From the NCBI RefSeq assembly GCF_014837235.1, contig NZ_JACYFT010000003.1, positions 205,660-269,659 on the forward strand: a stretch of DNA of 64,000 bases, written 5' to 3'. Source of the stretch: Limnohabitans radicicola. GTDB taxonomy: Bacteria > Pseudomonadota > Gammaproteobacteria > Burkholderiales > Burkholderiaceae_C. The notes beneath the pieces were generated by a model that was given only the letters and a program-made list of their open reading frames with translations, did not search any database and was not told the origin of the DNA. Numbering within the stretch: the stretch's first letter is position 1; every line of letters starts with the position of its first letter. Shown in pieces: positions 1 to 64,000 of the stretch. The position numbers and the translations under genes were made by a program.

Positions 1-1
1 G

Positions 2-1168
2 GGCCATGGCCTGTTCAACCTGGCCTGGTGGCAGGTGCTCCTGATCACGCTGGGCATGACCCACATCACCATCGCCAGTGTCACGATCTACCTGCACCGC
101 CACTCGGCGCACCGTGCGCTGGACCTGCACCCGATTCCTGCACACTTCTTCCGCTTCTGGCTGTGGCTGACCACGGGCCAGGTGACCAAGGAGTGGACGG
201 CGATTCACCGCAAGCACCACGCCAAGTGCGAACGCGAAGGCGACCCGCACAGCCCGGTGGTGTTCGGCATCAAGAAGGTGTTCTGGCAGGGGGCCGAGCT
301 TTACCGTGCCGAAGCCAAGAACCAGGAAACCCTGGACCGCTACGGCCACAACACCCCCAACGACTGGATCGAGCGCCATGTCTACACAGGCCGCTCGGCC
401 TGGGGTGTGGCACTGATGCTGGTCATTGACGTGGCCTTGTTCGGCTTTTTGGGCCTGACCGTCTGGGCGGTCCAGATGGCCTGGATTCCGATCACGGCCG
501 CAGGCATCATCAATGGCATTGGCCACTGGTGGGGTTACCGCAATTTCGAAGCGCAGGACGCGAGCACCAACATCTCGCCCTGGGGCATCATCATTGGTGG
601 TGAAGAGTTGCACAACAACCACCACACTTACCCGACGTCGGCCAAGCTGTCGGTCAAACCTTATGAGTTCGACATTGGCTGGATGTACATCACCATCCTG
701 CAATCGATCGGTCTGGCCCATGTGAAGAAGACGCCACCGCGTCTGGCGTACGGCGACATCCAGCCTGTGGCCGATGAAAAGACACTCGAAGCCCTGATTG
801 CCAACCGCTACGAAGTGATGGCCAATTACGCCCGCAACCTGCGTGTGGTGTGGGCTCAGGAAGCGGCCAAGGTCAAGCTCGACTCCAACGTCATCAAGGC
901 GGCCAACCGCTGGTTGCACCGTGATGCCGAGAAGGTGCCCAGTGATGTGGTGGCCAAGCTCGAACGTGCGTTGGCCGCCAGCCCGGCCCTCGACAAGATG
1001 GTGCAGATGCGTGAGGAGTTGCGCCAGATCTGGCTCAACACCTCGCACTCACGCGAGCAACTGGCGATGGACCTGCAAGCCTGGTGCCGCCGTGCTGAAG
1101 AGAGTGGCATCGCTGCTTTGCGCGACTTCTCGATGAAGCTGCGTGCCGTGAGGATGCAGGCGGCTTGA
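2..1168 (+). CDS. fatty acid desaturase (acyl-CoA delta-9 type), 5' end outside window
   Basis: Membrane di-iron desaturase that introduces a cis double bond into acyl chains. Three histidine boxes are visible: HRHSAH near the first visible residues, HRKHH about 50 residues into the visible part, and HNNHH near residue 205, the spacing expected for acyl-CoA desaturases. Hydrophobic segments lie between the boxes, and a charged helical tail of about 150 residues follows the last box. The frame is open back to base 2 with plausible coding sequence (GHGLFNLAWW), so the GTG at 35 is internal and the true start lies upstream of the window. A bidirectional terminator follows about 100 bases later. 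Family is certain; regiospecificity is not. Confidence 0.93.
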   Translation, partial: GHGLFNLAWWQVLLITLGMTHITIASVTIYLHRHSAHRALDLHPIPAHFFRFWLWLTTGQVTKEWTAIHRKHHAKCEREGDPHSPVVFGIKKVFWQGAELYRAEAKNQETLDRYGHNTPNDWIERHVYTGRSAWGVALMLVIDVALFGFLGLTVWAVQMAWIPITAAGIINGIGHWWGYRNFEAQDASTNISPWGIIIGGEELHNNHHTYPTSAKLSVKPYEFDIGWMYITILQSIGLAHVKKTPPRLAYGDIQPVADEKTLEALIANRYEVMANYARNLRVVWAQEAAKVKLDSNVIKAANRWLHRDAEKVPSDVVAKLERALAASPALDKMVQMREELRQIWLNTSHSREQLAMDLQAWCRRAEESGIAALRDFSMKLRAVRMQAA

Positions 1169-1267
1169 GGCCGGCACGGTGGGCATCGGCATGCCGGTGC
1201 CTGCCGGGGTTCAGCGGCGTTTCGTTGTGCCCCACCGTCTCACCCAGTCAAGGCCGTCTGAGGCCAT

Positions 1268-1300
1268 AAAAAAACCCGCTGAAGTTCAGCGGGTTTTTTG
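1268..1300. terminator. bidirectional rho-independent terminator
   Basis: Perfect inverted repeat AACCCGCTGAA / TTCAGCGGGTT around a one-base centre, with seven A on the left and six T on the right. It lies between two convergent units, the desaturase on the plus strand and rpmB-rpmG on the minus strand, and can end both. Confidence 0.9.
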
Positions 1301-1315
1301 TTGGGGTGAACCGAA

Positions 1316-1486
1316 TTACTTCAGTTTCACTTCCTTGTACTCGACGTGCTTGCGAGCTTTGGGATCAAACTTCATGATCGCCATTTTCTCGGGCATGGTC
1401 TTCTTGTTTTTGCTGGTCGTGTAGAAATGACCAGTACCTGCTGTGGACTCCAGCTTGATTTTTTCGCGTCCGCCTTTGCTTGCCAT
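1316..1486 (-). CDS. rpmG: 50S ribosomal protein L33
   Basis: 56-residue basic ribosomal protein beginning [14 protein letters not shown] and ending [11 protein letters not shown], which is the typical L33 length and sequence for betaproteobacteria. An AGGAGC ribosome binding site lies eight bases upstream of the ATG at 1486. It is the second gene of the usual rpmB-rpmG operon, 26 bases after the rpmB stop. The variant lacks the zinc-binding cysteine pairs found in some L33 paralogues. Confidence 0.97.
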
Positions 1487-1512
1487 GATGTGCAGCTCCT
1501 ATAAGTCAGGGT

Positions 1513-1746
1513 TTAGGCTTGGCCGCGTGCGCGCAGGTCTGCGAGCACGGAGTCGATGCCGTTCTTGTCGATCAGGCGCAGGGCGGCGCTGGAAACGCGC
1601 AGACGCACCCAACGGTTTTCGCTCTCGACCCAGAAACGACGGTATTGCAGGTTCGGCAGGAACCGGCGCTTGGTTTTGTTGTTGGCGTGGGAAACGTTGT
1701 TCCCAGTCATTGGGCCTTTGCCCGTTACGTCGCAAACGCGTGCCAT
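1513..1746 (-). CDS. rpmB: 50S ribosomal protein L28
   Basis: 77-residue protein beginning [20 protein letters not shown], the conserved L28 N-terminus, followed by the [13 protein letters not shown] segment. Length is normal for proteobacterial L28. It is the first gene of the rpmB-rpmG operon, read from the TATAAT promoter about 160 bases upstream. The single N-terminal cysteine means this is not the four-cysteine zinc-binding form. Confidence 0.97.
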
Positions 1747-1907
1747 GTGGACACTCCGATACTTTTCTAACAGCTGTTGCCGATGGGTTCATGCGGATTT
1801 GCAAAAACCTGGCATCTCAGCCTCACCTCGCCAAGAAGGGTGGCGGTATCCCCTAGATCGCTGTTTTCGTGAATCCCACGCAGTGGGCGAATCCAGCAAA
1901 GCCTTGA

Positions 1908-1937
1908 ATTATAACGAAAAATCCGGAGGGGCCGCAA
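1908..1937 (-). promoter_or_regulatory. probable sigma70 promoter of rpmB-rpmG
   Basis: On the minus strand a perfect TATAAT (1908-1913) is preceded after 18 bases by TTGCGG (1932-1937). The untranslated leader to rpmB would be about 150 bases. Inferred from consensus match and position only. Confidence 0.5.
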
Positions 1938-1959
1938 GGGCGCCCTCGGGTGGTGCAGA

Positions 1960-5459
<3,500 letters not shown>

Positions 5460-5464
5460 CCCCC

Positions 5465-6124
5465 ATGCTTGCATCGCGCCGTGGCCTGATGGCCCTTTTG
5501 CTCACCCTGTTGTGCAGCCCCTGGGTGGCGCATGCACAAGGGCTGGAGCTGCTTTCGCTGTTCATGAAGCAGGCCAGCAGCGGCCGCGCAACCTTCACCC
5601 AGGTGGTGACTTCGCCCTCCAAGGCCGGGCAGCCGCCTCGGCAGAAAACGTCCAGCGGTGCGCTGGAGTTCCATCGCCCAGGGCAGTTCCGCTTTGTCTA
5701 CAAAAAGCCCTTTGCCCAGACCCTGCTGGCCGATGGCCAGAACTTCTGGTTGCACGACGTGGAGTTGAACCAGATCACGGTGCGCAAGCAAAACCAGGTG
5801 TTGGGCAGCACACCCATGGCCTTGCTGACCTCGGCGGCCGATGTCAAAGCGCTGGAGGCCGATTTCCAGTTGCGCAGCGAGCCCGGCCGCGATGGCCTGG
5901 AGTGGGTGCGCGCCACGCCTAAAGCCCAGGATGGCCAAATCCAGTCCTTGCTGGCGGGGCTGCGCAAGACCGACAAGGGCGTGGAGCTGGTGACCATCGA
6001 TGTGCAAGACAGCCTGGGTCAGCGCTCGGTGCTCACGCTCAGCGGCCTGGAACTCAACCCGACACTGCCGGCCGACACCTTTGTGTTTCGTGTGCCTGCG
6101 GGTGTTGAGGTCATCCGACCCTGA
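5465..6124 (+). CDS. lolA: outer membrane lipoprotein carrier protein LolA
   Basis: Periplasmic chaperone that carries lipoproteins from the LolCDE complex to LolB. The 219-residue product starts with a signal peptide (RRGLMALLLTLLCSPWVAHA, cleavage near residue 24) and shows the LolA hallmarks RATFTQ near the mature N-terminus and FRFVYKKPF in the beta-barrel. The ATG at 5465 is preferred over a GTG at 5456 that overlaps the ftsK stop; either gives a signal peptide. The order ftsK-lolA-rarA is a conserved neighbourhood, which supports the call. Confidence 0.93.
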   Translation: MLASRRGLMALLLTLLCSPWVAHAQGLELLSLFMKQASSGRATFTQVVTSPSKAGQPPRQKTSSGALEFHRPGQFRFVYKKPFAQTLLADGQNFWLHDVELNQITVRKQNQVLGSTPMALLTSAADVKALEADFQLRSEPGRDGLEWVRATPKAQDGQIQSLLAGLRKTDKGVELVTIDVQDSLGQRSVLTLSGLELNPTLPADTFVFRVPAGVEVIRP

Positions 6125-6135
6125 GGCGCTTGCAC

Positions 6136-7425
6136 ATGGCAGCCCACATGCCACTGGCCGAGCAGCTGCGCCCCCGCACCCTGGGTGAGGTGATCGGGCA
6201 GCAACACATCCTGGGCGAAGGCATGGCTTTGCGCCTGGCTTTCGAGTCAGGGCAACCGCACAGCTGCATCCTCTGGGGCCCACCGGGGGTGGGCAAAACC
6301 ACCATTGCAAGGCTCATGGCCGATGCGTTTGACGCCCAGTTCATCAGCATCAGTGCGGTGCTGGGTGGTGTCAAAGACATCCGTGAGGCGGTGGACAAAG
6401 CCGAAGCGGCACGCAGCGGACTGCACGCGCAGCGCACCATCATGTTCGTCGATGAGGTGCACCGTTTCAACAAAAGCCAGCAGGACGCGTTTTTGCCGCA
6501 TGTGGAAAGCGGTCTGTTCACCTTCATCGGTGCTACCACCGAAAACCCGTCGTTCGAAGTCAATTCCGCGCTGCTGTCGCGGGCGGCGGTGTATGTGCTG
6601 CAGCCCCTGGGCGAAGACGATCTGCGCCAGATCGTGGCGCGTGCGCAGGGCATCGGTGCAGTGCCTGCCATCGAGCCCGAGGCGATGGCGCGCTTGCTGT
6701 CTTATGCCGACGGCGATGCCAGGCGCTTGCTCAACACGCTCGAAACGCTGGCCATGGCCGCTGCCCGTGAAAAGATCGACCCGGTCACCGATGCCTGGTT
6801 GCTCAAGGTGCTGGGCGAGCGCATGCGCCGCTACGACAAAGGCGGCGAGCAGTTTTACGACACCATCAGTGCGCTGCACAAATCGGTGCGCGGCTCGGAT
6901 CCCGATGCGGCCCTGTATTGGTTCGTGCGCATGCTCGATGGCGGTGCCGATCCGCGCTACATGGCCCGGCGCCTGATCCGGATGGCGAGCGAGGACATTG
7001 GTCTGGCCGATCCACGGGCCTTGCGCATGGCGCTGGATGCGGCCGAGGTCTACGAGCGTCTGGGCAGCCCCGAAGGTGAGCTGACGCTGGCGCAGTGCGT
7101 GATTTATCTGGCCATGGCGCCCAAATCGAACGCTGCTTACAAGGCTTATAACGAAGCCCGGGCTTTCGTCAAAAAAGATGGCACACGCCCGGTGCCCATG
7201 CACTTGCGCAATGCCCCGACAAAGCTGATGAAAGACCTCGATTACGGCAAGGGTTACCGCTATGCCCATGACGAAGAGGGGGGCTTTGCCGCTGGTGAGC
7301 GTTATTTGCCCGAGGGCATGCCCGAGCCAGGGTTTTACAGGCCTGTGGCTCGGGGGCTGGAGATCAAGATTGCCGAGAAATTGGCAAAATTGAAAGAGCT
7401 CAACCGCGAGCAGGGTAAGCCCTGA
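6136..7425 (+). CDS. rarA: replication-associated recombination protein A (RarA/MgsA AAA+ ATPase)
   Basis: AAA+ ATPase related to clamp loaders and RuvB that acts at stalled replication forks. In 429 residues it has Walker A GPPGVGKT at about 48-55, Walker B MFVDEVHR near 103-110, a sensor-1 region GATTENPS, and the C-terminal tetramerisation domain with RMASEDIGLADP and PKSNAAYKA. Length is normal. An upstream in-frame TTG exists at 6130, but the ATG at 6136 is the more likely start. It is the last gene of the ftsK-lolA-rarA run and is followed by a terminator. Confidence 0.94.
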   Translation: MAAHMPLAEQLRPRTLGEVIGQQHILGEGMALRLAFESGQPHSCILWGPPGVGKTTIARLMADAFDAQFISISAVLGGVKDIREAVDKAEAARSGLHAQRTIMFVDEVHRFNKSQQDAFLPHVESGLFTFIGATTENPSFEVNSALLSRAAVYVLQPLGEDDLRQIVARAQGIGAVPAIEPEAMARLLSYADGDARRLLNTLETLAMAAAREKIDPVTDAWLLKVLGERMRRYDKGGEQFYDTISALHKSVRGSDPDAALYWFVRMLDGGADPRYMARRLIRMASEDIGLADPRALRMALDAAEVYERLGSPEGELTLAQCVIYLAMAPKSNAAYKAYNEARAFVKKDGTRPVPMHLRNAPTKLMKDLDYGKGYRYAHDEEGGFAAGERYLPEGMPEPGFYRPVARGLEIKIAEKLAKLKELNREQGKP

Positions 7426-7477
7426 GGAAAGTGAATGCCGATACGCTGTTTTCTTTCACTACAATCCCGCCACCTGA

Positions 7478-7508
7478 CCCGCCTGACATGCGCCCTGGCG
7501 GGTTTTTT
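7478..7508 (+). terminator. rho-independent terminator after rarA
   Basis: CCCGCC (7478-7483) pairs with GGCGGG (7497-7502), followed by six T. A TACAAT hexamer lies just upstream (7460-7465). If that hexamer were a promoter, this hairpin would sit in the livH leader, but no -35 sequence supports it, so terminating rarA is the simpler reading. Confidence 0.75.
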
Positions 7509-7606
7509 GCTAAGTGAAGACCCGCGACCCACAAAGTTGCACGGGCTTCTCCATCCACCGATGGCGCGACCCGGCATGAGCGGGTCAACACTGGAGAATT
7601 GAATTC

Positions 7607-8536
7607 ATGGACGTCTTGCTACAACAGATCATCAACGGTCTGGTTCTGGGCAGCATGTACGCCTTGGTGGCCTTGGGCTACACCATGGTGTACGGCATCA
7701 TCAACCTCATCAACTTTGCGCACGGTGAAGTGCTCATGGTCGGCGCTTTGACCAGTTGGACATCGATTGGCTGGATGAAAGACGCCATGCCCGATGCACC
7801 AGGGTGGGTCATTTTGCTGCTGGCCACCCTGATTGCGTGCGTGGTCGCCGCCTCATTGAATTTCGCGATCGAGAAAATCGCTTACCGGCCCCTGCGCAAC
7901 AGCCCCAAGCTGGCCCCCCTGATCACCGCCATCGGCATGAGCATCTTGCTGCAGACCCTGGCCATGATCATCTGGAAGCCCAACTACAAGGCTTATCCCA
8001 CACTGCTGCCCAGCACCCCCATCAATGTGGGTGAAGCGGTCATCACCCCGACGCAAATCATGATCCTGGTGGTCACTGCCGTGTCGCTGGCCGTGCTGAT
8101 GTGGCTGGTCAACGCCACGCGTCTGGGCCGCGCCATGCGGGCCACTGCCGAGAATCCCCGCGTTGCAGCCCTGATGGGCGTCAAGCCCGACATGGTGATT
8201 TCGGCCACCTTCATCATCGGCGCCATCCTGGCCGCCATCGCAGGCGTCATGTACGCCTCCAACTACGGCACAGCCCAGCACGCCATGGGCTTCACGCCAG
8301 GCCTCAAGGCCTTCACGGCAGCCGTATTCGGCGGCATCGGCAACCTGTCGGGTGCGGTGGTGGGCGGCATTTTGCTGGGCCTGATCGAGTCGATCGGCTC
8401 GGGCTACATCGGTGACCTCACGGGTGGCGTGCTGGGCAGCCACTACGCCGATATTTTTGCGTTTATCGTGCTGATCATCGTGCTGACCTTGCGCCCCTCT
8501 GGCCTGATGGGTGAGCGCGTGGCCGATCGCGCTTGA
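7607..8536 (+). CDS. livH: branched-chain amino acid ABC transporter permease LivH
   Basis: Inner-membrane permease, one half of the translocation pore for leucine, isoleucine, valine or related substrates. The 309-residue protein is almost wholly hydrophobic with about eight membrane segments. It shows the family signatures GYTMVYGIINLINFAHGE near the N-terminus and the FTAAVFGGIGNLSGAVVGG cytoplasmic loop that contacts the ATPase. Translation starts at an ATG after GGAG. First gene of livHMGF plus binding protein; its stop overlaps the region that starts livM. Confidence 0.95.
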   Translation: MDVLLQQIINGLVLGSMYALVALGYTMVYGIINLINFAHGEVLMVGALTSWTSIGWMKDAMPDAPGWVILLLATLIACVVAASLNFAIEKIAYRPLRNSPKLAPLITAIGMSILLQTLAMIIWKPNYKAYPTLLPSTPINVGEAVITPTQIMILVVTAVSLAVLMWLVNATRLGRAMRATAENPRVAALMGVKPDMVISATFIIGAILAAIAGVMYASNYGTAQHAMGFTPGLKAFTAAVFGGIGNLSGAVVGGILLGLIESIGSGYIGDLTGGVLGSHYADIFAFIVLIIVLTLRPSGLMGERVADRA

Positions 8537-8547
8537 AGGGGATGCAC

Positions 8548-9624
8548 ATGAAACTCAACAAAAACATCCAATTCCTGCTGCTGGGCGCATTCCTGCTGGT
8601 GCTGCCTTTTGCCCTGCAAGGGCTGGGCAACGCCTGGGTCCGCATCGCTGACATGGCGCTGCTCTATGTGCTGCTGGCGCTGGGCCTGAACATCGTGGTT
8701 GGCTATGCCGGTCTGCTGGACCTGGGTTATGTGGCCTTCTTTGCTGTCGGTGCGTACATGTACGGCTTGCTGGCCTCGCCGCACCTGATCGACACCTTCC
8801 CTGCCATTGCGGCCATGTTCCCCAATGGCCTGCACATGCCCTTGTGGGTCATCGTGCCGCTGGCGGCCGCTCTGGCAGGCCTGTTTGGCATGCTGCTGGG
8901 GGCCCCTACGCTCAAATTGCGCGGCGACTACCTGGCCATCGTGACGCTGGGCTTCGGTGAAATCATCCGGGTGTTCATGAACAACCTGGACCAGCCGGTC
9001 AACATCACCAATGGCCCCAAAGGCATCGACATGATCGATTCGATCACGATCTTTGGCTGGAGCCTGAGCAAGAAGCTGACCATCGGTGGTCTGGAAATCG
9101 CCTCGGTCACGCTGTACTACTACCTCTTCCTGGGCCTGGTGTTGCTGAGCATCCTGATTTCGCACCGCCTGCAGTTCTCCCGCATTGGCCGCGCCTGGAT
9201 GGCCATCCGCGAAGACGAGATCGCGGCCAAAGCCATGGGCCTGAACACCCGCAACCTCAAACTGCTGGCGTTCGGCATGGGCGCCACTTTCGGTGGCGTG
9301 TCGGGGGCCATGTTCGCGGGCTTCCAGGGTTTTGTGTCGCCCGAATCGTTCAGCCTCATGGAGTCGGTCATGATCGTCGCCATGGTGGTGCTCGGTGGCC
9401 TGGGCCATTTGCCGGGCGTCATTTTGGGTGCCGTGCTGCTGTCGGCCTTGCCTGAGGTGCTGCGCTACGTGGCAGGCCCCCTGCAGGCGCTCACCGATGG
9501 CCGTCTGGATGCTTCCATCCTGCGTCAGCTGCTGATCGCGCTGGCCATGATCATCGTCATGCTGCTGCGGCCGCGGGGCCTGTGGCCCGCGCCCGAGCAC
9601 GGTAAAAGCCTGAAGGCACAATGA
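8548..9624 (+). CDS. livM: branched-chain amino acid ABC transporter permease LivM
   Basis: Second permease of the transporter, 358 residues and strongly hydrophobic. It shows the LivM signatures ALGLNIVVGYAGLLDLGY and the ATPase-contact loop VVLGGLGHLPGVILGAVLL. The ATG at 8548 is chosen because AAGGGG at 8536-8541 is well spaced for it; alternatives are a TTG at 8533 overlapping the livH stop and an ATG at 8542. The protein lies eleven bases behind livH and ends in an overlap with the leader of livG, so the genes are co-translated. Confidence 0.95.
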   Translation: MKLNKNIQFLLLGAFLLVLPFALQGLGNAWVRIADMALLYVLLALGLNIVVGYAGLLDLGYVAFFAVGAYMYGLLASPHLIDTFPAIAAMFPNGLHMPLWVIVPLAAALAGLFGMLLGAPTLKLRGDYLAIVTLGFGEIIRVFMNNLDQPVNITNGPKGIDMIDSITIFGWSLSKKLTIGGLEIASVTLYYYLFLGLVLLSILISHRLQFSRIGRAWMAIREDEIAAKAMGLNTRNLKLLAFGMGATFGGVSGAMFAGFQGFVSPESFSLMESVMIVAMVVLGGLGHLPGVILGAVLLSALPEVLRYVAGPLQALTDGRLDASILRQLLIALAMIIVMLLRPRGLWPAPEHGKSLKAQ

Positions 9625-9635
9625 AGGAGCCTCAG

Positions 9636-10406
9636 ATGACAAACACCGTACTCCAAGTAGCAGGCATCTCCAAGCGTTTTGGCGGTCTGCAGGCGCTCAC
9701 CGATGTGGGCATCACCATCGAGCGTGGCCAGGTCTATGGCCTGATCGGCCCCAACGGCGCGGGCAAGACCACGTTCTTCAACGTGATCACCGGCCTCTAC
9801 ACCCCCGACAGCGGCACCTTCGAGTTGGCTGGTAAGCCCTACCAGCCCACGGCCGTGCACGAGGTGGCCAAGGCGGGCATTGCACGCACGTTCCAGAACA
9901 TCCGCCTGTTCTCTGAAATGACGGCGCTCGAAAACGTCATGGTGGGCCGCCATCTGCGCACCCACTCCGGTTTGTTGGGGGCCATCTTCCGCACCCCCGG
10001 CTTCAAGGCCGAAGAAGCCGCCATCGCTGCGCGTGCGCAGGAATTGCTGGACTATGTGGGCATTGGCAAGTACGCCGATTACCGTGCCCGCACCCTCTCG
10101 TATGGCGATCAGCGCCGGCTGGAGATTGCCCGCGCTTTGGCCACCGACCCGCAACTGATTGCGCTGGACGAGCCTGCCGCCGGCATGAACGCCACCGAAA
10201 AAGTGCAGCTGCGTGAGCTGATCGACCGCATCCGCAAGGACAACCGCACCATCTTGCTCATCGAGCACGATGTGAAGCTGGTCATGGGTCTGTGCGACCG
10301 CGTCACGGTGCTGGACTACGGCAAGCAGATTGCCGAGGGCACGCCCGCCGATGTACAGAAGAACGAAAAAGTGATTGAAGCCTATCTGGGCGCCGGAGGA
10401 CACTGA
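9636..10406 (+). CDS. livG: branched-chain amino acid ABC transporter ATP-binding protein LivG
   Basis: Cytoplasmic ATPase of the transporter, 256 residues. Walker A GPNGAGKT lies at 38-45, the signature is LSYGDQRRLEIARAL, and Walker B is LIALDEPAAGMN, with GMN typical of LivG rather than LivF. An AAGGAG site (9624-9629) fixes the ATG at 9636; the earlier ATG at 9621 would overlap the ribosome binding site. Confidence 0.95.
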   Translation: MTNTVLQVAGISKRFGGLQALTDVGITIERGQVYGLIGPNGAGKTTFFNVITGLYTPDSGTFELAGKPYQPTAVHEVAKAGIARTFQNIRLFSEMTALENVMVGRHLRTHSGLLGAIFRTPGFKAEEAAIAARAQELLDYVGIGKYADYRARTLSYGDQRRLEIARALATDPQLIALDEPAAGMNATEKVQLRELIDRIRKDNRTILLIEHDVKLVMGLCDRVTVLDYGKQIAEGTPADVQKNEKVIEAYLGAGGH

Positions 10407-10407
10407 C

Positions 10408-11124
10408 ATGGCACAGACTCTTTTGAAAGTCAAAGGCCTGCAAGTGGCTTATGGCGGCATCCAAGCCGTCAAGGGCGTGGACCTGGAAGTGCGCGAAGGC
10501 GAGCTGGTGTCGTTGATCGGCTCCAACGGTGCGGGCAAGACCACCACCATGAAGGCCATCACGGGCACGCAAGCCATGCAGGCCGGTGACATTGAATACC
10601 TGGGCCAAAGCATCCAGGGCCAGGGCCCTTGGGACCTGGTCAAGCAGGGCCTGGCCATGGTGCCGGAGGGCCGCGGTGTGTTCACCCGCATGACCATCAT
10701 CGAGAACCTGCAGATGGGCGCCTACATCCGCTCGGACTCTGCCGCGGTGGCCGACGACATGGAAAAAATGCTCGACCTGTTCCCGCGCCTGCGCGAGCGC
10801 AAGGACCAGCTGGCGGGCACCATGTCCGGCGGCGAGCAGCAGATGCTGGCCATGGCCCGTGCCTTGATGTCGCGTCCCAAGGTCTTGCTTCTGGACGAGC
10901 CCTCCATGGGGTTGTCGCCCATCATGGTGGACAAAATCTTTGAAGTCGTGAAAGATGTTTACGCTCAGGGCGTGACGGTGCTCTTGGTGGAGCAAAACGC
11001 CAGCCGTGCGCTGGCCATTGCCGACCGGGGCTACGTGATGGATTCGGGACTGATCACCATGTCCGGCGCAGGCCGGGACATGTTGGAAGACCCCAAAGTC
11101 CGCGCCGCTTATCTGGGAGAATGA
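10408..11124 (+). CDS. livF: branched-chain amino acid ABC transporter ATP-binding protein LivF
   Basis: Partner ATPase of LivG, 238 residues, slightly shorter as usual. Walker A GSNGAGKT lies at 38-45, the signature is MSGGEQQMLAMARAL, and Walker B is LLLDEPSMGLSP, the LivF form. A GGAGG site precedes the ATG, which begins two bases after the livG stop. About 100 bases separate it from the binding-protein gene. Confidence 0.95.
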   Translation: MAQTLLKVKGLQVAYGGIQAVKGVDLEVREGELVSLIGSNGAGKTTTMKAITGTQAMQAGDIEYLGQSIQGQGPWDLVKQGLAMVPEGRGVFTRMTIIENLQMGAYIRSDSAAVADDMEKMLDLFPRLRERKDQLAGTMSGGEQQMLAMARALMSRPKVLLLDEPSMGLSPIMVDKIFEVVKDVYAQGVTVLLVEQNASRALAIADRGYVMDSGLITMSGAGRDMLEDPKVRAAYLGE

Positions 11125-11221
11125 TTCAACAGGGCTTTTGCGGTGAGCGCCTTGCCCGGGTACTGACACTGGCTTTGGCCATTCAGGACACTCACCTTTT
11201 AACCATTGAGGAGATCGCTTG

Positions 11222-12361
11222 ATGAAAATCACCATGAAACATGTTGCAGCAGCTGCATTGGCCATTTGCGCCACCCAATTGATGGCTCAGGAAGTCGTCA
11301 AGATCGGTCACGTCGGCCCCGTCAGCGGCGCGATTGCCCACCTGGGCAAGGACAACGAAAACGCTGCCGTGCTGGCCGTTGAGGAACTCAACGCCAAGGG
11401 CATCAAGATTGGCGGCAAAGCTGTCAAGTTCGAGCTGCTGGCCGAAGACGATGCAGGTGATCCCAAGCAAGGCACCGCCGCCGCCCAGAAGCTGGTTGAC
11501 TCCAAAGTCAACGGCGTGGTCGGTCACCTGAACTCGGGCACTTCCATTCCTGCTTCCAAAATTTACAGCGACGCAGGCATCCCCCAGATTTCTCCTTCCG
11601 CCACCAACCCCAAGTTCACCCGCAACGGCTACAAGACCACCTTCCGCGTGGTGGCCGATGACGTGCACCTGGGCGGCACACTGGGCCGTTACGCCGTCAA
11701 AGACCTGAAGGGCAAAGCGATCGCCGTGATCGACGACCGCACTGCTTACGGCCAGGGTGTGGCTGAAGAATTCGAAAAAGCCGTGAAAGCCGCTGGCGGC
11801 AAGCTGGTGGGCCACGAGTTCACCAACGACAAAGCCTCTGACTTCATGGCCATCCTGACAACCCTGAAGGCCAAGAAGCCTGACGTGGTGTTCTTCGGCG
11901 GCATGGACGCTGTGGCAGGCCCCATGATGCGCCAGATGAAGTCGCTGGGCATCAACGCCAAGTTCATGGGTGGTGACGGCATCTGCACAGGCGAGCTGGC
12001 CAAACTGGCAGGTGATGCCATGGCCGATGGCCAGGTGGTTTGCGCTGAAGCCGGCGGTGTGGAAGGCCAGCAGAAGAAAGGCATGGAAGAGTTCTACGCC
12101 AAGTACAAAAAGCGTTTCAACCTGGATGTCCAGGTGTATGCCCCCTACGTGTATGACGCCGTCAACGTGATGGTCGACGCCATGGTGCGTGCCAAGTCGT
12201 CTGACCCCGCCAAATACCTGCCTGAGCTGGCCAAAACCAGCGGTTACAAGGGCGTGACCGGTACCATCGCTTTTGACGCCAAGGGCGACATCAAGAACGG
12301 TGCCTTGACCTTGTACACCTACAAGGGCGGCAAGCGCGACGCCATCGCCGTGGTCCGCTGA
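11222..12361 (+). CDS. branched-chain amino acid ABC transporter substrate-binding protein
   Basis: Periplasmic type I binding protein of the Leu/Ile/Val family, 379 residues. A signal peptide (about residues 1-24, ending QLMAQ) is followed by VVKIGHVGPVSGAIAHLG, the opening of the ligand-binding fold, and later by TTFRVVADD and AVIDDRTAYGQG. GAGGAG lies eight bases upstream of the ATG at 11222. It lies directly after livHMGF and ends in a strong terminator, so it is the cognate receptor. The exact amino-acid specificity cannot be read from the sequence. Confidence 0.94.
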   Translation: MKITMKHVAAAALAICATQLMAQEVVKIGHVGPVSGAIAHLGKDNENAAVLAVEELNAKGIKIGGKAVKFELLAEDDAGDPKQGTAAAQKLVDSKVNGVVGHLNSGTSIPASKIYSDAGIPQISPSATNPKFTRNGYKTTFRVVADDVHLGGTLGRYAVKDLKGKAIAVIDDRTAYGQGVAEEFEKAVKAAGGKLVGHEFTNDKASDFMAILTTLKAKKPDVVFFGGMDAVAGPMMRQMKSLGINAKFMGGDGICTGELAKLAGDAMADGQVVCAEAGGVEGQQKKGMEEFYAKYKKRFNLDVQVYAPYVYDAVNVMVDAMVRAKSSDPAKYLPELAKTSGYKGVTGTIAFDAKGDIKNGALTLYTYKGGKRDAIAVVR

Positions 12362-12380
12362 TCCAGCGTTCCTCCCACAA

Positions 12381-12408
12381 AAAACCCACCGCATGCGGTG
12401 GGTTTTTT
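12381..12408. terminator. bidirectional rho-independent terminator
   Basis: Perfect palindrome AAAACCCACCGCA / TGCGGTGGGTTTT followed by further T on the right and preceded by A on the left. It ends the liv operon on the plus strand and the convergent Bug-receptor unit on the minus strand. Confidence 0.9.
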
Positions 12409-12430
12409 GTTGTTTGAAGTTGGGTGGTGC

Positions 12431-13396
12431 TCAGTCCACCCTGGCGCCGCTGGCCTTGACCACGGGCTCGTAGCGGGCCAGTTCTTTTTTCATGAAGGCA
12501 CCGAACTGCTCCGGTGTGGTGGCCACGGGCTCCGCCATCAACTGGGCAAAGCGGGTTTTGGTTTCAGGGGCTTGCAAGGCGGTGGTGAACGCTTTGTTGA
12601 GGCGCTCCACCACCTCTTGCGGGGTGTGGACGGGTGCGACCAGTCCCCACCAGGTGTCGATCTCGAAGCCCTTGAGTGTTTCGGCCATGCTGGGCAACTC
12701 GGGCAGGGTGCTGCTGCGCTGCGCCGTGGTCACGGCCAGGGCCTTGAGCTTGCCCGACTTGATGTTGGCCGAAGCGGTGGCCAGGTTGTCGAAGTTGAAA
12801 TCCACCTGACCTGACAGCAGGGCCAGTTGTGCCGGGTTGCCGCCGTTGTAGGGGATGTGCACCGCAAAAATGCCTGCTGCTCGTTTGAACATTTCTCCGG
12901 CCAGATGGCCTGCGCTGCCGTTGCCACCCGAGCCAAAGTTCAGGCGTCCCGGGTTGGCCTTGGCATAGGCGATCAGATCGGACAGCGTGTGGATTTTCAG
13001 GCGCTGGGCCGTGTCGGCGTTCATCACCAGCACATTGGGCACACGCACCATCTGGGTGATGGGTGCAAAGTCCTTGCCCGCGTCATAGGGCATCTTGCTG
13101 AACAGCCAGGGGTTGATGGCGTGTGTGGCCACCGCCGCGATGCCCAGGGTGTAGCCATCGGCCGCGGACTTGGCCACCAGATCCACACCCAGGTTGCCGC
13201 CCGCGCCCGGCTTGTTCTCGATGATCACCGTGCCCAGGCTGTCCTTGACCCTTTCGGCCAGCACCCGCGCGGTCACATCGATCGGCCCACCCGCAGCGTA
13301 GGGCACCACGATGCGGATCGGCTTGCCTTGGGCCCAGGCCGGGGCGGCCATGAGGGCGGTGGCTGCACAAAAGAGGCGGCGGTGGATCTGGCGCAT
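12431..13396 (-). CDS. tripartite tricarboxylate transporter receptor (Bug/TctC family)
   Basis: Periplasmic solute receptor of the Bug family, 321 residues. A signal peptide (ending PAWAQ near residue 23) is followed by PIRIVVPYAAGGPIDVTAR, the family opening in which the first ligand loop lies, and by ENKPGAGGNLG and the carboxylate-binding region KANPGRLNFGSGGNGSAGH. No TctA/TctB membrane genes are nearby, so it is an orphan receptor. It lies 17 bases downstream of the ferredoxin-reductase gene and is probably co-transcribed with it. The ligand is unknown. Confidence 0.92.
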   Translation of the reverse strand: MRQIHRRLFCAATALMAAPAWAQGKPIRIVVPYAAGGPIDVTARVLAERVKDSLGTVIIENKPGAGGNLGVDLVAKSAADGYTLGIAAVATHAINPWLFSKMPYDAGKDFAPITQMVRVPNVLVMNADTAQRLKIHTLSDLIAYAKANPGRLNFGSGGNGSAGHLAGEMFKRAAGIFAVHIPYNGGNPAQLALLSGQVDFNFDNLATASANIKSGKLKALAVTTAQRSSTLPELPSMAETLKGFEIDTWWGLVAPVHTPQEVVERLNKAFTTALQAPETKTRFAQLMAEPVATTPEQFGAFMKKELARYEPVVKASGARVD

Positions 13397-13413
13397 GGGT
13401 GTCTCCCGAATGT

Positions 13414-14454
13414 TCAGGCTTTGGCCTTGTCGGCTTCGGAGGTGAACGAGTCCGCATAGAACTCTTCGGCGGGCAGACCGCCTTGGGCCACATACTCGCG
13501 CTGGGCAGATTCGATCACGATCGGCGCGCCGCAGGCATACACCTGGTGGCCCGACAGATCGGGGTGGTCCTGCAGCACGGCCTGGTGCACAAAGCCCGTG
13601 CGGCCGGTCCATTGGTCTTGCGCTTCGGCATTGGAGATCACCGGCACGTAGGTCAGGTTGGGCATGGCCTTGAGCTGAGCCTCGATCCAGTCCGCCATGT
13701 ACAGGTCAGATGGACGGCGGCCACCCCAGTACAGCGTGGCCGGGCGGGTGATGCCCTGGTGCTGCATGTGCTCGATCAGCGCCTTGATGGGCGCAAAACC
13801 GGTGCCCGAGGCCAGCAAGATGATCGGCTTGTCCGAGTCTTCGCGCAGAAAGAAACTGCCGTAAGGCCCCTCGGCCCGCAGGATGTCTTTCTCTTTCATG
13901 GTGGTGAACACCGGGTCGGTGAACTTGCCGCCGGGCATGTGGCGGATGTGCAGCTCCACCATGGGGGGTGCGACGTCCAGCGTGTGCGGTGCGTTGGCCA
14001 TGCTGTAGCTGCGGCGCGAACCATCGCGCAGCAGGAACTCGATGTACTGACCCGCCCGGAACTTCATCACGTCGTTGGCGGGCAGCTGCAGTTTCAGCAC
14101 GATCACATCGTGCGATTTCTTGTCGAGGCTGACCACCCGCACCGGCATTTTCTTGACGGGCAGGCCGCCTTCTTCGGTGACCTGGCGTGACTCGAGCACC
14201 ACATCGCTTTGGGCTGTGGCGCAACAGGTCAGTACCAGACCCTGGGCTTCTTCTTCGTCGCTCAGGGCTTTGGCCTGGTGCGGGCCATGCACCACAGTGC
14301 CCGATATCTTTTTGCATTTGCACGAACCGCAGGCGCCGTCCTTGCAACCATAGGGCAGGCCAATGCCCTGGCGGATGCCTGCGGCGAGCAGGGTTTCGGT
14401 GCCTTCGGCGGCAAAGCTGCGGCCACTGGGCTCAACGGTGATTTGGAAGCTCAT
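13414..14454 (-). CDS. 2Fe-2S ferredoxin-NAD(P)H flavin reductase (CDP-6-deoxy-glucoseen reductase-like)
   Basis: Electron-transfer protein with a plant-type ferredoxin domain followed by a ferredoxin-NADP reductase domain, 346 residues. The iron-sulfur ligands are visible as YGCKDGACGSCKC and a fourth cysteine in LTCCATAQ. The FAD motif RSYSMAN and the NAD(P)-binding LLASGTGFAPIKALIEH follow, with YWGGRRPSDLY and a C-terminal VYACGAP. This architecture is shared by AscD-type reductases and by reductase components of oxygenases. No sugar-biosynthesis or oxygenase gene lies nearby, so the partner is unknown. Confidence 0.88.
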   Translation of the reverse strand: MSFQITVEPSGRSFAAEGTETLLAAGIRQGIGLPYGCKDGACGSCKCKKISGTVVHGPHQAKALSDEEEAQGLVLTCCATAQSDVVLESRQVTEEGGLPVKKMPVRVVSLDKKSHDVIVLKLQLPANDVMKFRAGQYIEFLLRDGSRRSYSMANAPHTLDVAPPMVELHIRHMPGGKFTDPVFTTMKEKDILRAEGPYGSFFLREDSDKPIILLASGTGFAPIKALIEHMQHQGITRPATLYWGGRRPSDLYMADWIEAQLKAMPNLTYVPVISNAEAQDQWTGRTGFVHQAVLQDHPDLSGHQVYACGAPIVIESAQREYVAQGGLPAEEFYADSFTSEADKAKA

Positions 14455-14502
14455 GTTTTCGGTATCCTTGAGGGGTCTGTCCATAACCCGGAACCCCTGA
14501 TT

Positions 14503-15459
14503 TTGCCTTCAAACCAGACGCCCCTTGGGGCACTGCCTGCCCGATTCCGCCGCCAGCGTGTGCTGATTGTTGGTTGCGGCGATGTGGGCTTGCGCACGGC
14601 GGGTCAGTTGGGGGCCCCTCAAAGCCAGCGGGTGCGCTTGCTGGCGTTGACCTCTTCGCCCGAGCGTGTGCGCCTGCTGCGCGCTTGCGGCATGACCCCA
14701 TTGTTGGGCGATCTGGACGATCCGGCCAGCCTGCGCCGCCTGGCAGGCCTGGCCCAGCGGGTCGTGCACCTGGCACCGCCCCCCAGCGACAAGCGTGGCG
14801 ATTCGGAGCACGACCCCCGCACCCGTGCTTTGCTCCAGGCCTTGCGCCTGCGCGCTTTGCCGCAGGCCCTGGTCTATGGTTCCACCACGGGTGTGTACGG
14901 CGACTGCCAAGGGCAGCTGGTCAATGAAAACCGCACTGTGAATCCGCACACCCCCCGCGCTCAGCGCCGGGTCGATGCCGAGGGGCTGGTGCGGTTCTTT
15001 GGTCGCAGCGGCGTGCGCAGCAGCATCCTGCGCATCCCCGGCATCTATGCCCAAGACCGCGAAGGCGGCACGCCACGCGAGCGCCTGCTCAAGAAAACCC
15101 CGGTGCTGTTGGCCCAGGACGACGTCTACACCAACCACATCCACGCCAACGATCTGGCCCGTGCTTGTGCTGCCGCCTTGTGGCGCGGCAAGCCCCAGCG
15201 CGTGGTCAACGTGTGCGACGACACCGACCTGAAGATGGGCGACTATTTCGATCTGGCCGCTGACCTCATGGGCCTGTCCCGGCCCCCACGCATTGCGCGC
15301 AGCACGGCCAACGAATCTTTGCCCCTGATGCTGCTGAGCTTCATGAAAGAGTCGCGCCGCCTGGACAACACGCGCATGAAAAAAGAGCTGCGCCTGCAAC
15401 TGCAGGTGCCGCATGTTCGCCAGGGTCTCAGCCCGCAACCAGGCCTGTTTGGGTCTTGA
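14503..15459 (+). CDS. NAD(P)-dependent epimerase/dehydratase-like SDR
   Basis: Extended short-chain dehydrogenase/reductase with a Rossmann fold (RVLIVGCGDVGLRTAGQL near residue 16) and a conserved VYGSTTGVYGD segment where the catalytic Tyr would lie. The mature part is about 310 residues and resembles the YeeZ group of uncharacterised epimerase-like proteins. No ATG is available in frame near the fold; a TTG at 14503 just after the preceding divergent promoter region is the best start, and this is uncertain. It overlaps nothing and is followed after two bases by the Hsp15-like gene, so the two are likely one operon. Confidence 0.8.
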   Translation: MPSNQTPLGALPARFRRQRVLIVGCGDVGLRTAGQLGAPQSQRVRLLALTSSPERVRLLRACGMTPLLGDLDDPASLRRLAGLAQRVVHLAPPPSDKRGDSEHDPRTRALLQALRLRALPQALVYGSTTGVYGDCQGQLVNENRTVNPHTPRAQRRVDAEGLVRFFGRSGVRSSILRIPGIYAQDREGGTPRERLLKKTPVLLAQDDVYTNHIHANDLARACAAALWRGKPQRVVNVCDDTDLKMGDYFDLAADLMGLSRPPRIARSTANESLPLMLLSFMKESRRLDNTRMKKELRLQLQVPHVRQGLSPQPGLFGS

Positions 15460-15461
15460 AC

Positions 15462-15863
<402 letters not shown>

Positions 15864-15886
15864 ACTTGGTTGGATTGGCCAAGAAA

Positions 15887-15918
15887 AAAGCCGCAAGTTC
15901 AAGGAACTTGCGGCTTTT
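15887..15918. terminator. bidirectional terminator between hslR and tRNA-Leu
   Basis: Long perfect stem AAAAGCCGCAAGTTC / GAACTTGCGGCTTTT around AAG. In the minus direction it is followed by six T (for the tRNA), in the plus direction by four T (for hslR). Confidence 0.85.
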
Positions 15919-15922
15919 GTCG

Positions 15923-16007
15923 TGGTGCCCGGGGCCGGAATCGAACCGGCACGCCTTGCGGCGGGGGATTTTGAGTCCCCTGCGTCTACCAATTTCACCA
16001 CCCGGGC
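15923..16007 (-). tRNA. tRNA-Leu (anticodon CAA)
   Basis: 85-nucleotide type II tRNA on the minus strand with acceptor arms GCCCGGG / CCCGGGC, an encoded CCA end (15923-15925), the T-loop GGTTCGATTCC, a long variable arm and the anticodon loop CTCAAAA, which places CAA at 15971-15973. It reads UUG leucine codons. A terminator lies immediately downstream. Confidence 0.95.
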
Positions 16008-16135
16008 GGGTATGCGAAGAGCGCAATTATTGCACATTTCCAATTGATTTCGAGGCTCAAGGGCTCACCCTTCTGAACCGTGCAGCGTTTGGGCAGATGC
16101 TAAAGTGCCACACACCCCTCTGTTGAAAGGCCGCC

Positions 16136-16627
16136 ATGTCACACGACGACGCACACAACCCCAACCACACCGACTGGAAGCACGATGGCGTGCGCGTTGT
16201 CAGGGGCGATCAATTGGATGGCAATGTGCCTTCGACCCCCGGCATGGATCGCAAGGCGGCCATCACGTTTGCACGCGTGGGTGCGCAAAAACTGTGGGCA
16301 GGCACGGTGCACATCCACCCCAACGCCAAAACCGGTGCGCACCACCATGGGCCGCTCGAGAGCGTGATTTATGTCGTCAAAGGGCGTGCGCGCATGCGCT
16401 GGGGGGATGCGCTGGAATTCACCGCCGAAGCCGGGCCGGGGGACTTCATCTATGTGCCTCCCTTTGTGCCGCACCAAGAAATCAATGCCAGCGAAGATGA
16501 AACGCTGGAATGCGTGCTGTGCCGCAGCGACGGCCAGGCCGTTGCGGTGAACATGGACATTGAGCCCGTGGAGAAACCCGAGACCGTTTTGTGGATCGAT
16601 CCCACCCACCCGCAAGGCGGGGTTTGA
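16136..16627 (+). CDS. cupin-domain protein
   Basis: 163-residue single-domain cupin. The metal-site motif HPNAKTGAHHHGPLE at about residues 61-75 supplies the usual two histidines and a glutamate, and the second motif PGDFIYVPPFVPHQEIN at about 101-117 supplies the last histidine. No signal peptide. It stands alone between tRNA-Leu and cysM, so its substrate cannot be inferred. Confidence 0.85.
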   Translation: MSHDDAHNPNHTDWKHDGVRVVRGDQLDGNVPSTPGMDRKAAITFARVGAQKLWAGTVHIHPNAKTGAHHHGPLESVIYVVKGRARMRWGDALEFTAEAGPGDFIYVPPFVPHQEINASEDETLECVLCRSDGQAVAVNMDIEPVEKPETVLWIDPTHPQGGV

Positions 16628-16687
16628 GCCACCGCCGATCAAGGCGTTTCCGAAGTGCTGTGCTGTGACTTATGGCACAGTACGGGC

Positions 16688-17590
16688 ATGAATTACCCGA
16701 CCATTGAAGACGCGATTGGCAAGACACCTTTGGTGGCCTTGCAACGCTTGAGCGCCGCAGACAACCAGGCCCGTGGCAACGTGATTTTGGGCAAGCTCGA
16801 AGGCAACAACCCTGCGGGTTCGGTCAAGGACCGCCCGGCCCTGTCGATGATCCGCCGGGCCGAAGAGCGCGGCGAAATCCAACCAGGCGACACCCTGATC
16901 GAAGCCACCTCGGGCAACACCGGCATTGCGCTGGCCATGGCGGCAGCCATCAAGGGTTACCGCATGATTTTGATCATGCCCGAGGACCTGTCGATCGAGC
17001 GTGCCCAGACCATGAAAGCGTTTGGCGCAGAGTTGATCTTGACCCCCAAAAGCGGCGGCATGGAATACGCCCGCGACCTGGCTGACAGCATGGCCGCGCA
17101 AGGCAAGGGCCGCATCCTCGACCAGTTTGCCAACCCCGACAACCCACGCATCCACTACGAAACCACCGGCCCCGAAATCTGGGAGCAGACCGGCGGCCAA
17201 ATCACCCACTTTGTGAGCGCCATGGGCACCACGGGCACCATCACCGGTGTGTCGCGTTTCCTGAAGGAAAAGAACCCAGCCATCCGCATCATCGGCGCGC
17301 AGCCCAGCGAGGGCTCGCGCATTCCGGGCATCCGCAAATGGCCCGAGGAATACCTGCCCAAGATTTATGACCCGAGCGGTGTGGATGAGCTGGTGTATGT
17401 GAGCCAGGGCGATGCCGAAGAAACCTGCCGTGAGCTGGCGCGCACCGAAGGCATTTTTGCGGGCATCTCGGCCGCAGGTGCATGCTGGGTCGCGCAGGAG
17501 ATTGCGAAAACGGTGCAAAACGCGACCATCGTGTTCATCGTGTGCGATCGTGGTGATCGCTACTTGTCCACAGGCGTGTTCCCCGCCTGA
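16688..17590 (+). CDS. cysM: cysteine synthase B (O-acetylserine sulfhydrylase)
   Basis: PLP enzyme that makes cysteine from O-acetylserine and sulfide or thiosulfate. In 300 residues the PLP lysine lies in GSVKDRPA (Lys47), the substrate loop is EATSGNTGIA (72-81), and the phosphate cup is in SAMGTTGTITG. The short length and KDRPA rather than KDRIG point to CysM, not CysK. The ATG at 16688 starts the family N-terminus IEDAIGKTPLV; upstream in-frame residues are not conserved. Confidence 0.94.
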   Translation: MNYPTIEDAIGKTPLVALQRLSAADNQARGNVILGKLEGNNPAGSVKDRPALSMIRRAEERGEIQPGDTLIEATSGNTGIALAMAAAIKGYRMILIMPEDLSIERAQTMKAFGAELILTPKSGGMEYARDLADSMAAQGKGRILDQFANPDNPRIHYETTGPEIWEQTGGQITHFVSAMGTTGTITGVSRFLKEKNPAIRIIGAQPSEGSRIPGIRKWPEEYLPKIYDPSGVDELVYVSQGDAEETCRELARTEGIFAGISAAGACWVAQEIAKTVQNATIVFIVCDRGDRYLSTGVFPA

Positions 17591-17604
17591 ACCCAGGATG
17601 CCCC

Positions 17605-18156
17605 ATGGCTGAATTCCGTTTTTGCCCGCAATGTGCCACCCCGCTGGCCTGGTTGACCCAGCTCGAAGACGGTGGCGAGGTCATGCGCCTGCGCTGCACC
17701 GCTTGCGACTTCACCCACTGGAACAACCCCACGCCCGTGCTGGCGGGCATTGTGCAGGTGGGGGACCAGATTTTGTTGGCCCGCAATGCGGCCTGGCCGG
17801 GGCGGCGCTTTGCGCTCATCACAGGCTTCATGGAGGCGGGTGAGACCCCCGAAGACGGTATTCGGCGTGAGATTGCCGAAGAAACCAATCTGACGGTGAC
17901 CGAGCTGAAGCTCGTGGGTGTGTACGATTTCCAGCGCATGAACCAGGTCATCATCGCGTACCACGCGGTGGCGCACGGCGAGGTGCGCCTCTCGCCCGAG
18001 CTGGCCGAGTACAAGATGTTTGACCTCCAAGACCTGATCTGCTGGCCTGCCGGTACGGGCTATGCCTTGGGCGACTGGCTCAAGACCCAGGGCATCGAGC
18101 CCACCTTCATGAGCTGGGCCGACCGCGAGGCGCAAAGCCAGGAGTCTTCATCGTGA
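17605..18156 (+). CDS. Nudix hydrolase with N-terminal zinc ribbon
   Basis: 183-residue hydrolase of nucleoside-diphosphate-linked compounds. An N-terminal zinc ribbon is formed by CPQC (8-11) and CTAC (about 33-36). The Nudix box is GFMEAGETPEDGIRREIAEE, complete with the REXXEE core. The NudC motif SQPWPFP is absent, so NADH pyrophosphatase is not supported and the substrate is open. The start lies 14 bases after cysM and its stop overlaps the GTG of the TusA-like gene. Confidence 0.88.
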   Translation: MAEFRFCPQCATPLAWLTQLEDGGEVMRLRCTACDFTHWNNPTPVLAGIVQVGDQILLARNAAWPGRRFALITGFMEAGETPEDGIRREIAEETNLTVTELKLVGVYDFQRMNQVIIAYHAVAHGEVRLSPELAEYKMFDLQDLICWPAGTGYALGDWLKTQGIEPTFMSWADREAQSQESSS

Positions 18157-18383
18157 TTCAGGCCGACAAGGAAATCGACACCAGCGGTCTGAACTGCCCG
18201 CTGCCCATCCTCAAGGCCAAAAAAGCACTGACCGACATGCAAACAGGTCAGGTGCTCAAGGTGATCGCGACCGACCCCGGCGCGTGGCGCGATTTCGAGG
18301 CCTTTGCCAAGCAGACGGGCAACGAGCTGGTGTTTCAGGAAAAGACCGACACGAACTTTGTGTTCGGGCTCAAACGGCGTTGA
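18153..18383 (+). CDS. TusA-family sulfurtransferase
   Basis: 76-residue protein with the TusA signature CPLPILKAKKAL, in which Cys is the persulfide carrier, and a C-terminal beta strand FVFGLKR. TusA homologues relay sulfur for tRNA thiolation, molybdenum cofactor or other sulfur transfers. The GTG start at 18153 overlaps the Nudix stop (GTGA), and cysM lies just upstream, so a cysM-nudix-tusA sulfur unit is likely. No tusBCD genes are nearby. Confidence 0.88.
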   Translation: MIQADKEIDTSGLNCPLPILKAKKALTDMQTGQVLKVIATDPGAWRDFEAFAKQTGNELVFQEKTDTNFVFGLKRR

Positions 18384-18404
18384 CTTGATCGATCTGAGGG
18401 CGAG

Positions 18405-18446
18405 GCTCCCACAAGCTGTTGGCAGATGATGCTACTTTGTGGGAGC
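18405..18446. repeat. REP-like inverted repeat after the TusA gene
   Basis: GCTCCCACAA (18405-18414) is repeated in inverse as TTGTGGGAGC (18437-18446) around 22 bases, followed by the G/C-rich tail GGTGCCCCCGCCG. The GTGGGAGCGG word resembles repetitive extragenic palindromes of gammaproteobacteria. It lies between the convergent TusA and galU genes and has no T run, so it is a weak terminator candidate. Confidence 0.6.
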
Positions 18447-18473
18447 GGTGCCCCCGCCGCAATGGGCCTCTGC

Positions 18474-19355
18474 TCAGAGGCTCAGACCTTTGAGGTACTG
18501 GCGGAACGCATGCCCCACCTGAGGGTGCTGCAGGGCCAGCTCCACCGTGGCTTCCAGAAAACCTTCCTTGCTGCCGCAGTCGTAGCGCTTGCCTTCGTAC
18601 TGGAAGGCATAGACCGCCTCGCGCTGCATCAGGCGTGCAATCGCATCGGTCAGCTGGATCTCGCCACCCACGCCCGTGGGCTGGTTGCGGATCTCGTCAA
18701 AAATGCCAGGCGTCAGGATGTAGCGGCCCGCCACGCCCATCCGTGAAGGCGCTTTGTCGGGGCTGGGTTTTTCAACGATCTGCTCGACGCGGATCAGCTG
18801 GCGGCCCGCCGATTCCCCGGCGACGATGCCGTAGCGTTTGACCTGGTCCAGCGGCACTTCCTGCACGGCTAGGATCGAGCGGCCTTGCTGCTGGTGCGCA
18901 CTGACCATTTGCTTGAGCACCGAGGGCCCACCGGCTTGGCCCACCATCAGGTCGTCGGCCAGCAGCACCGCAAAAGGCTCGTTGCCCACCAGTGGCTCGG
19001 CGCACAGCACCGCGTGGCCCAGGCCCAGCATGCGGTTTTGCCGCACATAGGCGCAGACCATGTCGTCGGGCTGCACCGAACGCACCAGCGCCAGCAGCTC
19101 GTCCTTGTGTGCCGCTTCCAGTTCGTTTTCCAGCTCGTAGGCGGTGTCGAAGTGGTCTTCGATGGCGCGCTTGCTGCGGCCAGTGACAAAGATCATGTGC
19201 CGCACGCCTGCCGCATAGGCTTCTTCGACCGCGTACTGGATCAGCGGCTTGTCCACCACGGGCAGCATCTCTTTGGGTGCGGCCTTGGTGGCGGGCAAAA
19301 AGCGCGTGCCCAGACCGGCGACAGGAAAGACGGCTTTGCGGATGGCTTGGGTCAT
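18474..19355 (-). CDS. galU: UTP-glucose-1-phosphate uridylyltransferase
   Basis: Makes UDP-glucose for cell-surface polysaccharides. The 293-residue protein has the nucleotide-binding start [17 protein letters not shown] at about 8-24, [20 protein letters not shown], the [10 protein letters not shown] loop and the uridine-side [10 protein letters not shown] segment. Length is typical. It is 32 bases downstream of valS on the same strand, so the two may share a transcript. Confidence 0.95.
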
Positions 19356-19387
19356 GACGGGTCCTTGTGGATGTGCTGGGTGAATGT

Positions 19388-22375
19388 TCAGCCCAGACGC
19401 TGAAGCTGCTCTTTCACCTTGGTCAGCGTCGCGGTGAAGTCGGCCACGCGTTTCTTTTCCTGCTCGATCACGGCAGGCGGTGCTTTGGCCACAAAGGCCT
19501 CATTGCCCAGCTTGCCGTTGGCTTTGGCGATTTCGGTCTCCAGGCGCGTGACTTCCTTCGCCAGTCGCACCTTTTCAGCGGCCACGTCCACTTCCATGAA
19601 CAGGCACAGGCGTGCTTCACCCACCACGGCCACAGGCGCGGCCTGGGCCGCGGCGACCCATTCGGCTTCGTTGTCAAAGACCTTGACCTCACTCAGCTTG
19701 GCCAGCGCTTGCAGTACAGGCGCAGCAGCCTGCATGAAGGCGGTGTCGCCCAGCACGTACATCGGCATGCGGGTGGCGGGCGAGACGTTCATCTCGCCGC
19801 GCAGATTGCGGCAAGCGTCCACCAAGGTTTTGAGTTTGGCGACATGCGCTTCGGCCGCTACGTCGATGCGCTCGGGCTGGCTCACGGGGTAGGCCGCGAT
19901 GCTGACCGACTCGCCCGGACGGCCTGCGACCACCGACACCTTTTGCCAGAGCTCTTCGGTGATGAAGGGGATGATCGGGTGCGCCAAACGCATGATGGTT
20001 TCGAGCGTGCGGATCAGGGTGCGGCGTGTGGCGCGTTTTTCAGCGTCGGTGCCGGTGTTGATCTGCACCTTGGCGATTTCGAGGTACCAATCGCAGAACT
20101 CGTTCCACACGAAGTCGTAGATCGTGTTGGCCACGTTGTCGAGGCGGTACTCGGCAAAGCCTTTGGCCACATCGGCTTCCACGCGTTGCAAGTGTGAGCT
20201 GATCCAGCGGTCGGCCTGGCTGAAGGACATGTAGCCGTGGGCTGGGCCGCCTACAGCGCATTCTTCTTTGGTGTGCTCTTTGAGGCCGCAGTCTTGGCCT
20301 TCGCAGTTCATGAGTACAAAGCGAGTGGCGTTCCACAGCTTGTTGCAGAAGTTGCGGTAGCCCTCGCAGCGCTTGCTGTCAAAGTTGATGCTGCGGCCCA
20401 ATGACGCGAGCGCCGCGAAGGTGAAGCGCAGTGCGTCCGCACCATAGGCCGGAATGCCTTCGGGGAATTCCTTTTCGGTTTGCTTGCGCACCTTGGGCGC
20501 GGTCTCGGGCTTGCGCAAACCTTGGGTGCGTTTTTCGAGCAGGGGTTCGAGCGTGATGCCGTCGATCAGGTCCACCGGGTCGAGCACGTTGCCCTCGGAC
20601 TTGCTCATCTTCTTGCCTTGGGCGTCGAGCACCAGGCCGTGGATGTAGACGTGTTTGAAAGGCACTTTGCCAGTGAAGTGCGTGGTCATCATGATCATCC
20701 GGGCGACCCAGAAGAAGATGATGTCGTAGCCGGTGACCAGCACGCTGCTGGGGAGGTAGAGGTCGTAGTCTGTTCCGCTGGCGGCAGTGGCACCGCCGGT
20801 CGTGCTCATACTCGCTGCGCTCGCCAAATCGCCCGATCCGGCGGCACCACTGCCGCCAGCTGCGTTGTCGCTGCTCCAACCCAGTGTGCTGAAAGGCACC
20901 AGAGCGCTGGAATACCAGGTGTCCAGCACGTCTTCGTCGCGCTTGAGTGTTTTTCCTGGGGCTTTGGCCTGCGCCTCGGCTTCGTTGCGGGCCACGTACA
21001 CATTGCCGTCTTCGTCATACCAGGCCGGGATCTGGTGGCCCCACCACAGCTGGCGCGAGATGCACCAGTCCTGGATGTTGTTCATCCACTGGTTGTAGGT
21101 GTTCACCCAGTTCTCGGGCACAAAGCTCACTTGGCCTGACTGCACGGCGTCGATGGCTTTTTGCGCAATGCTCTTGCCTGTGGCATCGCCTTTGCCCACC
21201 TGGTTCATGGCGACGAACCATTGGTCGGTCAGCATGGGCTCGATCACCTGGCCTGTGCGGGCGCAGCGGGGCACCATGAGTTTGTGCTTCTTCACTTCGA
21301 CCAAATGGCCTGCGGCTTCGAGGTCGGCGACCACGGCCTTGCGGGCCACGAAGCGGTCGAGGCCACGGTATTTCTCGGGCGCGTTGTTGTTGATGGTCGC
21401 GTCCAGGTTCAGCACGCAGATCATCTCCAGCTTGTGGCGCTGGCCGACTTGGTAGTCGTTGGTGTCGTGTGCAGGGGTGACCTTGACCACACCTGTGCCG
21501 AAGGCCTTGTCCACGTACTCGTCGGCAATCACGGGGATGGTGCGGCCGCACAGCGGCAGGTTGACCTGTTGGCCAATCAGGTGTTGGTAGCGCTCGTCTT
21601 CGGGGTGCACCATCACGGCCACGTCGCCCAGCAAGGTTTCGGGGCGGGTGGTGGCGACGGTCAATGAACCACTGCCATCGGCCAAGTCGTAGCGGATGTG
21701 CCACATCGAGCCGTCTTCTTCCTCGCTCTCGACTTCGAGGTCAGACACCGCGCTCATCAGCACCGGGTCCCAGTTGACCAGGCGCTTACCGCGGTAGATC
21801 AGGCCTTGCTCATACAGCTGCACAAAGGTTTCGGTCACGGTTTTGGACAGCTTGGGGTCCATCGTGAAGTATTCGCGGCTCCAGTCCACGCTGTCGCCCA
21901 TGCGGCGCATTTGGCTGGTGATGGTGCTGCCGGACTCTTCTTTCCACTCCCAGACCTTGCTCACAAAGTTTTTGCGCGCTTCGGCGGGTGTGGGGCCCAT
22001 GTCGTGGCGGCTGATCCCTTTGGCCTGCAGTTGGCGCTCCACCACGATTTGTGTGGCGATGCCCGCGTGGTCGGTGCCCGGAATCCAGGCGGTGTTGTGG
22101 CCCAGCATGCGGTGGTAGCGGGTCAACGAGTCCATGATGGTCTGGTTGAACGCGTGGCCCATGTGCAGGGTGCCCGTCACGTTGGGCGGTGGCAGCTGGA
22201 TGGCGAATGCGGGTGCGCCGTCTTTGGGCGCTTGCGTGCCCCGGAAACCGGCTACGCCGTAGCCACGTTTTTCCCATTCGGGGCCCCAATGGGCTTCCAG
22301 GGCTGCGGGCTCGAACGATTTGGACAGGCTTTCAAGGCCGGGCTGTTGGACCGGGGTAGCGGGTGCGTTGCTCAT
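19388..22375 (-). CDS. valS: valine-tRNA ligase
   Basis: Class I aminoacyl-tRNA synthetase, 995 residues. The HIGH motif appears as [16 protein letters not shown] near residue 53, the editing CP1 domain follows ([13 protein letters not shown]), the KMSKS motif is [10 protein letters not shown], and a C-terminal coiled coil ([20 protein letters not shown]) ends the protein. Between FSTLGW and [16 protein letters not shown] the protein has about 40 residues where the family has about ten. The excess is low-complexity Ala/Gly/Ser/Thr and is encoded by the 84-bp palindromic element at 20777-20860. Confidence 0.96.
20777..20860 (-). repeat. palindromic element inserted in frame in valS
   Basis: Two 23-base arms, 20777-20799 and 20838-20860, are inverted copies of each other with two adjacent mismatches, around a 38-base centre. 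Total length is 84 bases, exactly 28 codons, coding for residues 506-533. The translation is Ala/Gly/Ser/Thr-rich and sits in a surface loop of ValRS just after the editing domain where homologues have no such segment. It looks like an inserted palindrome (REP or RPE-like) that the host keeps as protein. Confidence 0.8.
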
Positions 22376-22512
22376 GGGGGTCTTTGGAAATGGAGGCCGC
22401 TTCTGTGAAGAAGCATGGGGCCGACACAGGTCGGAACCCTTAGATTTTAACTTTTTGGCCTCGTATTCCGTCGCCGAGCCCCGCGCTGTTTAGCCCATTT
22501 GGCCCCAAAAAC

Positions 22513-23481
22513 TCAATCGAGCTTGACGTTGGCCGCCTTGATCGCCTTGGCCCACTCGGACGTTTCGCGTTCCAAGAGGCGTGTCATGTCGGCCGGGGGC
22601 AAAAACCGCACCTCGATGCCGGCCTGATCAGCGCGCTGTTTGGTTTCGGGCAGTTCCATGCTGCGCTTGACATCGGCCGACAGTTTTTGCAAGACCGGAG
22701 CTGGCGTGCCCGTGGGTGCATACAGGGCCACCCACGACTCCAGCGAGAAGCTGGGAAGCCCCGCCTCGGCCACCGTGGGGACCTGCGGCATTTGCGGGTG
22801 GCGGGTCTTGCCCGTCACCGCCAGGGCCTTGAGCTTGCCGCCTTGCACATGCTGCATCACCGAAGGCGGGGTGGTGATGAACACCTGCACCTGGCCTGCC
22901 AGCACATCGGCGATGGCCTGGCCCGACCCCTTGTAGGGCACATGGGTCATGTCCACACTGGTTTGCTGCTTGAAGATTTCGGTGCCGATGTGCGAGACCG
23001 AGCCGTTGCCCTGCGAGGCGTAGTTCACTTTGCCGGGGTTGGCCTTGACCCAGGCGATGAAGTCCTTGAGGTTGTTGGCAGGCACTGAGGGGTGGACTGC
23101 AATCACATTGGTGGCCACGGTGATCAGGCCCACGGGCGTCAAGTCTTTCAAGTCCCAAGGCAGCTTGTCCATCAGGATCGGGTTGGCGATGTGGTAACCC
23201 GAGTACGACACCAGCAAGGTGTGCCCGTCTTTGGCGCTGCGCGCAACCGTCTGGTAAGCCAGGTTGCCGCTGGCCCCGGGCTTGTTGTCCACCACCACCG
23301 ACTGCCCGATCACCCGGGCCAAAGGCTCGGCCACCAGACGCGCAGACGTGTCCACCAAGCCGCCGGGCGGGTTGGGCACGACCAGGCTGATCGGTTTGCT
23401 GGGAAAGGTCTGGGCCAACGCAGCCAGAGGCGCGGCCAGTGCCAGAACGGTGGTCAGGGTGAGGCGAGTGAAGTGTTTCAT
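22513..23481 (-). CDS. tripartite tricarboxylate transporter receptor (Bug/TctC family)
   Basis: Orphan periplasmic receptor, 322 residues, with a signal peptide ending near AALAQ (residue 24), the opening PISLVVPNPPGGLVDTSAR, VVDNKPGASGNLAYQ and a ligand-loop region YASQGNGSVSHIG. The ATG at 23481 gives a standard signal peptide; an in-frame TTG at 23502 would overlap the stop region of the upstream oxidoreductase. The two genes form a unit, so the receptor may deliver a substrate of that enzyme. Confidence 0.92.
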   Translation of the reverse strand: MKHFTRLTLTTVLALAAPLAALAQTFPSKPISLVVPNPPGGLVDTSARLVAEPLARVIGQSVVVDNKPGASGNLAYQTVARSAKDGHTLLVSYSGYHIANPILMDKLPWDLKDLTPVGLITVATNVIAVHPSVPANNLKDFIAWVKANPGKVNYASQGNGSVSHIGTEIFKQQTSVDMTHVPYKGSGQAIADVLAGQVQVFITTPPSVMQHVQGGKLKALAVTGKTRHPQMPQVPTVAEAGLPSFSLESWVALYAPTGTPAPVLQKLSADVKRSMELPETKQRADQAGIEVRFLPPADMTRLLERETSEWAKAIKAANVKLD

Positions 23482-23498
23482 GGTGTTCTTCAGTGGGT

Positions 23499-24620
23499 TC
23501 AACGCATGCCGATCTTGGCGTCTGCAAAAATGTTTTTGGCTTCTCGTGGCAGGCTGCGCCAGTATTGGTGTTGGGCGTTCACGGTGCCATCCAGGGCCAC
23601 GGCGGCTTCCCAGCCCCAGCGGGGTTTGTACATGAAGGAGCGGGCCAGCGCGACCAGGTCGGCGTCGCCGCGCTGCAGCACAGCTTCGGCCTGGGTGGGC
23701 TCGGTGATCAGGCCCACGGCAAAGGTGGTCAGGCCCGAACGCTCCTTGACGGCTTTGGCCAAGGGCACCTGGTACTCGGGGCCGAGTGTGATCTTTTGCA
23801 GGGGCGACACGCCACCCGAAGATATGTGCACGAACTGCGCCCCGGCCTGCTTGACGTGCTGGGCCAGCTCGCAGGTTTCGTCGATCGTCCAGCCGCCATC
23901 GACCCAGTCGGTGCCCGAAATGCGGATGCCCAGCGTGCCGTCAAAAACCTCGCGAACGGCCTGGAACACCTCCATCACAAAGCGGATGCGGTTCTCAAAG
24001 CTGCCGCCATAGGCGTCTGTGCGCTGGTTGGACAGGGGCGACAGGAATTGGTGCAGCAGGTAGCCATGCGCGGCGTGCAGTTCAATCGCCTCGATGCCCA
24101 TGACCTGTGCCCGTTGGGCGGTGTAGACAAAGTCTTTTTTGACCTTCTCGATGTCGGCCAGCGACATGGCGCTTGGCGGGGCTTCTTGCGGCAGATGGGG
24201 CAGGGCGCTGGGGGCCAGCGGCTGCCAGCCCCCGTTTTGTGGGGTGATCAGCATGCCGCCGTCCCAGGGAGCGGCACTCGAGGCTTTGCGGCCCGCGTGG
24301 CTGACCTGCAAGCATACGGGCATGGCGGGCGCCAAGCGCCGTGCGCGTTGCAGGTTGTTGCTCAAGGCTTCGGCAGTGGCATCGTCCCACAGGCCCAGGC
24401 AGCCGGGGCTGATGCGGCCTTCGGGCGAGACGGCGGTGGCTTCGATGGTCAGCATGCCCGCGCCGCTGTTGAGCAGGTTGGTCCAGTGCGTCAGGTGCCA
24501 GTCGTTGGCCTGGCCGTCCAGGGCCGAGTACTGGCACATGGGCGCGATGACGATGCGGTTGGGCAGGGTGAGAGGACCACGGGGGGCGTCGAAAGTGAAG
24601 GGGGTGAAAAGCAGACTCAT
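23499..24620 (-). CDS. NADH:flavin oxidoreductase, old yellow enzyme family
   Basis: FMN-dependent ene-reductase, 373 residues, TIM barrel. The FMN-binding start PLTLPNRIVIAPMCQYSA carries the cysteine typical of the thermophilic-like YqjM/NamA class. HAAHGYLLHQFLSPLSNQR contains the His-Ala-Ala-His substrate motif and the FMN phosphate loop region follows later as ADLVALARSFMYKP. The class reduces activated C=C bonds such as those of enones and nitro compounds. It is followed by the Bug receptor gene. Confidence 0.92.
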   Translation of the reverse strand: MSLLFTPFTFDAPRGPLTLPNRIVIAPMCQYSALDGQANDWHLTHWTNLLNSGAGMLTIEATAVSPEGRISPGCLGLWDDATAEALSNNLQRARRLAPAMPVCLQVSHAGRKASSAAPWDGGMLITPQNGGWQPLAPSALPHLPQEAPPSAMSLADIEKVKKDFVYTAQRAQVMGIEAIELHAAHGYLLHQFLSPLSNQRTDAYGGSFENRIRFVMEVFQAVREVFDGTLGIRISGTDWVDGGWTIDETCELAQHVKQAGAQFVHISSGGVSPLQKITLGPEYQVPLAKAVKERSGLTTFAVGLITEPTQAEAVLQRGDADLVALARSFMYKPRWGWEAAVALDGTVNAQHQYWRSLPREAKNIFADAKIGMR

Positions 24621-24699
24621 GCCGCGATCTTAGGCATGCAGGCGTTTGAGCCTATCCGCTGCGTGACAAGACCCCAAGAGGCGTTTGGCCTTCAAGTTC

Positions 24700-25389
24700 T
24701 TAAGCTGACCAAAGTCCCCATTCCGGGCCGCAAGGGGCATCGACCGTCAGCGCCTGCCCGCTCACCGGGTGGCGCATGTCCAGGCGCAGCGCGTGCAGCC
24801 ACAAGCGGGGGACACCCATGTGCGCGGCCACCGCCCGGTTGAGCGGCCCCTTGCCATGGGTGGCGTCGCCCATGATGGGGTGGGCGATGTGCTTCATGTG
24901 GCGGCGCAGCTGGTGGCGGCGGCCCGTCAAAGGCTGCAGCTGCACCTCGGCCCAGCGCAGGCTCGGGAATTGACCTTGCGCAATGGGCAGCTCGCCCCGG
25001 CGCAGGGTTTGGTAACGCGTCTGGGCGGGCTGGATTTCTTCACGCTCTGAGCGCATGTCGTCGGGCATGCGTTTTAAGGGGTGGTCGATCCAACCCTCTG
25101 GCAAGGGCCAACCCCGCACGATTGCCCTGTAAGTCTTGTGCAGACCTTCGCCCGTTTCAAAAGCCTGCCCCAGCGTGCGGGCCACCTCGGCGGTCAATGC
25201 AAAGACCAGCACGCCGCTGGTGCCTTTGTCCAGGCGGTGCACAGGCCAGACGTGCTGGCCGATCTGGTCGCGCAGGGTTTGCAGCACAAAGCGCGTTTCG
25301 CCCTTGTCCAGAGGGGTGCGATGCACCAGCCAGCCTGCGGGTTTGTGCACGATGGCGAGATAATCGTCCAGGTAAAGGATGTCGAGCAT
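24700..25389 (-). CDS. truC: tRNA pseudouridine(65) synthase TruC
   Basis: RluA-family pseudouridine synthase, 229 residues, which modifies U65 of tRNAs. The catalytic motif HRLDKGTSG lies at 51-59 with Asp54 as nucleophile. The start [20 protein letters not shown] and the C-terminal [19 protein letters not shown] match TruC better than the longer RluA/C/D enzymes, which carry an S4 domain absent here. The ATG is at 25387-25389 and overlaps the divergent yaaA ATG by two bases. Confidence 0.88.
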
Positions 25390-26164
25390 GTTGTTCTTAT
25401 TGTCACCCGCCAAATCCCTGGACTACGAGACCCCTGTGGGCGATGTGCCCCACACGCTGCCGCAGTTTGTGCCCCAGGCGGCCGAACTGATCGACGTGCT
25501 GCGCCCGTATTCGCCCCAGCAGATCGCCGAACTGATGGACCTGTCGGACGCGCTGTCGGCCCTGAACGTGGCCCGCTACGAAGCCTGGAGCCCCAAATTC
25601 ACCGCCAAAAACTCCAAGCAGGCGGTGCTGGCCTTCAATGGCGACGTGTACGAAGGTCTGGACGCCAAAAACCTGAACGCCAAACAACTCGAGTGGGCGC
25701 AGGCGCATGTCTGCATCCTGAGTGGCCTGTATGGTGTGCTGCGCCCGCTGGACTGGATGCAGCCCTACCGCCTGGAAATGGGCACCTCCCTCCAAAACCC
25801 CAAGGGAGCCAACCTCTACAAGTTCTGGGGCTCACAGATCGCCGAGTACCTCAACGAGCGGCTGGCCAAGGACAAGAGCCCGGTCATCGTCAACCTGGCC
25901 TCGCAGGAGTACTTCAAGTCGGTGGACCGCAAGGCGCTGCAGGCCCGCGTGATCGAATGCGTGTTTGAAGATTTCAAGGGCGGCAAATACAAGGTCATCA
26001 GCTTCAACGCCAAGCGTGCCCGCGGCCTGATGGCCCGTTACGCGATCAAAAACAAAATCACCAAGCCTGAAGGCCTGCTGAAGTTCGACCTCGAAGGTTA
26101 TGCCTACGACGCCGCCGCTTCTGAACCCGACCGCCTGGTCTTTCGCCGCAAGGTGCAGGCATGA
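25388..26164 (+). CDS. yaaA: peroxide stress protein YaaA
   Basis: 258-residue YaaA/DUF328 protein that in E. coli limits free iron and DNA damage under hydrogen peroxide. It opens [16 protein letters not shown] and contains [23 protein letters not shown] and a [13 protein letters not shown] segment, all family marks. The ATG at 25388 is chosen because the family starts MLxLLSPAK and AAAGGA lies eight bases upstream; an ATG at 25379 is also in frame. Its stop overlaps the ATG of queF. Confidence 0.93.
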
Positions 26165-27024
26165 GCATGAACACCCCTGAAAACACGCCAGAACAATCGC
26201 AGCTGGGCAAGTCCAGCGCCTATGTGGACCAGTACGACGCGAGTCTGCTGTTCCCCATCCCGCGTGCCACCAAACGCGCCGAGATCGGCATCACCGCACA
26301 TCCGGTGTTTTTTGGCGCAGACCTGTGGACCGCGTTCGAGCTGTCCTGGCTCAATGCCAAAGGCAAGCCACAGGTGGCGCTGGCCCACATCACCGTGCCC
26401 GCTGAGAGCACGCACATTGTGGAAAGCAAATCTTTCAAGCTGTACTTGAACAGCTTCAACAACACCCGCATCGACAGCGCCGACGAAGTGCGTGATCGCA
26501 TCCGCCGCGACATCAGCGCCGCCATCTGGCACGGCAGTGCGGTGCAGGCCAGTGCGGGCGTCAAATTGCTCATGCCTGAAAAGTTCGATGCCGAGCCCGT
26601 GCACGAACTGGACGGTTTCAACCTCGACCGGCTCGACATCGAGTGCACCCGTTACCAGCCCGCGCCTGAGCTGCTGAGCGTCAACACGGCCGAAGCTCCG
26701 GTGACCGAAACCCTGGTCAGCCACCTGCTCAAAAGCAACTGCCTGGTCACAGGCCAGCCCGACTGGGGCAGTGTGCAGATCAGCTACAGCGGCCACCAGA
26801 TCGACCAGGCCGGGCTGCTGCAGTACATCGTGAGTTTTCGCAACCACAACGAGTTCCATGAGCAGTGCGTCGAGCGCATCTTCATGGACATCTGGACGCG
26901 CTGCAAACCCACGCAACTGACGGTCTATGCCCGCTACACCCGCCGTGGCGGGCTGGACATCAACCCCTGGCGCACCAGCGCACCGGGCGCGCTGCCGCCC
27001 AACGTGCGCACCGCACGCCAGTGA
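26161..27024 (+). CDS. queF: NADPH-dependent 7-cyano-7-deazaguanine reductase QueF
   Basis: Reduces preQ0 to preQ1 in queuosine synthesis. The 287-residue long (type II) form shows the nucleophile in [12 protein letters not shown] (Cys194) with the proton donor Asp201 and the conserved [10 protein letters not shown] segment that contributes the active-site glutamate. The short QueF of Gram-positives is about half this length. ATG overlaps the yaaA stop (ATGA) and the stop overlaps the GTG of the next gene, so yaaA, queF and the ATP-grasp gene are translated together. Confidence 0.94.
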
Positions 27025-28337
27025 ACCACCACGCCGTGCCGTCCCCGCTGGACCACATCCGCTCGATCGCGGGCAACCTCAACCAGGACTGTGCCTGCTT
27101 CTCGCTCGACATGGACGCGCTGCACCAGTCGCTGCATGCCGACTCGGTGCTGTCGGCCTGGTGGCCGCACTGGCAGGACACACATGCCCACCTGTTTGCG
27201 GCCTCAGGCCTGTTTGTCAGCCAGACGCAGCTGACGGCCATGCAAGAAGCCGTCAAGGTGCTGCACGAGGTCATGACCTCGCCCGCGTGGCGTCAGCACG
27301 CACTGGCCGCAGAACCTGCTCTGCAACGTGCAGGGCCGCGTGGCGTGTTCATGGGGTACGACTTTCACCTGACCGAGTCCGGCCCCAAGCTGATCGAGAT
27401 CAACACCAACGCGGGCGGGGCCATGCTCAACCTCGCGCTCACGCGGGCGCAGCGCGCTTGCTGCGACGCGGCCAGGGACTGGATGCACACCGCCACCGAT
27501 GTGACGCAGCTGGAGCAACGCTGGCTCGACATGTTTGCGCAGGAGTGGGCCTTGCAGCGCCCGCAGGAGCCCTTCATCCCGCTGCAGGGGCGTGCGCGCA
27601 CGCTCGCCATCGTGGACGAAGACCCTGCCAGCCAGTACCTGTACCCGGAGTTTTTGCTGTTCCAGGACCTGTTCCGGCAAGCCGGGGTGGATGCACGGGT
27701 GCTGACCCCGCAAGACTTGAGTTGGGTGGATGGTCAGTTGCAACATGCAGGCGAGCCCATCGACATGGTCTACCTGCGCCTGACCGACTTTGACCTGAGC
27801 CAGCCTGCCCATGTGGCCTTGCAGCAGGCCTGGGCATCCGACGCCTGCGTGTTCACGCCCAACCCGCAAACCCACGCACTGCATGCCAACAAGCGCCATC
27901 TGGCAACACTGAGCGATGCACCGTTTGTGGCCCAGCTGGGCCTGCAGCCGCAGGCGCTGTCGGTGCTGGCCAGCGTGGTGCCACCCACGCAACTGCTCAC
28001 CCCGGACAATGCCGAGCGGCTCTGGGCCGAGCGCAAGCGGTACTTCTTCAAACCCCTGTCGGGCTTTGGCTCCAAGGCCGCCTACCGGGGCGACAAGCTG
28101 ACCACCAAGACCTGGGCGCAGATCAGCCAGTTGCCCTACGTGGCGCAGGCCTTGATCCCACCCAGCCAGCGCGTGGTCATGGTCAATGACCAGCGCAAGA
28201 CGCTGAAGGTCGACGTGCGGGCCTACGCCTACAACGGCCAGGTACAACTGTTTGCCGCCCGCCTGTACGATGGCCAGACCACCAACTTCCGCAGCGATGG
28301 GGGTGGGTTTGCGCCTGTGTTTGTGACGCCGACCTGA
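27021..28337 (+). CDS. circularly permuted ATP-grasp protein of unknown substrate
   Basis: 438-residue protein that I do not recognise as a named enzyme. The metal-binding half comes first: [20 protein letters not shown] at about 115-134. The phosphate-binding half follows: [19 protein letters not shown] at about 340-358, then [20 protein letters not shown]. This order is the circular permutation seen in glutathionylspermidine synthase-like ATP-grasps, which ligate carboxylates to amines. No signal peptide. The GTG start at 27021 overlaps the queF stop by four bases. A role linked to queuosine or to a peptide bond is only inference from context. The gene ends at the edge of the accessory island. 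Confidence 0.75.
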
Positions 28338-28349
28338 TGACTGGTGCTG

Positions 28350-28899
28350 GGGCCATGTCGGCGGTGAGTATTGAATACTCTTTGCCCTCGGCCACGCCGC
28401 GTGCTTTCCACTCGTCGGTCAGCTCCCCGCGCACGGAGATGGAGCGCAGCTGCTTCTCGATCCATGCCTGCGGGTAGCCTTTGGCCTGGTACAGCTCGCG
28501 TGCACGGGCGCTGGCCAGTTCGGGGCTTTCGATTTCTTTGACGCGTTCATACCCCACCTGTGCCAGCCAGCGTTTGAACGGCTCGGCCTTGGGTGACGGG
28601 ATGGACTGGATGATGCGGAACAAGCCTTCGGTGTTGGCGCAATCGGTCTCGCGCTGTTTGCCGTCTAAGGCCGTCAGTTTCAACCCGTGACAAAACGTCA
28701 CGGGTTGGCCACCCTCGGCATTGAGCCGCTGTTTGAGTTTGCGCCAATACGCACCGGCATCTAGGCTACCGGTCAGGGTTGCGCAAACATCCACCACGGA
28801 AAACCACCATTCCTCGTTGTGCCAGACACGGCGAATGGTGGTTTCCTGGAATACCGCGATGTGGTGCGCGGGATCGTTGGGGGTGGTGATTTTCTTTAT
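28350..28899 (-). pseudogene. BRO-N/antirepressor gene remnant
   Basis: The minus strand encodes the BRO-N DNA-binding fold: RRVWHNEEWWFSVVDVCATL, then GLFRIIQSIPSPKAEPFKRW and AWIEKQLRSISVRGELTDEW. Such proteins occur in prophages and in DinD-like damage-inducible genes. The C-terminal half is missing: the frame runs after SILTADM straight into the antisense of the ATP-grasp gene. At the 5' end no ATG is present; the likely start codon is an ATA at 28897-28899 that would read MKKITT if it were ATG, with a stop just upstream. A LexA box lies 17 bases before it. Confidence 0.7.
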
Positions 28900-28915
28900 A
28901 CGGCGCCCTGAAAAA

Positions 28916-28931
28916 CTGTAATTTTATACAG
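28916..28931 (-). promoter_or_regulatory. LexA (SOS) box
   Basis: CTGTAATTTTATACAG, a 16-base palindrome with the invariant CTG-N10-CAG spacing and A/T core of LexA sites. It lies just upstream of the BRO-N remnant, whose family includes damage-inducible members, so this is probably its SOS operator. Confidence 0.75.
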
Positions 28932-28954
28932 TTGTTTGCAGTGGCGCCTAGCGC

Positions 28955-29218
28955 TATTACTTCCCTGAACTGATTGCAGCTCGCACGCCCAGCGTGGGCA
29001 CCGTCGATTCGTTTCAGTGCCAAGAGCGCGACATCATTGCCATCACCTTGACGCGCAGCAACCCCCAAGGCGAGATCGGCTTCCTGTCCGACATCCGCCG
29101 CATGAACGTGGGCATGACCCGCGCACGGCGCAAATTGCTGCTGGTGGGCGATTCGTCCACGCTTGGCAGGCATCCGTTTTTTGTGGAATTGTTGGAGTTT
29201 GTGAAGGGAGTGGGTGCT
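28955..29218 (+). pseudogene. 3' fragment of an SF1 (DNA2/NAM7-like) helicase
   Basis: The plus strand carries helicase motifs V and VI near the C-terminus of a UvrD/Dna2-type superfamily 1 helicase: GTVDSFQCQERDIIAITLTR and RRMNVGMTRARRKLLLVGD. A TAG stop lies just before 28955 in the same frame and nothing upstream continues the protein, so the ATPase half is gone. Downstream of about 29218 the frame stays open to 29377 but the residues no longer look like helicase; there it runs antisense to another broken gene. The motif VI cysteine in SFQCQE replaces the usual glycine. Confidence 0.7.
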
Positions 29219-29224
29219 ACCGGA

Positions 29225-29409
29225 CAGCGCATGAGATGGGCAATCACTGACGTGAATCTGTGGAATCAACTGCTGGTAGCTGGGCGACCCAGGATCTACC
29301 TGCTGCACCATACGCAGAAGGTCGCCCCATCCACGTATAGCGTCTTGTTCTCACTGCTCAGAGCCGAGAACAGGTAGTTGAAGGCTGCAATCCAGTTGAC
29401 CGGCAACAT
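29225..29409 (-). pseudogene. frameshifted, truncated partner gene coupled to the GHKL gene
   Basis: On the minus strand an ATG at 29407-29409 overlaps the stop of the GHKL gene (TAATG), a sign of translational coupling. It opens MLPVNWIAAFNYLFSALSSE and continues to YVDGATF, then stops at 29296-29298 after 37 codons. A one-base shift after the Phe codon reads on as LRMVQQVDPGSPSYQQL and beyond to about 29225, where the helicase fragment begins. So the gene seems to have lost one base and its 3' end. No homologue is named here; the protein-like reading in both frames is my own inference. Confidence 0.4.
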
Positions 29410-31349
29410 TACGCAACGCTTTCGAACTTGGCTTGGGCAACAGGAATCGGCTCAATGAACTTCGCCAACTCTTCTTGCTGGGTGAGCAGGAACGGGGCGT
29501 CCTTGACCTTGTCGTAGAGCTTCAAAAGCCGTTGTTCCGCCCTGTTCAAAATCGTGTTGTAGAGCAGCGGCTGAATCTTCACCTTGTCGTTGTCTTCGGT
29601 GCGAGTGCCTCCCTCACCGCTTTCAATCTGGTCGCCAAGTACGAAGCCGTCAATTCGGGTGTCTGGTTGAATGTGGCCCCGCTTCTTCAACTCCTTCACA
29701 TACTTCCAGATCTGTTCCTTTTCCTTGGAGCCGAGGGAGAGCTTGGTGGTCTTCAGATCAACAATGACTAGGTGCTGCACGCCCGCTTCTTGGTGATCCT
29801 CGTTGTACGAAGGCAAAGAGTAGAAGCCGGTGCTGCCATCACCGCGAATGACGAAGTCAGGCCGGTTCAACGACGCCTTCTCGGCCTTGCCGTCGAAGAG
29901 CTCGCGGATGACCGTCGTCATGCCCTTGTTGGACGTGAAGTGGATGGACTCAAACTTGTCCCCGAACATCCATAGGCCCTTGGCGAAGAGCGGCTGGAGT
30001 TCCTTCACCTCGTCAATGCCAGCGATCTGAATCTTGATCCGCAGTTCATTGATGACCTTCAGGCGGCCCTGAATCTCGTCCAGTACGACCTTCGCCATGC
30101 CAATGGTCCACTGGCTAAGGACTTCGTGCAGAGCGTCCAAGTCATGCGATTCTTGGTTGTGCAGGATTTCTAGCAAGCCGTACTGGGACTTGCTCTTCTC
30201 AAGCTTTGCCAAGATGGATGTCAATTGAACAATTTCCTGTTCTCCGAAGTTTGGGCACGTATCCACGACCTCATTGACGAAGCTGGTGACACGATCCTTG
30301 CTCAGCAGCGGTAAAGTGTTGACGGACTGCCCGACTTTCTGGAATACAGCACTTCGCCTGTCCTCACGTTCAAGAGCACTCGTGTTGTCAATGATCTGCC
30401 GAATCTTGTCCTGAATGATTGGCCTCGTTGTGTCCCATGCGACGTTCTTTTCGATGAAGCCCGACCAGTCCTCTTTGACGGCGTTATTCTTGTTCAGAAA
30501 GTCGGCCTGCACGATGAAGGTGAAGCGCTTGGCCTTCTCAGTTCTGCCGTCAAGAATACGTTCAACGTCGGCACCTCGCCACTTGCACTCGCCCACCGCA
30601 CGATTCGTGACCCACCAAGCTATGCCGTGCTGCTTAGTCGTCTTGTCAGCCTTGCCGGTGTCAATGTGATAAATCTTGGCCGTGCCATAGCCGGGCACTT
30701 CAACGTCAACGATTGAGAGGGACGACCTGCTGATGTCCGCAAACGAAATGGGGGTGCCGTTCAGACTGACTTTGAAGGACGGGTTGGCGAGGAACCGCCC
30801 ACCAAGAAGCTCTCTAGCCTGTTCAACCGTAAGGCTGGTCTGACGGATTTCGCCTTCGCCTGTGATCGTCGTGCCATGCCCTTCAACACCTTTATCAACG
30901 AACTCTACGAGTTCAGTGATAAGGGGCTTGTTTGCCGTACGGCTGACCTTGTAGACGATCTTCTGACCGTCTTTCACTGAAGTAACGACGTAGCTCTTGG
31001 TGAGGCAGAAGCTGGCAAAGCGGCCCTTGCCATTCTTGCCGAAAACGAAGCGTGGAAGACCTTCTACGCCTGGTGGGGGTGCCGCCGTGGGACCAGACTT
31101 GGCGATACGGTCATAGGACATAGCACGCCAGATGTAATCGAACTCGGCCTTGGTCATTCCCTTGCCGTTGTCCGAAATGGAGAACTGCTTGTTCTTCTTC
31201 GGATCAGGCCAGCATATGTCGACCTTCGTTGCATAAGCGTCCCAGCAGTTGGCAACGAGCTCAACGATGGCCGTGCTTGGGTTGGTGATGATGGAACCAG
31301 CCCAGCTTTCAAGAAAGCGGTCCTCATAAAAAATGTTTTCCTGCTGCAC
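29409..31349 (-). CDS. GHKL ATPase fused to a C-terminal PD-(D/E)XK nuclease domain
   Basis: 646-residue protein with no name I can assign. Residues 1-200 form an Hsp90/MutL/MORC-type GHKL ATPase: N-box glutamate and asparagine in ELVANCWDAY (Glu30, Asn34, Asp37), DNGKGM at 60-65, and GKNGKGRFA at 104-112. A middle domain of about 250 residues follows. The C-terminus has a PD-(D/E)XK-like core: RPDF at 496-499 and VDLKTTK at 530-536, preceded by LQPLFAKGLWMFGDKFES, which resembles Shedu (DUF4263)-type nucleases. GTG start at 31349 with AAGGAAGG upstream. Prokaryotic MORC-like GHKL proteins are known next to restriction-modification genes, as here. Less GC-rich than its neighbours, which suggests transfer. 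Confidence 0.8.
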   Translation of the reverse strand: MQQENIFYEDRFLESWAGSIITNPSTAIVELVANCWDAYATKVDICWPDPKKNKQFSISDNGKGMTKAEFDYIWRAMSYDRIAKSGPTAAPPPGVEGLPRFVFGKNGKGRFASFCLTKSYVVTSVKDGQKIVYKVSRTANKPLITELVEFVDKGVEGHGTTITGEGEIRQTSLTVEQARELLGGRFLANPSFKVSLNGTPISFADISRSSLSIVDVEVPGYGTAKIYHIDTGKADKTTKQHGIAWWVTNRAVGECKWRGADVERILDGRTEKAKRFTFIVQADFLNKNNAVKEDWSGFIEKNVAWDTTRPIIQDKIRQIIDNTSALEREDRRSAVFQKVGQSVNTLPLLSKDRVTSFVNEVVDTCPNFGEQEIVQLTSILAKLEKSKSQYGLLEILHNQESHDLDALHEVLSQWTIGMAKVVLDEIQGRLKVINELRIKIQIAGIDEVKELQPLFAKGLWMFGDKFESIHFTSNKGMTTVIRELFDGKAEKASLNRPDFVIRGDGSTGFYSLPSYNEDHQEAGVQHLVIVDLKTTKLSLGSKEKEQIWKYVKELKKRGHIQPDTRIDGFVLGDQIESGEGGTRTEDNDKVKIQPLLYNTILNRAEQRLLKLYDKVKDAPFLLTQQEELAKFIEPIPVAQAKFESVA

Positions 31350-31835
31350 AGACTGTCCCTTCCTTCATTGCAATGAAATCCGTCCGACATTCAAACTTTC
31401 GCAAACCTGATGGCGGCTAGTTGTTGGCCACTTTGTTGTGAAATCGGACCAATCAATTGGTCTATCGGCCAAGTCCCGCACTCTCAAGCAAGAGGCAGGA
31501 ACATGCTGATCCTCCAAAGCTTCTTCGTATTTTTCCTGCGCCCAGGCTCAGATGGTGGCGCTTCGAAACATCCCGTTGGATTGCACATGTCGCCATGTCC
31601 GAAATCGCTACCACTGGTTCTGGAATCTGAAGACCCGCAGCGGGATTGAGTACCGCTCCGAATCCAAGACTGATGCTCCTGCGTCGGAGGAGGCTATTGA
31701 CCCGCTGCTGCGAGTCTCTCACTGGCTGCTGATCGGCGTAATGCAGCTGTTCAACAGGCGACTGCGAAGGGCAGCAATCTCTGCAAAGTAGTCGCGCGTG
31801 TAAGCGTGTCGACCTTCGGCATTGGTTCAATCCGG
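31350..31835. other. 486-base gap with probable degraded coding sequence
   Basis: No intact gene. On the minus strand an open frame of 60 codons (31368-31547) ends with TGA 15 bases before the GHKL start and reads protein-like (AWAQEKYEEALEDQHVPAS, later RPIDWSDFTTKWPTTS), but has no ATG and is bounded upstream by stops. Further upstream another minus-strand piece (DYFAEIAALRSRLL) lies in another frame. These may be remnants of a gene lost between the MmeI-like and GHKL genes. Confidence 0.35.
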
Positions 31836-34643
31836 TCATACTGAATAAACCTCTGTGGTTTTAGTTTTTTGTGTTCTCTTGGTAACTGGCACCGGCAGCA
31901 AGCTGGTAATGCGCTGGTACAGCTCGAACAGGAATGCCACGCGTTCGGCGTCGGAGGCGTAGGACTTTTTGCCGCCGCTGGGCTGGTAGGCGGCGTCTAC
32001 GGCGGTGTCTAGTTTTTGGTGGGCCTTGAGTAGGGCCGGGGGCATGGTCAGTGGGTCGTAGAGGTCGGCCAGTGACGAGCTTGCAAATTGGGCGCGGGCG
32101 TCGAGCACGCATTGGGCGGCTTGTTCGATGGCGGTGCGGTGTTTGTCGCTGAGTGGTTCGCCTGCGAAACCGGGCCAGGGGTAGTTGTTGTAGACGATGG
32201 TGTTGGAGTAGCGGAACCGACTTTCAAGGCGCCCGCAAGTGAAGCGCATGAAGGCGTTGTGCATGGCACTGGTCAAGATACCGAAGTGAAACAAGGTGGC
32301 ATCAGGAATCATTGCGTTGGCGTTACCGCACACGGTAGTTGCATCGCAAAACCCAATGGGAACGTAGCTTCTCATTTCTGAGCTGTGCAGTGGTATCAAT
32401 AAATAATTGCCATCTGTCGGCTGCCTGATTTCCCCGAAAAGTGCAGGCGTTTCACTCAAAGAAATGGTTGCCAATTTCGTGCTGGACTGCCGCATTTCTT
32501 TAACAGCTTGCACACGTTTGAGAACATCTGGCATGAGCCGAAGATCTTTTGGGGGGCAATCCACCAACCATAAACACCAACGTGGTTTGCTATTAATGAA
32601 TTCTTCAGCACCTAAGAAGGGACGAACCCACTTGGCAGCTTGGGGTTCAGCTGCAACCAGTGCATTTTTTTCTGCATCATCCATGAGCAAATGCCCGCCA
32701 TCGGTGGGTTTGCTGCCATATGCCATTTCCGGTACTTTGCAGATGGGGGTGCGACGTTTGCTCAACAACACATCTGGCGCATCCACCAAATATGCATTGA
32801 TGTGCTTGACTGGCACCGCATGCGGCATGCCTTTGATGTCTTCGTATTCGTAGATGGTTTTGCTCGTTTGATCTTCGGGCCCAATGCCCACGATCACGCA
32901 ATGCACAGCGGCTTTGCCACTGGCTTCGTTGCTCCACTGAAAGGTGCGGTGGGCAAAGTGGGTGTGCATGCCCAGGCGCTGCATCTCGCCCCAGAGCACG
33001 GCCACTTGTTCGCCTTGCGTGATGCTGTTGGTCGACACAAAGGCTGCTTGTATGCCCGTGCGGCCTTGCATGTATTGCGCGGCCAGCACGTACCAGCCGC
33101 ACACAAAGTCCAGATCACCCGCGCCGTGGATGCCTTGCATGACCGCAGCCAGGTCGGCTTTTTGTTCTTTGCTTTGGTAGGTCTTGCCCAGGAACGGCGG
33201 ATTGCCCAACACATAGCTGCACCGCTCAGCAGGCAACACCTCGTGCCAGTCCAGCCGCAGCGCGTTGGCGTGGCGTATTTGCGGTGAGCTTTTGAGCGGG
33301 ATGCGGGCAAAGTACAGGCCAAACTCCACGCTCACGCGCAGGTTCATCTGGTGGTCCACCAGCCACAGGGCCACCTGGGCAATTTGCGCCGGAAACTCTT
33401 CGATCTCGATGCCGTAGAACTGGTCCACGTTCACGCCGATCAGGCCATGTACGTCCACCGCCAGCTGGCCTTTGTGGGCGCTCAGTTCGTGGTCGGCGCG
33501 CAGCACCTTCAGTTCCAGCTCGCGCAGTTCGCGGTAGCTGATCACCAAGAAGTTGCCGCAGCCGCAAGCCGGGTCAAAAAACGTAAGCTGGCGCAGCTTT
33601 TTGTGGAACTCAAAAAGCTTGTTGCGGTGGCCTTTCACGCGCTCAAACTCGGCGTGCAGCTCGTCCAAAAACAGGGGCTTGATCAGCTTGAGGATGTTGG
33701 CCTCAGACGTGTAGTGCGCACCCAGGTTGCGGCGGGCCTTGTCGTCCATGATGCTTTGGAACAGGCTGCCAAAAATCGCCGGGCTGATGGCGGACCAGTC
33801 CAGGGCGCAGGCGTCCAGCAGGGCTTCGCGCATGGCGGTGTTGAAGTCGGCCATGGGCAGGGTTTCTTCAAACAGGCGGCCGTTGATGTACGCAAACTGG
33901 CCCAGCTGTTCGTCGATGGCTTTGCTGCGCTGGCTCTCGTGCGTGTTGAGCACCTGAAACAGTTGCCCCAGGCGCGGCCCCAGGTCCGAGCCGTCGGGCG
34001 CGGTGCGTTCTTCCACAAAGTCCCTGAACGATTGCGCAGGCTGAAAAATGCCCGTGTCGTCCGCAAACAAACAAAACAGCAGGCGCACCAGCAGCACTTC
34101 GAGCGCGTGGCCGCTGTAGCCGCTGGCCTTGAGCGCGTCGTGCAGGCGGCCCATGCGTTCGGCAGCCTTGATGTTGACCGGGTCTTCGGCCTGGATGTCT
34201 TGCACCTTGTAGCCCGCCAGCAGGCCAAAGAGCTTGACGTGTTTGTGCAGGTGCTTGAGCTCAAACTCCACGGTCTCGCCCGTGGCCAGGCGGTGCAACC
34301 TGAAGCGCGCAAAGTCGCACACCACCACCAGCTGGGGCAGGTCGCGCTCGGGCAGGTGGTGCAGGTAGCCCACCGCCTGGTCTAGGGCGTCGTCCAGGTT
34401 TTTGCCGCGCGACTTGTGCTCCACCAGCAGCACGCCAGGCCAGAACAGGTCCACAAAGCCTTGGGCACCCCCGAGCTTTTTGACGTTCAGCTCAAAGGTG
34501 GCAACGCGTTTGTTGGTGATGCCAAAGATTTCAAAGAAGTCGATCCAGAACGGCTTGGCCTGGCTGTCTTCGTTGCAGGCGTCGGCCCAGGTCTTGCTGA
34601 AAAGCAATGCCCTGGATTTGATTTCGTTCCAATTAAGACCCAT
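31836..34643 (-). CDS. MmeI-like type IIL restriction-modification enzyme
   Basis: Single-chain enzyme, 935 residues, combining endonuclease, helical spacer, N6-adenine methyltransferase and target-recognition domain. The nuclease motif D65-X9-E75-X-K77 (in VDLFWPGVLLVEHKSRGK) has exactly the spacing described for MmeI. Methyltransferase motif X is GAHYTSEANILK at 308-319, motif I DPACGCGNFL at 357-366, and motif IV NPPF at 481-484. The recognition domain follows at about 620-850. Such enzymes bind one asymmetric site, methylate one strand and cut about 20 bases away. It is divergent from the Fic gene and reads toward the GHKL gene. Confidence 0.9.
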   Translation of the reverse strand: MGLNWNEIKSRALLFSKTWADACNEDSQAKPFWIDFFEIFGITNKRVATFELNVKKLGGAQGFVDLFWPGVLLVEHKSRGKNLDDALDQAVGYLHHLPERDLPQLVVVCDFARFRLHRLATGETVEFELKHLHKHVKLFGLLAGYKVQDIQAEDPVNIKAAERMGRLHDALKASGYSGHALEVLLVRLLFCLFADDTGIFQPAQSFRDFVEERTAPDGSDLGPRLGQLFQVLNTHESQRSKAIDEQLGQFAYINGRLFEETLPMADFNTAMREALLDACALDWSAISPAIFGSLFQSIMDDKARRNLGAHYTSEANILKLIKPLFLDELHAEFERVKGHRNKLFEFHKKLRQLTFFDPACGCGNFLVISYRELRELELKVLRADHELSAHKGQLAVDVHGLIGVNVDQFYGIEIEEFPAQIAQVALWLVDHQMNLRVSVEFGLYFARIPLKSSPQIRHANALRLDWHEVLPAERCSYVLGNPPFLGKTYQSKEQKADLAAVMQGIHGAGDLDFVCGWYVLAAQYMQGRTGIQAAFVSTNSITQGEQVAVLWGEMQRLGMHTHFAHRTFQWSNEASGKAAVHCVIVGIGPEDQTSKTIYEYEDIKGMPHAVPVKHINAYLVDAPDVLLSKRRTPICKVPEMAYGSKPTDGGHLLMDDAEKNALVAAEPQAAKWVRPFLGAEEFINSKPRWCLWLVDCPPKDLRLMPDVLKRVQAVKEMRQSSTKLATISLSETPALFGEIRQPTDGNYLLIPLHSSEMRSYVPIGFCDATTVCGNANAMIPDATLFHFGILTSAMHNAFMRFTCGRLESRFRYSNTIVYNNYPWPGFAGEPLSDKHRTAIEQAAQCVLDARAQFASSSLADLYDPLTMPPALLKAHQKLDTAVDAAYQPSGGKKSYASDAERVAFLFELYQRITSLLPVPVTKRTQKTKTTEVYSV

Positions 34644-34773
34644 AAAGTGCTCAGACGTTGAGCATGGATATTAATGGAAAGTTCTCGGTTTGTTGCCTGA
34701 GAGAGTGCTGAAGATTAACTAAAGGGGCAGTTGCGTGGGGCGGCGGGAAATGACGATGGCTTGCTGCACCAAC

Positions 34774-34812
34774 TTGCCAAATTGGCGCGATTGTTTAAAA
34801 TCGCGCCAATCA
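34774..34812 (+). promoter_or_regulatory. predicted leaderless promoter of the Fic gene
   Basis: TTGCCA (34774-34779) and TAAAAT (34796-34801) are 16 bases apart. Transcription would begin about seven bases further, at or just before the ATG at 34812, and no ribosome binding site is visible. The -10 box straddles the spacer and right arm of the palindrome at 34781-34810. Confidence 0.5.
34781..34810. promoter_or_regulatory. palindromic operator at the Fic start
   Basis: Perfect 12-base arms ATTGGCGCGATT and AATCGCGCCAAT separated by GTTTAA. It overlaps the predicted -10 box and ends one base before the ATG. A smaller palindrome GCCAA-A-TTGGC (34776-34786) overlaps its left edge. A bound protein would block transcription and translation, and the winged-helix domain of the Fic protein is the obvious candidate. 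Confidence 0.7.
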
Positions 34813-36218
34813 TGTCAGATTTCAACGCCCAACTCTTGACCGCGATTCAAGCCCAGTTAGATGGTCTGTCGCTTGCAGAAGCTTCTGAAAAATGGCCCGG
34901 TATGCCGCGCCGCAGCTTGCAAAGAGCTTTGGCCAAGTGGGTTGCGCAAGGCAAAATCGCGCCAATCGGCAAGGCTCGTGCTACCCGTTATGTGGCTAAT
35001 TCACAAATCGCGCCAAAAGAGGCTGCCTACGCTTTGCCCACTTCGGTCGGTTTGTCAGAGTCGTCTGCTTGGCGGGCCGAAGAAGAACTCTCCACTGGCC
35101 AGTGGCCCTTGTCGCCCGACAGCAAAGACATCCGCGCCTATCTGGCCCAGCCCTGGAGCACGCGCCAAGCCGTGGGTTACCAGTCCGAGTTTTTGCAGGT
35201 CTACCAGCCCAACGCCACGTTTTATCTGCCCCAGCCTGTGCGGGCGCAGTTGCACCGCATGGGCCGCACCGGGCCAGGGCCGCAACCGGCGGGCACTTAT
35301 GGCCGCGCCGTGCTCGACCGTTTGCTGATCGACCTGTCCTGGGCGTCCAGCCACCTGGAGGGCAACACCTACACGCGCCTGGACACCCGCGCCCTGATCG
35401 CCCACGGTCAGCAGGCGCAAGGCCACGGCGTGACCGAGACGCAGATGATCCTGAACCACAAGGCCGCCATCGAGCTGCTCATGGACAACGTGGCTGCGCC
35501 GCAGTTCAGCCGCTACCTGCTCATGAACCTGCACAGCGCCTTGTCAGAAAACCTGCTCGAAAGCCCCGAGGACGAAGGCCGCTTGCGGCTGCATCCGGTG
35601 CAAATTGGGCAAAGCAATTACCAGCCGCCATCGGGCCAGTCGCTCATTGGCACTTTGCTCGACGAAGCGCTGGCCAAATTCAACGCCATCGAAGACCCGT
35701 TTGAGCAGTCGTTTTTTGCCATGGTGCACCTGCCGTATTTGCAGCCATTTGCCGACTGCAACAAACGCACATCGCGCCTGCTGGCCAACTGGCCGCTGCT
35801 TCGGGCCAACCTGTGCCCGCTCACGTTTTTGGGAGTGTCGCAGGACTGGTACACCGCTTCGGTGCTGGGCGTTTACGAGATGAACCGCGTGGAGTTGCTG
35901 CGCGACCTGTTCATGTGGGCCTACGAACGCTCGACCAAGGAATACCTGACGGCCAAGTCCAGCGTGGTCGAGCCCGATGTGCTGCGCCTGACCTACCGCG
36001 ACGCGATTCGGCACATCGTCAAGGCCGTGGTGCAAAATCCCGAGCAAGACCCGTTGGCGCTGGTGGCCACCCAAGTGGCCCTGGCCGCGCCCGGGCCGGA
36101 TCGTGAAAATGTACGGGCCTTGGTCATACAAGAGCTGCGCCGTTTGCATGAAGGCGTGCTGGCCCGTTATGGTTTGCGTCCTTCTGAGTTGGAGCGCTGG
36201 CGCAGCATTCAGGGCTGA
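34812..36218 (+). CDS. Fic-family protein with N-terminal winged helix and variant catalytic motif
   Basis: 468-residue protein. Residues 1-65 form a small winged-helix-like DNA-binding domain (SLAEASEKWPGMPRRSLQRA). The inhibitory motif [S/T]xxxE[G/N] is SSHLEG at 179-184, upstream of the Fic fold as in self-inhibited AMP transferases. The catalytic loop is QPFADCNKRTSR (311-322) in place of HPFxDGNGRxxR: the essential histidine is glutamine and both loop glycines are altered. A histidine lies five residues earlier (HLPYLQPF). A C-terminal helical domain follows. The stop TGA directly abuts the stop of the HDAC-like gene. Biochemical activity is uncertain; regulation of its own promoter is likely. 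Confidence 0.87.
   Translation: MSDFNAQLLTAIQAQLDGLSLAEASEKWPGMPRRSLQRALAKWVAQGKIAPIGKARATRYVANSQIAPKEAAYALPTSVGLSESSAWRAEEELSTGQWPLSPDSKDIRAYLAQPWSTRQAVGYQSEFLQVYQPNATFYLPQPVRAQLHRMGRTGPGPQPAGTYGRAVLDRLLIDLSWASSHLEGNTYTRLDTRALIAHGQQAQGHGVTETQMILNHKAAIELLMDNVAAPQFSRYLLMNLHSALSENLLESPEDEGRLRLHPVQIGQSNYQPPSGQSLIGTLLDEALAKFNAIEDPFEQSFFAMVHLPYLQPFADCNKRTSRLLANWPLLRANLCPLTFLGVSQDWYTASVLGVYEMNRVELLRDLFMWAYERSTKEYLTAKSSVVEPDVLRLTYRDAIRHIVKAVVQNPEQDPLALVATQVALAAPGPDRENVRALVIQELRRLHEGVLARYGLRPSELERWRSIQG
34953..35016 (+). repeat. two copies of the operator half-site inside the Fic gene
   Basis: AAAATCGCGCCAAT at 34953-34966 repeats 14 bases of the right operator arm and its left flank, and AAATCGCGCCAA occurs again at 35005-35016. 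They lie 156 and a further 51 bases downstream of the right arm, in the same reading frame, so each codes for Ile-Ala-Pro. Confidence 0.65.
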
Positions 36219-37271
36219 TCAGCTGCGCAGCCCTTCGAGCACATTCACCGTGTTCACGCCCAAATCTGCAGCAGCGTAGCCACCTTCGAGTGTCAGCACC
36301 GTCGGCAAACCCAATTGCGCGATCGCTCGGCCGACCTGCAGGTAGTCCGCACTGCGCAATTTGAAGCCCGAAATCGGGTCGCCCTCGAACGTGTCCAGCC
36401 CCAGCGGCACCACCAACGCCTGCGGCGCAAAGTCGCGCACCGCTTGCATGGCGGTTTGCAGCGTTGCCCACCAGACTTCAAACCCAGTGCCGCGTGGCAG
36501 CGGCAGGTTCAGGTTGAAGCCCTCGCCAGCCCCCGCGCCGCGCTCGTCGGCATGGCCCAAAAAGAAGGGGTACTCGGTGCGCGGATCGCCGTGGATGGAC
36601 GCGGTGAACACATCGCTGCGCTCGTAAAAAATGGTTTGCGTGCCGTTGCCGTGGTGGTAGTCCACATCCAGCACCGCTACGCGTTGCAAGCCGCCGTCCC
36701 GCAGCGCCTGCGCAGCCACCGCGCCGTTGTTGATGAAGCAATAGCCGCCCATGTAGTTGGGGCCTGCATGGTGGCCCGGTGGGCGGGTCAGGGCCATGGC
36801 AAAGCGTTCACCGGCCAGCACCGCCTGCGCGGCGGCCAGCGCACAGGCCGCGCCCTCGCGTGCGGCGGCCCAGCTGCCTGCCGTCAAAGGCGTGCCCGAG
36901 TCAAACGCGTACTGCCCCAGCCGCGCCGCAAAGTTGAGCGGCGGCGCATCGGTGCGAAAGCCGTGCCGGGCAGTCAGCGGCCAGACCGAGGGCAGGGCAT
37001 CGACCAAAGCATTGGCCGGGTCCAGCGCCACCCAGTCGTCCCACGCACGGGCCAGAAAGTCCAGGTAGTCGGCGCTGTGCACGCGCCGCAAAGCCGCGTC
37101 CAGCGGCAGGTCGGCCGCGGGCTGAACCAACGTGCCCACGGGTCGTCGCACCAGTTCGTCCAGCACATGCTGCAAACGCTGCGGCACCTCGTGGCAATCG
37201 ACCAAGCGGCCCCGAAACATTTCCTGGCGGCCAGCGTGCTCGGCGTGGCGGGTGTTGTGGAAGATTTTCAT
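36219..37271 (-). CDS. histone deacetylase family protein (acetylpolyamine/AcuC-like)
   Basis: 350-residue zinc amidohydrolase of the class II-like bacterial histone deacetylase family. PPGHHAG (164-170) holds the catalytic His pair, GGYCFINN follows, and the zinc ligands lie in DVDYHHGNG (202-210). Bacterial members remove acetyl groups from polyamines or proteins. It is the last gene of a minus-strand operon, ten bases after the enoyl-CoA hydratase. Its stop codon abuts that of the convergent Fic gene with no spacer. Confidence 0.9.
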   Translation of the reverse strand: MKIFHNTRHAEHAGRQEMFRGRLVDCHEVPQRLQHVLDELVRRPVGTLVQPAADLPLDAALRRVHSADYLDFLARAWDDWVALDPANALVDALPSVWPLTARHGFRTDAPPLNFAARLGQYAFDSGTPLTAGSWAAAREGAACALAAAQAVLAGERFAMALTRPPGHHAGPNYMGGYCFINNGAVAAQALRDGGLQRVAVLDVDYHHGNGTQTIFYERSDVFTASIHGDPRTEYPFFLGHADERGAGAGEGFNLNLPLPRGTGFEVWWATLQTAMQAVRDFAPQALVVPLGLDTFEGDPISGFKLRSADYLQVGRAIAQLGLPTVLTLEGGYAAADLGVNTVNVLEGLRS

Positions 37272-37280
37272 TCGGGGGGC

Positions 37281-38123
37281 TCAGCCAAACTCCCGAAACC
37301 CTTTGAGCGCTGGCAGCGGCGCAAAGTTCGCCTCGCGTTTTTGCTGGAACGCGCTGATGGCTTCGCGCACATTGGCGTTGCTCCAGATCGCGCCTTGCAG
37401 CCAGCCCATGTGGCGCAGGCTGTCTTCGGTGCTGTGGTCCCGGGCATAGTGCAGCACCTGCTTGGTGCCCCAAATGGCCACGGGCGGTTTGCTGGCGATT
37501 TCTTTGGCCGCTTGCAGGGCGGCGGCCACGGTGGCTTCGTGGGTGGGCAGCACTTCGTTGACCAGACCATAGGCCAGCGCCTTGTCGGCGCCTATGCGCC
37601 TGCCCGTGTAGGCCAATTCTTTGACCAGCGCCATGGGCAGCAGTTTGGGCAGGCGTTGCAGCGTGCCCACGTCGGCCACCATGCCGATGTTGATTTCCTG
37701 GATGCAGAAGAACGCATCGGCCGAGGCATAGCGCATGCAGCAGGCGGTCACCATGTCCACCGCGCCGCCAATGCAGCCGCCATGGATGGCTGCGATCACC
37801 GGGATGCGCAGCTCTTCAAGCAAAGTGAAGGTGTGCTGCATGTCGGTCAGCAGGTCGTACACGGCCGAGCGGCCTTCGGCACTGGTGTCGTCCATCTGGA
37901 TGGCGCTACCGAAGGTTTGCAGGTCCATGCCCGCGCTGAAGTGTTTGCCGGTGCTCGAGATCACCAGCGCCCGGGCGGTGCCTGCCTTGTGGATGTCGGT
38001 CAGCTCCTCGTGCAGCTCGCGCCAGAAGGTGGGGTGCATGGTGTTCATCGCCTCGGGGCGGTTCATCACCAGGTGGGCCACGTGGCCTTCAGTCGTCAGG
38101 GAAAAACAGTTCAGCTTGTTCAT
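37281..38123 (-). CDS. enoyl-CoA hydratase/isomerase family protein
   Basis: 280-residue crotonase-fold enzyme. The first oxyanion-hole region is SSTGKHFSAGMDLQTFG, and the second is AIHGGCIGGAVDMVTACCMR, with the catalytic-position residue in NIGMVADVGTLQRLP. The AADVGTLQ-like pattern resembles delta3,5-delta2,4-dienoyl-CoA isomerases (which have an Asp/Glu there), so an isomerase role is possible. ATG at 38123 has GAGGAG upstream. It overlaps the end of dinB by 35 bases and precedes the HDAC-like gene. Confidence 0.88.
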   Translation of the reverse strand: MNKLNCFSLTTEGHVAHLVMNRPEAMNTMHPTFWRELHEELTDIHKAGTARALVISSTGKHFSAGMDLQTFGSAIQMDDTSAEGRSAVYDLLTDMQHTFTLLEELRIPVIAAIHGGCIGGAVDMVTACCMRYASADAFFCIQEINIGMVADVGTLQRLPKLLPMALVKELAYTGRRIGADKALAYGLVNEVLPTHEATVAAALQAAKEIASKPPVAIWGTKQVLHYARDHSTEDSLRHMGWLQGAIWSNANVREAISAFQQKREANFAPLPALKGFREFG

Positions 38124-39369
38124 GGGTGGTCTCCTCGGTGGCAATGTAGCCCTTGTCTGTGGGGGCTGCTGTCCCCGCTTTGACCAGGCTGCCGACCCGC
38201 ACGCCCAGCAGGCGCAAGCGGCGTGACAGGTCCACGCGTTTCAGGCATTGGCCCGCCACCTGGCGGATGCGTTTGGCGTCGGCTGTGTATTCGGTCAGGC
38301 TTTGGTCGCGCGTCACGGCCTGGAAGTTGTCATAGCGCAGCTTGATGCCAATGGTGCGGCCTTCGTAGCCTTTGCGCTGCAGGTCGGCTGCCACCTGCTC
38401 GCACAGCCGGGTGAATACGGCCCCCAGCTCGGCACGGTCGCGCACGGCGTGCAGGTCACGCTCGAACGTCGTTTCGCGGCTCATGCTGACGGGTTCGCTC
38501 TCCAGCTCCACCGGGCGGTCGTCCCGCCCCCAAGCGGCGTCGTGCAGCCAGGCACCGTAGCTTTTGCCAAAGTGCTCCATCAGCCAGTGCTGCTCACGCG
38601 CCGCCAACTCGCCGATGGTGTGGATGCCAAAGCTTTGCAGTTTTTCATCGGCCTTGGGGCCGACGCCATTGATCTTGCGGCAGGCCAGCGGCCAGATCAG
38701 GGTCTGCAGGTCGGCTTCGTGCACGACAGAGATGCCGTTGGGTTTGTTGAACTCGCTGGCCATCTTGGCGATCAGCTTGTTGGGTGCCACGCCAATCGAG
38801 CAGGTCAGGCCCGTGGCGTCAAAAATGCTTTTCTGGATCAACCGCGCCAGCACCCGCCCGCCTTCGCGCTGGCCGCCGGGCACGTTGGTGAAGTCGATGT
38901 AGACCTCGTCCACGCCCCGGTCCTGCATGACGGGCGCGATCTCTGTGATGATGCTTTTGAAAGTGCGCGAAAAGTGCCGGTAGCGGTCAAAGTCCACCGG
39001 CAGCAGGATGGCCTGCGGGCACAGCTTGGCCGCTTTCATCAGGCCCATGGCCGAGCCGATGCCGAACTGCCTGGCCGCATAGGTCGCGGTGGTGATCACG
39101 CCGCGCCCGGTGTAGCCCTCGATGCGCGGGAAAAAGTCGACCGGAATCCGGTCCAGCCGCTCGGCAAAGGTCTCTTCGGTCCATTCGCCGTCGGGGTAGG
39201 CGGCCTGCAGCTTGCCCAGCAGGTCGTCTTCTTTGCGGCGGCCGCCGCCAATGACCACGGGCAGGCCCTTGAGCTGCGGGTAGCGCAGCAACTCGCAGGA
39301 CGCGTAAAACGCGTCCATGTCGAGGTGGGCGATGCGGCGCACAGGTTGAGCGGTCGGGGCGGAAGTCAC
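38089..39369 (-). CDS. dinB: DNA polymerase IV
   Basis: Y-family translesion polymerase, 426 residues. Catalytic acidic residues lie in HLDMDAFYASCE (Asp17, Asp19, Glu26) and in DEVYIDF; SIGVAPNKLIAKMASEFNKP marks the palm, and a C-terminal little-finger domain follows. The GTG at 39369 is chosen because it starts a basic lead into the catalytic strand; a TTG at 39402 would overlap the preceding stop. No LexA box lies in front, so expression probably depends on the upstream oxidase promoter. Confidence 0.93.
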   Translation of the reverse strand: MTSAPTAQPVRRIAHLDMDAFYASCELLRYPQLKGLPVVIGGGRRKEDDLLGKLQAAYPDGEWTEETFAERLDRIPVDFFPRIEGYTGRGVITTATYAARQFGIGSAMGLMKAAKLCPQAILLPVDFDRYRHFSRTFKSIITEIAPVMQDRGVDEVYIDFTNVPGGQREGGRVLARLIQKSIFDATGLTCSIGVAPNKLIAKMASEFNKPNGISVVHEADLQTLIWPLACRKINGVGPKADEKLQSFGIHTIGELAAREQHWLMEHFGKSYGAWLHDAAWGRDDRPVELESEPVSMSRETTFERDLHAVRDRAELGAVFTRLCEQVAADLQRKGYEGRTIGIKLRYDNFQAVTRDQSLTEYTADAKRIRQVAGQCLKRVDLSRRLRLLGVRVGSLVKAGTAAPTDKGYIATEETTHEQAELFFPDD

Positions 39370-39398
39370 CCCCAAAGCATAGCGCGGCCCGAGACCCC

Positions 39399-40553
39399 TC
39401 AAGCCTTAGGAAAGGTGCCTGGCAACAGGATGCTGGTGTCCACGTTCTGGATGTTGGTGTGGCCACAAAAGGCCATGGTCACGTCCAGCTCTTTGTGGAT
39501 GATTTGCAGGGCTTTGGTCACGCCCGCTTCGCCCATCGCACCCAGGCCATAGACCATGGCGCGGCCGATCATGACGCCCTTGGCGCCCAGGGCCCAGGCC
39601 TTGAGCACGTCTTGGCCCGAGCGGATGCCGCCGTCCATCCAGACCTCGATCTGGTTGCCCACGGCTGCCACGATGGCGGGCAGGGCCTCGATGCTGCTGG
39701 GCGCGCCATCCAGCTGGCGACCACCGTGGTTGCTGACCACGATGGCGTCGGCACCGCTGGCCACGGCCAGCTTGGCGTCTTCCACGTCCATGATGCCTTT
39801 CAGGATCAACTTGCCGCCCCATTGCTTCTTGACCCAGGCCACGTCTTCCCAATTCAGGGTGGGGTCAAACTGCTCGTTGGTCCATGAGGCCAGCGAGTTC
39901 ATGTTGGTCACTTCCTTGACGTGGCCGACCAGGTTGCCAAAGGTGTGGCGTTTGGTACCCGCCATCCCTAAGCACCAGCGGGGCTTGGTCATCAGGTTGA
40001 TGATGTTGGCAATGGTCGGGCGGGGTGGCGCAGTCAGGCCGTTTTTGAGGTCTTTGTGGCGTTGGCCGATCACCTGCAAATCGAGCGTGAGCACCAAGGC
40101 GCTCACGTTGGCGGCTTTGCAGCGGTCGATCATGCGGACCATGGCGTCGCGGTCGCGCATCATGTACAGCTGAAACCAGAAGGGTGCCTGGGTGTGCTGT
40201 GCGATGTCCTCGATGGAGCAGATGCTCATGGTCGACAGAGTGAAGGGGATGCCGAACTTCTTGGCCGCCATGGCCGCGTGCATTTCACCGTCGGCGTGCT
40301 GCATGCCCGTGAGGCCCACGGGGGCGATACACACAGGCATCTTGGTGTCGATGCCGACCATTTGGGTGGCGGTGGTGCGGTTTTCCATGTTCACCGCCAC
40401 GCGCTGGCGCAGCTTGATCTTGTGGAAGTCGCTTTCGTTGGCGCGGTAGGTGCCCTCGGTCCAAGAGCCGCTGTCGGCATAGTCGTAGAACATGCGCGGC
40501 ACGCGCTTTTCGGCCAGAACGCGCAGGTCTTCGATGTTGGTGATCACGGGCAT
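39399..40553 (-). CDS. FMN-dependent alpha-hydroxy-acid oxidising protein (L-lactate dehydrogenase-like)
   Basis: 384-residue TIM-barrel flavoenzyme. The substrate-contact loop is PRMFYDYADSGSWTEGTYR, FMN and the catalytic histidine lie in VVSNHGGRQLDGAPSS, and the phosphate loop is MDGGIRSGQDV followed by ALGAKGVMIGRA. Oxidises L-lactate or related 2-hydroxy acids; LldD-like. ATG at 40553 has AGGAGA upstream. It heads the operon lldD-like, dinB, enoyl-CoA hydratase, HDAC. Confidence 0.92.
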   Translation of the reverse strand: MPVITNIEDLRVLAEKRVPRMFYDYADSGSWTEGTYRANESDFHKIKLRQRVAVNMENRTTATQMVGIDTKMPVCIAPVGLTGMQHADGEMHAAMAAKKFGIPFTLSTMSICSIEDIAQHTQAPFWFQLYMMRDRDAMVRMIDRCKAANVSALVLTLDLQVIGQRHKDLKNGLTAPPRPTIANIINLMTKPRWCLGMAGTKRHTFGNLVGHVKEVTNMNSLASWTNEQFDPTLNWEDVAWVKKQWGGKLILKGIMDVEDAKLAVASGADAIVVSNHGGRQLDGAPSSIEALPAIVAAVGNQIEVWMDGGIRSGQDVLKAWALGAKGVMIGRAMVYGLGAMGEAGVTKALQIIHKELDVTMAFCGHTNIQNVDTSILLPGTFPKA

Positions 40554-40671
40554 GGAACGGGTCTCCTGGGGCAACAATGACAATGATTTTGCATGTTAGC
40601 CTTTGCAACTGCTGTCCGGTTTGAAACAGACCGCAGCCTCGTTGAAATTTCTTCCAGAGGAGTTTGGCACC

Positions 40672-42201
40672 ATGAATCTGGCCCATTTGCTCGAACGTGT
40701 GGCACGGGCGTCGCCGCAGCAGTCCGCCATTTTTGATGGGACCGAGCTGTGCGCCACCCACGGCCAGTGGGCCGAGCGCAGCGCCCGCCTGGGCCGCCAT
40801 TTGCAGGCGCAAGGTCTGGTCCCAGGTGACCGGGTGCTGATCTTCATGCGCAACCACCCGCGTTACCTGGAGTTCATTTTGGGGGCCTGGTGGGCGGGCC
40901 TGGTGGTGGTGCCGGTCAATGCCAAGCTGCACCTCAAGGAGGTGCAATGGATCATGGACAACGCCCAGGCCCGCTGGGCCTTTGTCACGCAAGACCTGGT
41001 GCCCGATCTCTCGGCCTTGACGGGGCTGGAGGGCATCACCGAGGCCGACAGCGTGCAGGCTTCGCAGTGGCTCCATGAGGGCGAGCCATTGGCCAACATC
41101 ACGCCGCGTGCTTTGTCCGACACGGCCTGGCTGTTCTACACCAGCGGCACCACGGGCCGACCCAAGGGCGTGATGATCACCCACCGCAACCTGATGACCA
41201 TGGGGCTGGGTTACTTCTGCGATGTGGATGCGGTCTCGTCGCAAGACGCGATCGCCTACGCCGCGCCCATGTCGCACGGGGCGGGCATTTACATGATTCC
41301 GCACCTCATGGCGGGGGCCCGGCATGTGGTGCCCGTGTCCGGGGGCTTTGACGCGGCCGAGCTGTTCGCGCTGGGTGCGCAGGTGGGGCCTTTGTCGATG
41401 TTTGCGGCGCCCACCATCGTCAAGCGCCTGGTGGATGAGACCGAAGCCGCAGGCCACAGCCCCGATGACTGTGCCCGCGCCTTCAAGACCATCGTGTACG
41501 GCGGCGCGCCCATGTACGCGGCCGACATCCAGCGGGCGCTGCGCGTCATGGGGCCGCGCTTTGTGCAGATCTTTGGCCAGGGCGAAAGCCCCATGGTGGG
41601 CACCGCGCTCTCGCGCCAGCACCTGGCCGACGTGCACCACCCGCGCCATGCCGAGCGCTTGGCGTCCATTGGCGTGGCGCAAACGCCTGTGCGCATCCGC
41701 GTGGTCGATGCCCAAGGGGCCGACATGCCCCCGGGCGAGGTGGGCGAGGTGCTGATTGGCGGTGACAGTGTGATGGCGGGCTACTGGCGCAACCCCGAGG
41801 CCACCGCCAGCGCCATCCGCGATGGCTGGCTCTGGACGGGCGACATGGGCGCGCTCGACGCCGATGGTTTCCTCACGCTCAAGGACCGCAGCAAGGACAT
41901 GATCATCAGCGGTGGCTCCAACATCTACCCGCGCGAGGTCGAAGAGGTGCTGCTGCACGCGCCCGGTGTGGCCGAAGTGGCTGTGGTCGGCGCGCACGAC
42001 GCCGAGTGGGGCGAGGTGGTGGTCGCTTTTGTGGTGCCCGCCGAGGGCGCTGCACTGGACGTGGCGCAGCTGGACGCCTATTGCCTGGAGCACATTGCCC
42101 GCTTCAAGCGGCCCAAGCGCTATGTGCTGGTGGACAGCCTGCCCAAGAACAACTACGGCAAGGTGCTCAAGACCGAGCTGCGCGAGCGCCTCAAGGGCTG
42201 A
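40672..42201 (+). CDS. AMP-dependent acyl-CoA synthetase/ligase
   Basis: Adenylate-forming ligase, 509 residues. P-loop YTSGTTGRPKG, the aromatic region VYGGAPMYAADIQ, WLWTGDMGALDADGFLTL, the hinge KDRSKDMIISGGSNIYPRE and the C-terminal lysine in NYGKVLKTEL are all present. It activates carboxylic acids with ATP and CoA; chain length cannot be fixed. ATG at 40672 follows GAGGAG. It stands alone, divergent from the oxidase operon and convergent with the hemerythrin gene. Confidence 0.93.
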   Translation: MNLAHLLERVARASPQQSAIFDGTELCATHGQWAERSARLGRHLQAQGLVPGDRVLIFMRNHPRYLEFILGAWWAGLVVVPVNAKLHLKEVQWIMDNAQARWAFVTQDLVPDLSALTGLEGITEADSVQASQWLHEGEPLANITPRALSDTAWLFYTSGTTGRPKGVMITHRNLMTMGLGYFCDVDAVSSQDAIAYAAPMSHGAGIYMIPHLMAGARHVVPVSGGFDAAELFALGAQVGPLSMFAAPTIVKRLVDETEAAGHSPDDCARAFKTIVYGGAPMYAADIQRALRVMGPRFVQIFGQGESPMVGTALSRQHLADVHHPRHAERLASIGVAQTPVRIRVVDAQGADMPPGEVGEVLIGGDSVMAGYWRNPEATASAIRDGWLWTGDMGALDADGFLTLKDRSKDMIISGGSNIYPREVEEVLLHAPGVAEVAVVGAHDAEWGEVVVAFVVPAEGAALDVAQLDAYCLEHIARFKRPKRYVLVDSLPKNNYGKVLKTELRERLKG

Positions 42202-42237
42202 GGGTTGGTCAGGCCAGATGGCCTAACCCGGGTGACG

Positions 42238-42729
42238 TCAGTCGGTGCAGGTGACGCTGCCGCAACCGGACATGGTCACGTTCTTGATGGCCGAAGGGTC
42301 GGCCAGCGTCTCGGTCACGGTGTCAAAGCCCACGTTCTTGAGGTGGATGGCCAGACCCGCATCCATGCTGGCGGCATGGCCGGGGAACCACTCGGCCAAG
42401 GCTTCTGCCAGGCGCTGGATGATCTCGGTGTCGCCGCCTTCGTAGTGCGTCTCCACCGCCCGCATGGTTTCCAGGATGGTGGCATGGTGGTCGGCGTGGC
42501 AGTTGTCGGCTGAAAACCCGGTCGCCAACATCCAGCGCTCTTCCTGTGCAAAGTGCTCCACCGTGTGCAGCAAAAATGCCTTGTACAGCGGCAACTGCTG
42601 GTCGTGCGGCGTCGTCATGATGCGGTTGACCATCTCCACAAACTCGTGGTGGGTCTCGTCCATGCGGCCGTCACCAGTGTGCAGTGACTGTGTCCAGGGC
42701 AGTTGGGTGGGGGCAGTGGCGGTGTTCAT
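42238..42729 (-). CDS. bacteriohemerythrin
   Basis: 163-residue four-helix oxygen-binding protein with the di-iron ligands HHEFVE, HTVEHFAQEE, HADHHATI and a C-terminal histidine in GHAASMDAGL. It binds oxygen or acts as an oxygen or iron store; single-domain forms are usually cytoplasmic. A C-terminal extension with two cysteines (SGCGSVTCTD) is odd for the family. ATG at 42729. Confidence 0.9.
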   Translation of the reverse strand: MNTATAPTQLPWTQSLHTGDGRMDETHHEFVEMVNRIMTTPHDQQLPLYKAFLLHTVEHFAQEERWMLATGFSADNCHADHHATILETMRAVETHYEGGDTEIIQRLAEALAEWFPGHAASMDAGLAIHLKNVGFDTVTETLADPSAIKNVTMSGCGSVTCTD

Positions 42730-42769
42730 GCCCCGGATTATCGCGGATGGTGGAGACCAACTGTTCGGC

Positions 42770-43606
42770 TCAATCGTCCGACACCCGCAGTTGGGCCAGC
42801 CCGTACAGCGGGCCACCCGTTATTGGGGTCCACAGCATTTCGGCGAAACTTCCGCCCCAGCCAAACGCTTCAGAGGCACTGTGTTGCGATAGCAACTCCA
42901 GACGTGGATGGAAGCTGGTCAATTCCGAGCCGTTGTGCGCGCCCCAGGTGAAGGTGGCGTTTTCGTGTCCAGGTGAATCGGTCAGCGCACTCTGACCCAC
43001 CCCCATGGGTGAGATGAAGTCGCACACCAGCTCGGACCCTTCGGGGGCGTTTTCGCCGATCTCGTGCAAAAAGCTGTGGACCTGTGCAGGCTGCAGGTAC
43101 ATCAGCACGCCTTCGCAGACCAGAAACAGGGGGGCATCATGCCGGTGCAGACCGAGGCGTTTCCACCAACCGGGGGTGGTGATGTCCAGGGCCTTGTGCT
43201 GGCATCGCGGCGACTGTGCGGGCAGGAGGTTGTCGCGCAAGGCGATCACCTCGGGCAGGTCCACGTCAATCCAGCGGTTGGTGCCGTTATCGAGCCACTG
43301 AAAGTAATGTGTCAATCCGGAGCCCAGATTGACGCCTGTGCTGCCCGGGTAATGTTCAAAAAACGCATGCCCCAGTTGCTTGATCAGTTGGGTCCGCCAA
43401 AGCACGTTCATGACGATGGGCTGGTCTGAGGGGCTGGTCTGAACCTCTGCGCCCGAGGCTTGCAGCAGCTGTGCCGCATGGCCGTCGTGCGGGTCCAGTG
43501 CCGGGAACATGTGGTGGCCTTCGGCCCGTGCCGCCAGGGCGATGAACAAAGTGCGTGGCAATGCGGTCATGCCACGTGTGGCTGCAGATTCGGTCAGCAG
43601 GTACAT
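42770..43606 (-). CDS. class I SAM-dependent methyltransferase, leucine carboxyl methyltransferase family
   Basis: 278-residue protein of the LCMT/TcmP/PPM1 family. SAM-binding motif I is VNLGSGLTHYFQWL, motif II lies in WIDVDLPEVIALRDNLL, and the following CEGVLMYLQPAQVHSFLHEI is the family's long helix. Methylates carboxyl or hydroxyl groups of small molecules; bacterial partners are mostly unknown. ATG at 43606 after GAGAGA. Confidence 0.87.
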   Translation of the reverse strand: MYLLTESAATRGMTALPRTLFIALAARAEGHHMFPALDPHDGHAAQLLQASGAEVQTSPSDQPIVMNVLWRTQLIKQLGHAFFEHYPGSTGVNLGSGLTHYFQWLDNGTNRWIDVDLPEVIALRDNLLPAQSPRCQHKALDITTPGWWKRLGLHRHDAPLFLVCEGVLMYLQPAQVHSFLHEIGENAPEGSELVCDFISPMGVGQSALTDSPGHENATFTWGAHNGSELTSFHPRLELLSQHSASEAFGWGGSFAEMLWTPITGGPLYGLAQLRVSDD

Positions 43607-43639
43607 GGTGAAGTCTCTCTCAGAAACGCGCCGGTAAGC

Positions 43640-43677
43640 CCAGGTGCTGGCCGATGCCAACCCGTGCCAGCACCTGG
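43640..43677. repeat. perfect inverted repeat upstream of the methyltransferase
   Basis: CCAGGTGCTGGC and GCCAGCACCTGG, 12 bases each, around 14 bases. No T run follows on either strand. It lies in the 254-base gap between the methyltransferase and the glycine-zipper gene. Could be an operator or a structured leader. Confidence 0.5.
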
Positions 43678-43860
43678 ATTCAAGCTTATGGAGAGCGTCG
43701 GTCGGGGTCTGTGCGGGGAGCCACTTTGGTCGCCTTCTGCAGGTGATCCAGCACGCAGACGCTGTTCACTTGAACACCTAATCTGATCGCTCCGAATTGC
43801 CCGACGACTTTCTTGCCATCGGCGTCGGTTTGTTCATTGACCCAGACAAGGAGTTCAGCG

Positions 43861-44091
43861 ATGAAAAATCCAAAAACCATGAGCCGAATCACAGGCACTG
43901 CTGCGTTGGCTGTGACAGCCCTGTGCTTGGCTGCGTGCGCAGGCATGACGCAACAAGAGAAGAACACCGCTATTGGGGCAGGGGTGGGGGCCATTGGTGG
44001 CTCAATCCTGACCGGTGGCAGCACGGCAGGCACGCTTGGCGGTGCGGCGGTTGGCGGTGTGATCGGCCACGAAGTCGACAAAAAGAAGTGA
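43861..44091 (+). CDS. glycine-zipper lipoprotein (OsmB-like)
   Basis: 76-residue envelope lipoprotein. A signal peptide ends in the lipobox LCLAACAG, then a glycine-zipper stretch GAGVGAIGGSILTGGSTAG and GGAAVGGVIGHEVDKKK. Such proteins sit in the outer membrane and are often osmotic-stress or slime related. AAGGAG precedes the ATG. It is nine bases upstream of the next small membrane gene, with which it is likely co-transcribed. Confidence 0.85.
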   Translation: MKNPKTMSRITGTAALAVTALCLAACAGMTQQEKNTAIGAGVGAIGGSILTGGSTAGTLGGAAVGGVIGHEVDKKK

Positions 44092-44100
44092 GAGGCTCCA

Positions 44101-44247
44101 ATGCTTGAAACGCTGGCGGTTATCCTGCTCATCTTGTGGGCTTTGGGCCTGATGTCTTCTTACACCTTGGGTGGTCTGATCCATATCCTTCTTGTGCTTG
44201 CCGTGGTGGTGATCCTGGTGCGTGTGATCCAGGGGCGGCGACTTTGA
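44101..44247 (+). CDS. 48-residue membrane protein (Lmo0937-like)
   Basis: Small protein with two hydrophobic helices (about 4-20 and 24-43) around SSYTLGGLIH and a basic tail RVIQGRRL, matching the pattern of the Lmo0937/DUF5670 family of small membrane proteins. GAGGCTCCA precedes the ATG. It forms a unit with the glycine-zipper lipoprotein and is followed by a strong terminator 30 bases on. Function unknown; such genes are often in stress regulons. Confidence 0.75.
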   Translation: MLETLAVILLILWALGLMSSYTLGGLIHILLVLAVVVILVRVIQGRRL

Positions 44248-44278
44248 AGCGCTGTTGTCCTTGAACTCAGCACAACGA

Positions 44279-44312
44279 AAAACCGGCATCTGTCACCAGA
44301 TGCCGGTTTTTT
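44279..44312. terminator. bidirectional rho-independent terminator
   Basis: AAAACCGGCATCTG and CAGATGCCGGTTTT around TCAC, with further T to the right. It ends the small-gene unit on the plus strand and the OmpA gene on the minus strand. Confidence 0.9.
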
Positions 44313-44322
44313 ATGGCTTGCA

Positions 44323-45492
44323 TCAGCGCTCTTGCTGTGTTCCGGAAACCTCGACTTCGACGCGGCGGTCGGGACGCAGGCAGGTGATCAAGGCTTGTGT
44401 GGCCTTGTTGCCTTTGCAGTCGCCTGGTTTGGTTTCGGCTTGGGATGCGCCCACACCTTTGGCCGTGACTTTGCTGGCGGGTATGCCACCCACTTGCACG
44501 AGGTAGTTCTGCACAGCTTCGGCACGGCGCGTTGACAGCTTGTCGTTGTAAGCCTTGCTTCCCAGGCGGTCGGTGTGACCTGTGATTTCAACCGTGTCAA
44601 TGTTCACGGTTTTCAGCTCCGCCAGCAGTTTGTCCAGGGCTTGCTTGCCATCAGCTTGCAGGGTGTTCTGGTCAAAGCCAAACAAGGAGTCTGCTTCCAG
44701 TTTGACTTTCACCCAAGGCTTGGGGGCTGGTGCTGGAAGCGGCTCCACAGGGGTCACCACAGGTGCAGCGGCGACAACCGGTTCGGGTGCCGGGGCTGTG
44801 TAAGGTGTGTAGGCCGCTTTACTGGCCACGGCACTGCCACCAAATCGGTACACCAGACCCAGAGAGACCAGGTCCACATCGCCACGGTTGTTGACGGCAT
44901 CGTTCACGCGGTAACGCTCGGCTTCGAGTCGCAAGGTCAAGGCGGGGGTGAACGCGTATTGCGTGCCAAAGCCGTATTTGTAATTGGTCTCGCGCTTGCT
45001 GGGGTTCGGGTCGATCACGGTGACTGCACCTGTGCCACTGAAAGTGTCTTTGGTTTGTGCATAGGCTGCACCCACGCGGCCCAACAAGGACCAGCGCTCC
45101 GTGATGGGCAAGTTGGCCACCAGGTCCAGGTTGAAGCCTTTGATGTGCGCCACGCCGCTCAGGCTGCCCGCAGGGGTAGTGTTGGCGGTGAACCCGAAGT
45201 GGCCCAGATCAAAGTAGCCCCCCTCGATGGCCCAGTTGGGGTGAATGGGGTAACCCAGCCATACTTTGTAGCCGGTGCTTTTGCGGTCCTCGGTCAAGTT
45301 GTCCGTCGTCAAGCCGGAGCCCAACAAACCTTGGGTGATCCGGGCGTTGTCGATGTGGGCCTTGGCTTCACCCGCGCTGATGCCCATGTAAGGCCCGGGG
45401 TTGGGGATGAACTCTTGTGCGTGCAGCCAGGGGCTGCCCAGCAAGGCCAGGGCCAGCAGCGTGGGGCGGGGTTTGAACATCGATGGTTTCAT
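44323..45492 (-). CDS. OmpA-family outer membrane protein
   Basis: 389-residue two-domain porin. After the signal peptide (cleavage near LHAQ, about residue 26), a beta-barrel domain runs to about residue 235 (YMGISAGEAKAH, VWLGYPIHPNWAIEGGYFDL), then a proline-rich linker (APAPEPVVAAAPVVTPVEPL) and a C-terminal OmpA peptidoglycan-binding domain with VEITGHTDRLGS, YNDKLSTRRAEAVQNYL and DRRVEVEV. Anchors the outer membrane to the cell wall. The ATG at 45492 follows GGAGAGA. Confidence 0.93.
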   Translation of the reverse strand: MKPSMFKPRPTLLALALLGSPWLHAQEFIPNPGPYMGISAGEAKAHIDNARITQGLLGSGLTTDNLTEDRKSTGYKVWLGYPIHPNWAIEGGYFDLGHFGFTANTTPAGSLSGVAHIKGFNLDLVANLPITERWSLLGRVGAAYAQTKDTFSGTGAVTVIDPNPSKRETNYKYGFGTQYAFTPALTLRLEAERYRVNDAVNNRGDVDLVSLGLVYRFGGSAVASKAAYTPYTAPAPEPVVAAAPVVTPVEPLPAPAPKPWVKVKLEADSLFGFDQNTLQADGKQALDKLLAELKTVNIDTVEITGHTDRLGSKAYNDKLSTRRAEAVQNYLVQVGGIPASKVTAKGVGASQAETKPGDCKGNKATQALITCLRPDRRVEVEVSGTQQER

Positions 45493-45549
45493 TTCTCTCT
45501 CCAAAAAGGCGCTGGGGCCTGTGTTTGTTGCCCGTTCTGGGGGATTCCC

Positions 45550-45693
45550 ATGAATGGAGAAAGCAGTTTGGCGGGAGTCGATCAAAAGTTCAGTGCGTTG
45601 ATTCACCTGTTGGAGGACTCTGCAGTCCTGACGCTGGACGCATTGCGCAAATTGTTGGTCTGTGAACTCGCGCACCGATGGCCAGCCTCTTGA
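45550..45693 (+). CDS. possible 47-residue protein of unknown function
   Basis: A small frame with GGGGGA five bases upstream of its ATG encodes MNGESSLAGVDQKFSALIHL and LEDSAVLTLDALRKLLVCEL, two amphipathic helices, in the 305-base gap between the OmpA and BON genes. It may be a regulatory peptide or chance. Only the ribosome binding site and helical character support it. Confidence 0.3.
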   Translation: MNGESSLAGVDQKFSALIHLLEDSAVLTLDALRKLLVCELAHRWPAS

Positions 45694-45797
45694 AGAGTAC
45701 TGTGGAGCGATTCTGGGTTCAGTGGCTGTGCTGTGCCCAGGGTGGTGGCAAAGCACCGCTTTGCTGATTCAAACTTCACGCACGATGGGACTGCAAC

Positions 45798-46112
45798 ATG
45801 ATCAACAAAACATCTCTGGCCGCTGTGGCCGCTTCTTTGGTTCTTTTGATCGCTTCGGGTTGTGCCGTGTCCCGGGGTCAGGAGTCGGTGGGGGCCTACA
45901 TTGACGATGCGGGCATCACGACCCTGGTGAAGTCACGCTTCTTTGAAGACAAGGATGTGGCCGGAACGTCGATCAGTGTCGAGACATTGAATGGCACGGT
46001 CATGTTGTCAGGCTTTGCAAAGAACAGCCTGGAACGCAGCAAAGCCGAAACCATTGCGCGTGGTGTCAAAGGGGTGACTTCGGTCAAGAACGACATCCTG
46101 ATCCGTCCTTGA
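45798..46112 (+). CDS. BON-domain lipoprotein
   Basis: 104-residue envelope protein. A signal peptide with lipobox IASGCA precedes one BON domain (about 40-104): DAGITTLVKSRFFEDKDV, VETLNGTVMLSGFAKN and GVKGVTSVKNDILIRP. BON domains bind phospholipid; OsmY and DolP are relatives. A short hairpin (GGCGAAG / CTTCGCC at 46121-46140) lies between its stop and the amidohydrolase. Confidence 0.88.
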   Translation: MINKTSLAAVAASLVLLIASGCAVSRGQESVGAYIDDAGITTLVKSRFFEDKDVAGTSISVETLNGTVMLSGFAKNSLERSKAETIARGVKGVTSVKNDILIRP

Positions 46113-46130
46113 ACGAAGGTGGCGAAGACT

Positions 46131-47534
46131 TTACTTCGCCCCCAACGCCAGCTGCATCGCCAGCTGGTTGTGCCGCTCGACAAGCGGCCCCATGTCTACG
46201 GTGGTGATCTGGCCTTGGCGCACCACCACGCGGCCGTTGACGATGGTGTAGTCCGCGTTGTCGCTGGCGCACAGCAGCAGCGCACCCACGGGGTCGTGCA
46301 CTGCGCCGCCCGCCATGCTCAGCCTGTCGGTGCGGAACATCGCGATGTCGGCGCAATAGCCTTCTTTGATTTGCCCCAGCTCGTGCTCGCGCCCCAGCAC
46401 TTGTGCGCCGCCGCGTGTGGCCAGTCGCAAAGCATCGCGGGGCGTCATGTCGGCGGGGCCATGGTCACAACCGAAGGGTTCTAAGGCCCGGCCCACACGC
46501 GCCAGCAGCATGGCTTGGCGCGCTTCGTTGAGCAGGTGCGCCGCGTCGTTGCTGGCACTGCCGTCCACGCCCAGGCCAATGGGCACGCCTGCGTCGAGCA
46601 TTTTGCGCAACGGCAAGATGCCGCTGGACAGGCGCATGTTGCTGCAGGGGCAGTGGGCGATGCCGGTGCGCGTGCGGGCAAACAGATACGTGCCCTCTTC
46701 GTCGAGCTTCACGCCGTGGGCGTGCCACACATCGTGGCCCACCCAGCCCAGGTCCTCGGCGTATTGCGCGGGGGTGCAGTTGAACTTCTCTTTGGTGTAG
46801 GCGATGTCGTGGTCGTTTTCTGCCAGGTGGGTGTGCAGGCGCACGCCGTGGGCGCGGGCCAGCTTTGCGGCTTCGCGCATCAGGTCCTGGCTCACACTGA
46901 AGGGCGAGCAGGGGGCCACGGCCACATGGGTCATCGACCCAAAGCTCGCGTCGTGCCAGGTCTCGATCAGGCGCTGGGTTTCTTTGAGGATGGCGGGTTC
47001 TTGCTCGACCACACGGTCGGGTGGCAAGCCGCCTTGGGACTGACCCACGCTCATGCTGCCGCGCGTGGCCGTGAAGCGCATGCCGATGCTGTGCGCCGCT
47101 TCGATGCTGTCATCCAGTCGCACGCCGTTGGGGTAGATGTAGAGGTGGTCACTGCTGGTGGTGCAGCCGCTCAGCAGCAGCTCGGCCATGGCCACCTGGC
47201 CTGACACGCGCACCATCTCGGGCGTCAGGCCTACCCAGATGGGGTAGAGGCCTTTGAGCCAGCTGAACAGCTCGGCGTTTTGCACCGACGGAATTGCTCG
47301 CGTGAGCGACTGGTACATGTGGTGGTGGGTGTTGATCAGGCCCGGCACCACCACATGGTGGCGGGCGTCGATGACTTCTTCCACTTGTGTGCGCAAGTCG
47401 TCGATGTTCTCACTGGCGGGGATGATGCGCTCGATCCGGCCCTCGCGGATCAAGAGCGAGGCGTCATGCAGTTCGGTGTTGGCGTCGTCCTGTGTGGCGA
47501 TGCAGCGGGCGCGGTGGATGAGCAGTGTGGTCAT
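46131..47534 (-). CDS. amidohydrolase (8-oxoguanine/hydroxyatrazine-type deaminase)
   Basis: 467-residue TIM-barrel metalloenzyme of the TrzN/AtzB/8-oxoguanine deaminase branch. Metal ligands are visible in INTHHHMYQ, LHTHLAENDHDI, WHAHGVKL and DGSASNDAAHLL, and a PCSNMRLSSG segment follows the third. Overall length and motifs fit 8-oxoguanine deaminase, but AtzB-like hydrolases look similar and no purine genes are nearby. ATG at 47534. Confidence 0.85.
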   Translation of the reverse strand: MTTLLIHRARCIATQDDANTELHDASLLIREGRIERIIPASENIDDLRTQVEEVIDARHHVVVPGLINTHHHMYQSLTRAIPSVQNAELFSWLKGLYPIWVGLTPEMVRVSGQVAMAELLLSGCTTSSDHLYIYPNGVRLDDSIEAAHSIGMRFTATRGSMSVGQSQGGLPPDRVVEQEPAILKETQRLIETWHDASFGSMTHVAVAPCSPFSVSQDLMREAAKLARAHGVRLHTHLAENDHDIAYTKEKFNCTPAQYAEDLGWVGHDVWHAHGVKLDEEGTYLFARTRTGIAHCPCSNMRLSSGILPLRKMLDAGVPIGLGVDGSASNDAAHLLNEARQAMLLARVGRALEPFGCDHGPADMTPRDALRLATRGGAQVLGREHELGQIKEGYCADIAMFRTDRLSMAGGAVHDPVGALLLCASDNADYTIVNGRVVVRQGQITTVDMGPLVERHNQLAMQLALGAK

Positions 47535-47643
47535 GGACTTGTCCTTGGCAAGGTGTGAAACAAGTCGCGGCCGAATCCCCTGGCCCCCAAATGCAGGGGG
47601 AGGGCGAGCACCACGTTGCCGCGCGTCCCGGGCTGTGCAGAGT

Positions 47644-49650
47644 TCAGATTTTAAGCAGACGTCGCGCCTGAGACACGACGGCTTCGGGGGTGATGTTGAA
47701 AAGCTTGTACAGCTCTTCGGCCGGACCAGAGGCACCAAAGCCCGTCATGCCCACAAAGCCGCCGTCCAGACCCAGATACACATCCCAGCCTTGACGTACT
47801 GCGGCTTCTATGCCGATGCGCACGCCTGTTTGCGGATCGCCCAGCACGCTCTGGCGGTAGGTGGCGTCTTGTTGGTCAAACAACTCCCAGCAAGGCATGG
47901 ATACCACAGCCGTGCCTACGCCTGCAGCTTCGAGCTGCTCGCGGGCTTGTACCGCCAGCAACACTTCAGAGCCAGTGGCCAGCAAGGTCACTTGGCGTGG
48001 TCCGCAGGCCGCTTCGTGCAAGACATACGCGCCTCGGCGTGTGAGGTTGTCGGTGGTGTGCGTGTGACGCACCAAGGGCAATGATTGGCGGGCGAACACC
48101 ATGCTCACAGGGCCGTTTTGGTGTGCCAATGCCAACTCCCAACACTCGGCCGCTTCCACTGCATCGGCTGGGCGCATGACCCACATATTGGGCATGGCGC
48201 GTAGCGAAGCAATGATTTCCACTGGCTGGTGTGTGGGGCCGTTGCGGCCAATGCCAATCGAATCGTGGCTGAACACAAACTTCACCGGCAGGCCCATGAG
48301 TGCGGCCATGCGCATGGCGGGGCGTTCGTAGTCGGCAAACGCGAGGTAGGTGACCGACAGCGGAATCACACCGCCGTGTGCGGCCATGCCGTTGGCCATG
48401 GAGCCCATCACATGCTCGCGCACGCCGCAGTGCACATACGAGCCTGTGCGGTTTTGTGTGTTGAATGCCGTCAAGCCGCGCTTGTGGCTGGTGGGCGCTT
48501 CGAGGTCAGCGCAGCCCACCATGCGCTCGGGCAACACGGGAGTGAGCAGGTCGTTGATTTCCGCCGAGATGAAGATGCCGCTGGGCGCGGGTGGTGCTTG
48601 CAAGGCTTTTTGTTTGTAGTCCAGCAGCACTTGTTGCCATTGCGCGGGCAGCTCGCCGCGCATCACGCGTTCAAACTCGGCGCGCTCGGCCGCGGGCAGG
48701 GCAGCCACGCGGGCTTGCCAAGCTTGATGTTCGGCTGCGCTGCGCTGACCAGCGGTGCGCCAGGCTTGTTGCACGTCCGCAGGAATTTCAAATGGGCCAT
48801 GCACCCAGCCCAGCATGTCGCGTGCGGCTTGGGCGTCTTCTTCAAACAAGCGACCGCTGTGGCCGCCGCGCTGGCCTTGCAAGCGTGCAATGCCTTTGGC
48901 AATCACGGTGCGGCATGCCAGCATGGAAGGGCGTGGGTCAAGCCGTGCAGCATCGAGTGCAGCAGACACGGCTTCAATGTCGTGGCCATCCAGCTCCACC
49001 ACATGCCAGCCCGCCACGCGGAAACGCTCGGCCACGCTTTCGCTGATGGACAGGTCGGTGCTGCCGTCGTCGGTGATTTGGTTGTCGTCCCACAGTAGCA
49101 CCAGCTTGCCCAATTGCAAGTGGCCCGCCAATGAAATCATTTCCTGGCCCACACCTTCTTGCAGGCAACCGTCGCCCACAAACGCGTAGGTGAAGTGGTT
49201 GATCAAGTCCTTGCCAAAGCGGGCGCTCAGATACGCCTCGGCCACCGCCATGCCAAACGCGTTGGCAATGCCCTGGCCCAGTGGGCCGGTGGTCACTTCG
49301 ATGCCGTTGGGTTGGTCATGCGGACGCTCGGGGTGCCCTTCGCAGACCGAGCCCAGCACGCGAAAGCGTTGCACTTCTTCAATCGGGAATGCGGGGTAGC
49401 CCGTCAGGTGCAGCAGCGCATACAAGAGCATAGAGCCATGCCCGTTGGACAGCACCACGCGGTCGCGGTCAAACCAACCGGCGTCTTGCGGGTGGAACTT
49501 GAGGTGGCGTGTGTAAAGCGCGGTGGCGATTTCTGCCATGCCCAGCGGCACGCCTTGGTGGCCTTCTTGGGCTTTGACGATGGCGTCAATCGAGAGAAAA
49601 CGGATGGCGTGGGCCAGGGCTTGTTGCGTATGGGGAGGCAGGGCACTCAT
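47644..49650 (-). CDS. transketolase
   Basis: 668-residue thiamine-diphosphate enzyme. GHPERP, VTTGPLGQGIANAFGMAVAE and GDGCLQEGVGQEMISLAGHL mark the first domain, GVREHVMGSMANGMAAHGG holds the catalytic glutamate, and SHDSIGIGRNGPTHQPVE ends the second domain. The loop where housekeeping transketolases carry the GSPNKxGTxxxHGAPLG pattern reads ARLQGQRGGHSGRLFEED here, so this is probably a catabolic paralogue. It lies behind the GcvA-like regulator on the same strand, in the cluster with the split transketolase. Confidence 0.9.
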   Translation of the reverse strand: MSALPPHTQQALAHAIRFLSIDAIVKAQEGHQGVPLGMAEIATALYTRHLKFHPQDAGWFDRDRVVLSNGHGSMLLYALLHLTGYPAFPIEEVQRFRVLGSVCEGHPERPHDQPNGIEVTTGPLGQGIANAFGMAVAEAYLSARFGKDLINHFTYAFVGDGCLQEGVGQEMISLAGHLQLGKLVLLWDDNQITDDGSTDLSISESVAERFRVAGWHVVELDGHDIEAVSAALDAARLDPRPSMLACRTVIAKGIARLQGQRGGHSGRLFEEDAQAARDMLGWVHGPFEIPADVQQAWRTAGQRSAAEHQAWQARVAALPAAERAEFERVMRGELPAQWQQVLLDYKQKALQAPPAPSGIFISAEINDLLTPVLPERMVGCADLEAPTSHKRGLTAFNTQNRTGSYVHCGVREHVMGSMANGMAAHGGVIPLSVTYLAFADYERPAMRMAALMGLPVKFVFSHDSIGIGRNGPTHQPVEIIASLRAMPNMWVMRPADAVEAAECWELALAHQNGPVSMVFARQSLPLVRHTHTTDNLTRRGAYVLHEAACGPRQVTLLATGSEVLLAVQAREQLEAAGVGTAVVSMPCWELFDQQDATYRQSVLGDPQTGVRIGIEAAVRQGWDVYLGLDGGFVGMTGFGASGPAEELYKLFNITPEAVVSQARRLLKI

Positions 49651-49719
49651 GAGTCGAGATTTTTGTGCTTCCCATGCATGAGCACAAGCGATCAATATTC
49701 AGGTTTAGATGAAAACCAT

Positions 49720-50604
49720 TCAACCTTTGCTGGGTTGGGCCTCTGCCCGCAGCCATTCCACAAAACTCTTCACCTCCTGTCGCGAGGCATGGCGAGCCGG
49801 ATAGACCAAGAAGTGGGCCTGGACTTCCACACTCAGGGATTCTTCAAAGACCGGCTGAAGTTTGCCTGTGGCGATCAGGGACTGTCCGATGCTCGAACTC
49901 TCCAGTGCCACGCCCAGCTTTTGTACCGCAGCATCCAGGCTCATCATGGCGCGGTCAAAGCGCAGTCCCATACGCTCAGGACGTAGGCCGTCTCCAAATC
50001 GGGTGAACCAGTCGGCCCATTGCACAACACTTACGCCTGACTGGATCAGCGGCACGCGCAACAGGTCTTGCGGAGTGTGCAGCGCGTGTGTGCGGATGAA
50101 TTCCGGGCTGGCCAGCGGCAGGATTTTTTCGGTGAACACGGGCTCCACCTCCAGATGGGGCCAGTTGGGCATGCCGTAGCGGATGTCAATGTCCATTTGC
50201 CCCAGCTGAAAGTCCGAATGCACATGCGAGGCCGACAGCACCAGCGAGATGTGAGGATGCTGCTCGGTGAAGCGGGCGATGCGCGGCATCAGCCACAGGC
50301 TGGCAAAGCTGGGGCTGCTGTGCACATACAAGGTGTCTTGCACACCGTGGCGCAGGTCTTCGGTCGCGGTGTTGATGGCGCCCAGTGCGCTGGCCACGCG
50401 CTGCAGGTATTGCTGGCCCGCCGGGGTCAGCTCAACACCTCGGGCTGAGCGCTCGAACAGGCGCACATTCAGCAGGCTTTCCAGCTTGGCCACCTGGTGG
50501 CTCACGGCCGAGGGGGTCAGGTGCAGTTCTTCGGCCGCCAACGAAAAACTCTTACGGCGGGCAATGGTTTCAAAGGCCTGCAGGGCGGCAAGAGGTGGGA
50601 TCAT
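49720..50604 (-). CDS. LysR-family regulator, GcvA-like
   Basis: 294-residue regulator. The winged-helix (about 6-65) has PLAALQAFETIARRKSFSLA and LTPSAVSHQVAKLESLL, the GcvA-type signature, followed by a two-lobe effector domain (about 90-290). It is divergent from the SDR-TRAP-transketolase operon and upstream of the full-length transketolase, so it probably controls both directions. Confidence 0.92.
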   Translation of the reverse strand: MIPPLAALQAFETIARRKSFSLAAEELHLTPSAVSHQVAKLESLLNVRLFERSARGVELTPAGQQYLQRVASALGAINTATEDLRHGVQDTLYVHSSPSFASLWLMPRIARFTEQHPHISLVLSASHVHSDFQLGQMDIDIRYGMPNWPHLEVEPVFTEKILPLASPEFIRTHALHTPQDLLRVPLIQSGVSVVQWADWFTRFGDGLRPERMGLRFDRAMMSLDAAVQKLGVALESSSIGQSLIATGKLQPVFEESLSVEVQAHFLVYPARHASRQEVKSFVEWLRAEAQPSKG

Positions 50605-50626
50605 GGCAGCTGAAAAAAATTGAATC

Positions 50627-50639
50627 GTTGCGTTGCAAC
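50627..50639. promoter_or_regulatory. possible LysR operator
   Basis: GTTGC-GTT-GCAAC, a short palindrome in the 143-base region between the GcvA-like regulator and the SDR gene. LysR proteins bind such dyads; this one is short and the call is tentative. Confidence 0.35.
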
Positions 50640-50747
50640 ATGAATGAAATTAAACCACTGGTGAGTTTATATCGTTTGTCTTCAAGCCGGGGCTTGACCA
50701 AAATCGCGCCACTCACTTCAACGCAGACACACAACAAGGAGACCTGC

Positions 50748-51497
50748 ATGTTGCTCAAAGACAAAGTGGCCGTGATCACCGGTGGCGCTGGCCAAAATGG
50801 CTTGGGCTTTGCCACTGCCCGCATGATGGCCGAACAAGGCGCCCGCGTCGTGATCCTTGACTTGGCCGTGGCGGACCCACAAGCCGCTGCTGCTCGCCTG
50901 GGTGCGCAGCACCTGGGTCTGGTGGCCGATGTGACCGACAAGGCTTCTTGCGAAGCCGCTGCTGCCCAGATCAAGGCCGCCATGGGCCGCATTGACATCC
51001 TGGTCAACAACGCGGGCATCACCCAACCTGTGAAGTTCCTCGACATCACCGGCAGCGATTACGACCGCATTCTGGACGTGAGCCTGCGCGGCACGCTGTA
51101 CGCATCGCAAGCCGTGCTGCCGACCATGATCGCGCAAAACAGCGGCTCGATCGTGTGCATTTCGTCGGTGTCGGCACAACGCGGTGGCGGCATTCTGGGC
51201 GGCCCGCATTATTCGGCCGCCAAGGCGGGTGTGCTGGGCTTGGCCCGTGCTATGGCGCGCGAATACGGCGGCAACAACATCCGCGTCAACTGTGTCACGC
51301 CCGGCCTGATCGCCACCGACATCAACAAGGGCAAGATCCCCGATGACAAGCGTCAGGCCATTTTGGATGGCATTCCGCTCGGTCATATTGGTGAGCCCAA
51401 CGACGTGGCCGGTTGCGTGGTGTTCCTGGCCAGCGACCTGTCTAAGTACTGCACCGGCATCACGCTCGACGTGAACGGTGGCATGCTGATCCACTGA
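50748..51497 (+). CDS. SDR-family oxidoreductase
   Basis: 249-residue classical short-chain dehydrogenase. Cofactor motif TGGAGQNGLG, NNAG in ILVNNAGITQ, catalytic SSVSAQRGGG and YSAAKAG (Ser-Tyr-Lys) and a C-terminal DVNGG. Asp at the end of the second strand (VILDLA) suggests NAD. AAGGAG precedes the ATG. It is the first gene of the operon with the TRAP and split transketolase genes, so it probably oxidises or reduces the imported polyol or ketose. Confidence 0.92.
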   Translation: MLLKDKVAVITGGAGQNGLGFATARMMAEQGARVVILDLAVADPQAAAARLGAQHLGLVADVTDKASCEAAAAQIKAAMGRIDILVNNAGITQPVKFLDITGSDYDRILDVSLRGTLYASQAVLPTMIAQNSGSIVCISSVSAQRGGGILGGPHYSAAKAGVLGLARAMAREYGGNNIRVNCVTPGLIATDINKGKIPDDKRQAILDGIPLGHIGEPNDVAGCVVFLASDLSKYCTGITLDVNGGMLIH

Positions 51498-51541
51498 TTT
51501 CCCGGCAGTTCTTCCCTCAATCACAACACTGGAGACAAACC

Positions 51542-52525
51542 ATGAAAAACATTTCCCTGATCCGCCGCACCGTGCTGGCTTCGGCCCTGTTGGCCGCCTC
51601 GGGCCTGGCCGCTGCCCAGACTGTCAAGCTCACCATGGCCCACGGCAACCCGCCCGACAACCCACGCCATGTGGCTGCAGTGAAGTTCGCTGACACCGTC
51701 AAGGCCAAGACAAATGGCCGCATTGAAATCCAGGTGGCTCACTCTGCCCAGCTGGGTGACGACGCTGCCATGGTGACCGCACTGCGTTCGGGCACGCTGG
51801 ACTTCTCGGCCAACAGCCAGGGGGCCATCTCGAGCGTGGTGCCCGAGTTCGCTGCGCTGGGCATGCCCTTCCTGTTTGCCGACGTGCAAAAGGCCTGGAG
51901 CGTGATGGACGGCGCCATTGGCAAAGAGTTGGCCGACAAGGCCGCCGCCAAAGGCATGGTGCTGTTGGGCTTGTGGGACAACGGCATTCGCCAGATGTCC
52001 AACAGCAAGCGCGCCATCAAGTCGCCTGCCGACATGAAGGGCCTGAAGATGCGTACCCCTCCGGACGCCGTGACGGTGGACATCATGCAGGCCATGGGCG
52101 CCGACGCGCAGCAGATCAAATTCTCCGAGCTGTATGTGGCGCTGCAGCAGGGCGTGGTCGATGGTCAGGAAAACCCCTTGACCAACATCGCCTCGGCCAA
52201 GTTGTACGAAGTGCAGAAGTACATCTCGCTGTCGGGCCACAAGTACGAGTCCACCCCATTCCTGATGAGCAAGCGCAGCTGGGACCGCATGACCCCGGCT
52301 GACCAGAAAGTGGTCAGCGAGGCCGCGCTGGAAGCCACCACGCTGCAGCGTCGTCTGAACAAGGAAGTTGATGACAAGCTGGTGGCCGAGCTCAAGGGCA
52401 AAGGCGTGCTGATCGACACCGTGGACCGCAAGGCCTTCATGGACGCATCGGCTTCGGTCTACACCAAGTGGACCTCTGGCCCGATCGGTGACTTCGTCAA
52501 GCGCGTGCAGCAAGCCGCGCGCTGA
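51542..52525 (+). CDS. TRAP transporter solute-binding protein (DctP family)
   Basis: 327-residue periplasmic binding protein. A signal peptide (ending GLAAAQ near residue 27) precedes KLTMAHGNPPDNPRHVAA; the conserved KMRTPPDAV segment holds the arginine that binds the ligand carboxylate, and GVVDGQENPLTNI follows. Members bind organic acids, sugar acids and amino acids. It starts 44 bases after the SDR and is followed by a hairpin before dctQ. Confidence 0.92.
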   Translation: MKNISLIRRTVLASALLAASGLAAAQTVKLTMAHGNPPDNPRHVAAVKFADTVKAKTNGRIEIQVAHSAQLGDDAAMVTALRSGTLDFSANSQGAISSVVPEFAALGMPFLFADVQKAWSVMDGAIGKELADKAAAKGMVLLGLWDNGIRQMSNSKRAIKSPADMKGLKMRTPPDAVTVDIMQAMGADAQQIKFSELYVALQQGVVDGQENPLTNIASAKLYEVQKYISLSGHKYESTPFLMSKRSWDRMTPADQKVVSEAALEATTLQRRLNKEVDDKLVAELKGKGVLIDTVDRKAFMDASASVYTKWTSGPIGDFVKRVQQAAR

Positions 52526-52541
52526 TCCTTTCCTTTAACCT

Positions 52542-52564
52542 GGACCCGCCTGTCTGGCGGGTCC
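52542..52564 (+). other. intercistronic hairpin between dctP and dctQ
   Basis: GGACCCGCC and GGCGGGTCC around TGTCT, with no T run. It may stabilise the dctP transcript and give more binding protein than membrane components. Confidence 0.55.
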
Positions 52565-52577
52565 CCAAGGTGTTCTC

Positions 52578-53078
52578 ATGAATCCTCTTTTCAAAGCGGT
52601 GGACACGGTCATCGGCTGGTGGTGCCATGCCGTGCTGTATGTGACGCTGTCGGTAGTGTTCGTCATCCTGAGTGTAAACGTGTGTCTGCGCTACGCTGCC
52701 GGCACCAGCCTGTCGTGGGCGTCCGAGCTGCCCGAGTTGATGTTTCCCTGGATGATCATGTCCGGGGTGGTTATTGCCGCGCAGCATGGCTCACACATTG
52801 CGGTGGTCATCCTCACGCAGAAACTGGGCGCCTCGCGCCGCTGGGTGCTGACCGCAGCTTCGCTCGTGGTGGCTGGCCTTTATCTGGGTCTGGCTTGGGC
52901 CGCGTGGCCCGTCTTTGAAATTGCGGCCGACGAGCGTACGCCCATCATGCAGGTCCCCGGCTCGGTCAGTGTGGGTTGTCTGCTGCTGGGCTTCGTGATG
53001 CTGGCCATCGTGACGCTGCTGCGTTTGCCACAGGTTTGGCGCGGTGAAGAACACAACGAGATCGGAGTTGACGCATGA
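52578..53078 (+). CDS. TRAP transporter small permease (DctQ family)
   Basis: 166-residue protein with four membrane helices and the DctQ marks LSVNVCLRYAAGTSLSWASE and WAFELMFPWMI-like region (SELPELMFPWMIMSG). Docks the large permease to the binding protein. Its stop overlaps the dctM ATG. Confidence 0.9.
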   Translation: MNPLFKAVDTVIGWWCHAVLYVTLSVVFVILSVNVCLRYAAGTSLSWASELPELMFPWMIMSGVVIAAQHGSHIAVVILTQKLGASRRWVLTAASLVVAGLYLGLAWAAWPVFEIAADERTPIMQVPGSVSVGCLLLGFVMLAIVTLLRLPQVWRGEEHNEIGVDA

Positions 53079-54334
53079 CCACCCTCATCATTGGTTTGTT
53101 CATCTTGGCCGCGCTGGCCTCGGTGCCGATTGCTCACGCGCTGGTGCTGGCTGCGGTCGGTGGCCTGCTCATCATCGACCGCGTGCCGGTGCACTTGGCG
53201 GTGGAGCAGATGATCACGCAGACGCAAAGCTTTCCGCTGATCGCTATTCCCTTTTTCATGATGACCGGTGCGTTGATGGTCAGCGGCCGACTCGGTCAAA
53301 GTCTGGTCAATTTGTTGACCATGATGATTGGCCGTGTGCACGGCGGCCCCGCCCAGGTGGGGGTGCTCTCGTCCACCATTTTTGGCGGCGTGTCGGGTTC
53401 GGCCGTGGCCGATGCCTCGGCGATTGGCTCCATGCTGATCCCCTGGTTGAAGAAGCTGGGCTACCCCGCGCCGTTTGCCGCAGGCACGCTGGCTGCTGCG
53501 GCCACCATCGACATCCTGATTCCGCCCTCCATCCCGATGATCGTGTACGCCTTGGTCTCGGGTGCGTCGATCGGTGCCTTGTTTGTGGCCGGCATCCTGC
53601 CGGGCCTCTTGATGTGCGGTGGCTTCATGCTGGTGTGTTACGTGCAGGGCCGTCGCCGCAATTTCCCGCGCGACACCACGCCTTTCCACTGGGGCGAGTT
53701 TGGCCACCAGCTGCTGCACGCTGGCCCTGCGCTGGCCATGCCGGTGCTGATCATCATCTTCCTGCGCTTTGGCATCGCCACGCCCACCGAGGTGAGCGTC
53801 ATGTCCACGCTGTACGCGTTGGTTGTCTCGGGCGTGGTCTACCGCGATCTGAATCTGGCCAAGCTCAAGCATGCGGCCGTCGAGGCTGGCGTGTCCACGG
53901 GTGTGGTACTGCTGATCATCATGGCCTCCAGCGTGGTGGGCTGGATCGTGACCTATGAACAGCTGCCTGCCGCCTTCACCCAGTACGCCAAGGAAACGCT
54001 GCAGCAACCCTGGCTGATCATCCTGGCCATGAACCTGATCATGCTGGCCGTGGCCATGTTCATCGACCTGCCCGCCGCCGTGTTGCTGCTCACACCGATG
54101 TTTGTTCCGCTGGCTTCGGCTGTGGGCATGGACACCATCCAGCTGGGCATCATGATGATCGTGAACCTGTCTATTGGCCTCTACCACCCGCCGATTGGCA
54201 CCACCCTGTTCATCACCAGCTCGATTGCCAAGGTGCGCATCGGTGACGTGGTGAAAGAGCTGATTCCTTTCTATGCCGTCGCCATCGCACTGTTGCTGGG
54301 CTTTGCCTACCTGCCGTGGCTGACCCTGCGTTGA
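53075..54334 (+). CDS. TRAP transporter large permease (DctM family)
   Basis: 419-residue transport subunit with about twelve membrane helices. FPLIAIPFFMMTGALM, SSTIFGGVSGSAVADASAIG and IPPSIPMIVYALVSGASIG are the family's gate and sodium-site motifs, and the C-terminal half repeats the pattern with YHPPIGTTLFITSSIAKV. It completes the dctPQM transporter and begins within the dctQ stop (ATGA). Confidence 0.94.
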   Translation: MTTLIIGLFILAALASVPIAHALVLAAVGGLLIIDRVPVHLAVEQMITQTQSFPLIAIPFFMMTGALMVSGRLGQSLVNLLTMMIGRVHGGPAQVGVLSSTIFGGVSGSAVADASAIGSMLIPWLKKLGYPAPFAAGTLAAAATIDILIPPSIPMIVYALVSGASIGALFVAGILPGLLMCGGFMLVCYVQGRRRNFPRDTTPFHWGEFGHQLLHAGPALAMPVLIIIFLRFGIATPTEVSVMSTLYALVVSGVVYRDLNLAKLKHAAVEAGVSTGVVLLIIMASSVVGWIVTYEQLPAAFTQYAKETLQQPWLIILAMNLIMLAVAMFIDLPAAVLLLTPMFVPLASAVGMDTIQLGIMMIVNLSIGLYHPPIGTTLFITSSIAKVRIGDVVKELIPFYAVAIALLLGFAYLPWLTLR

Positions 54335-54356
54335 ACCCTTACGGAAGAACACACCG

Positions 54357-55199
54357 ATGAGTACCCTTCAGGAAATTGCCAGCTGCGCCTGGCGCATCCG
54401 CCGCTACGCGGTGCGCATGGGCGAAGTACAGGGCCAGGGCTATGTGGGCCAGGCGCTGGGTTATGCCGACGTGCTGGCCGTGGCCTACGGCCATGCCATG
54501 AACTTCAAGCCCGAGGACCCCGAGTGGGAGGGCCGTGACCGCTTCCTGCTTTCGCACGGGCACTACGCGATCGCGCACTATGCCGCCATGATCGAGGCCG
54601 GGATCATTCCCGAGTCCGAGCTGGAAACCTATGGCAGCGACGACAGCCGCCTGCCCATGTCGGGCATGGCCACCTACACGCCGGGCATGGAAATCTCGGG
54701 TGGCTCGCTCGGACAGGGCTTGCCGATTGCCGTGGGCATCGCGCTCGGTCTGCGGCATCAGAAAAACCCGGCTTTTGTCTACAACTCCATGTCCGACGGC
54801 GAGCTCGACGAAGGCTCGGTGTGGGAAGCGGCCATGTCGGCCGCGCACCACGGGCTGGGCAACCTGATCTGCATGGTCGACATCAACAACCAGCAGGCCG
54901 ACGGCCCATCCAGCAAGGTGCTGGGTTTTGAGCCCTTGGCCGACAAGTGGGCTTCTTTTGGCTGGCATGTGCAGCGCGTGGATGGCAACCACTTGCCCGC
55001 CGTGCTGCGTGCATTTGACACCGCCCGCAGCCTGACCGATGCCAAGCCCCGGGTGATCCTGTGCGACACGCTGATGGGTAAGGGCGTGCCCTTTCTGGAA
55101 GCCCGCGAGAAGAACCACTTCATCCGCGTCGATCCACCCGAGTGGCAGCAGGCGCTGGCCATCCTGGACGAAAACGCACCCGAGGGAGCCCAAGCATGA
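54357..55199 (+). CDS. transketolase, N-terminal subunit
   Basis: 280-residue thiamine-diphosphate pyrophosphate domain. GMEISGGSLGQGLPIAVGIA, MSDGELDEGSVWEAAM and VDINNQQADGPSSKVLG (the magnesium site) correspond to the first domain of ordinary transketolase. Two-subunit transketolases are known in archaea, in apulose-phosphate transketolases and in other sugar pathways. Its stop overlaps the ATG of the C-terminal subunit. Confidence 0.9.
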   Translation: MSTLQEIASCAWRIRRYAVRMGEVQGQGYVGQALGYADVLAVAYGHAMNFKPEDPEWEGRDRFLLSHGHYAIAHYAAMIEAGIIPESELETYGSDDSRLPMSGMATYTPGMEISGGSLGQGLPIAVGIALGLRHQKNPAFVYNSMSDGELDEGSVWEAAMSAAHHGLGNLICMVDINNQQADGPSSKVLGFEPLADKWASFGWHVQRVDGNHLPAVLRAFDTARSLTDAKPRVILCDTLMGKGVPFLEAREKNHFIRVDPPEWQQALAILDENAPEGAQA

Positions 55200-56200
55200 A
55201 CACTGTTGCCCAGAAGAAACCCCGGCTGACCACCTCGGCCATGATCGCCTCGATCGCGAGCGAAGGCCAGCGTGTGCAGGCTGCGCCCTTTGGCAAAGCA
55301 TTGGTTGAATACGCCGACAGCCACCCCGAAGTGGTGGGTATGACGGCGGATCTGGCCAAGTACACCGACCTGCACCTGTTCGCCCAGGCCTATCCCGAGC
55401 GCTTTTTCCAGATGGGCATGGCCGAGCAGCTGCTCATGGGCGCTGCGGGTGGCATGGCCAAGACCGGTCTGGTGCCATTCGCTACGACCTACGCCGTGTT
55501 CGGCACGCGCCGCGCTTATGACTTCATCCACCAGGTGATCGCCGAAGAAAACTTGAACGTGAAAATTTGCTGCGCCTTGCCGGGCCTGACCACCGGCTAT
55601 GGCCCCAGCCACCAGGCCACCGAAGACTTGGCCATGATGCGGGCCATTCCCGGCCTGACGATCGTGGACCCTTGCGATGCGCTCGATATCGAGCAGGCCG
55701 TGCCGCAAATTGCCGAGCACAAAGGGCCGGTGTACATGCGCCTCTTGCGTGGCAATGTGCCGCTGGTGCTGGACGAATACAACTACACCTTTGAATTGGG
55801 CAAGGCCAAGATGCTGCGCGAAGGCGGTGATGTGCTGGTGATCTCCAGCGGCTTCATGACCATGCGCACGCTCGAAGTGGTCAAACAGCTGGAAGCCGAC
55901 AAAGTCCATGTGGCGGTGCTGCATTGCCCGACCATCAAGCCGCTGGACGAAGCGACCATCCTGGCTGAAGTGCGCAAGCCGGGTCGATTGGTCGTTGTGG
56001 CTGAAAACCATTCCATCGTGGGTGGCTTGGGCGAGGCGGTGGCTAGCTTGCTGATGCGCGAAGGTGTGCTCCCTGCAAAGTTCCGCATGTTGGCGCTGCC
56101 CGATGCCTTCCTGGACGCGGGCGCTTTGCCCACGCTGCACGACCGCTACGGCATCTCGGCTGAAAAGATGAACAGCCGCATCAAGGCCTGGCTGGCCTGA
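55196..56200 (+). CDS. transketolase, C-terminal subunit
   Basis: 334-residue pyrimidine-binding and C-terminal domains. The catalytic glutamate lies in FFQMGMAEQLLMGAAGGMA, the substrate face in PGLTTGYGPSHQATEDLAMM, and the third domain starts at DVLVISSGFMTMRTLEV. ATG at 55196 (MNTVAQKKPRL) overlaps the previous stop (ATGA), so the two subunits are coupled. Its 3' end overlaps the convergent LysR gene by 20 bases. Confidence 0.9.
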   Translation: MNTVAQKKPRLTTSAMIASIASEGQRVQAAPFGKALVEYADSHPEVVGMTADLAKYTDLHLFAQAYPERFFQMGMAEQLLMGAAGGMAKTGLVPFATTYAVFGTRRAYDFIHQVIAEENLNVKICCALPGLTTGYGPSHQATEDLAMMRAIPGLTIVDPCDALDIEQAVPQIAEHKGPVYMRLLRGNVPLVLDEYNYTFELGKAKMLREGGDVLVISSGFMTMRTLEVVKQLEADKVHVAVLHCPTIKPLDEATILAEVRKPGRLVVVAENHSIVGGLGEAVASLLMREGVLPAKFRMLALPDAFLDAGALPTLHDRYGISAEKMNSRIKAWLA

Positions 56201-57092
56201 ATGCCTCGGCCAAAAAGTCCACAAACGCCCTGACCCGCGCGGCCGATTTGTGCTGCGCCGGGTAGACGGCGTAAATGTCGGCATCGGGCGTGTGGTACTG
56301 CGGCAGCACCTGCACCAGCTGGCCTGTGGCCAGGTGGTCGCGGATGTCCCATTCGGCCCGCAGAAGGATGCCGTGACCGTCCAGCGCCCATTGCACCGCG
56401 ATGCCGCCGTCGTTGGTGGTCAGGTTGCCGCGTGTCTTGATGGTCTCGGTTTTGCCCGTGCGCCCACGCGCCAGCTTGAGCACGCCATAGGCCTCGCCGC
56501 CCTGGCGGATGCTGATGAAGTTGTGCCGTGTGAGATCGGCTGGGGTCTTGGGTTCGCCGTGCTGCGCGATGTAATCGGGGGCGGCACACAGCAAGCGCTG
56601 GTTGCTGGCGATCTTGCGCGCAATGACGCGGCTGTCGGGCGGCGGACCAAAGCGGATGCACACGTCAAACGCGTCGTCGCTCAGTGCGGGCGGGTCCACC
56701 GACAGTTGCAGCTGTGCGTCGACCTGCGGGTATTGCCGCACAAAGCGGCTGATGAGTGGGCCGATGTGGCTGCGGCCAAAGCCCAGCGTGGCGTTGATGC
56801 GCAACAGGCCGCTGGGTGTGGAGCGGCTGGCACCCAGTTGTTGTTCCAGATCGGCCATCTCGGCCAGGATGCTGCGGGCATGGCGCAGCATGGTTTCGCC
56901 TTCCACCGTGAGGCTCATGCGGCGGGTGGTGCGGTTGACCAGCGGCACGCCCAGACGCGACTCCATTTGCGACAGGCGCTTGCTGACGGCGGCCGTGGTG
57001 ATGCGCATCTCGCGTGCGGCGGCACTCAGGCTCCCGGCCATGGTCAGGGCAGAAAAGAAGCCCAGATCGGCGGCTTGCAGGCGTGGTTCCAT
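56181..57092 (-). CDS. LysR-family transcriptional regulator
   Basis: 303-residue regulator. Winged helix ADLGFFSALTMAGSLSAAAR and ITTAAVSKRLSQMESRLGVP, then the effector domain with LLRINATLGFGRSHIGPLIS. ATG at 57092 (MEPRLQAADLG). It is divergent from the tartrate-dehydrogenase-like gene across 98 bases that include a dyad, so it probably controls that gene. The 3' end overlaps the transketolase C-subunit gene. Confidence 0.92.
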   Translation of the reverse strand: MEPRLQAADLGFFSALTMAGSLSAAAREMRITTAAVSKRLSQMESRLGVPLVNRTTRRMSLTVEGETMLRHARSILAEMADLEQQLGASRSTPSGLLRINATLGFGRSHIGPLISRFVRQYPQVDAQLQLSVDPPALSDDAFDVCIRFGPPPDSRVIARKIASNQRLLCAAPDYIAQHGEPKTPADLTRHNFISIRQGGEAYGVLKLARGRTGKTETIKTRGNLTTNDGGIAVQWALDGHGILLRAEWDIRDHLATGQLVQVLPQYHTPDADIYAVYPAQHKSAARVRAFVDFLAEAFRPARP

Positions 57093-57114
57093 TGTTGAAT
57101 ACAGGTTAACAATG
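57090..57114. promoter_or_regulatory. LysR-type operator
   Basis: CATTGTT and AACAATG separated by 11 bases (T-N11-A type) just before and overlapping the start of the LysR gene, in the divergent promoter region to the tartrate-dehydrogenase-like gene. Autoregulation and control of the divergent gene are inferred. Confidence 0.55.
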
Positions 57115-57190
57115 CATTGAATTTTAGGGTGTTTGTTGATGTAGGGCGGTTTCACAATGGCCACGTCGTTCAACACCCATCTGAATTCAC

Positions 57191-58255
57191 ATGAAAACCT
57201 ACCGCATCGCTACCATCCCTGGAGACGGCATTGGCAAAGAAGTCATCCCCGCAGGTCAAGAAGTCATGCAGGCCCTGGCGCAAGCTTGTGGCACTTTTGC
57301 CTTCGAGTTTGAAAACTTCGGCTGGGGCGGAGACTACTACCGCGAGCACGGCGTGATGATGCCCGCCGATGGCCTGGATGCGCTCAGGAACAAGGACGCC
57401 ATCCTGTTCGGCTCGGCCGGTGACCCGCACATCCCCGACCACATCACGCTGTGGGGCCTGCGCCTGAAGATTTGCCAAGGCTTTGACCAGTACGCCAATG
57501 TGCGCCCCACGCGCATCCTGCCGGGCATCGATGCGCCTTTGAAGCGCTGCACCCCCCAGGATTTGGACTGGGTCATCGTGCGCGAGAACTCCGAGGGCGA
57601 ATACTCCGGCGTGGGTGGCCGCGTGCACCAGGGCCACCCGATCGAGGCGGCCACCGATGTGTCCATCATGACCCGTGCCGGTGTGGAGCGCATCCTGCGC
57701 TACGCCTTCAAGCTGGCGCAATCGCGCCCGCGGAAACTGCTGACGGTGGTGACCAAGAGCAACGCCCAGCGCCACGCCATGGTCATGTGGGACGAGATCG
57801 CGCTGCAAGTGTCCAAAGAGTTCCCCGATGTGAAGTGGGACAAGGAACTGGTGGATGCCGCCACCGCCCGCATGGTGAACCGTCCGGCCAGTCTGGACAC
57901 CATCGTCGCCACCAACCTGCACGCCGACATCCTGAGCGACCTGGCGGCGGCCCTGGCGGGCAGCCTGGGCATTGCGCCCACGGGCAACATCGACCCCGAG
58001 CGCCGTTACCCCAGCATGTTCGAGCCCATCCACGGTTCGGCCTTCGACATCATGGGCAAGGGCCTGGCCAACCCGGTGGGCACTTTCTGGTCGGTGGTCA
58101 TGCTGTTGGAGCACCTGGGCGAGAACGCTGCAGCCCAGCGCCTGATGAAAGCCGTGGAGGCCGTGACCGCCAACCCGGCGCTGCACACAGGCGATCTGGG
58201 CGGAACCGCCCGCACAGTGGACGTGACAGCAGCCGTGTGCAAAGCCTTGATTTGA
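57191..58255 (+). CDS. tartrate dehydrogenase/D-malate dehydrogenase family protein
   Basis: 354-residue NAD-dependent beta-decarboxylating dehydrogenase of the isocitrate/isopropylmalate fold. It opens YRIATIPGDGIGKEVIPAGQ; the substrate loop has IVRENSEGEYSGVGGRVHQG, the lysine lies in VVTKSNAQRH and the metal aspartates in ATNLHADILSDLAAALAGS. GSAGDPHIPDHITLWGLRL is typical of the TtuC/DmlA branch, not of LeuB. Decarboxylates tartrate or D-malate. A Bug receptor follows, which may bring in the diacid. Confidence 0.9.
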   Translation: MKTYRIATIPGDGIGKEVIPAGQEVMQALAQACGTFAFEFENFGWGGDYYREHGVMMPADGLDALRNKDAILFGSAGDPHIPDHITLWGLRLKICQGFDQYANVRPTRILPGIDAPLKRCTPQDLDWVIVRENSEGEYSGVGGRVHQGHPIEAATDVSIMTRAGVERILRYAFKLAQSRPRKLLTVVTKSNAQRHAMVMWDEIALQVSKEFPDVKWDKELVDAATARMVNRPASLDTIVATNLHADILSDLAAALAGSLGIAPTGNIDPERRYPSMFEPIHGSAFDIMGKGLANPVGTFWSVVMLLEHLGENAAAQRLMKAVEAVTANPALHTGDLGGTARTVDVTAAVCKALI

Positions 58256-58333
58256 TGCGGTTTTAGCGGTTTGATCAAAATGAATTTCCCTTTTGACTGA
58301 CTTTGCGCTCTTCACTTTTTGAAAGGTTTGAAC

Positions 58334-59323
58334 ATGCGATCCAAGCTTCTCTGTGTCCCTGCAGCCCTGGTCATGTGTGTGTCTGTCAATGCGTTTGCGC
58401 AGGACTACCCGGCGACCAACAAAACCATCACCTTTGTGCTGCCCTATGCAGCAGGGGGGCCCACAGACAAAGCGGCACGCGATTTGGCGCAGTCCATGAG
58501 CAAGGCCATGGGCGGGCACAGCATCGTGATCGACAACGCCGCTGGCGCTTCCGGCTCCATCGGTGCCAACAAGGTGGCCAAGGCTGCGCCTGATGGCTAC
58601 ACGCTGCTGTTTACGCACATCGCGCAGGCCACTTTGCCCAGCTTTTTCCGCAACCTGCCCTACAACGTGGAGAAGGACTTCGAGTACCTGGGGCTGGTGA
58701 GCGAGAACCCGATGAACCTGATCGGTCGCCCCAGCTTGCCCGCCAACAACATGGCTGAGCTGGTGAGCTGGATCAACGCCAACAAAGGCAAGATCAACAT
58801 CTCCAACGCCGGACCAGGTTCGGCTTCGCACCTGTGCGGCATGCTGTTTCAGTCGACCCTCAAGGTGGACATGACCTCGGTGCCGTACAAAGGCACGGCC
58901 CCCGCCATGACCGATCTGATCGGTGGTCAGGTGGACCTGATGTGTGACCAGACCACCACCACGATCCCGCAGATCGAAGGCAAGAAGGTCAAGTCGTTTG
59001 CCGTGACCACGCCCACGCGTTTGAGCTCGCCTGTGCTCAAGGACATGCCCACCATGCAGGAGGCCGGACTCAAGGACTTCACGGTCACGATCTGGCAAGG
59101 CCTGTATGCGCCCAAGGGCACGCCAGCGGCGGTGCTCAAAAAGCTCAACGATGCACTCAAGGTGGCGGTCAAAGACCCTGAGTTCATCCGCAAGCAAGAT
59201 GCCGGGGGAGCCTCTGTCATCAACGACGCGCGTAACGATCCGGCAGGCCACAAGGCCTTCGTGATGTCCGAGGTGGCGAAGTGGGCGCCCATCATCAAGG
59301 CGGCAGGCGTGTACGCAGATTGA
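58334..59323 (+). CDS. tripartite tricarboxylate transporter receptor (Bug/TctC family)
   Basis: Orphan periplasmic receptor, 329 residues. A signal peptide (ending NAFAQ near residue 22) precedes KTITFVLPYAAGGPTDKAAR, then IDNAAGASGSIGANKVAK and PYKGTAPAMTDLIGGQVDL. It is 78 bases behind the tartrate-dehydrogenase-like gene, so a diacid ligand is plausible. No membrane subunits are nearby. ATG at 58334 follows GAAAGG. Confidence 0.92.
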   Translation: MRSKLLCVPAALVMCVSVNAFAQDYPATNKTITFVLPYAAGGPTDKAARDLAQSMSKAMGGHSIVIDNAAGASGSIGANKVAKAAPDGYTLLFTHIAQATLPSFFRNLPYNVEKDFEYLGLVSENPMNLIGRPSLPANNMAELVSWINANKGKINISNAGPGSASHLCGMLFQSTLKVDMTSVPYKGTAPAMTDLIGGQVDLMCDQTTTTIPQIEGKKVKSFAVTTPTRLSSPVLKDMPTMQEAGLKDFTVTIWQGLYAPKGTPAAVLKKLNDALKVAVKDPEFIRKQDAGGASVINDARNDPAGHKAFVMSEVAKWAPIIKAAGVYAD

Positions 59324-59392
59324 CGGTGCATTTTCGAATCGCTTCGTGATTCAGCACAATACGGCGGAGAAAGACCCTCTGGAGATGTGCTG

Positions 59393-60316
59393 ATGTCCAA
59401 GCCCGGATACAACCTGGCGCGATTCGATTTTGTGTCCATCCGGCTGGCGGTGCTGTGTGCCCAGACCGGCAGTCTGACCACAGCGGCGCGGCAGTGCAAT
59501 CTGGTGCTGCCCGCGGCCAGTCGGCGTTTGAAAGAGCTGGAATCGGCCACGGGCTGTCAGTTGTTTGATCGACATTCCCGTGGACTGAGCATGACGCCTG
59601 CCGGGCGAATTTTCATGCGCAGGGGCTTGACCTTGCTGCAAGAGATGGAAGGCCTGGCCAGCGAGTTGGCCGATATGCACCAAGGCATCGCCCGGCATTT
59701 TCGGCTGTTTGCGGGCACGGCGGCTATCAACCAATTCCTGCCCCCACTGATGGCCACTTACACCCGCCTGCATCCAGAAGTGCAGATCGATCTGGAGGAG
59801 CAGGGGTCGGAACACGTGGTGCAGGCTCTGCGCGAAGGTCGTGCGGATGTAGGGGTCTTTGTGGAAGGCCCTGACACCGATGGTTTGGATGTGAGGGATT
59901 TCCGTGAGGACGAGTTGGTCTTGATTTTGCCGAGACAACACGCCTTGTCGGGCAAATCACCCCTGGCCTTTGCCGATGCATTGGATGAGTCCTGGGTCAG
60001 CCTTAACGCCGGAGCGGCCCTGTTGCAGCAACAGCAAAGCGCGGCCATGGCCGCTGGTCGAGTGTTCAAGCTGCGCATGCAGGTGCGCAGCTTTGATGCC
60101 GTGGGGCACATGGTGGCCTCGGGTTTGGGCATTGCGCTGTTGCCCAAATTGGCGGCGCTGCCTATCGTGCGGGCGATGCAGCTGAGCTGGCGTCCATTGC
60201 AAGACGATTGGGCCCGGCGACGTCTCAAGGTGGGCATCCGCAGCGAGGCCGACTCCTGGATCTCGGACTTCAGGGATTTCTTGCAGAAGTCTTCGCAAAA
60301 TGCGAAGACAGTCTGA
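59393..60316 (+). CDS. LysR-family transcriptional regulator
   Basis: 307-residue regulator with winged helix IRLAVLCAQTGSLTTAARQC and LVLPAASRRLKELESATGCQ, then the effector domain to QLSWRPLQDDWARRRLKVGI. ATG at 59393 follows GGAGA. It stands just upstream, on the same strand, of the CaiB-HMG-lyase-VOC-Bug genes and probably governs them. Confidence 0.92.
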   Translation: MSKPGYNLARFDFVSIRLAVLCAQTGSLTTAARQCNLVLPAASRRLKELESATGCQLFDRHSRGLSMTPAGRIFMRRGLTLLQEMEGLASELADMHQGIARHFRLFAGTAAINQFLPPLMATYTRLHPEVQIDLEEQGSEHVVQALREGRADVGVFVEGPDTDGLDVRDFREDELVLILPRQHALSGKSPLAFADALDESWVSLNAGAALLQQQQSAAMAAGRVFKLRMQVRSFDAVGHMVASGLGIALLPKLAALPIVRAMQLSWRPLQDDWARRRLKVGIRSEADSWISDFRDFLQKSSQNAKTV

Positions 60317-60364
60317 TCAATTCGCCAATAGACGCATCCGCTCATCCACAGGACACTGTGGCGC

Positions 60365-61594
60365 ATGAGTTCAACCCAAGTTCCTCCCTCGCCCAATCTC
60401 AGTGCACTTTCAGGCTTGAAGGTGCTGGAATTGGGTCAGCTGATTGCGGGGCCATTTGCCGCCAAGACCCTGGCCGACTTTGGCGCTGAAGTGATCAAGA
60501 TTGAGCCGCCAGACAGTGGCGACCCGTTGCGCAAATGGCGCATGCTCAAGGATGGAACGTCTGTGTGGTGGCAGGTGCAGTCGCGCAACAAGCGTTCGCT
60601 GGCGCTGGATTTGCGCACGCCCGAGGGGCAAGAGCTGGTTCGCCAGTTGGCGGCCGAGGCCGATGTGCTGATTGAAAACTTTCGCCCAGGTGCACTGGAA
60701 GGCTGGGGGCTGTCGCCCGATGCCTTGATGGCCAGCAACCCCCGCTTGATCGTGCTGCGCATCAGTGGCTATGGCCAGACAGGGCCTTACCGCAACCGCC
60801 CGGGCTTTGGCGTGATTGGCGAGGCCATGGGCGGCTTGCGCCACCTCACGGCAGAGCCAGGTCGGGTGCCCGTGCGTGTAGGGGTGAGCATCGGTGACAC
60901 CTTGTCGGCGCTGCATGGGGTCATAGGCATCTTGCTTGCCTTGCAGCACAGGCATGCCACTGGGCAAGGGCAGGTGATCGATGTCGCCCTGTACGAGGCG
61001 GTGTTCAATTGCATGGAAAGTCTGTTGCCCGAGTACAGCGCTTTCGGCGCGGTGCGCGAACCCGCAGGCAGTGCATTGCCGGGCATTGCCCCCACCAACG
61101 CATACCTGTGCCAGGACGGCGCTTATGCCTTGGTCGCTGGCAATGGCGACAGCATTTTCAAACGCCTGATGGCCTTGATTGAGCGCCCGGACCTGGCCAA
61201 CGATCCGGCGCTGGCCGACAACGCAGGCCGTGTGGCGCGTGTGGCCGAGTTGGATGCCGCCATTGGGGCCTGGACGGTTCAGCGACCGGTGTCTGAGGTA
61301 TTGGAAGCACTGGACCAGGCTGCAGTGCCAGCCGGGCGCATTTACACCGTGGCGGACATCGCGGCTGACCCCCACTACCAGGCGCGGGGCATGTTGCAAA
61401 CGCTGACACTGGACGATGGCAGCGTCATGACGGTGCCCGGGATCGTGCCGAAGTTGTCGGTAACACCAGGCCAGCATCGCCGCAATGCGCCGCAGCTGGG
61501 GCAGGACACCGATCAAGTCCTGGCAGAGATGGGTTTGAGTGCCGACCAGATCCAGTCTTTGAAAGCGTGCGGCATTGTAGGAGGTCAGGCATGA
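60365..61594 (+). CDS. CaiB/BaiF family CoA transferase
   Basis: 409-residue class III CoA transferase. It opens LSGLKVLELGQLIAGPFAAK, then DFGAEVIKIEPPDSGDPLR and NKRSLALDLRTPEGQELV; the catalytic aspartate lies in IDVALYEAVFNCME. Moves CoA between carboxylic acids. Its stop overlaps the ATG of the HMG-CoA-lyase-like gene, so it probably activates an acid cleaved by that enzyme. Confidence 0.93.
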   Translation: MSSTQVPPSPNLSALSGLKVLELGQLIAGPFAAKTLADFGAEVIKIEPPDSGDPLRKWRMLKDGTSVWWQVQSRNKRSLALDLRTPEGQELVRQLAAEADVLIENFRPGALEGWGLSPDALMASNPRLIVLRISGYGQTGPYRNRPGFGVIGEAMGGLRHLTAEPGRVPVRVGVSIGDTLSALHGVIGILLALQHRHATGQGQVIDVALYEAVFNCMESLLPEYSAFGAVREPAGSALPGIAPTNAYLCQDGAYALVAGNGDSIFKRLMALIERPDLANDPALADNAGRVARVAELDAAIGAWTVQRPVSEVLEALDQAAVPAGRIYTVADIAADPHYQARGMLQTLTLDDGSVMTVPGIVPKLSVTPGQHRRNAPQLGQDTDQVLAEMGLSADQIQSLKACGIVGGQA

Positions 61595-62532
61595 AGCAGC
61601 GCATCCATTTCAATGAGGTGGTGACCCGTGACGGCTTTCAGATGGAGCCGGAATTTGTGCCCACGGACAGCAAGGTGGCCTTGATCAATGCGCTCAGCCA
61701 ATGCGGCTATGCCAAGATCGAGGTGACCTCATTCACCTCGGTCAAAGCCATCCCGATGCTGCGCGATGCAGAGGAAGTCATGGGGCGGATTGAGCGCGTG
61801 CCCGGTGTGGAGTACACCGTTTTGGTGCCCAATTTGCGCGGGGCCGAGCGGGCCATGGAGTCTCGTCCAGACGAGTTCAATCTGGTCATGTCCACTTCGG
61901 AAACGCACAACCTGGCCAATTTGCGCATGCCCCGCGAGCACAGTTTTGCGGCCTTGCGAGATGTGGTTGCGCGTTATGCCCAGCAGGTCCCGATCAATGT
62001 GTCTTTGTCGGCCTGTTTTGGCTGTCCGATGGAGGGCGATGTGCCGCAAGCCGAGGTGCTGCGGTGGGCGCAGCGTTTTGCCGATCTGGGCGTGCGGGGC
62101 CTCACGATTTGCGACACCACAGGTATGGCCCATCCAGAGCAGGTGGCACGCATGTGTGATGTGCTTCAGGCGCGTTTTGCACATTTGCAGCTGACACTGC
62201 ATTTTCACAACACCCGAGGCATGGGCCTGGCCAATGTGCTGGCTGCTGCGCAGTCTGGCATTGACCGTTTTGACGGCTCCTTGGGGGGCTTGGGAGGGTG
62301 CCCTTATGCACCCGGTGCGAGCGGCAACATCAGCAGCGAAGACGCGATCCATATGCTGGATGCGATGGGCTATGACACGGGCATAGACCTCGCGCGTTTG
62401 TTGCCTATCGCCCGTGAACTGCCCGCCATTGTTGGCCATACCGTGCCCGGACAGGTCGCCCAGAGCGGCATGATCACCGATCTGCACCCAGCGCCGCCCT
62501 CGGTGGCCGAACTGAAAAAGGAGTTTCAATGA
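61591..62532 (+). CDS. hydroxymethylglutaryl-CoA lyase-like protein
   Basis: 313-residue TIM-barrel lyase. VVTRDGFQMEPEFVPTD holds the metal aspartate and catalytic arginine, KIEVTSFTSVKAIPML the second motif, and the C-terminal LHFHNTRGMGLANVLAA supplies the metal histidines with GSLGGLGGCPYAPGASGN containing the catalytic cysteine. Cleaves HMG-CoA or citramalyl-CoA-type substrates. ATG overlaps the previous stop and the stop overlaps the VOC gene. Confidence 0.9.
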   Translation: MKQRIHFNEVVTRDGFQMEPEFVPTDSKVALINALSQCGYAKIEVTSFTSVKAIPMLRDAEEVMGRIERVPGVEYTVLVPNLRGAERAMESRPDEFNLVMSTSETHNLANLRMPREHSFAALRDVVARYAQQVPINVSLSACFGCPMEGDVPQAEVLRWAQRFADLGVRGLTICDTTGMAHPEQVARMCDVLQARFAHLQLTLHFHNTRGMGLANVLAAAQSGIDRFDGSLGGLGGCPYAPGASGNISSEDAIHMLDAMGYDTGIDLARLLPIARELPAIVGHTVPGQVAQSGMITDLHPAPPSVAELKKEFQ

Positions 62533-62921
62533 TCGATCACCTCGACCACCTCGTTTTGACCACTGCGCGTGAAGCCGCGTGTGTCGATTTCTATACCCGT
62601 GTCCTGGGCATGCAGTTGGAAAGCTTTGTCGGCGGCACGCCCCCTGTTGAGCGCAGGGCCTTCAAGTTTGGCAACCAGAAAATCAATTTGCATGTGCAGG
62701 GCTCTGAGTTCGAGCCCAAGGCTCATTTGCCCGTTCCCGGTGCGCTCGATCTGTGCTTCATCGTGCAAGGTACGCTCGAAGAGGTGCAGGCGCACCTGGC
62801 GCAATGCCAGTGGCCCATTGTCGAAGGTCCGGTGGTCCGCACGGGTGCCACGGGCAAGATCCGCTCGGTCTATGTGCGCGACCCCGACCACAACCTGATT
62901 GAGCTCTCGGTACTGATTTGA
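62529..62921 (+). CDS. VOC-family (glyoxalase/dioxygenase-like) protein
   Basis: 130-residue vicinal-oxygen-chelate fold. HLDHLVLTT and CVDFYTRVLGMQLESF form the first module, DLCFIVQG and SVYVRDPDHNLIELS the second, with the metal histidine in HLDH and glutamate in LIELS. Could act as a glyoxalase, epimerase or chaperone-like partner. ATG overlaps the lyase stop. Confidence 0.88.
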   Translation: MIDHLDHLVLTTAREAACVDFYTRVLGMQLESFVGGTPPVERRAFKFGNQKINLHVQGSEFEPKAHLPVPGALDLCFIVQGTLEEVQAHLAQCQWPIVEGPVVRTGATGKIRSVYVRDPDHNLIELSVLI

Positions 62922-62943
62922 GCGACGAACCCAGGAGAACCAC

Positions 62944-63912
62944 ATGAAAAAACGCACATTGCTGGTGGCTGTGTCCGGGTGTCTGGGGCTGAGCATGGCC
63001 TGGTCGCAAGCCAAGTTCCCGGACCGCCCGATCACCCTCGTGGTGCCCAGCGCGCCGGGTGGCACCACCGATTTCACGGCACGGCTGATCGCAGAGCCCT
63101 TGTCGCGGGCACTGGGTCAGCCCGTGGTGGTGGACAACAAGGCGGGTGCTTCGGGCAACATCGGCAACCAGGCCGTGGCCAAGGCCAAAGCCGATGGCTA
63201 CACACTGCTGCTGGCCTACAGTGGTTACCAGGTGGGCAACCCGCACCTGTTCAAAAAAGCGGGGTGGGACCCGATCAAGGACTTCGCACCGGTGGCGATG
63301 CTCACCCGTGCACCGCAGGTGCTGGCCGCACGAGCCAATTTGCCCGCCAACAACCTGCGCGAACTCATCGCCTACGCCAAAGCCAACCCGGACAAGCTCA
63401 ACTACGCGTCTTCGGGCAACGGATCGATCCAGCACATTGCAGGTGAACTCTTTAAGCAGATGACGGGCACCGAGATCCAGCACATCCCTTACAAAGGCGC
63501 TGGTCCGGCTGTGCAGGACTTGCTCGGTGCTCAGGTGGACCTGTTCTTCACCACCCCGGCATCGGTGGTGAGTCACATCAAGGCGGACAAGCTCAAAGGT
63601 CTGGCTGTCACCAGCAATGCCCGGCTGACTTCCTTGCCGCAGGTGCCCACCGCGCGCGAGTCGGATCTCAAGGACTTCACACTGGACTCCTGGTTTGCCC
63701 TGTATGCGCCCGCTGGCACGCCTGCCGAGGTGGTGCAAGTGCTCAGCAATGAAGTGGGCAAAATCCTGGCCACAGCGGAGGTGAAGAAAAAAGCAGAAGA
63801 GGCAGGCACCCAGGTGGATTACATGGGGCCTGCTGCATTGGCTGACTACACCCGCAAGGAACTGGCCTTCTGGGGCCGGGTGATCCAGAGCGCCAAAATT
63901 TCAGCCGATTGA
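62944..63912 (+). CDS. tripartite tricarboxylate transporter receptor (Bug/TctC family)
   Basis: Orphan receptor, 322 residues, with a signal peptide (ending MAWSQ near residue 22), the opening PITLVVPSAPGGTTDFTAR, VVDNKAGASGNIGNQ and SSGNGSIQHIAGELF. It starts 22 bases after the VOC gene and completes the LysR-CaiB-lyase-VOC unit, so it probably imports the acid that the CoA transferase activates. Confidence 0.92.
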   Translation: MKKRTLLVAVSGCLGLSMAWSQAKFPDRPITLVVPSAPGGTTDFTARLIAEPLSRALGQPVVVDNKAGASGNIGNQAVAKAKADGYTLLLAYSGYQVGNPHLFKKAGWDPIKDFAPVAMLTRAPQVLAARANLPANNLRELIAYAKANPDKLNYASSGNGSIQHIAGELFKQMTGTEIQHIPYKGAGPAVQDLLGAQVDLFFTTPASVVSHIKADKLKGLAVTSNARLTSLPQVPTARESDLKDFTLDSWFALYAPAGTPAEVVQVLSNEVGKILATAEVKKKAEEAGTQVDYMGPAALADYTRKELAFWGRVIQSAKISAD

Positions 63913-64000
63913 GTGACTGGCCAAGGGCCAAATGGGTGATGTCTTAAAAGCCTTTATCCTCTTGCGCTGTGTTTATTGCCTGAGATGTTGTCACCATGAA

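What the first reader, a model, noticed from the sequence alone, without database searches (positions are those of the whole stretch)
20777..20860. 84-bp palindromic element inserted exactly in frame inside valS
Two 23-base arms with only two mismatches enclose 38 bases; the whole is 28 codons and codes for an Ala/Gly/Ser/Thr-rich loop (residues 506-533) at a site where ValRS homologues have about ten residues in all. The arms code for low-complexity residues and the element keeps the frame. This looks like a mobile palindrome domesticated as protein, similar in principle to the Rickettsia palindromic elements in coding genes. I know of no such element in Burkholderiales valS.
Basis: partly seen in the sequence, partly recalled or inferred. 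Interest (0 to 1): 0.75.

Follow-up and report, generated by a model that had tools for sequence, protein, structure and literature searches.

The report
Dispersed capped-hairpin element inside valS
A palindrome that adds a 28-residue loop to a bacterial valyl-tRNA synthetase is one copy of an apparently undescribed family of repeated hairpins that share a fixed tip but carry a different, still self-matching stem at most places where they occur.

Summary
This genome has 5 further copies of the tip and 10 further covariance-model hits, mostly between genes. The tip is in 46 of 80 same-genus genomes. Of 29 same-genus valS genes fetched by protein search, 16 carry the insert and 13 do not. Copies also sit in frame in a radical-SAM protein and MmeI-like proteins. 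The architecture is unusual: a near-constant 26-nt cap on a stem of about 29 bp that is locus-specific yet complementary (valS: 87% of cells pair, 25-39% when slid). Stem mispairs are lopsided (242 A.C, 53 G.T on the cap's top strand), so one strand, the valS coding strand, seems to be the one kept foldable; one neighbouring pair of clusters shows no such bias. Most likely an old non-autonomous mobile hairpin, tolerated as a surface loop, its arms kept complementary by template switching or selection. Mobiliser, function and DNA-or-RNA action are unproven. It is not a GTAG/CGTC REP, and only RPE-like in behaviour.

The parts
19388..22375 (-). valS, valyl-tRNA synthetase, 995 aa, host of the element
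20775..20861 (+). whole hairpin element, 87 model positions; the only covariance-model match in the window
   Evidence: 95.1 bits, E 1.6e-18 (this copy is one of the 12 the model was built from)
20777..20799 (+). left outer arm, locus-specific sequence (pairs with 20838-20860)
   Evidence: covariation at orthologues
20805..20830 (+). cap (type A), CTCATACTCGCTGCGCTCGCCAAATC; on the coding strand GATTTGGCGAGCGCAGCGAGTATGAG, read D-L-A-S-A-A-S-M
20814..20820 (-). GCGCAGC (GCGNAGC) motif on the coding strand; cap position 13 (20817) is its N
   Evidence: the special stability of d(GCGNAGC) is recalled knowledge
20831..20836 (+). inner closing stem, pairs with 20800-20805 (one mismatch in this copy); 20837 is bulged
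   Evidence: alignment
20838..20860 (+). right outer arm, locus-specific sequence
20773..20778 (+). left foot TTCCGC, shared with many same-genus copies
   Evidence: sequences printed
20859..20864 (+). right foot GCTGCG, shared with many same-genus copies
   Evidence: sequences printed

Best explanation
The valS segment is one member of a dispersed family of non-autonomous palindromic elements (here called capped hairpins) in Comamonadaceae. Shown: an element has about 87 positions, with short feet, a stem of about 29 bp whose sequence is specific to its locus, and a nearly invariant cap; elements occur singly, as inverted pairs and sometimes as direct pairs; several cap families exist; they lie between genes or in frame inside genes; the valS copy is present in some lineages and absent in others; the stem covaries; mispairs suggest that one strand (cap read GATTT...GCGNAGC...ATGAG, the coding strand in valS) is the one kept foldable. 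Inferred: an ancestral element entered the valS linker between the [11 protein letters not shown] and [10 protein letters not shown] segments and was tolerated as a flexible surface loop, because one frame of the cap codes small polar residues. Inferred: the arms stay complementary while changing because replication template switching copies one arm onto the other, possibly helped by selection for the hairpin; the cap resists because it is read, as sequence and structure, by an unidentified factor (a transposase or other binder of single-strand hairpins).
For: Other copies in the genome. Cap in 46 of 80 genus genomes, reversed control pattern in 0 of 80. valS presence/absence, 16 of 29. In-frame copies in a Radical_SAM_N/DUF3362 protein and in MmeI-like proteins. 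A two-hairpin composite in valS of G129 is 72% identical over about 260 bp (E 1e-28) to an intergenic copy of the same genome (valS identity of the place), which shows dispersal. Covariation: valS, 62 of 63 instances, 87.4% of cells paired against 24.8-39.2% slid by 1-3 columns and 66% after shuffling, 20 of 23 pairs with double changes; the 16 valS genes not chosen by cap give 89.9% against 78.4% shuffled, largest shuffle 81.8%. 22 loci: covariation score 0.544 against 0.199, 0 of 500 shuffles. Orthologues G129/G255: stem 25 of 45 identical, hand-picked ungapped linker pieces 48 of 55, cap 24 of 26. Strand bias 242 A.C to 53 G.T on the top strand, 151 of 165 instances. GCGNAGC on the coding-type strand in 70 of 76 further model hits, 0 of 76 on the other strand. 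In 16 of 16 of those valS genes the cap codons GCG AGC .. GCG AGT are unchanged, whereas 11 of 62 invariant-Ala and 11 of 32 invariant-Ser columns of the gene use a single codon.
Against: No recent transposition: among 161 instances only 8 cross-cluster pairs share an arm at 80% or more, 5 of them between the neighbouring clusters 1 and 4. No mobiliser found: PF01797 hits are in 76 of 80 genus genomes, with or without caps. No target duplication at the one clean comparison, whose polarity is open. Related stems that differ at only 1-2 of 23 pairs differ mostly by one-sided changes that break a pair (61-73%), which fits mutation followed by later correction but does not prove template switching. 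Not every measure is significant: the number of pairs with double changes was 27 against 25.2 shuffled (88 of 500 as high), and slide -1 gave 57.4% paired because part of the loci lack the one-base bulge. Clusters 2 and 6, also a neighbouring inverted pair, show no strand bias (9 A.C to 10 G.T, and none). Most caps were found by searches that require the cap; in the 16 valS genes not chosen by cap, mean identity is 0.889 for the cap and 0.758 for the stem. Arms swapped between loci still reach 20 pairs in 22% of 252 swaps.
Confidence: 0.62

Rival explanations
1. The elements are functional RNA hairpins (transcript processing, stability or regulation); the stem covaries because selection keeps the RNA fold; mobility is only ancestral.
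For: Tolerance of what would be G.U pairs on one strand, a GNA-type apical loop, covariation, cap more conserved than stem at orthologous loci.
Against: No Rfam match at gathering score in 8 loci, only weak sub-threshold hits in 6 loci. Members of inverted pairs point opposite ways, and the neighbouring clusters 1 and 4 each show the bias for their own strand (28:6 and 15:1), though clusters 2 and 6 do not (9:10 and 0:0). In this genome two copies between co-directional genes lie in opposite orientations, and one copy lies between divergent gene starts.
Confidence: 0.22
2. The elements are single-stranded-DNA sites (recombination, transposition or replication) recognised as an extruded hairpin of one strand, in the manner of attC sites or REP/RAYT hairpins, and are still in use.
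For: Strand bias, GCGNAGC motif, inverted pairs at similar spacing, changes with a breakpoint at the cap edge: a precise 33-bp difference in a radical-SAM gene and a one-sided deletion in G027.
Against: No associated recombinase identified; no match in the phage and plasmid collections (one 42-nt query) or in viral contigs (exact 24-nt pattern).
Confidence: 0.25
3. An ordinary old low-complexity loop that is palindromic by chance.
For: Ala/Gly/Ser-rich linker of variable length in relatives.
Against: Dispersed copies, covariation, other proteins with the same in-frame peptide.
Confidence: 0.02

Closest known systems
Rickettsia palindromic elements (RPE) and Wolbachia counterparts
   Same: Palindromic repeats between genes and fused in frame inside conserved protein genes (PMC2229807, passages seen; the Wolbachia report seen only as a reference title)
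   Different: RPEs are 105-146 bp with terminal inverted repeats; here about 87 positions, only cap and feet are shared and stems are locus-specific; other bacterial class
REP elements (GTAG and CGTC superfamilies) and their dimers
   Same: Hairpins, often in inverted pairs, intergenic and sometimes intragenic, including in tRNA synthetase genes; complementary stem changes between subfamilies (PMC3733652: abstract, part 1 of 4 of the Results, the distribution section and passages)
   Different: Stems of 5-13 bp and a GTAG or CGTC tag; here about 29 bp, no such tag, stems unrelated between loci
Template-switch (quasipalindrome-correction) evolution of inverted repeats
   Same: Arms of an inverted repeat made or kept complementary by copying one onto the other, also in coding DNA (PMC8794818 and PMC8604942, abstracts)
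   Different: Those abstracts treat RNA genes and single sites in yeast; here a dispersed family with a fixed cap
Coding palindromes of Nematomorpha mitochondria
   Same: Perfect inverted repeats inside protein genes (PMC6649704, abstract)
   Different: The abstract mentions no shared cap and no dispersed element

Membership tests
REP (GTAG/CGTC) | Unpaired GTAG or CGTC tag at one end | tested here: not met
   No GTAG or CGTC conserved at either end of 22 aligned loci; definition from PMC3733652
REP (GTAG/CGTC) | Short stem (5-13 bp) and family-conserved stem sequence | tested here: not met
   Median 27 arm-arm pairs in 161 of 165 instances; left-arm identity between clusters averages 0.42, within clusters 0.62
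REP (GTAG/CGTC) | Flanks or co-occurs with a RAYT gene | tested here: inconclusive
   PF01797 hits in 76 of 80 genus genomes, with or without caps; the one hit of this genome, C1:549614, is more than 180 kb from the two C1 elements
RPE-like in-frame palindrome | Inserted in frame in several conserved proteins, also between genes | tested here: met
   valS, a Radical_SAM_N/DUF3362 protein, MmeI-like proteins; intergenic copies
RPE (as a sequence family) | 105-146 bp with terminal inverted repeats | tested here: not met
   87-position model; arms not shared between loci. No RPE sequence was compared directly
MITE | Target-site duplication | tested here: inconclusive
   None at the only close pair with a clean difference, where insertion and loss cannot be told apart
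Known Rfam RNA family | Covariance-model match at gathering score | tested here: not met
   0 matches over 8 loci; only sub-threshold hits over 6 loci
attC-like single-strand recombination site | Cassette and integrase, recombination of the folded strand | not tested
   Only the single-strand bias was examined

The most novel reading that the evidence does not exclude
A new class of mobile hairpin whose identity lies in a structured cap (GATTT - GCGNAGC - ATGAG on one strand) and feet, recognised as single-stranded DNA, while the stem is free to be rewritten: each copy's arms are made or remade by copying one arm onto the other, so stems can turn over faster than neighbouring non-coding DNA yet stay paired. 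In protein genes this couples two peptide segments through complementary strands.
Probability: 0.25. Interest if true: 0.9.

Novelty: new variant of a known kind. Interest (0 to 1): 0.75.

Why it matters
It shows in-frame palindromic insertion in an essential gene in Comamonadaceae, far from Rickettsiales, with dozens of natural variants at one codon-resolved site. The coupled evolution of two arms around a fixed cap makes the question of how hairpin stems are maintained (selection or template switching) directly testable, and the strand bias points to an unidentified factor that reads a folded single strand.

Tried and rejected
Chance low-complexity palindrome: rejected. Assembly artefact: very unlikely. 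REP membership: rejected on tag and stem. Exchange of whole stems between loci: not supported, arms are hardly ever shared. RAYT as mobiliser: co-occurrence is uninformative. Empty sites at clusters 13 and 8: the intergenic regions were too diverged to define ends, apart from a one-sided deletion in G027. Phage, plasmid and viral sources: no match. AlphaFold of ValRS: mean pLDDT 52.1, too poor to use; the loop's place rests on the alignment with 1gax. Literature: six exact cap and peptide strings are in 0 held papers; the listings showed no title or abstract that describes this family.

Rows dropped: one search used 161 of 165 instances; one search used 62 of 63 valS rows; one search used 151 of 165 (short flank, N, or fewer than 17 of 23 WC pairs); could place the linker in 6 of the 21 loci (5 genomes). 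The 29 valS genes are those same-genus loci that handed out for its best matches, so they lean towards valS genes like this one. One search scored 29 candidates a genome, so its 18 of 150 is a lower bound. Crude end motifs: GATTT-like in 71 of 76, ATGAG-like in 44 of 76 (some cap families end CTGAG).

Full report
Observation. The two arm mismatches are A.C on the + strand and therefore G.T (G.U) on the coding strand, which folds better (DNA -37.2 against -33.1 kcal/mol; RNA z -7.5). The covariance model built later, which includes this copy, has it as its only match in the 64-kb window.

Copies. A BLAST of the element against its own genome finds the inner part at five other places with E of 6e-6 or better, and the cap pattern confirms them (4 forward and 2 reverse hits including valS). 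With up to 3 mismatches, 46 of 80 same-genus genomes have a hit; the reversed control pattern has none in any of the 80. In a family-wide sample 17 of 250 genomes have one. Named records with an exact 24-nt core include Limnohabitans, Rhodoferax, Hydrogenophaga, Polaromonas, Hylemonella, Comamonas and Ramlibacter, mostly MAGs, with several records named only at a wider level (93 stretches, 80 listed).

Architecture. 165 type-A instances fall by their flanks into 24 clusters, 15 with two or more members and 9 single (in the genus alone 105 instances and 12 clusters). Within a cluster the cap is nearly the same while the arms are specific to the locus. Arm-arm pairing has a median of 27 bp in 161 instances, 146 with at least 20; arms taken from different clusters give a median of 8, though 22% of 252 swaps reach 20. 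Across 22 loci in an ungapped 87-column alignment the covariation score is 0.544 against 0.199 shuffled, 0 of 500; the count of pairs with double changes alone is not significant (27 against 25.2, 88 of 500). Inverted pairs often have cap starts about 130-140 bp apart, with exceptions such as L113, about 500 bp; a few pairs are direct, as in L106 and L107. The first covariance model finds 11 matches in this genome, up to 27 in a relative, matches in 18 of 22 same-genus genomes, and none in 14 genomes of other families. A second model finds 12 here and matches in 18 of 150 family genomes.

Cap families. Model hits reveal other caps, such as CTCAGAGGCGCTTCGCTTTGCCACATC and CTCATCAGTCGCTTCGCGCCAGCAAATC. 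On the strand that is the coding strand in valS, 70 of 76 such elements (type A among them) carry GCGNAGC in the middle and 0 of 76 on the other strand. In type-A caps outside valS the position that varies freely is this N (T 72, G 25, A 1 of 98); the search pattern left T/G free there, so this is partly by design. That d(GCGNAGC) is an exceptionally stable DNA mini-hairpin is recalled; the listing shows papers that use GCGAAGC hairpins.

One strand. Non-Watson-Crick cells in the stems are 242 A.C, 53 G.T and 172 other on the cap's top strand (151 of 165 instances), and 56, 23 and 21 in 55 further hits. By cluster, 16 show more A.C, 2 more G.T, 5 are level, and 1 had no usable row. Instances are related, so the binomial p-value in that call is not a real probability. 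The neighbouring clusters 1 and 4, which point opposite ways, both show the bias (28:6, 15:1), but clusters 2 and 6, also neighbours, do not (9:10, 0:0). Cytosine deamination of an exposed strand is an alternative cause that I could not exclude.

valS. Of 29 same-genus valS loci fetched by protein search, thus not selected by the cap but by likeness to this ValRS, 16 carry the insert and 13 (L038, L043-L054) do not; L125 also lacks it. In 62 valS elements 87.4% of stem cells pair, against 24.8-39.2% when slid by 1-3 columns and 66% after column shuffles; 20 of 23 pairs show double changes. For the 16 alone: 89.9% against 78.4% shuffled, 9 pairs with double changes, mean identity 0.889 for cap and 0.758 for stem. 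In these 16 genes the cap codons GCG AGC .. GCG AGT never change while neighbouring codons change the amino acid (L/M/F/I, M/R/G), the reverse of what protein-level constraint alone would give. Some relatives carry an inverted pair in frame (L141, L149, L195, L235).

Other proteins. The same frame, DLASEASM or DLASAASM, occurs inside a Radical_SAM_N/Radical_SAM/DUF3362 protein (YgiQ-like, name recalled) and in MmeI-like proteins: L205 has four MmeI domains over their cut-offs, L164 only a sub-threshold MmeI_TRD, and the others of that cluster were not scanned. In the radical-SAM gene, sister genomes G338 and G352 differ by exactly 33 bp that hold the cap, without duplication; sequence matching both arms is present in both, and G257 and G351 lack it. 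Whether the cap was lost or gained there is open.

Dispersal and stem turnover. In G129 the composite element in valS and an intergenic one align at 72% over about 260 bp, E 1e-28, so the unit has moved or been copied. Between orthologous copies in G129 and G255 the stem is 25 of 45 identical, the linker pieces that align without gaps 48 of 55 (pieces chosen by hand; the linker also has an indel of about 20 nt), the cap 24 of 26 and the feet 21 of 22, with 28 and 26 WC pairs of 29. In this pair the stem has changed more than the linker beside it and yet stays paired. Same-cluster comparisons agree for many loci: in the valS cluster at 0.82 flank identity the stem averages 0.59 and the cap 0.92; clusters 2, 6 and 8 are exceptions whose stems (0.84-0.95) are as conserved as their flanks. 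Among pairs with 1-2 changed stem pairs, 12-19% of changes are already double and complementary, rising above 50% when 10 or more pairs differ. Template switching that copies one arm onto the other (PMC8794818, PMC8604942, abstracts) fits this; selection on the fold fits too.

Genomic sites here. Eight sites were read: between gltA- and leuC-like genes, between an mmsA-like gene and a GMC oxidoreductase, after an rpsT-like gene, between divergent pyrG- and coaBC-like genes, beside murB-like, beside a universal-stress gene, after mutL-like, and near a ruvC-like gene. A ninth, weak hit (C10:215419) overlaps an unassigned ORF. Gene names are my reading of the translations; no family search was run on them.

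Comparison. In proteins it works like an RPE; as a sequence family it is neither RPE nor GTAG/CGTC REP (membership table). In the 5.39 million held papers six exact cap and peptide strings do not occur.

Noticed in passing
L259 (G132), radical-SAM gene linker: The variable linker that holds the capped hairpin in G338 carries other in-frame palindrome-like repeats in a relative (gttcgccctgagc.../ttcgacaggctcagcccgaacgg and ggggtctgacccc); such linkers may be hot spots for repeats.
   Followed up: no
L068, L095, L111 (cluster 1): Elements whose left and right arms seem to come from two neighbouring hairpins and match poorly, with an intact or nearly intact cap: possibly recombination through the cap.
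   Followed up: partly
L299 (G027): Left arm kept; cap, right arm and downstream DNA deleted, with the breakpoint just after the first base of the cap.
   Followed up: partly
L222 (G129) and L221 (G255): Element pairs with unrelated stems and linkers upstream of a parA-like gene at what looks like the same junction in two species.
   Followed up: no
L109 (G097), valS: Part of an arm is tandemly duplicated in frame (NAAGGSGNAAGGSG).
   Followed up: no
L164, MmeI_TRD-bearing ORF: A second, degenerate copy of the cap peptide (GADFWAFDSMRPP) lies upstream of the intact one (GADLASEASMRP).
   Followed up: no
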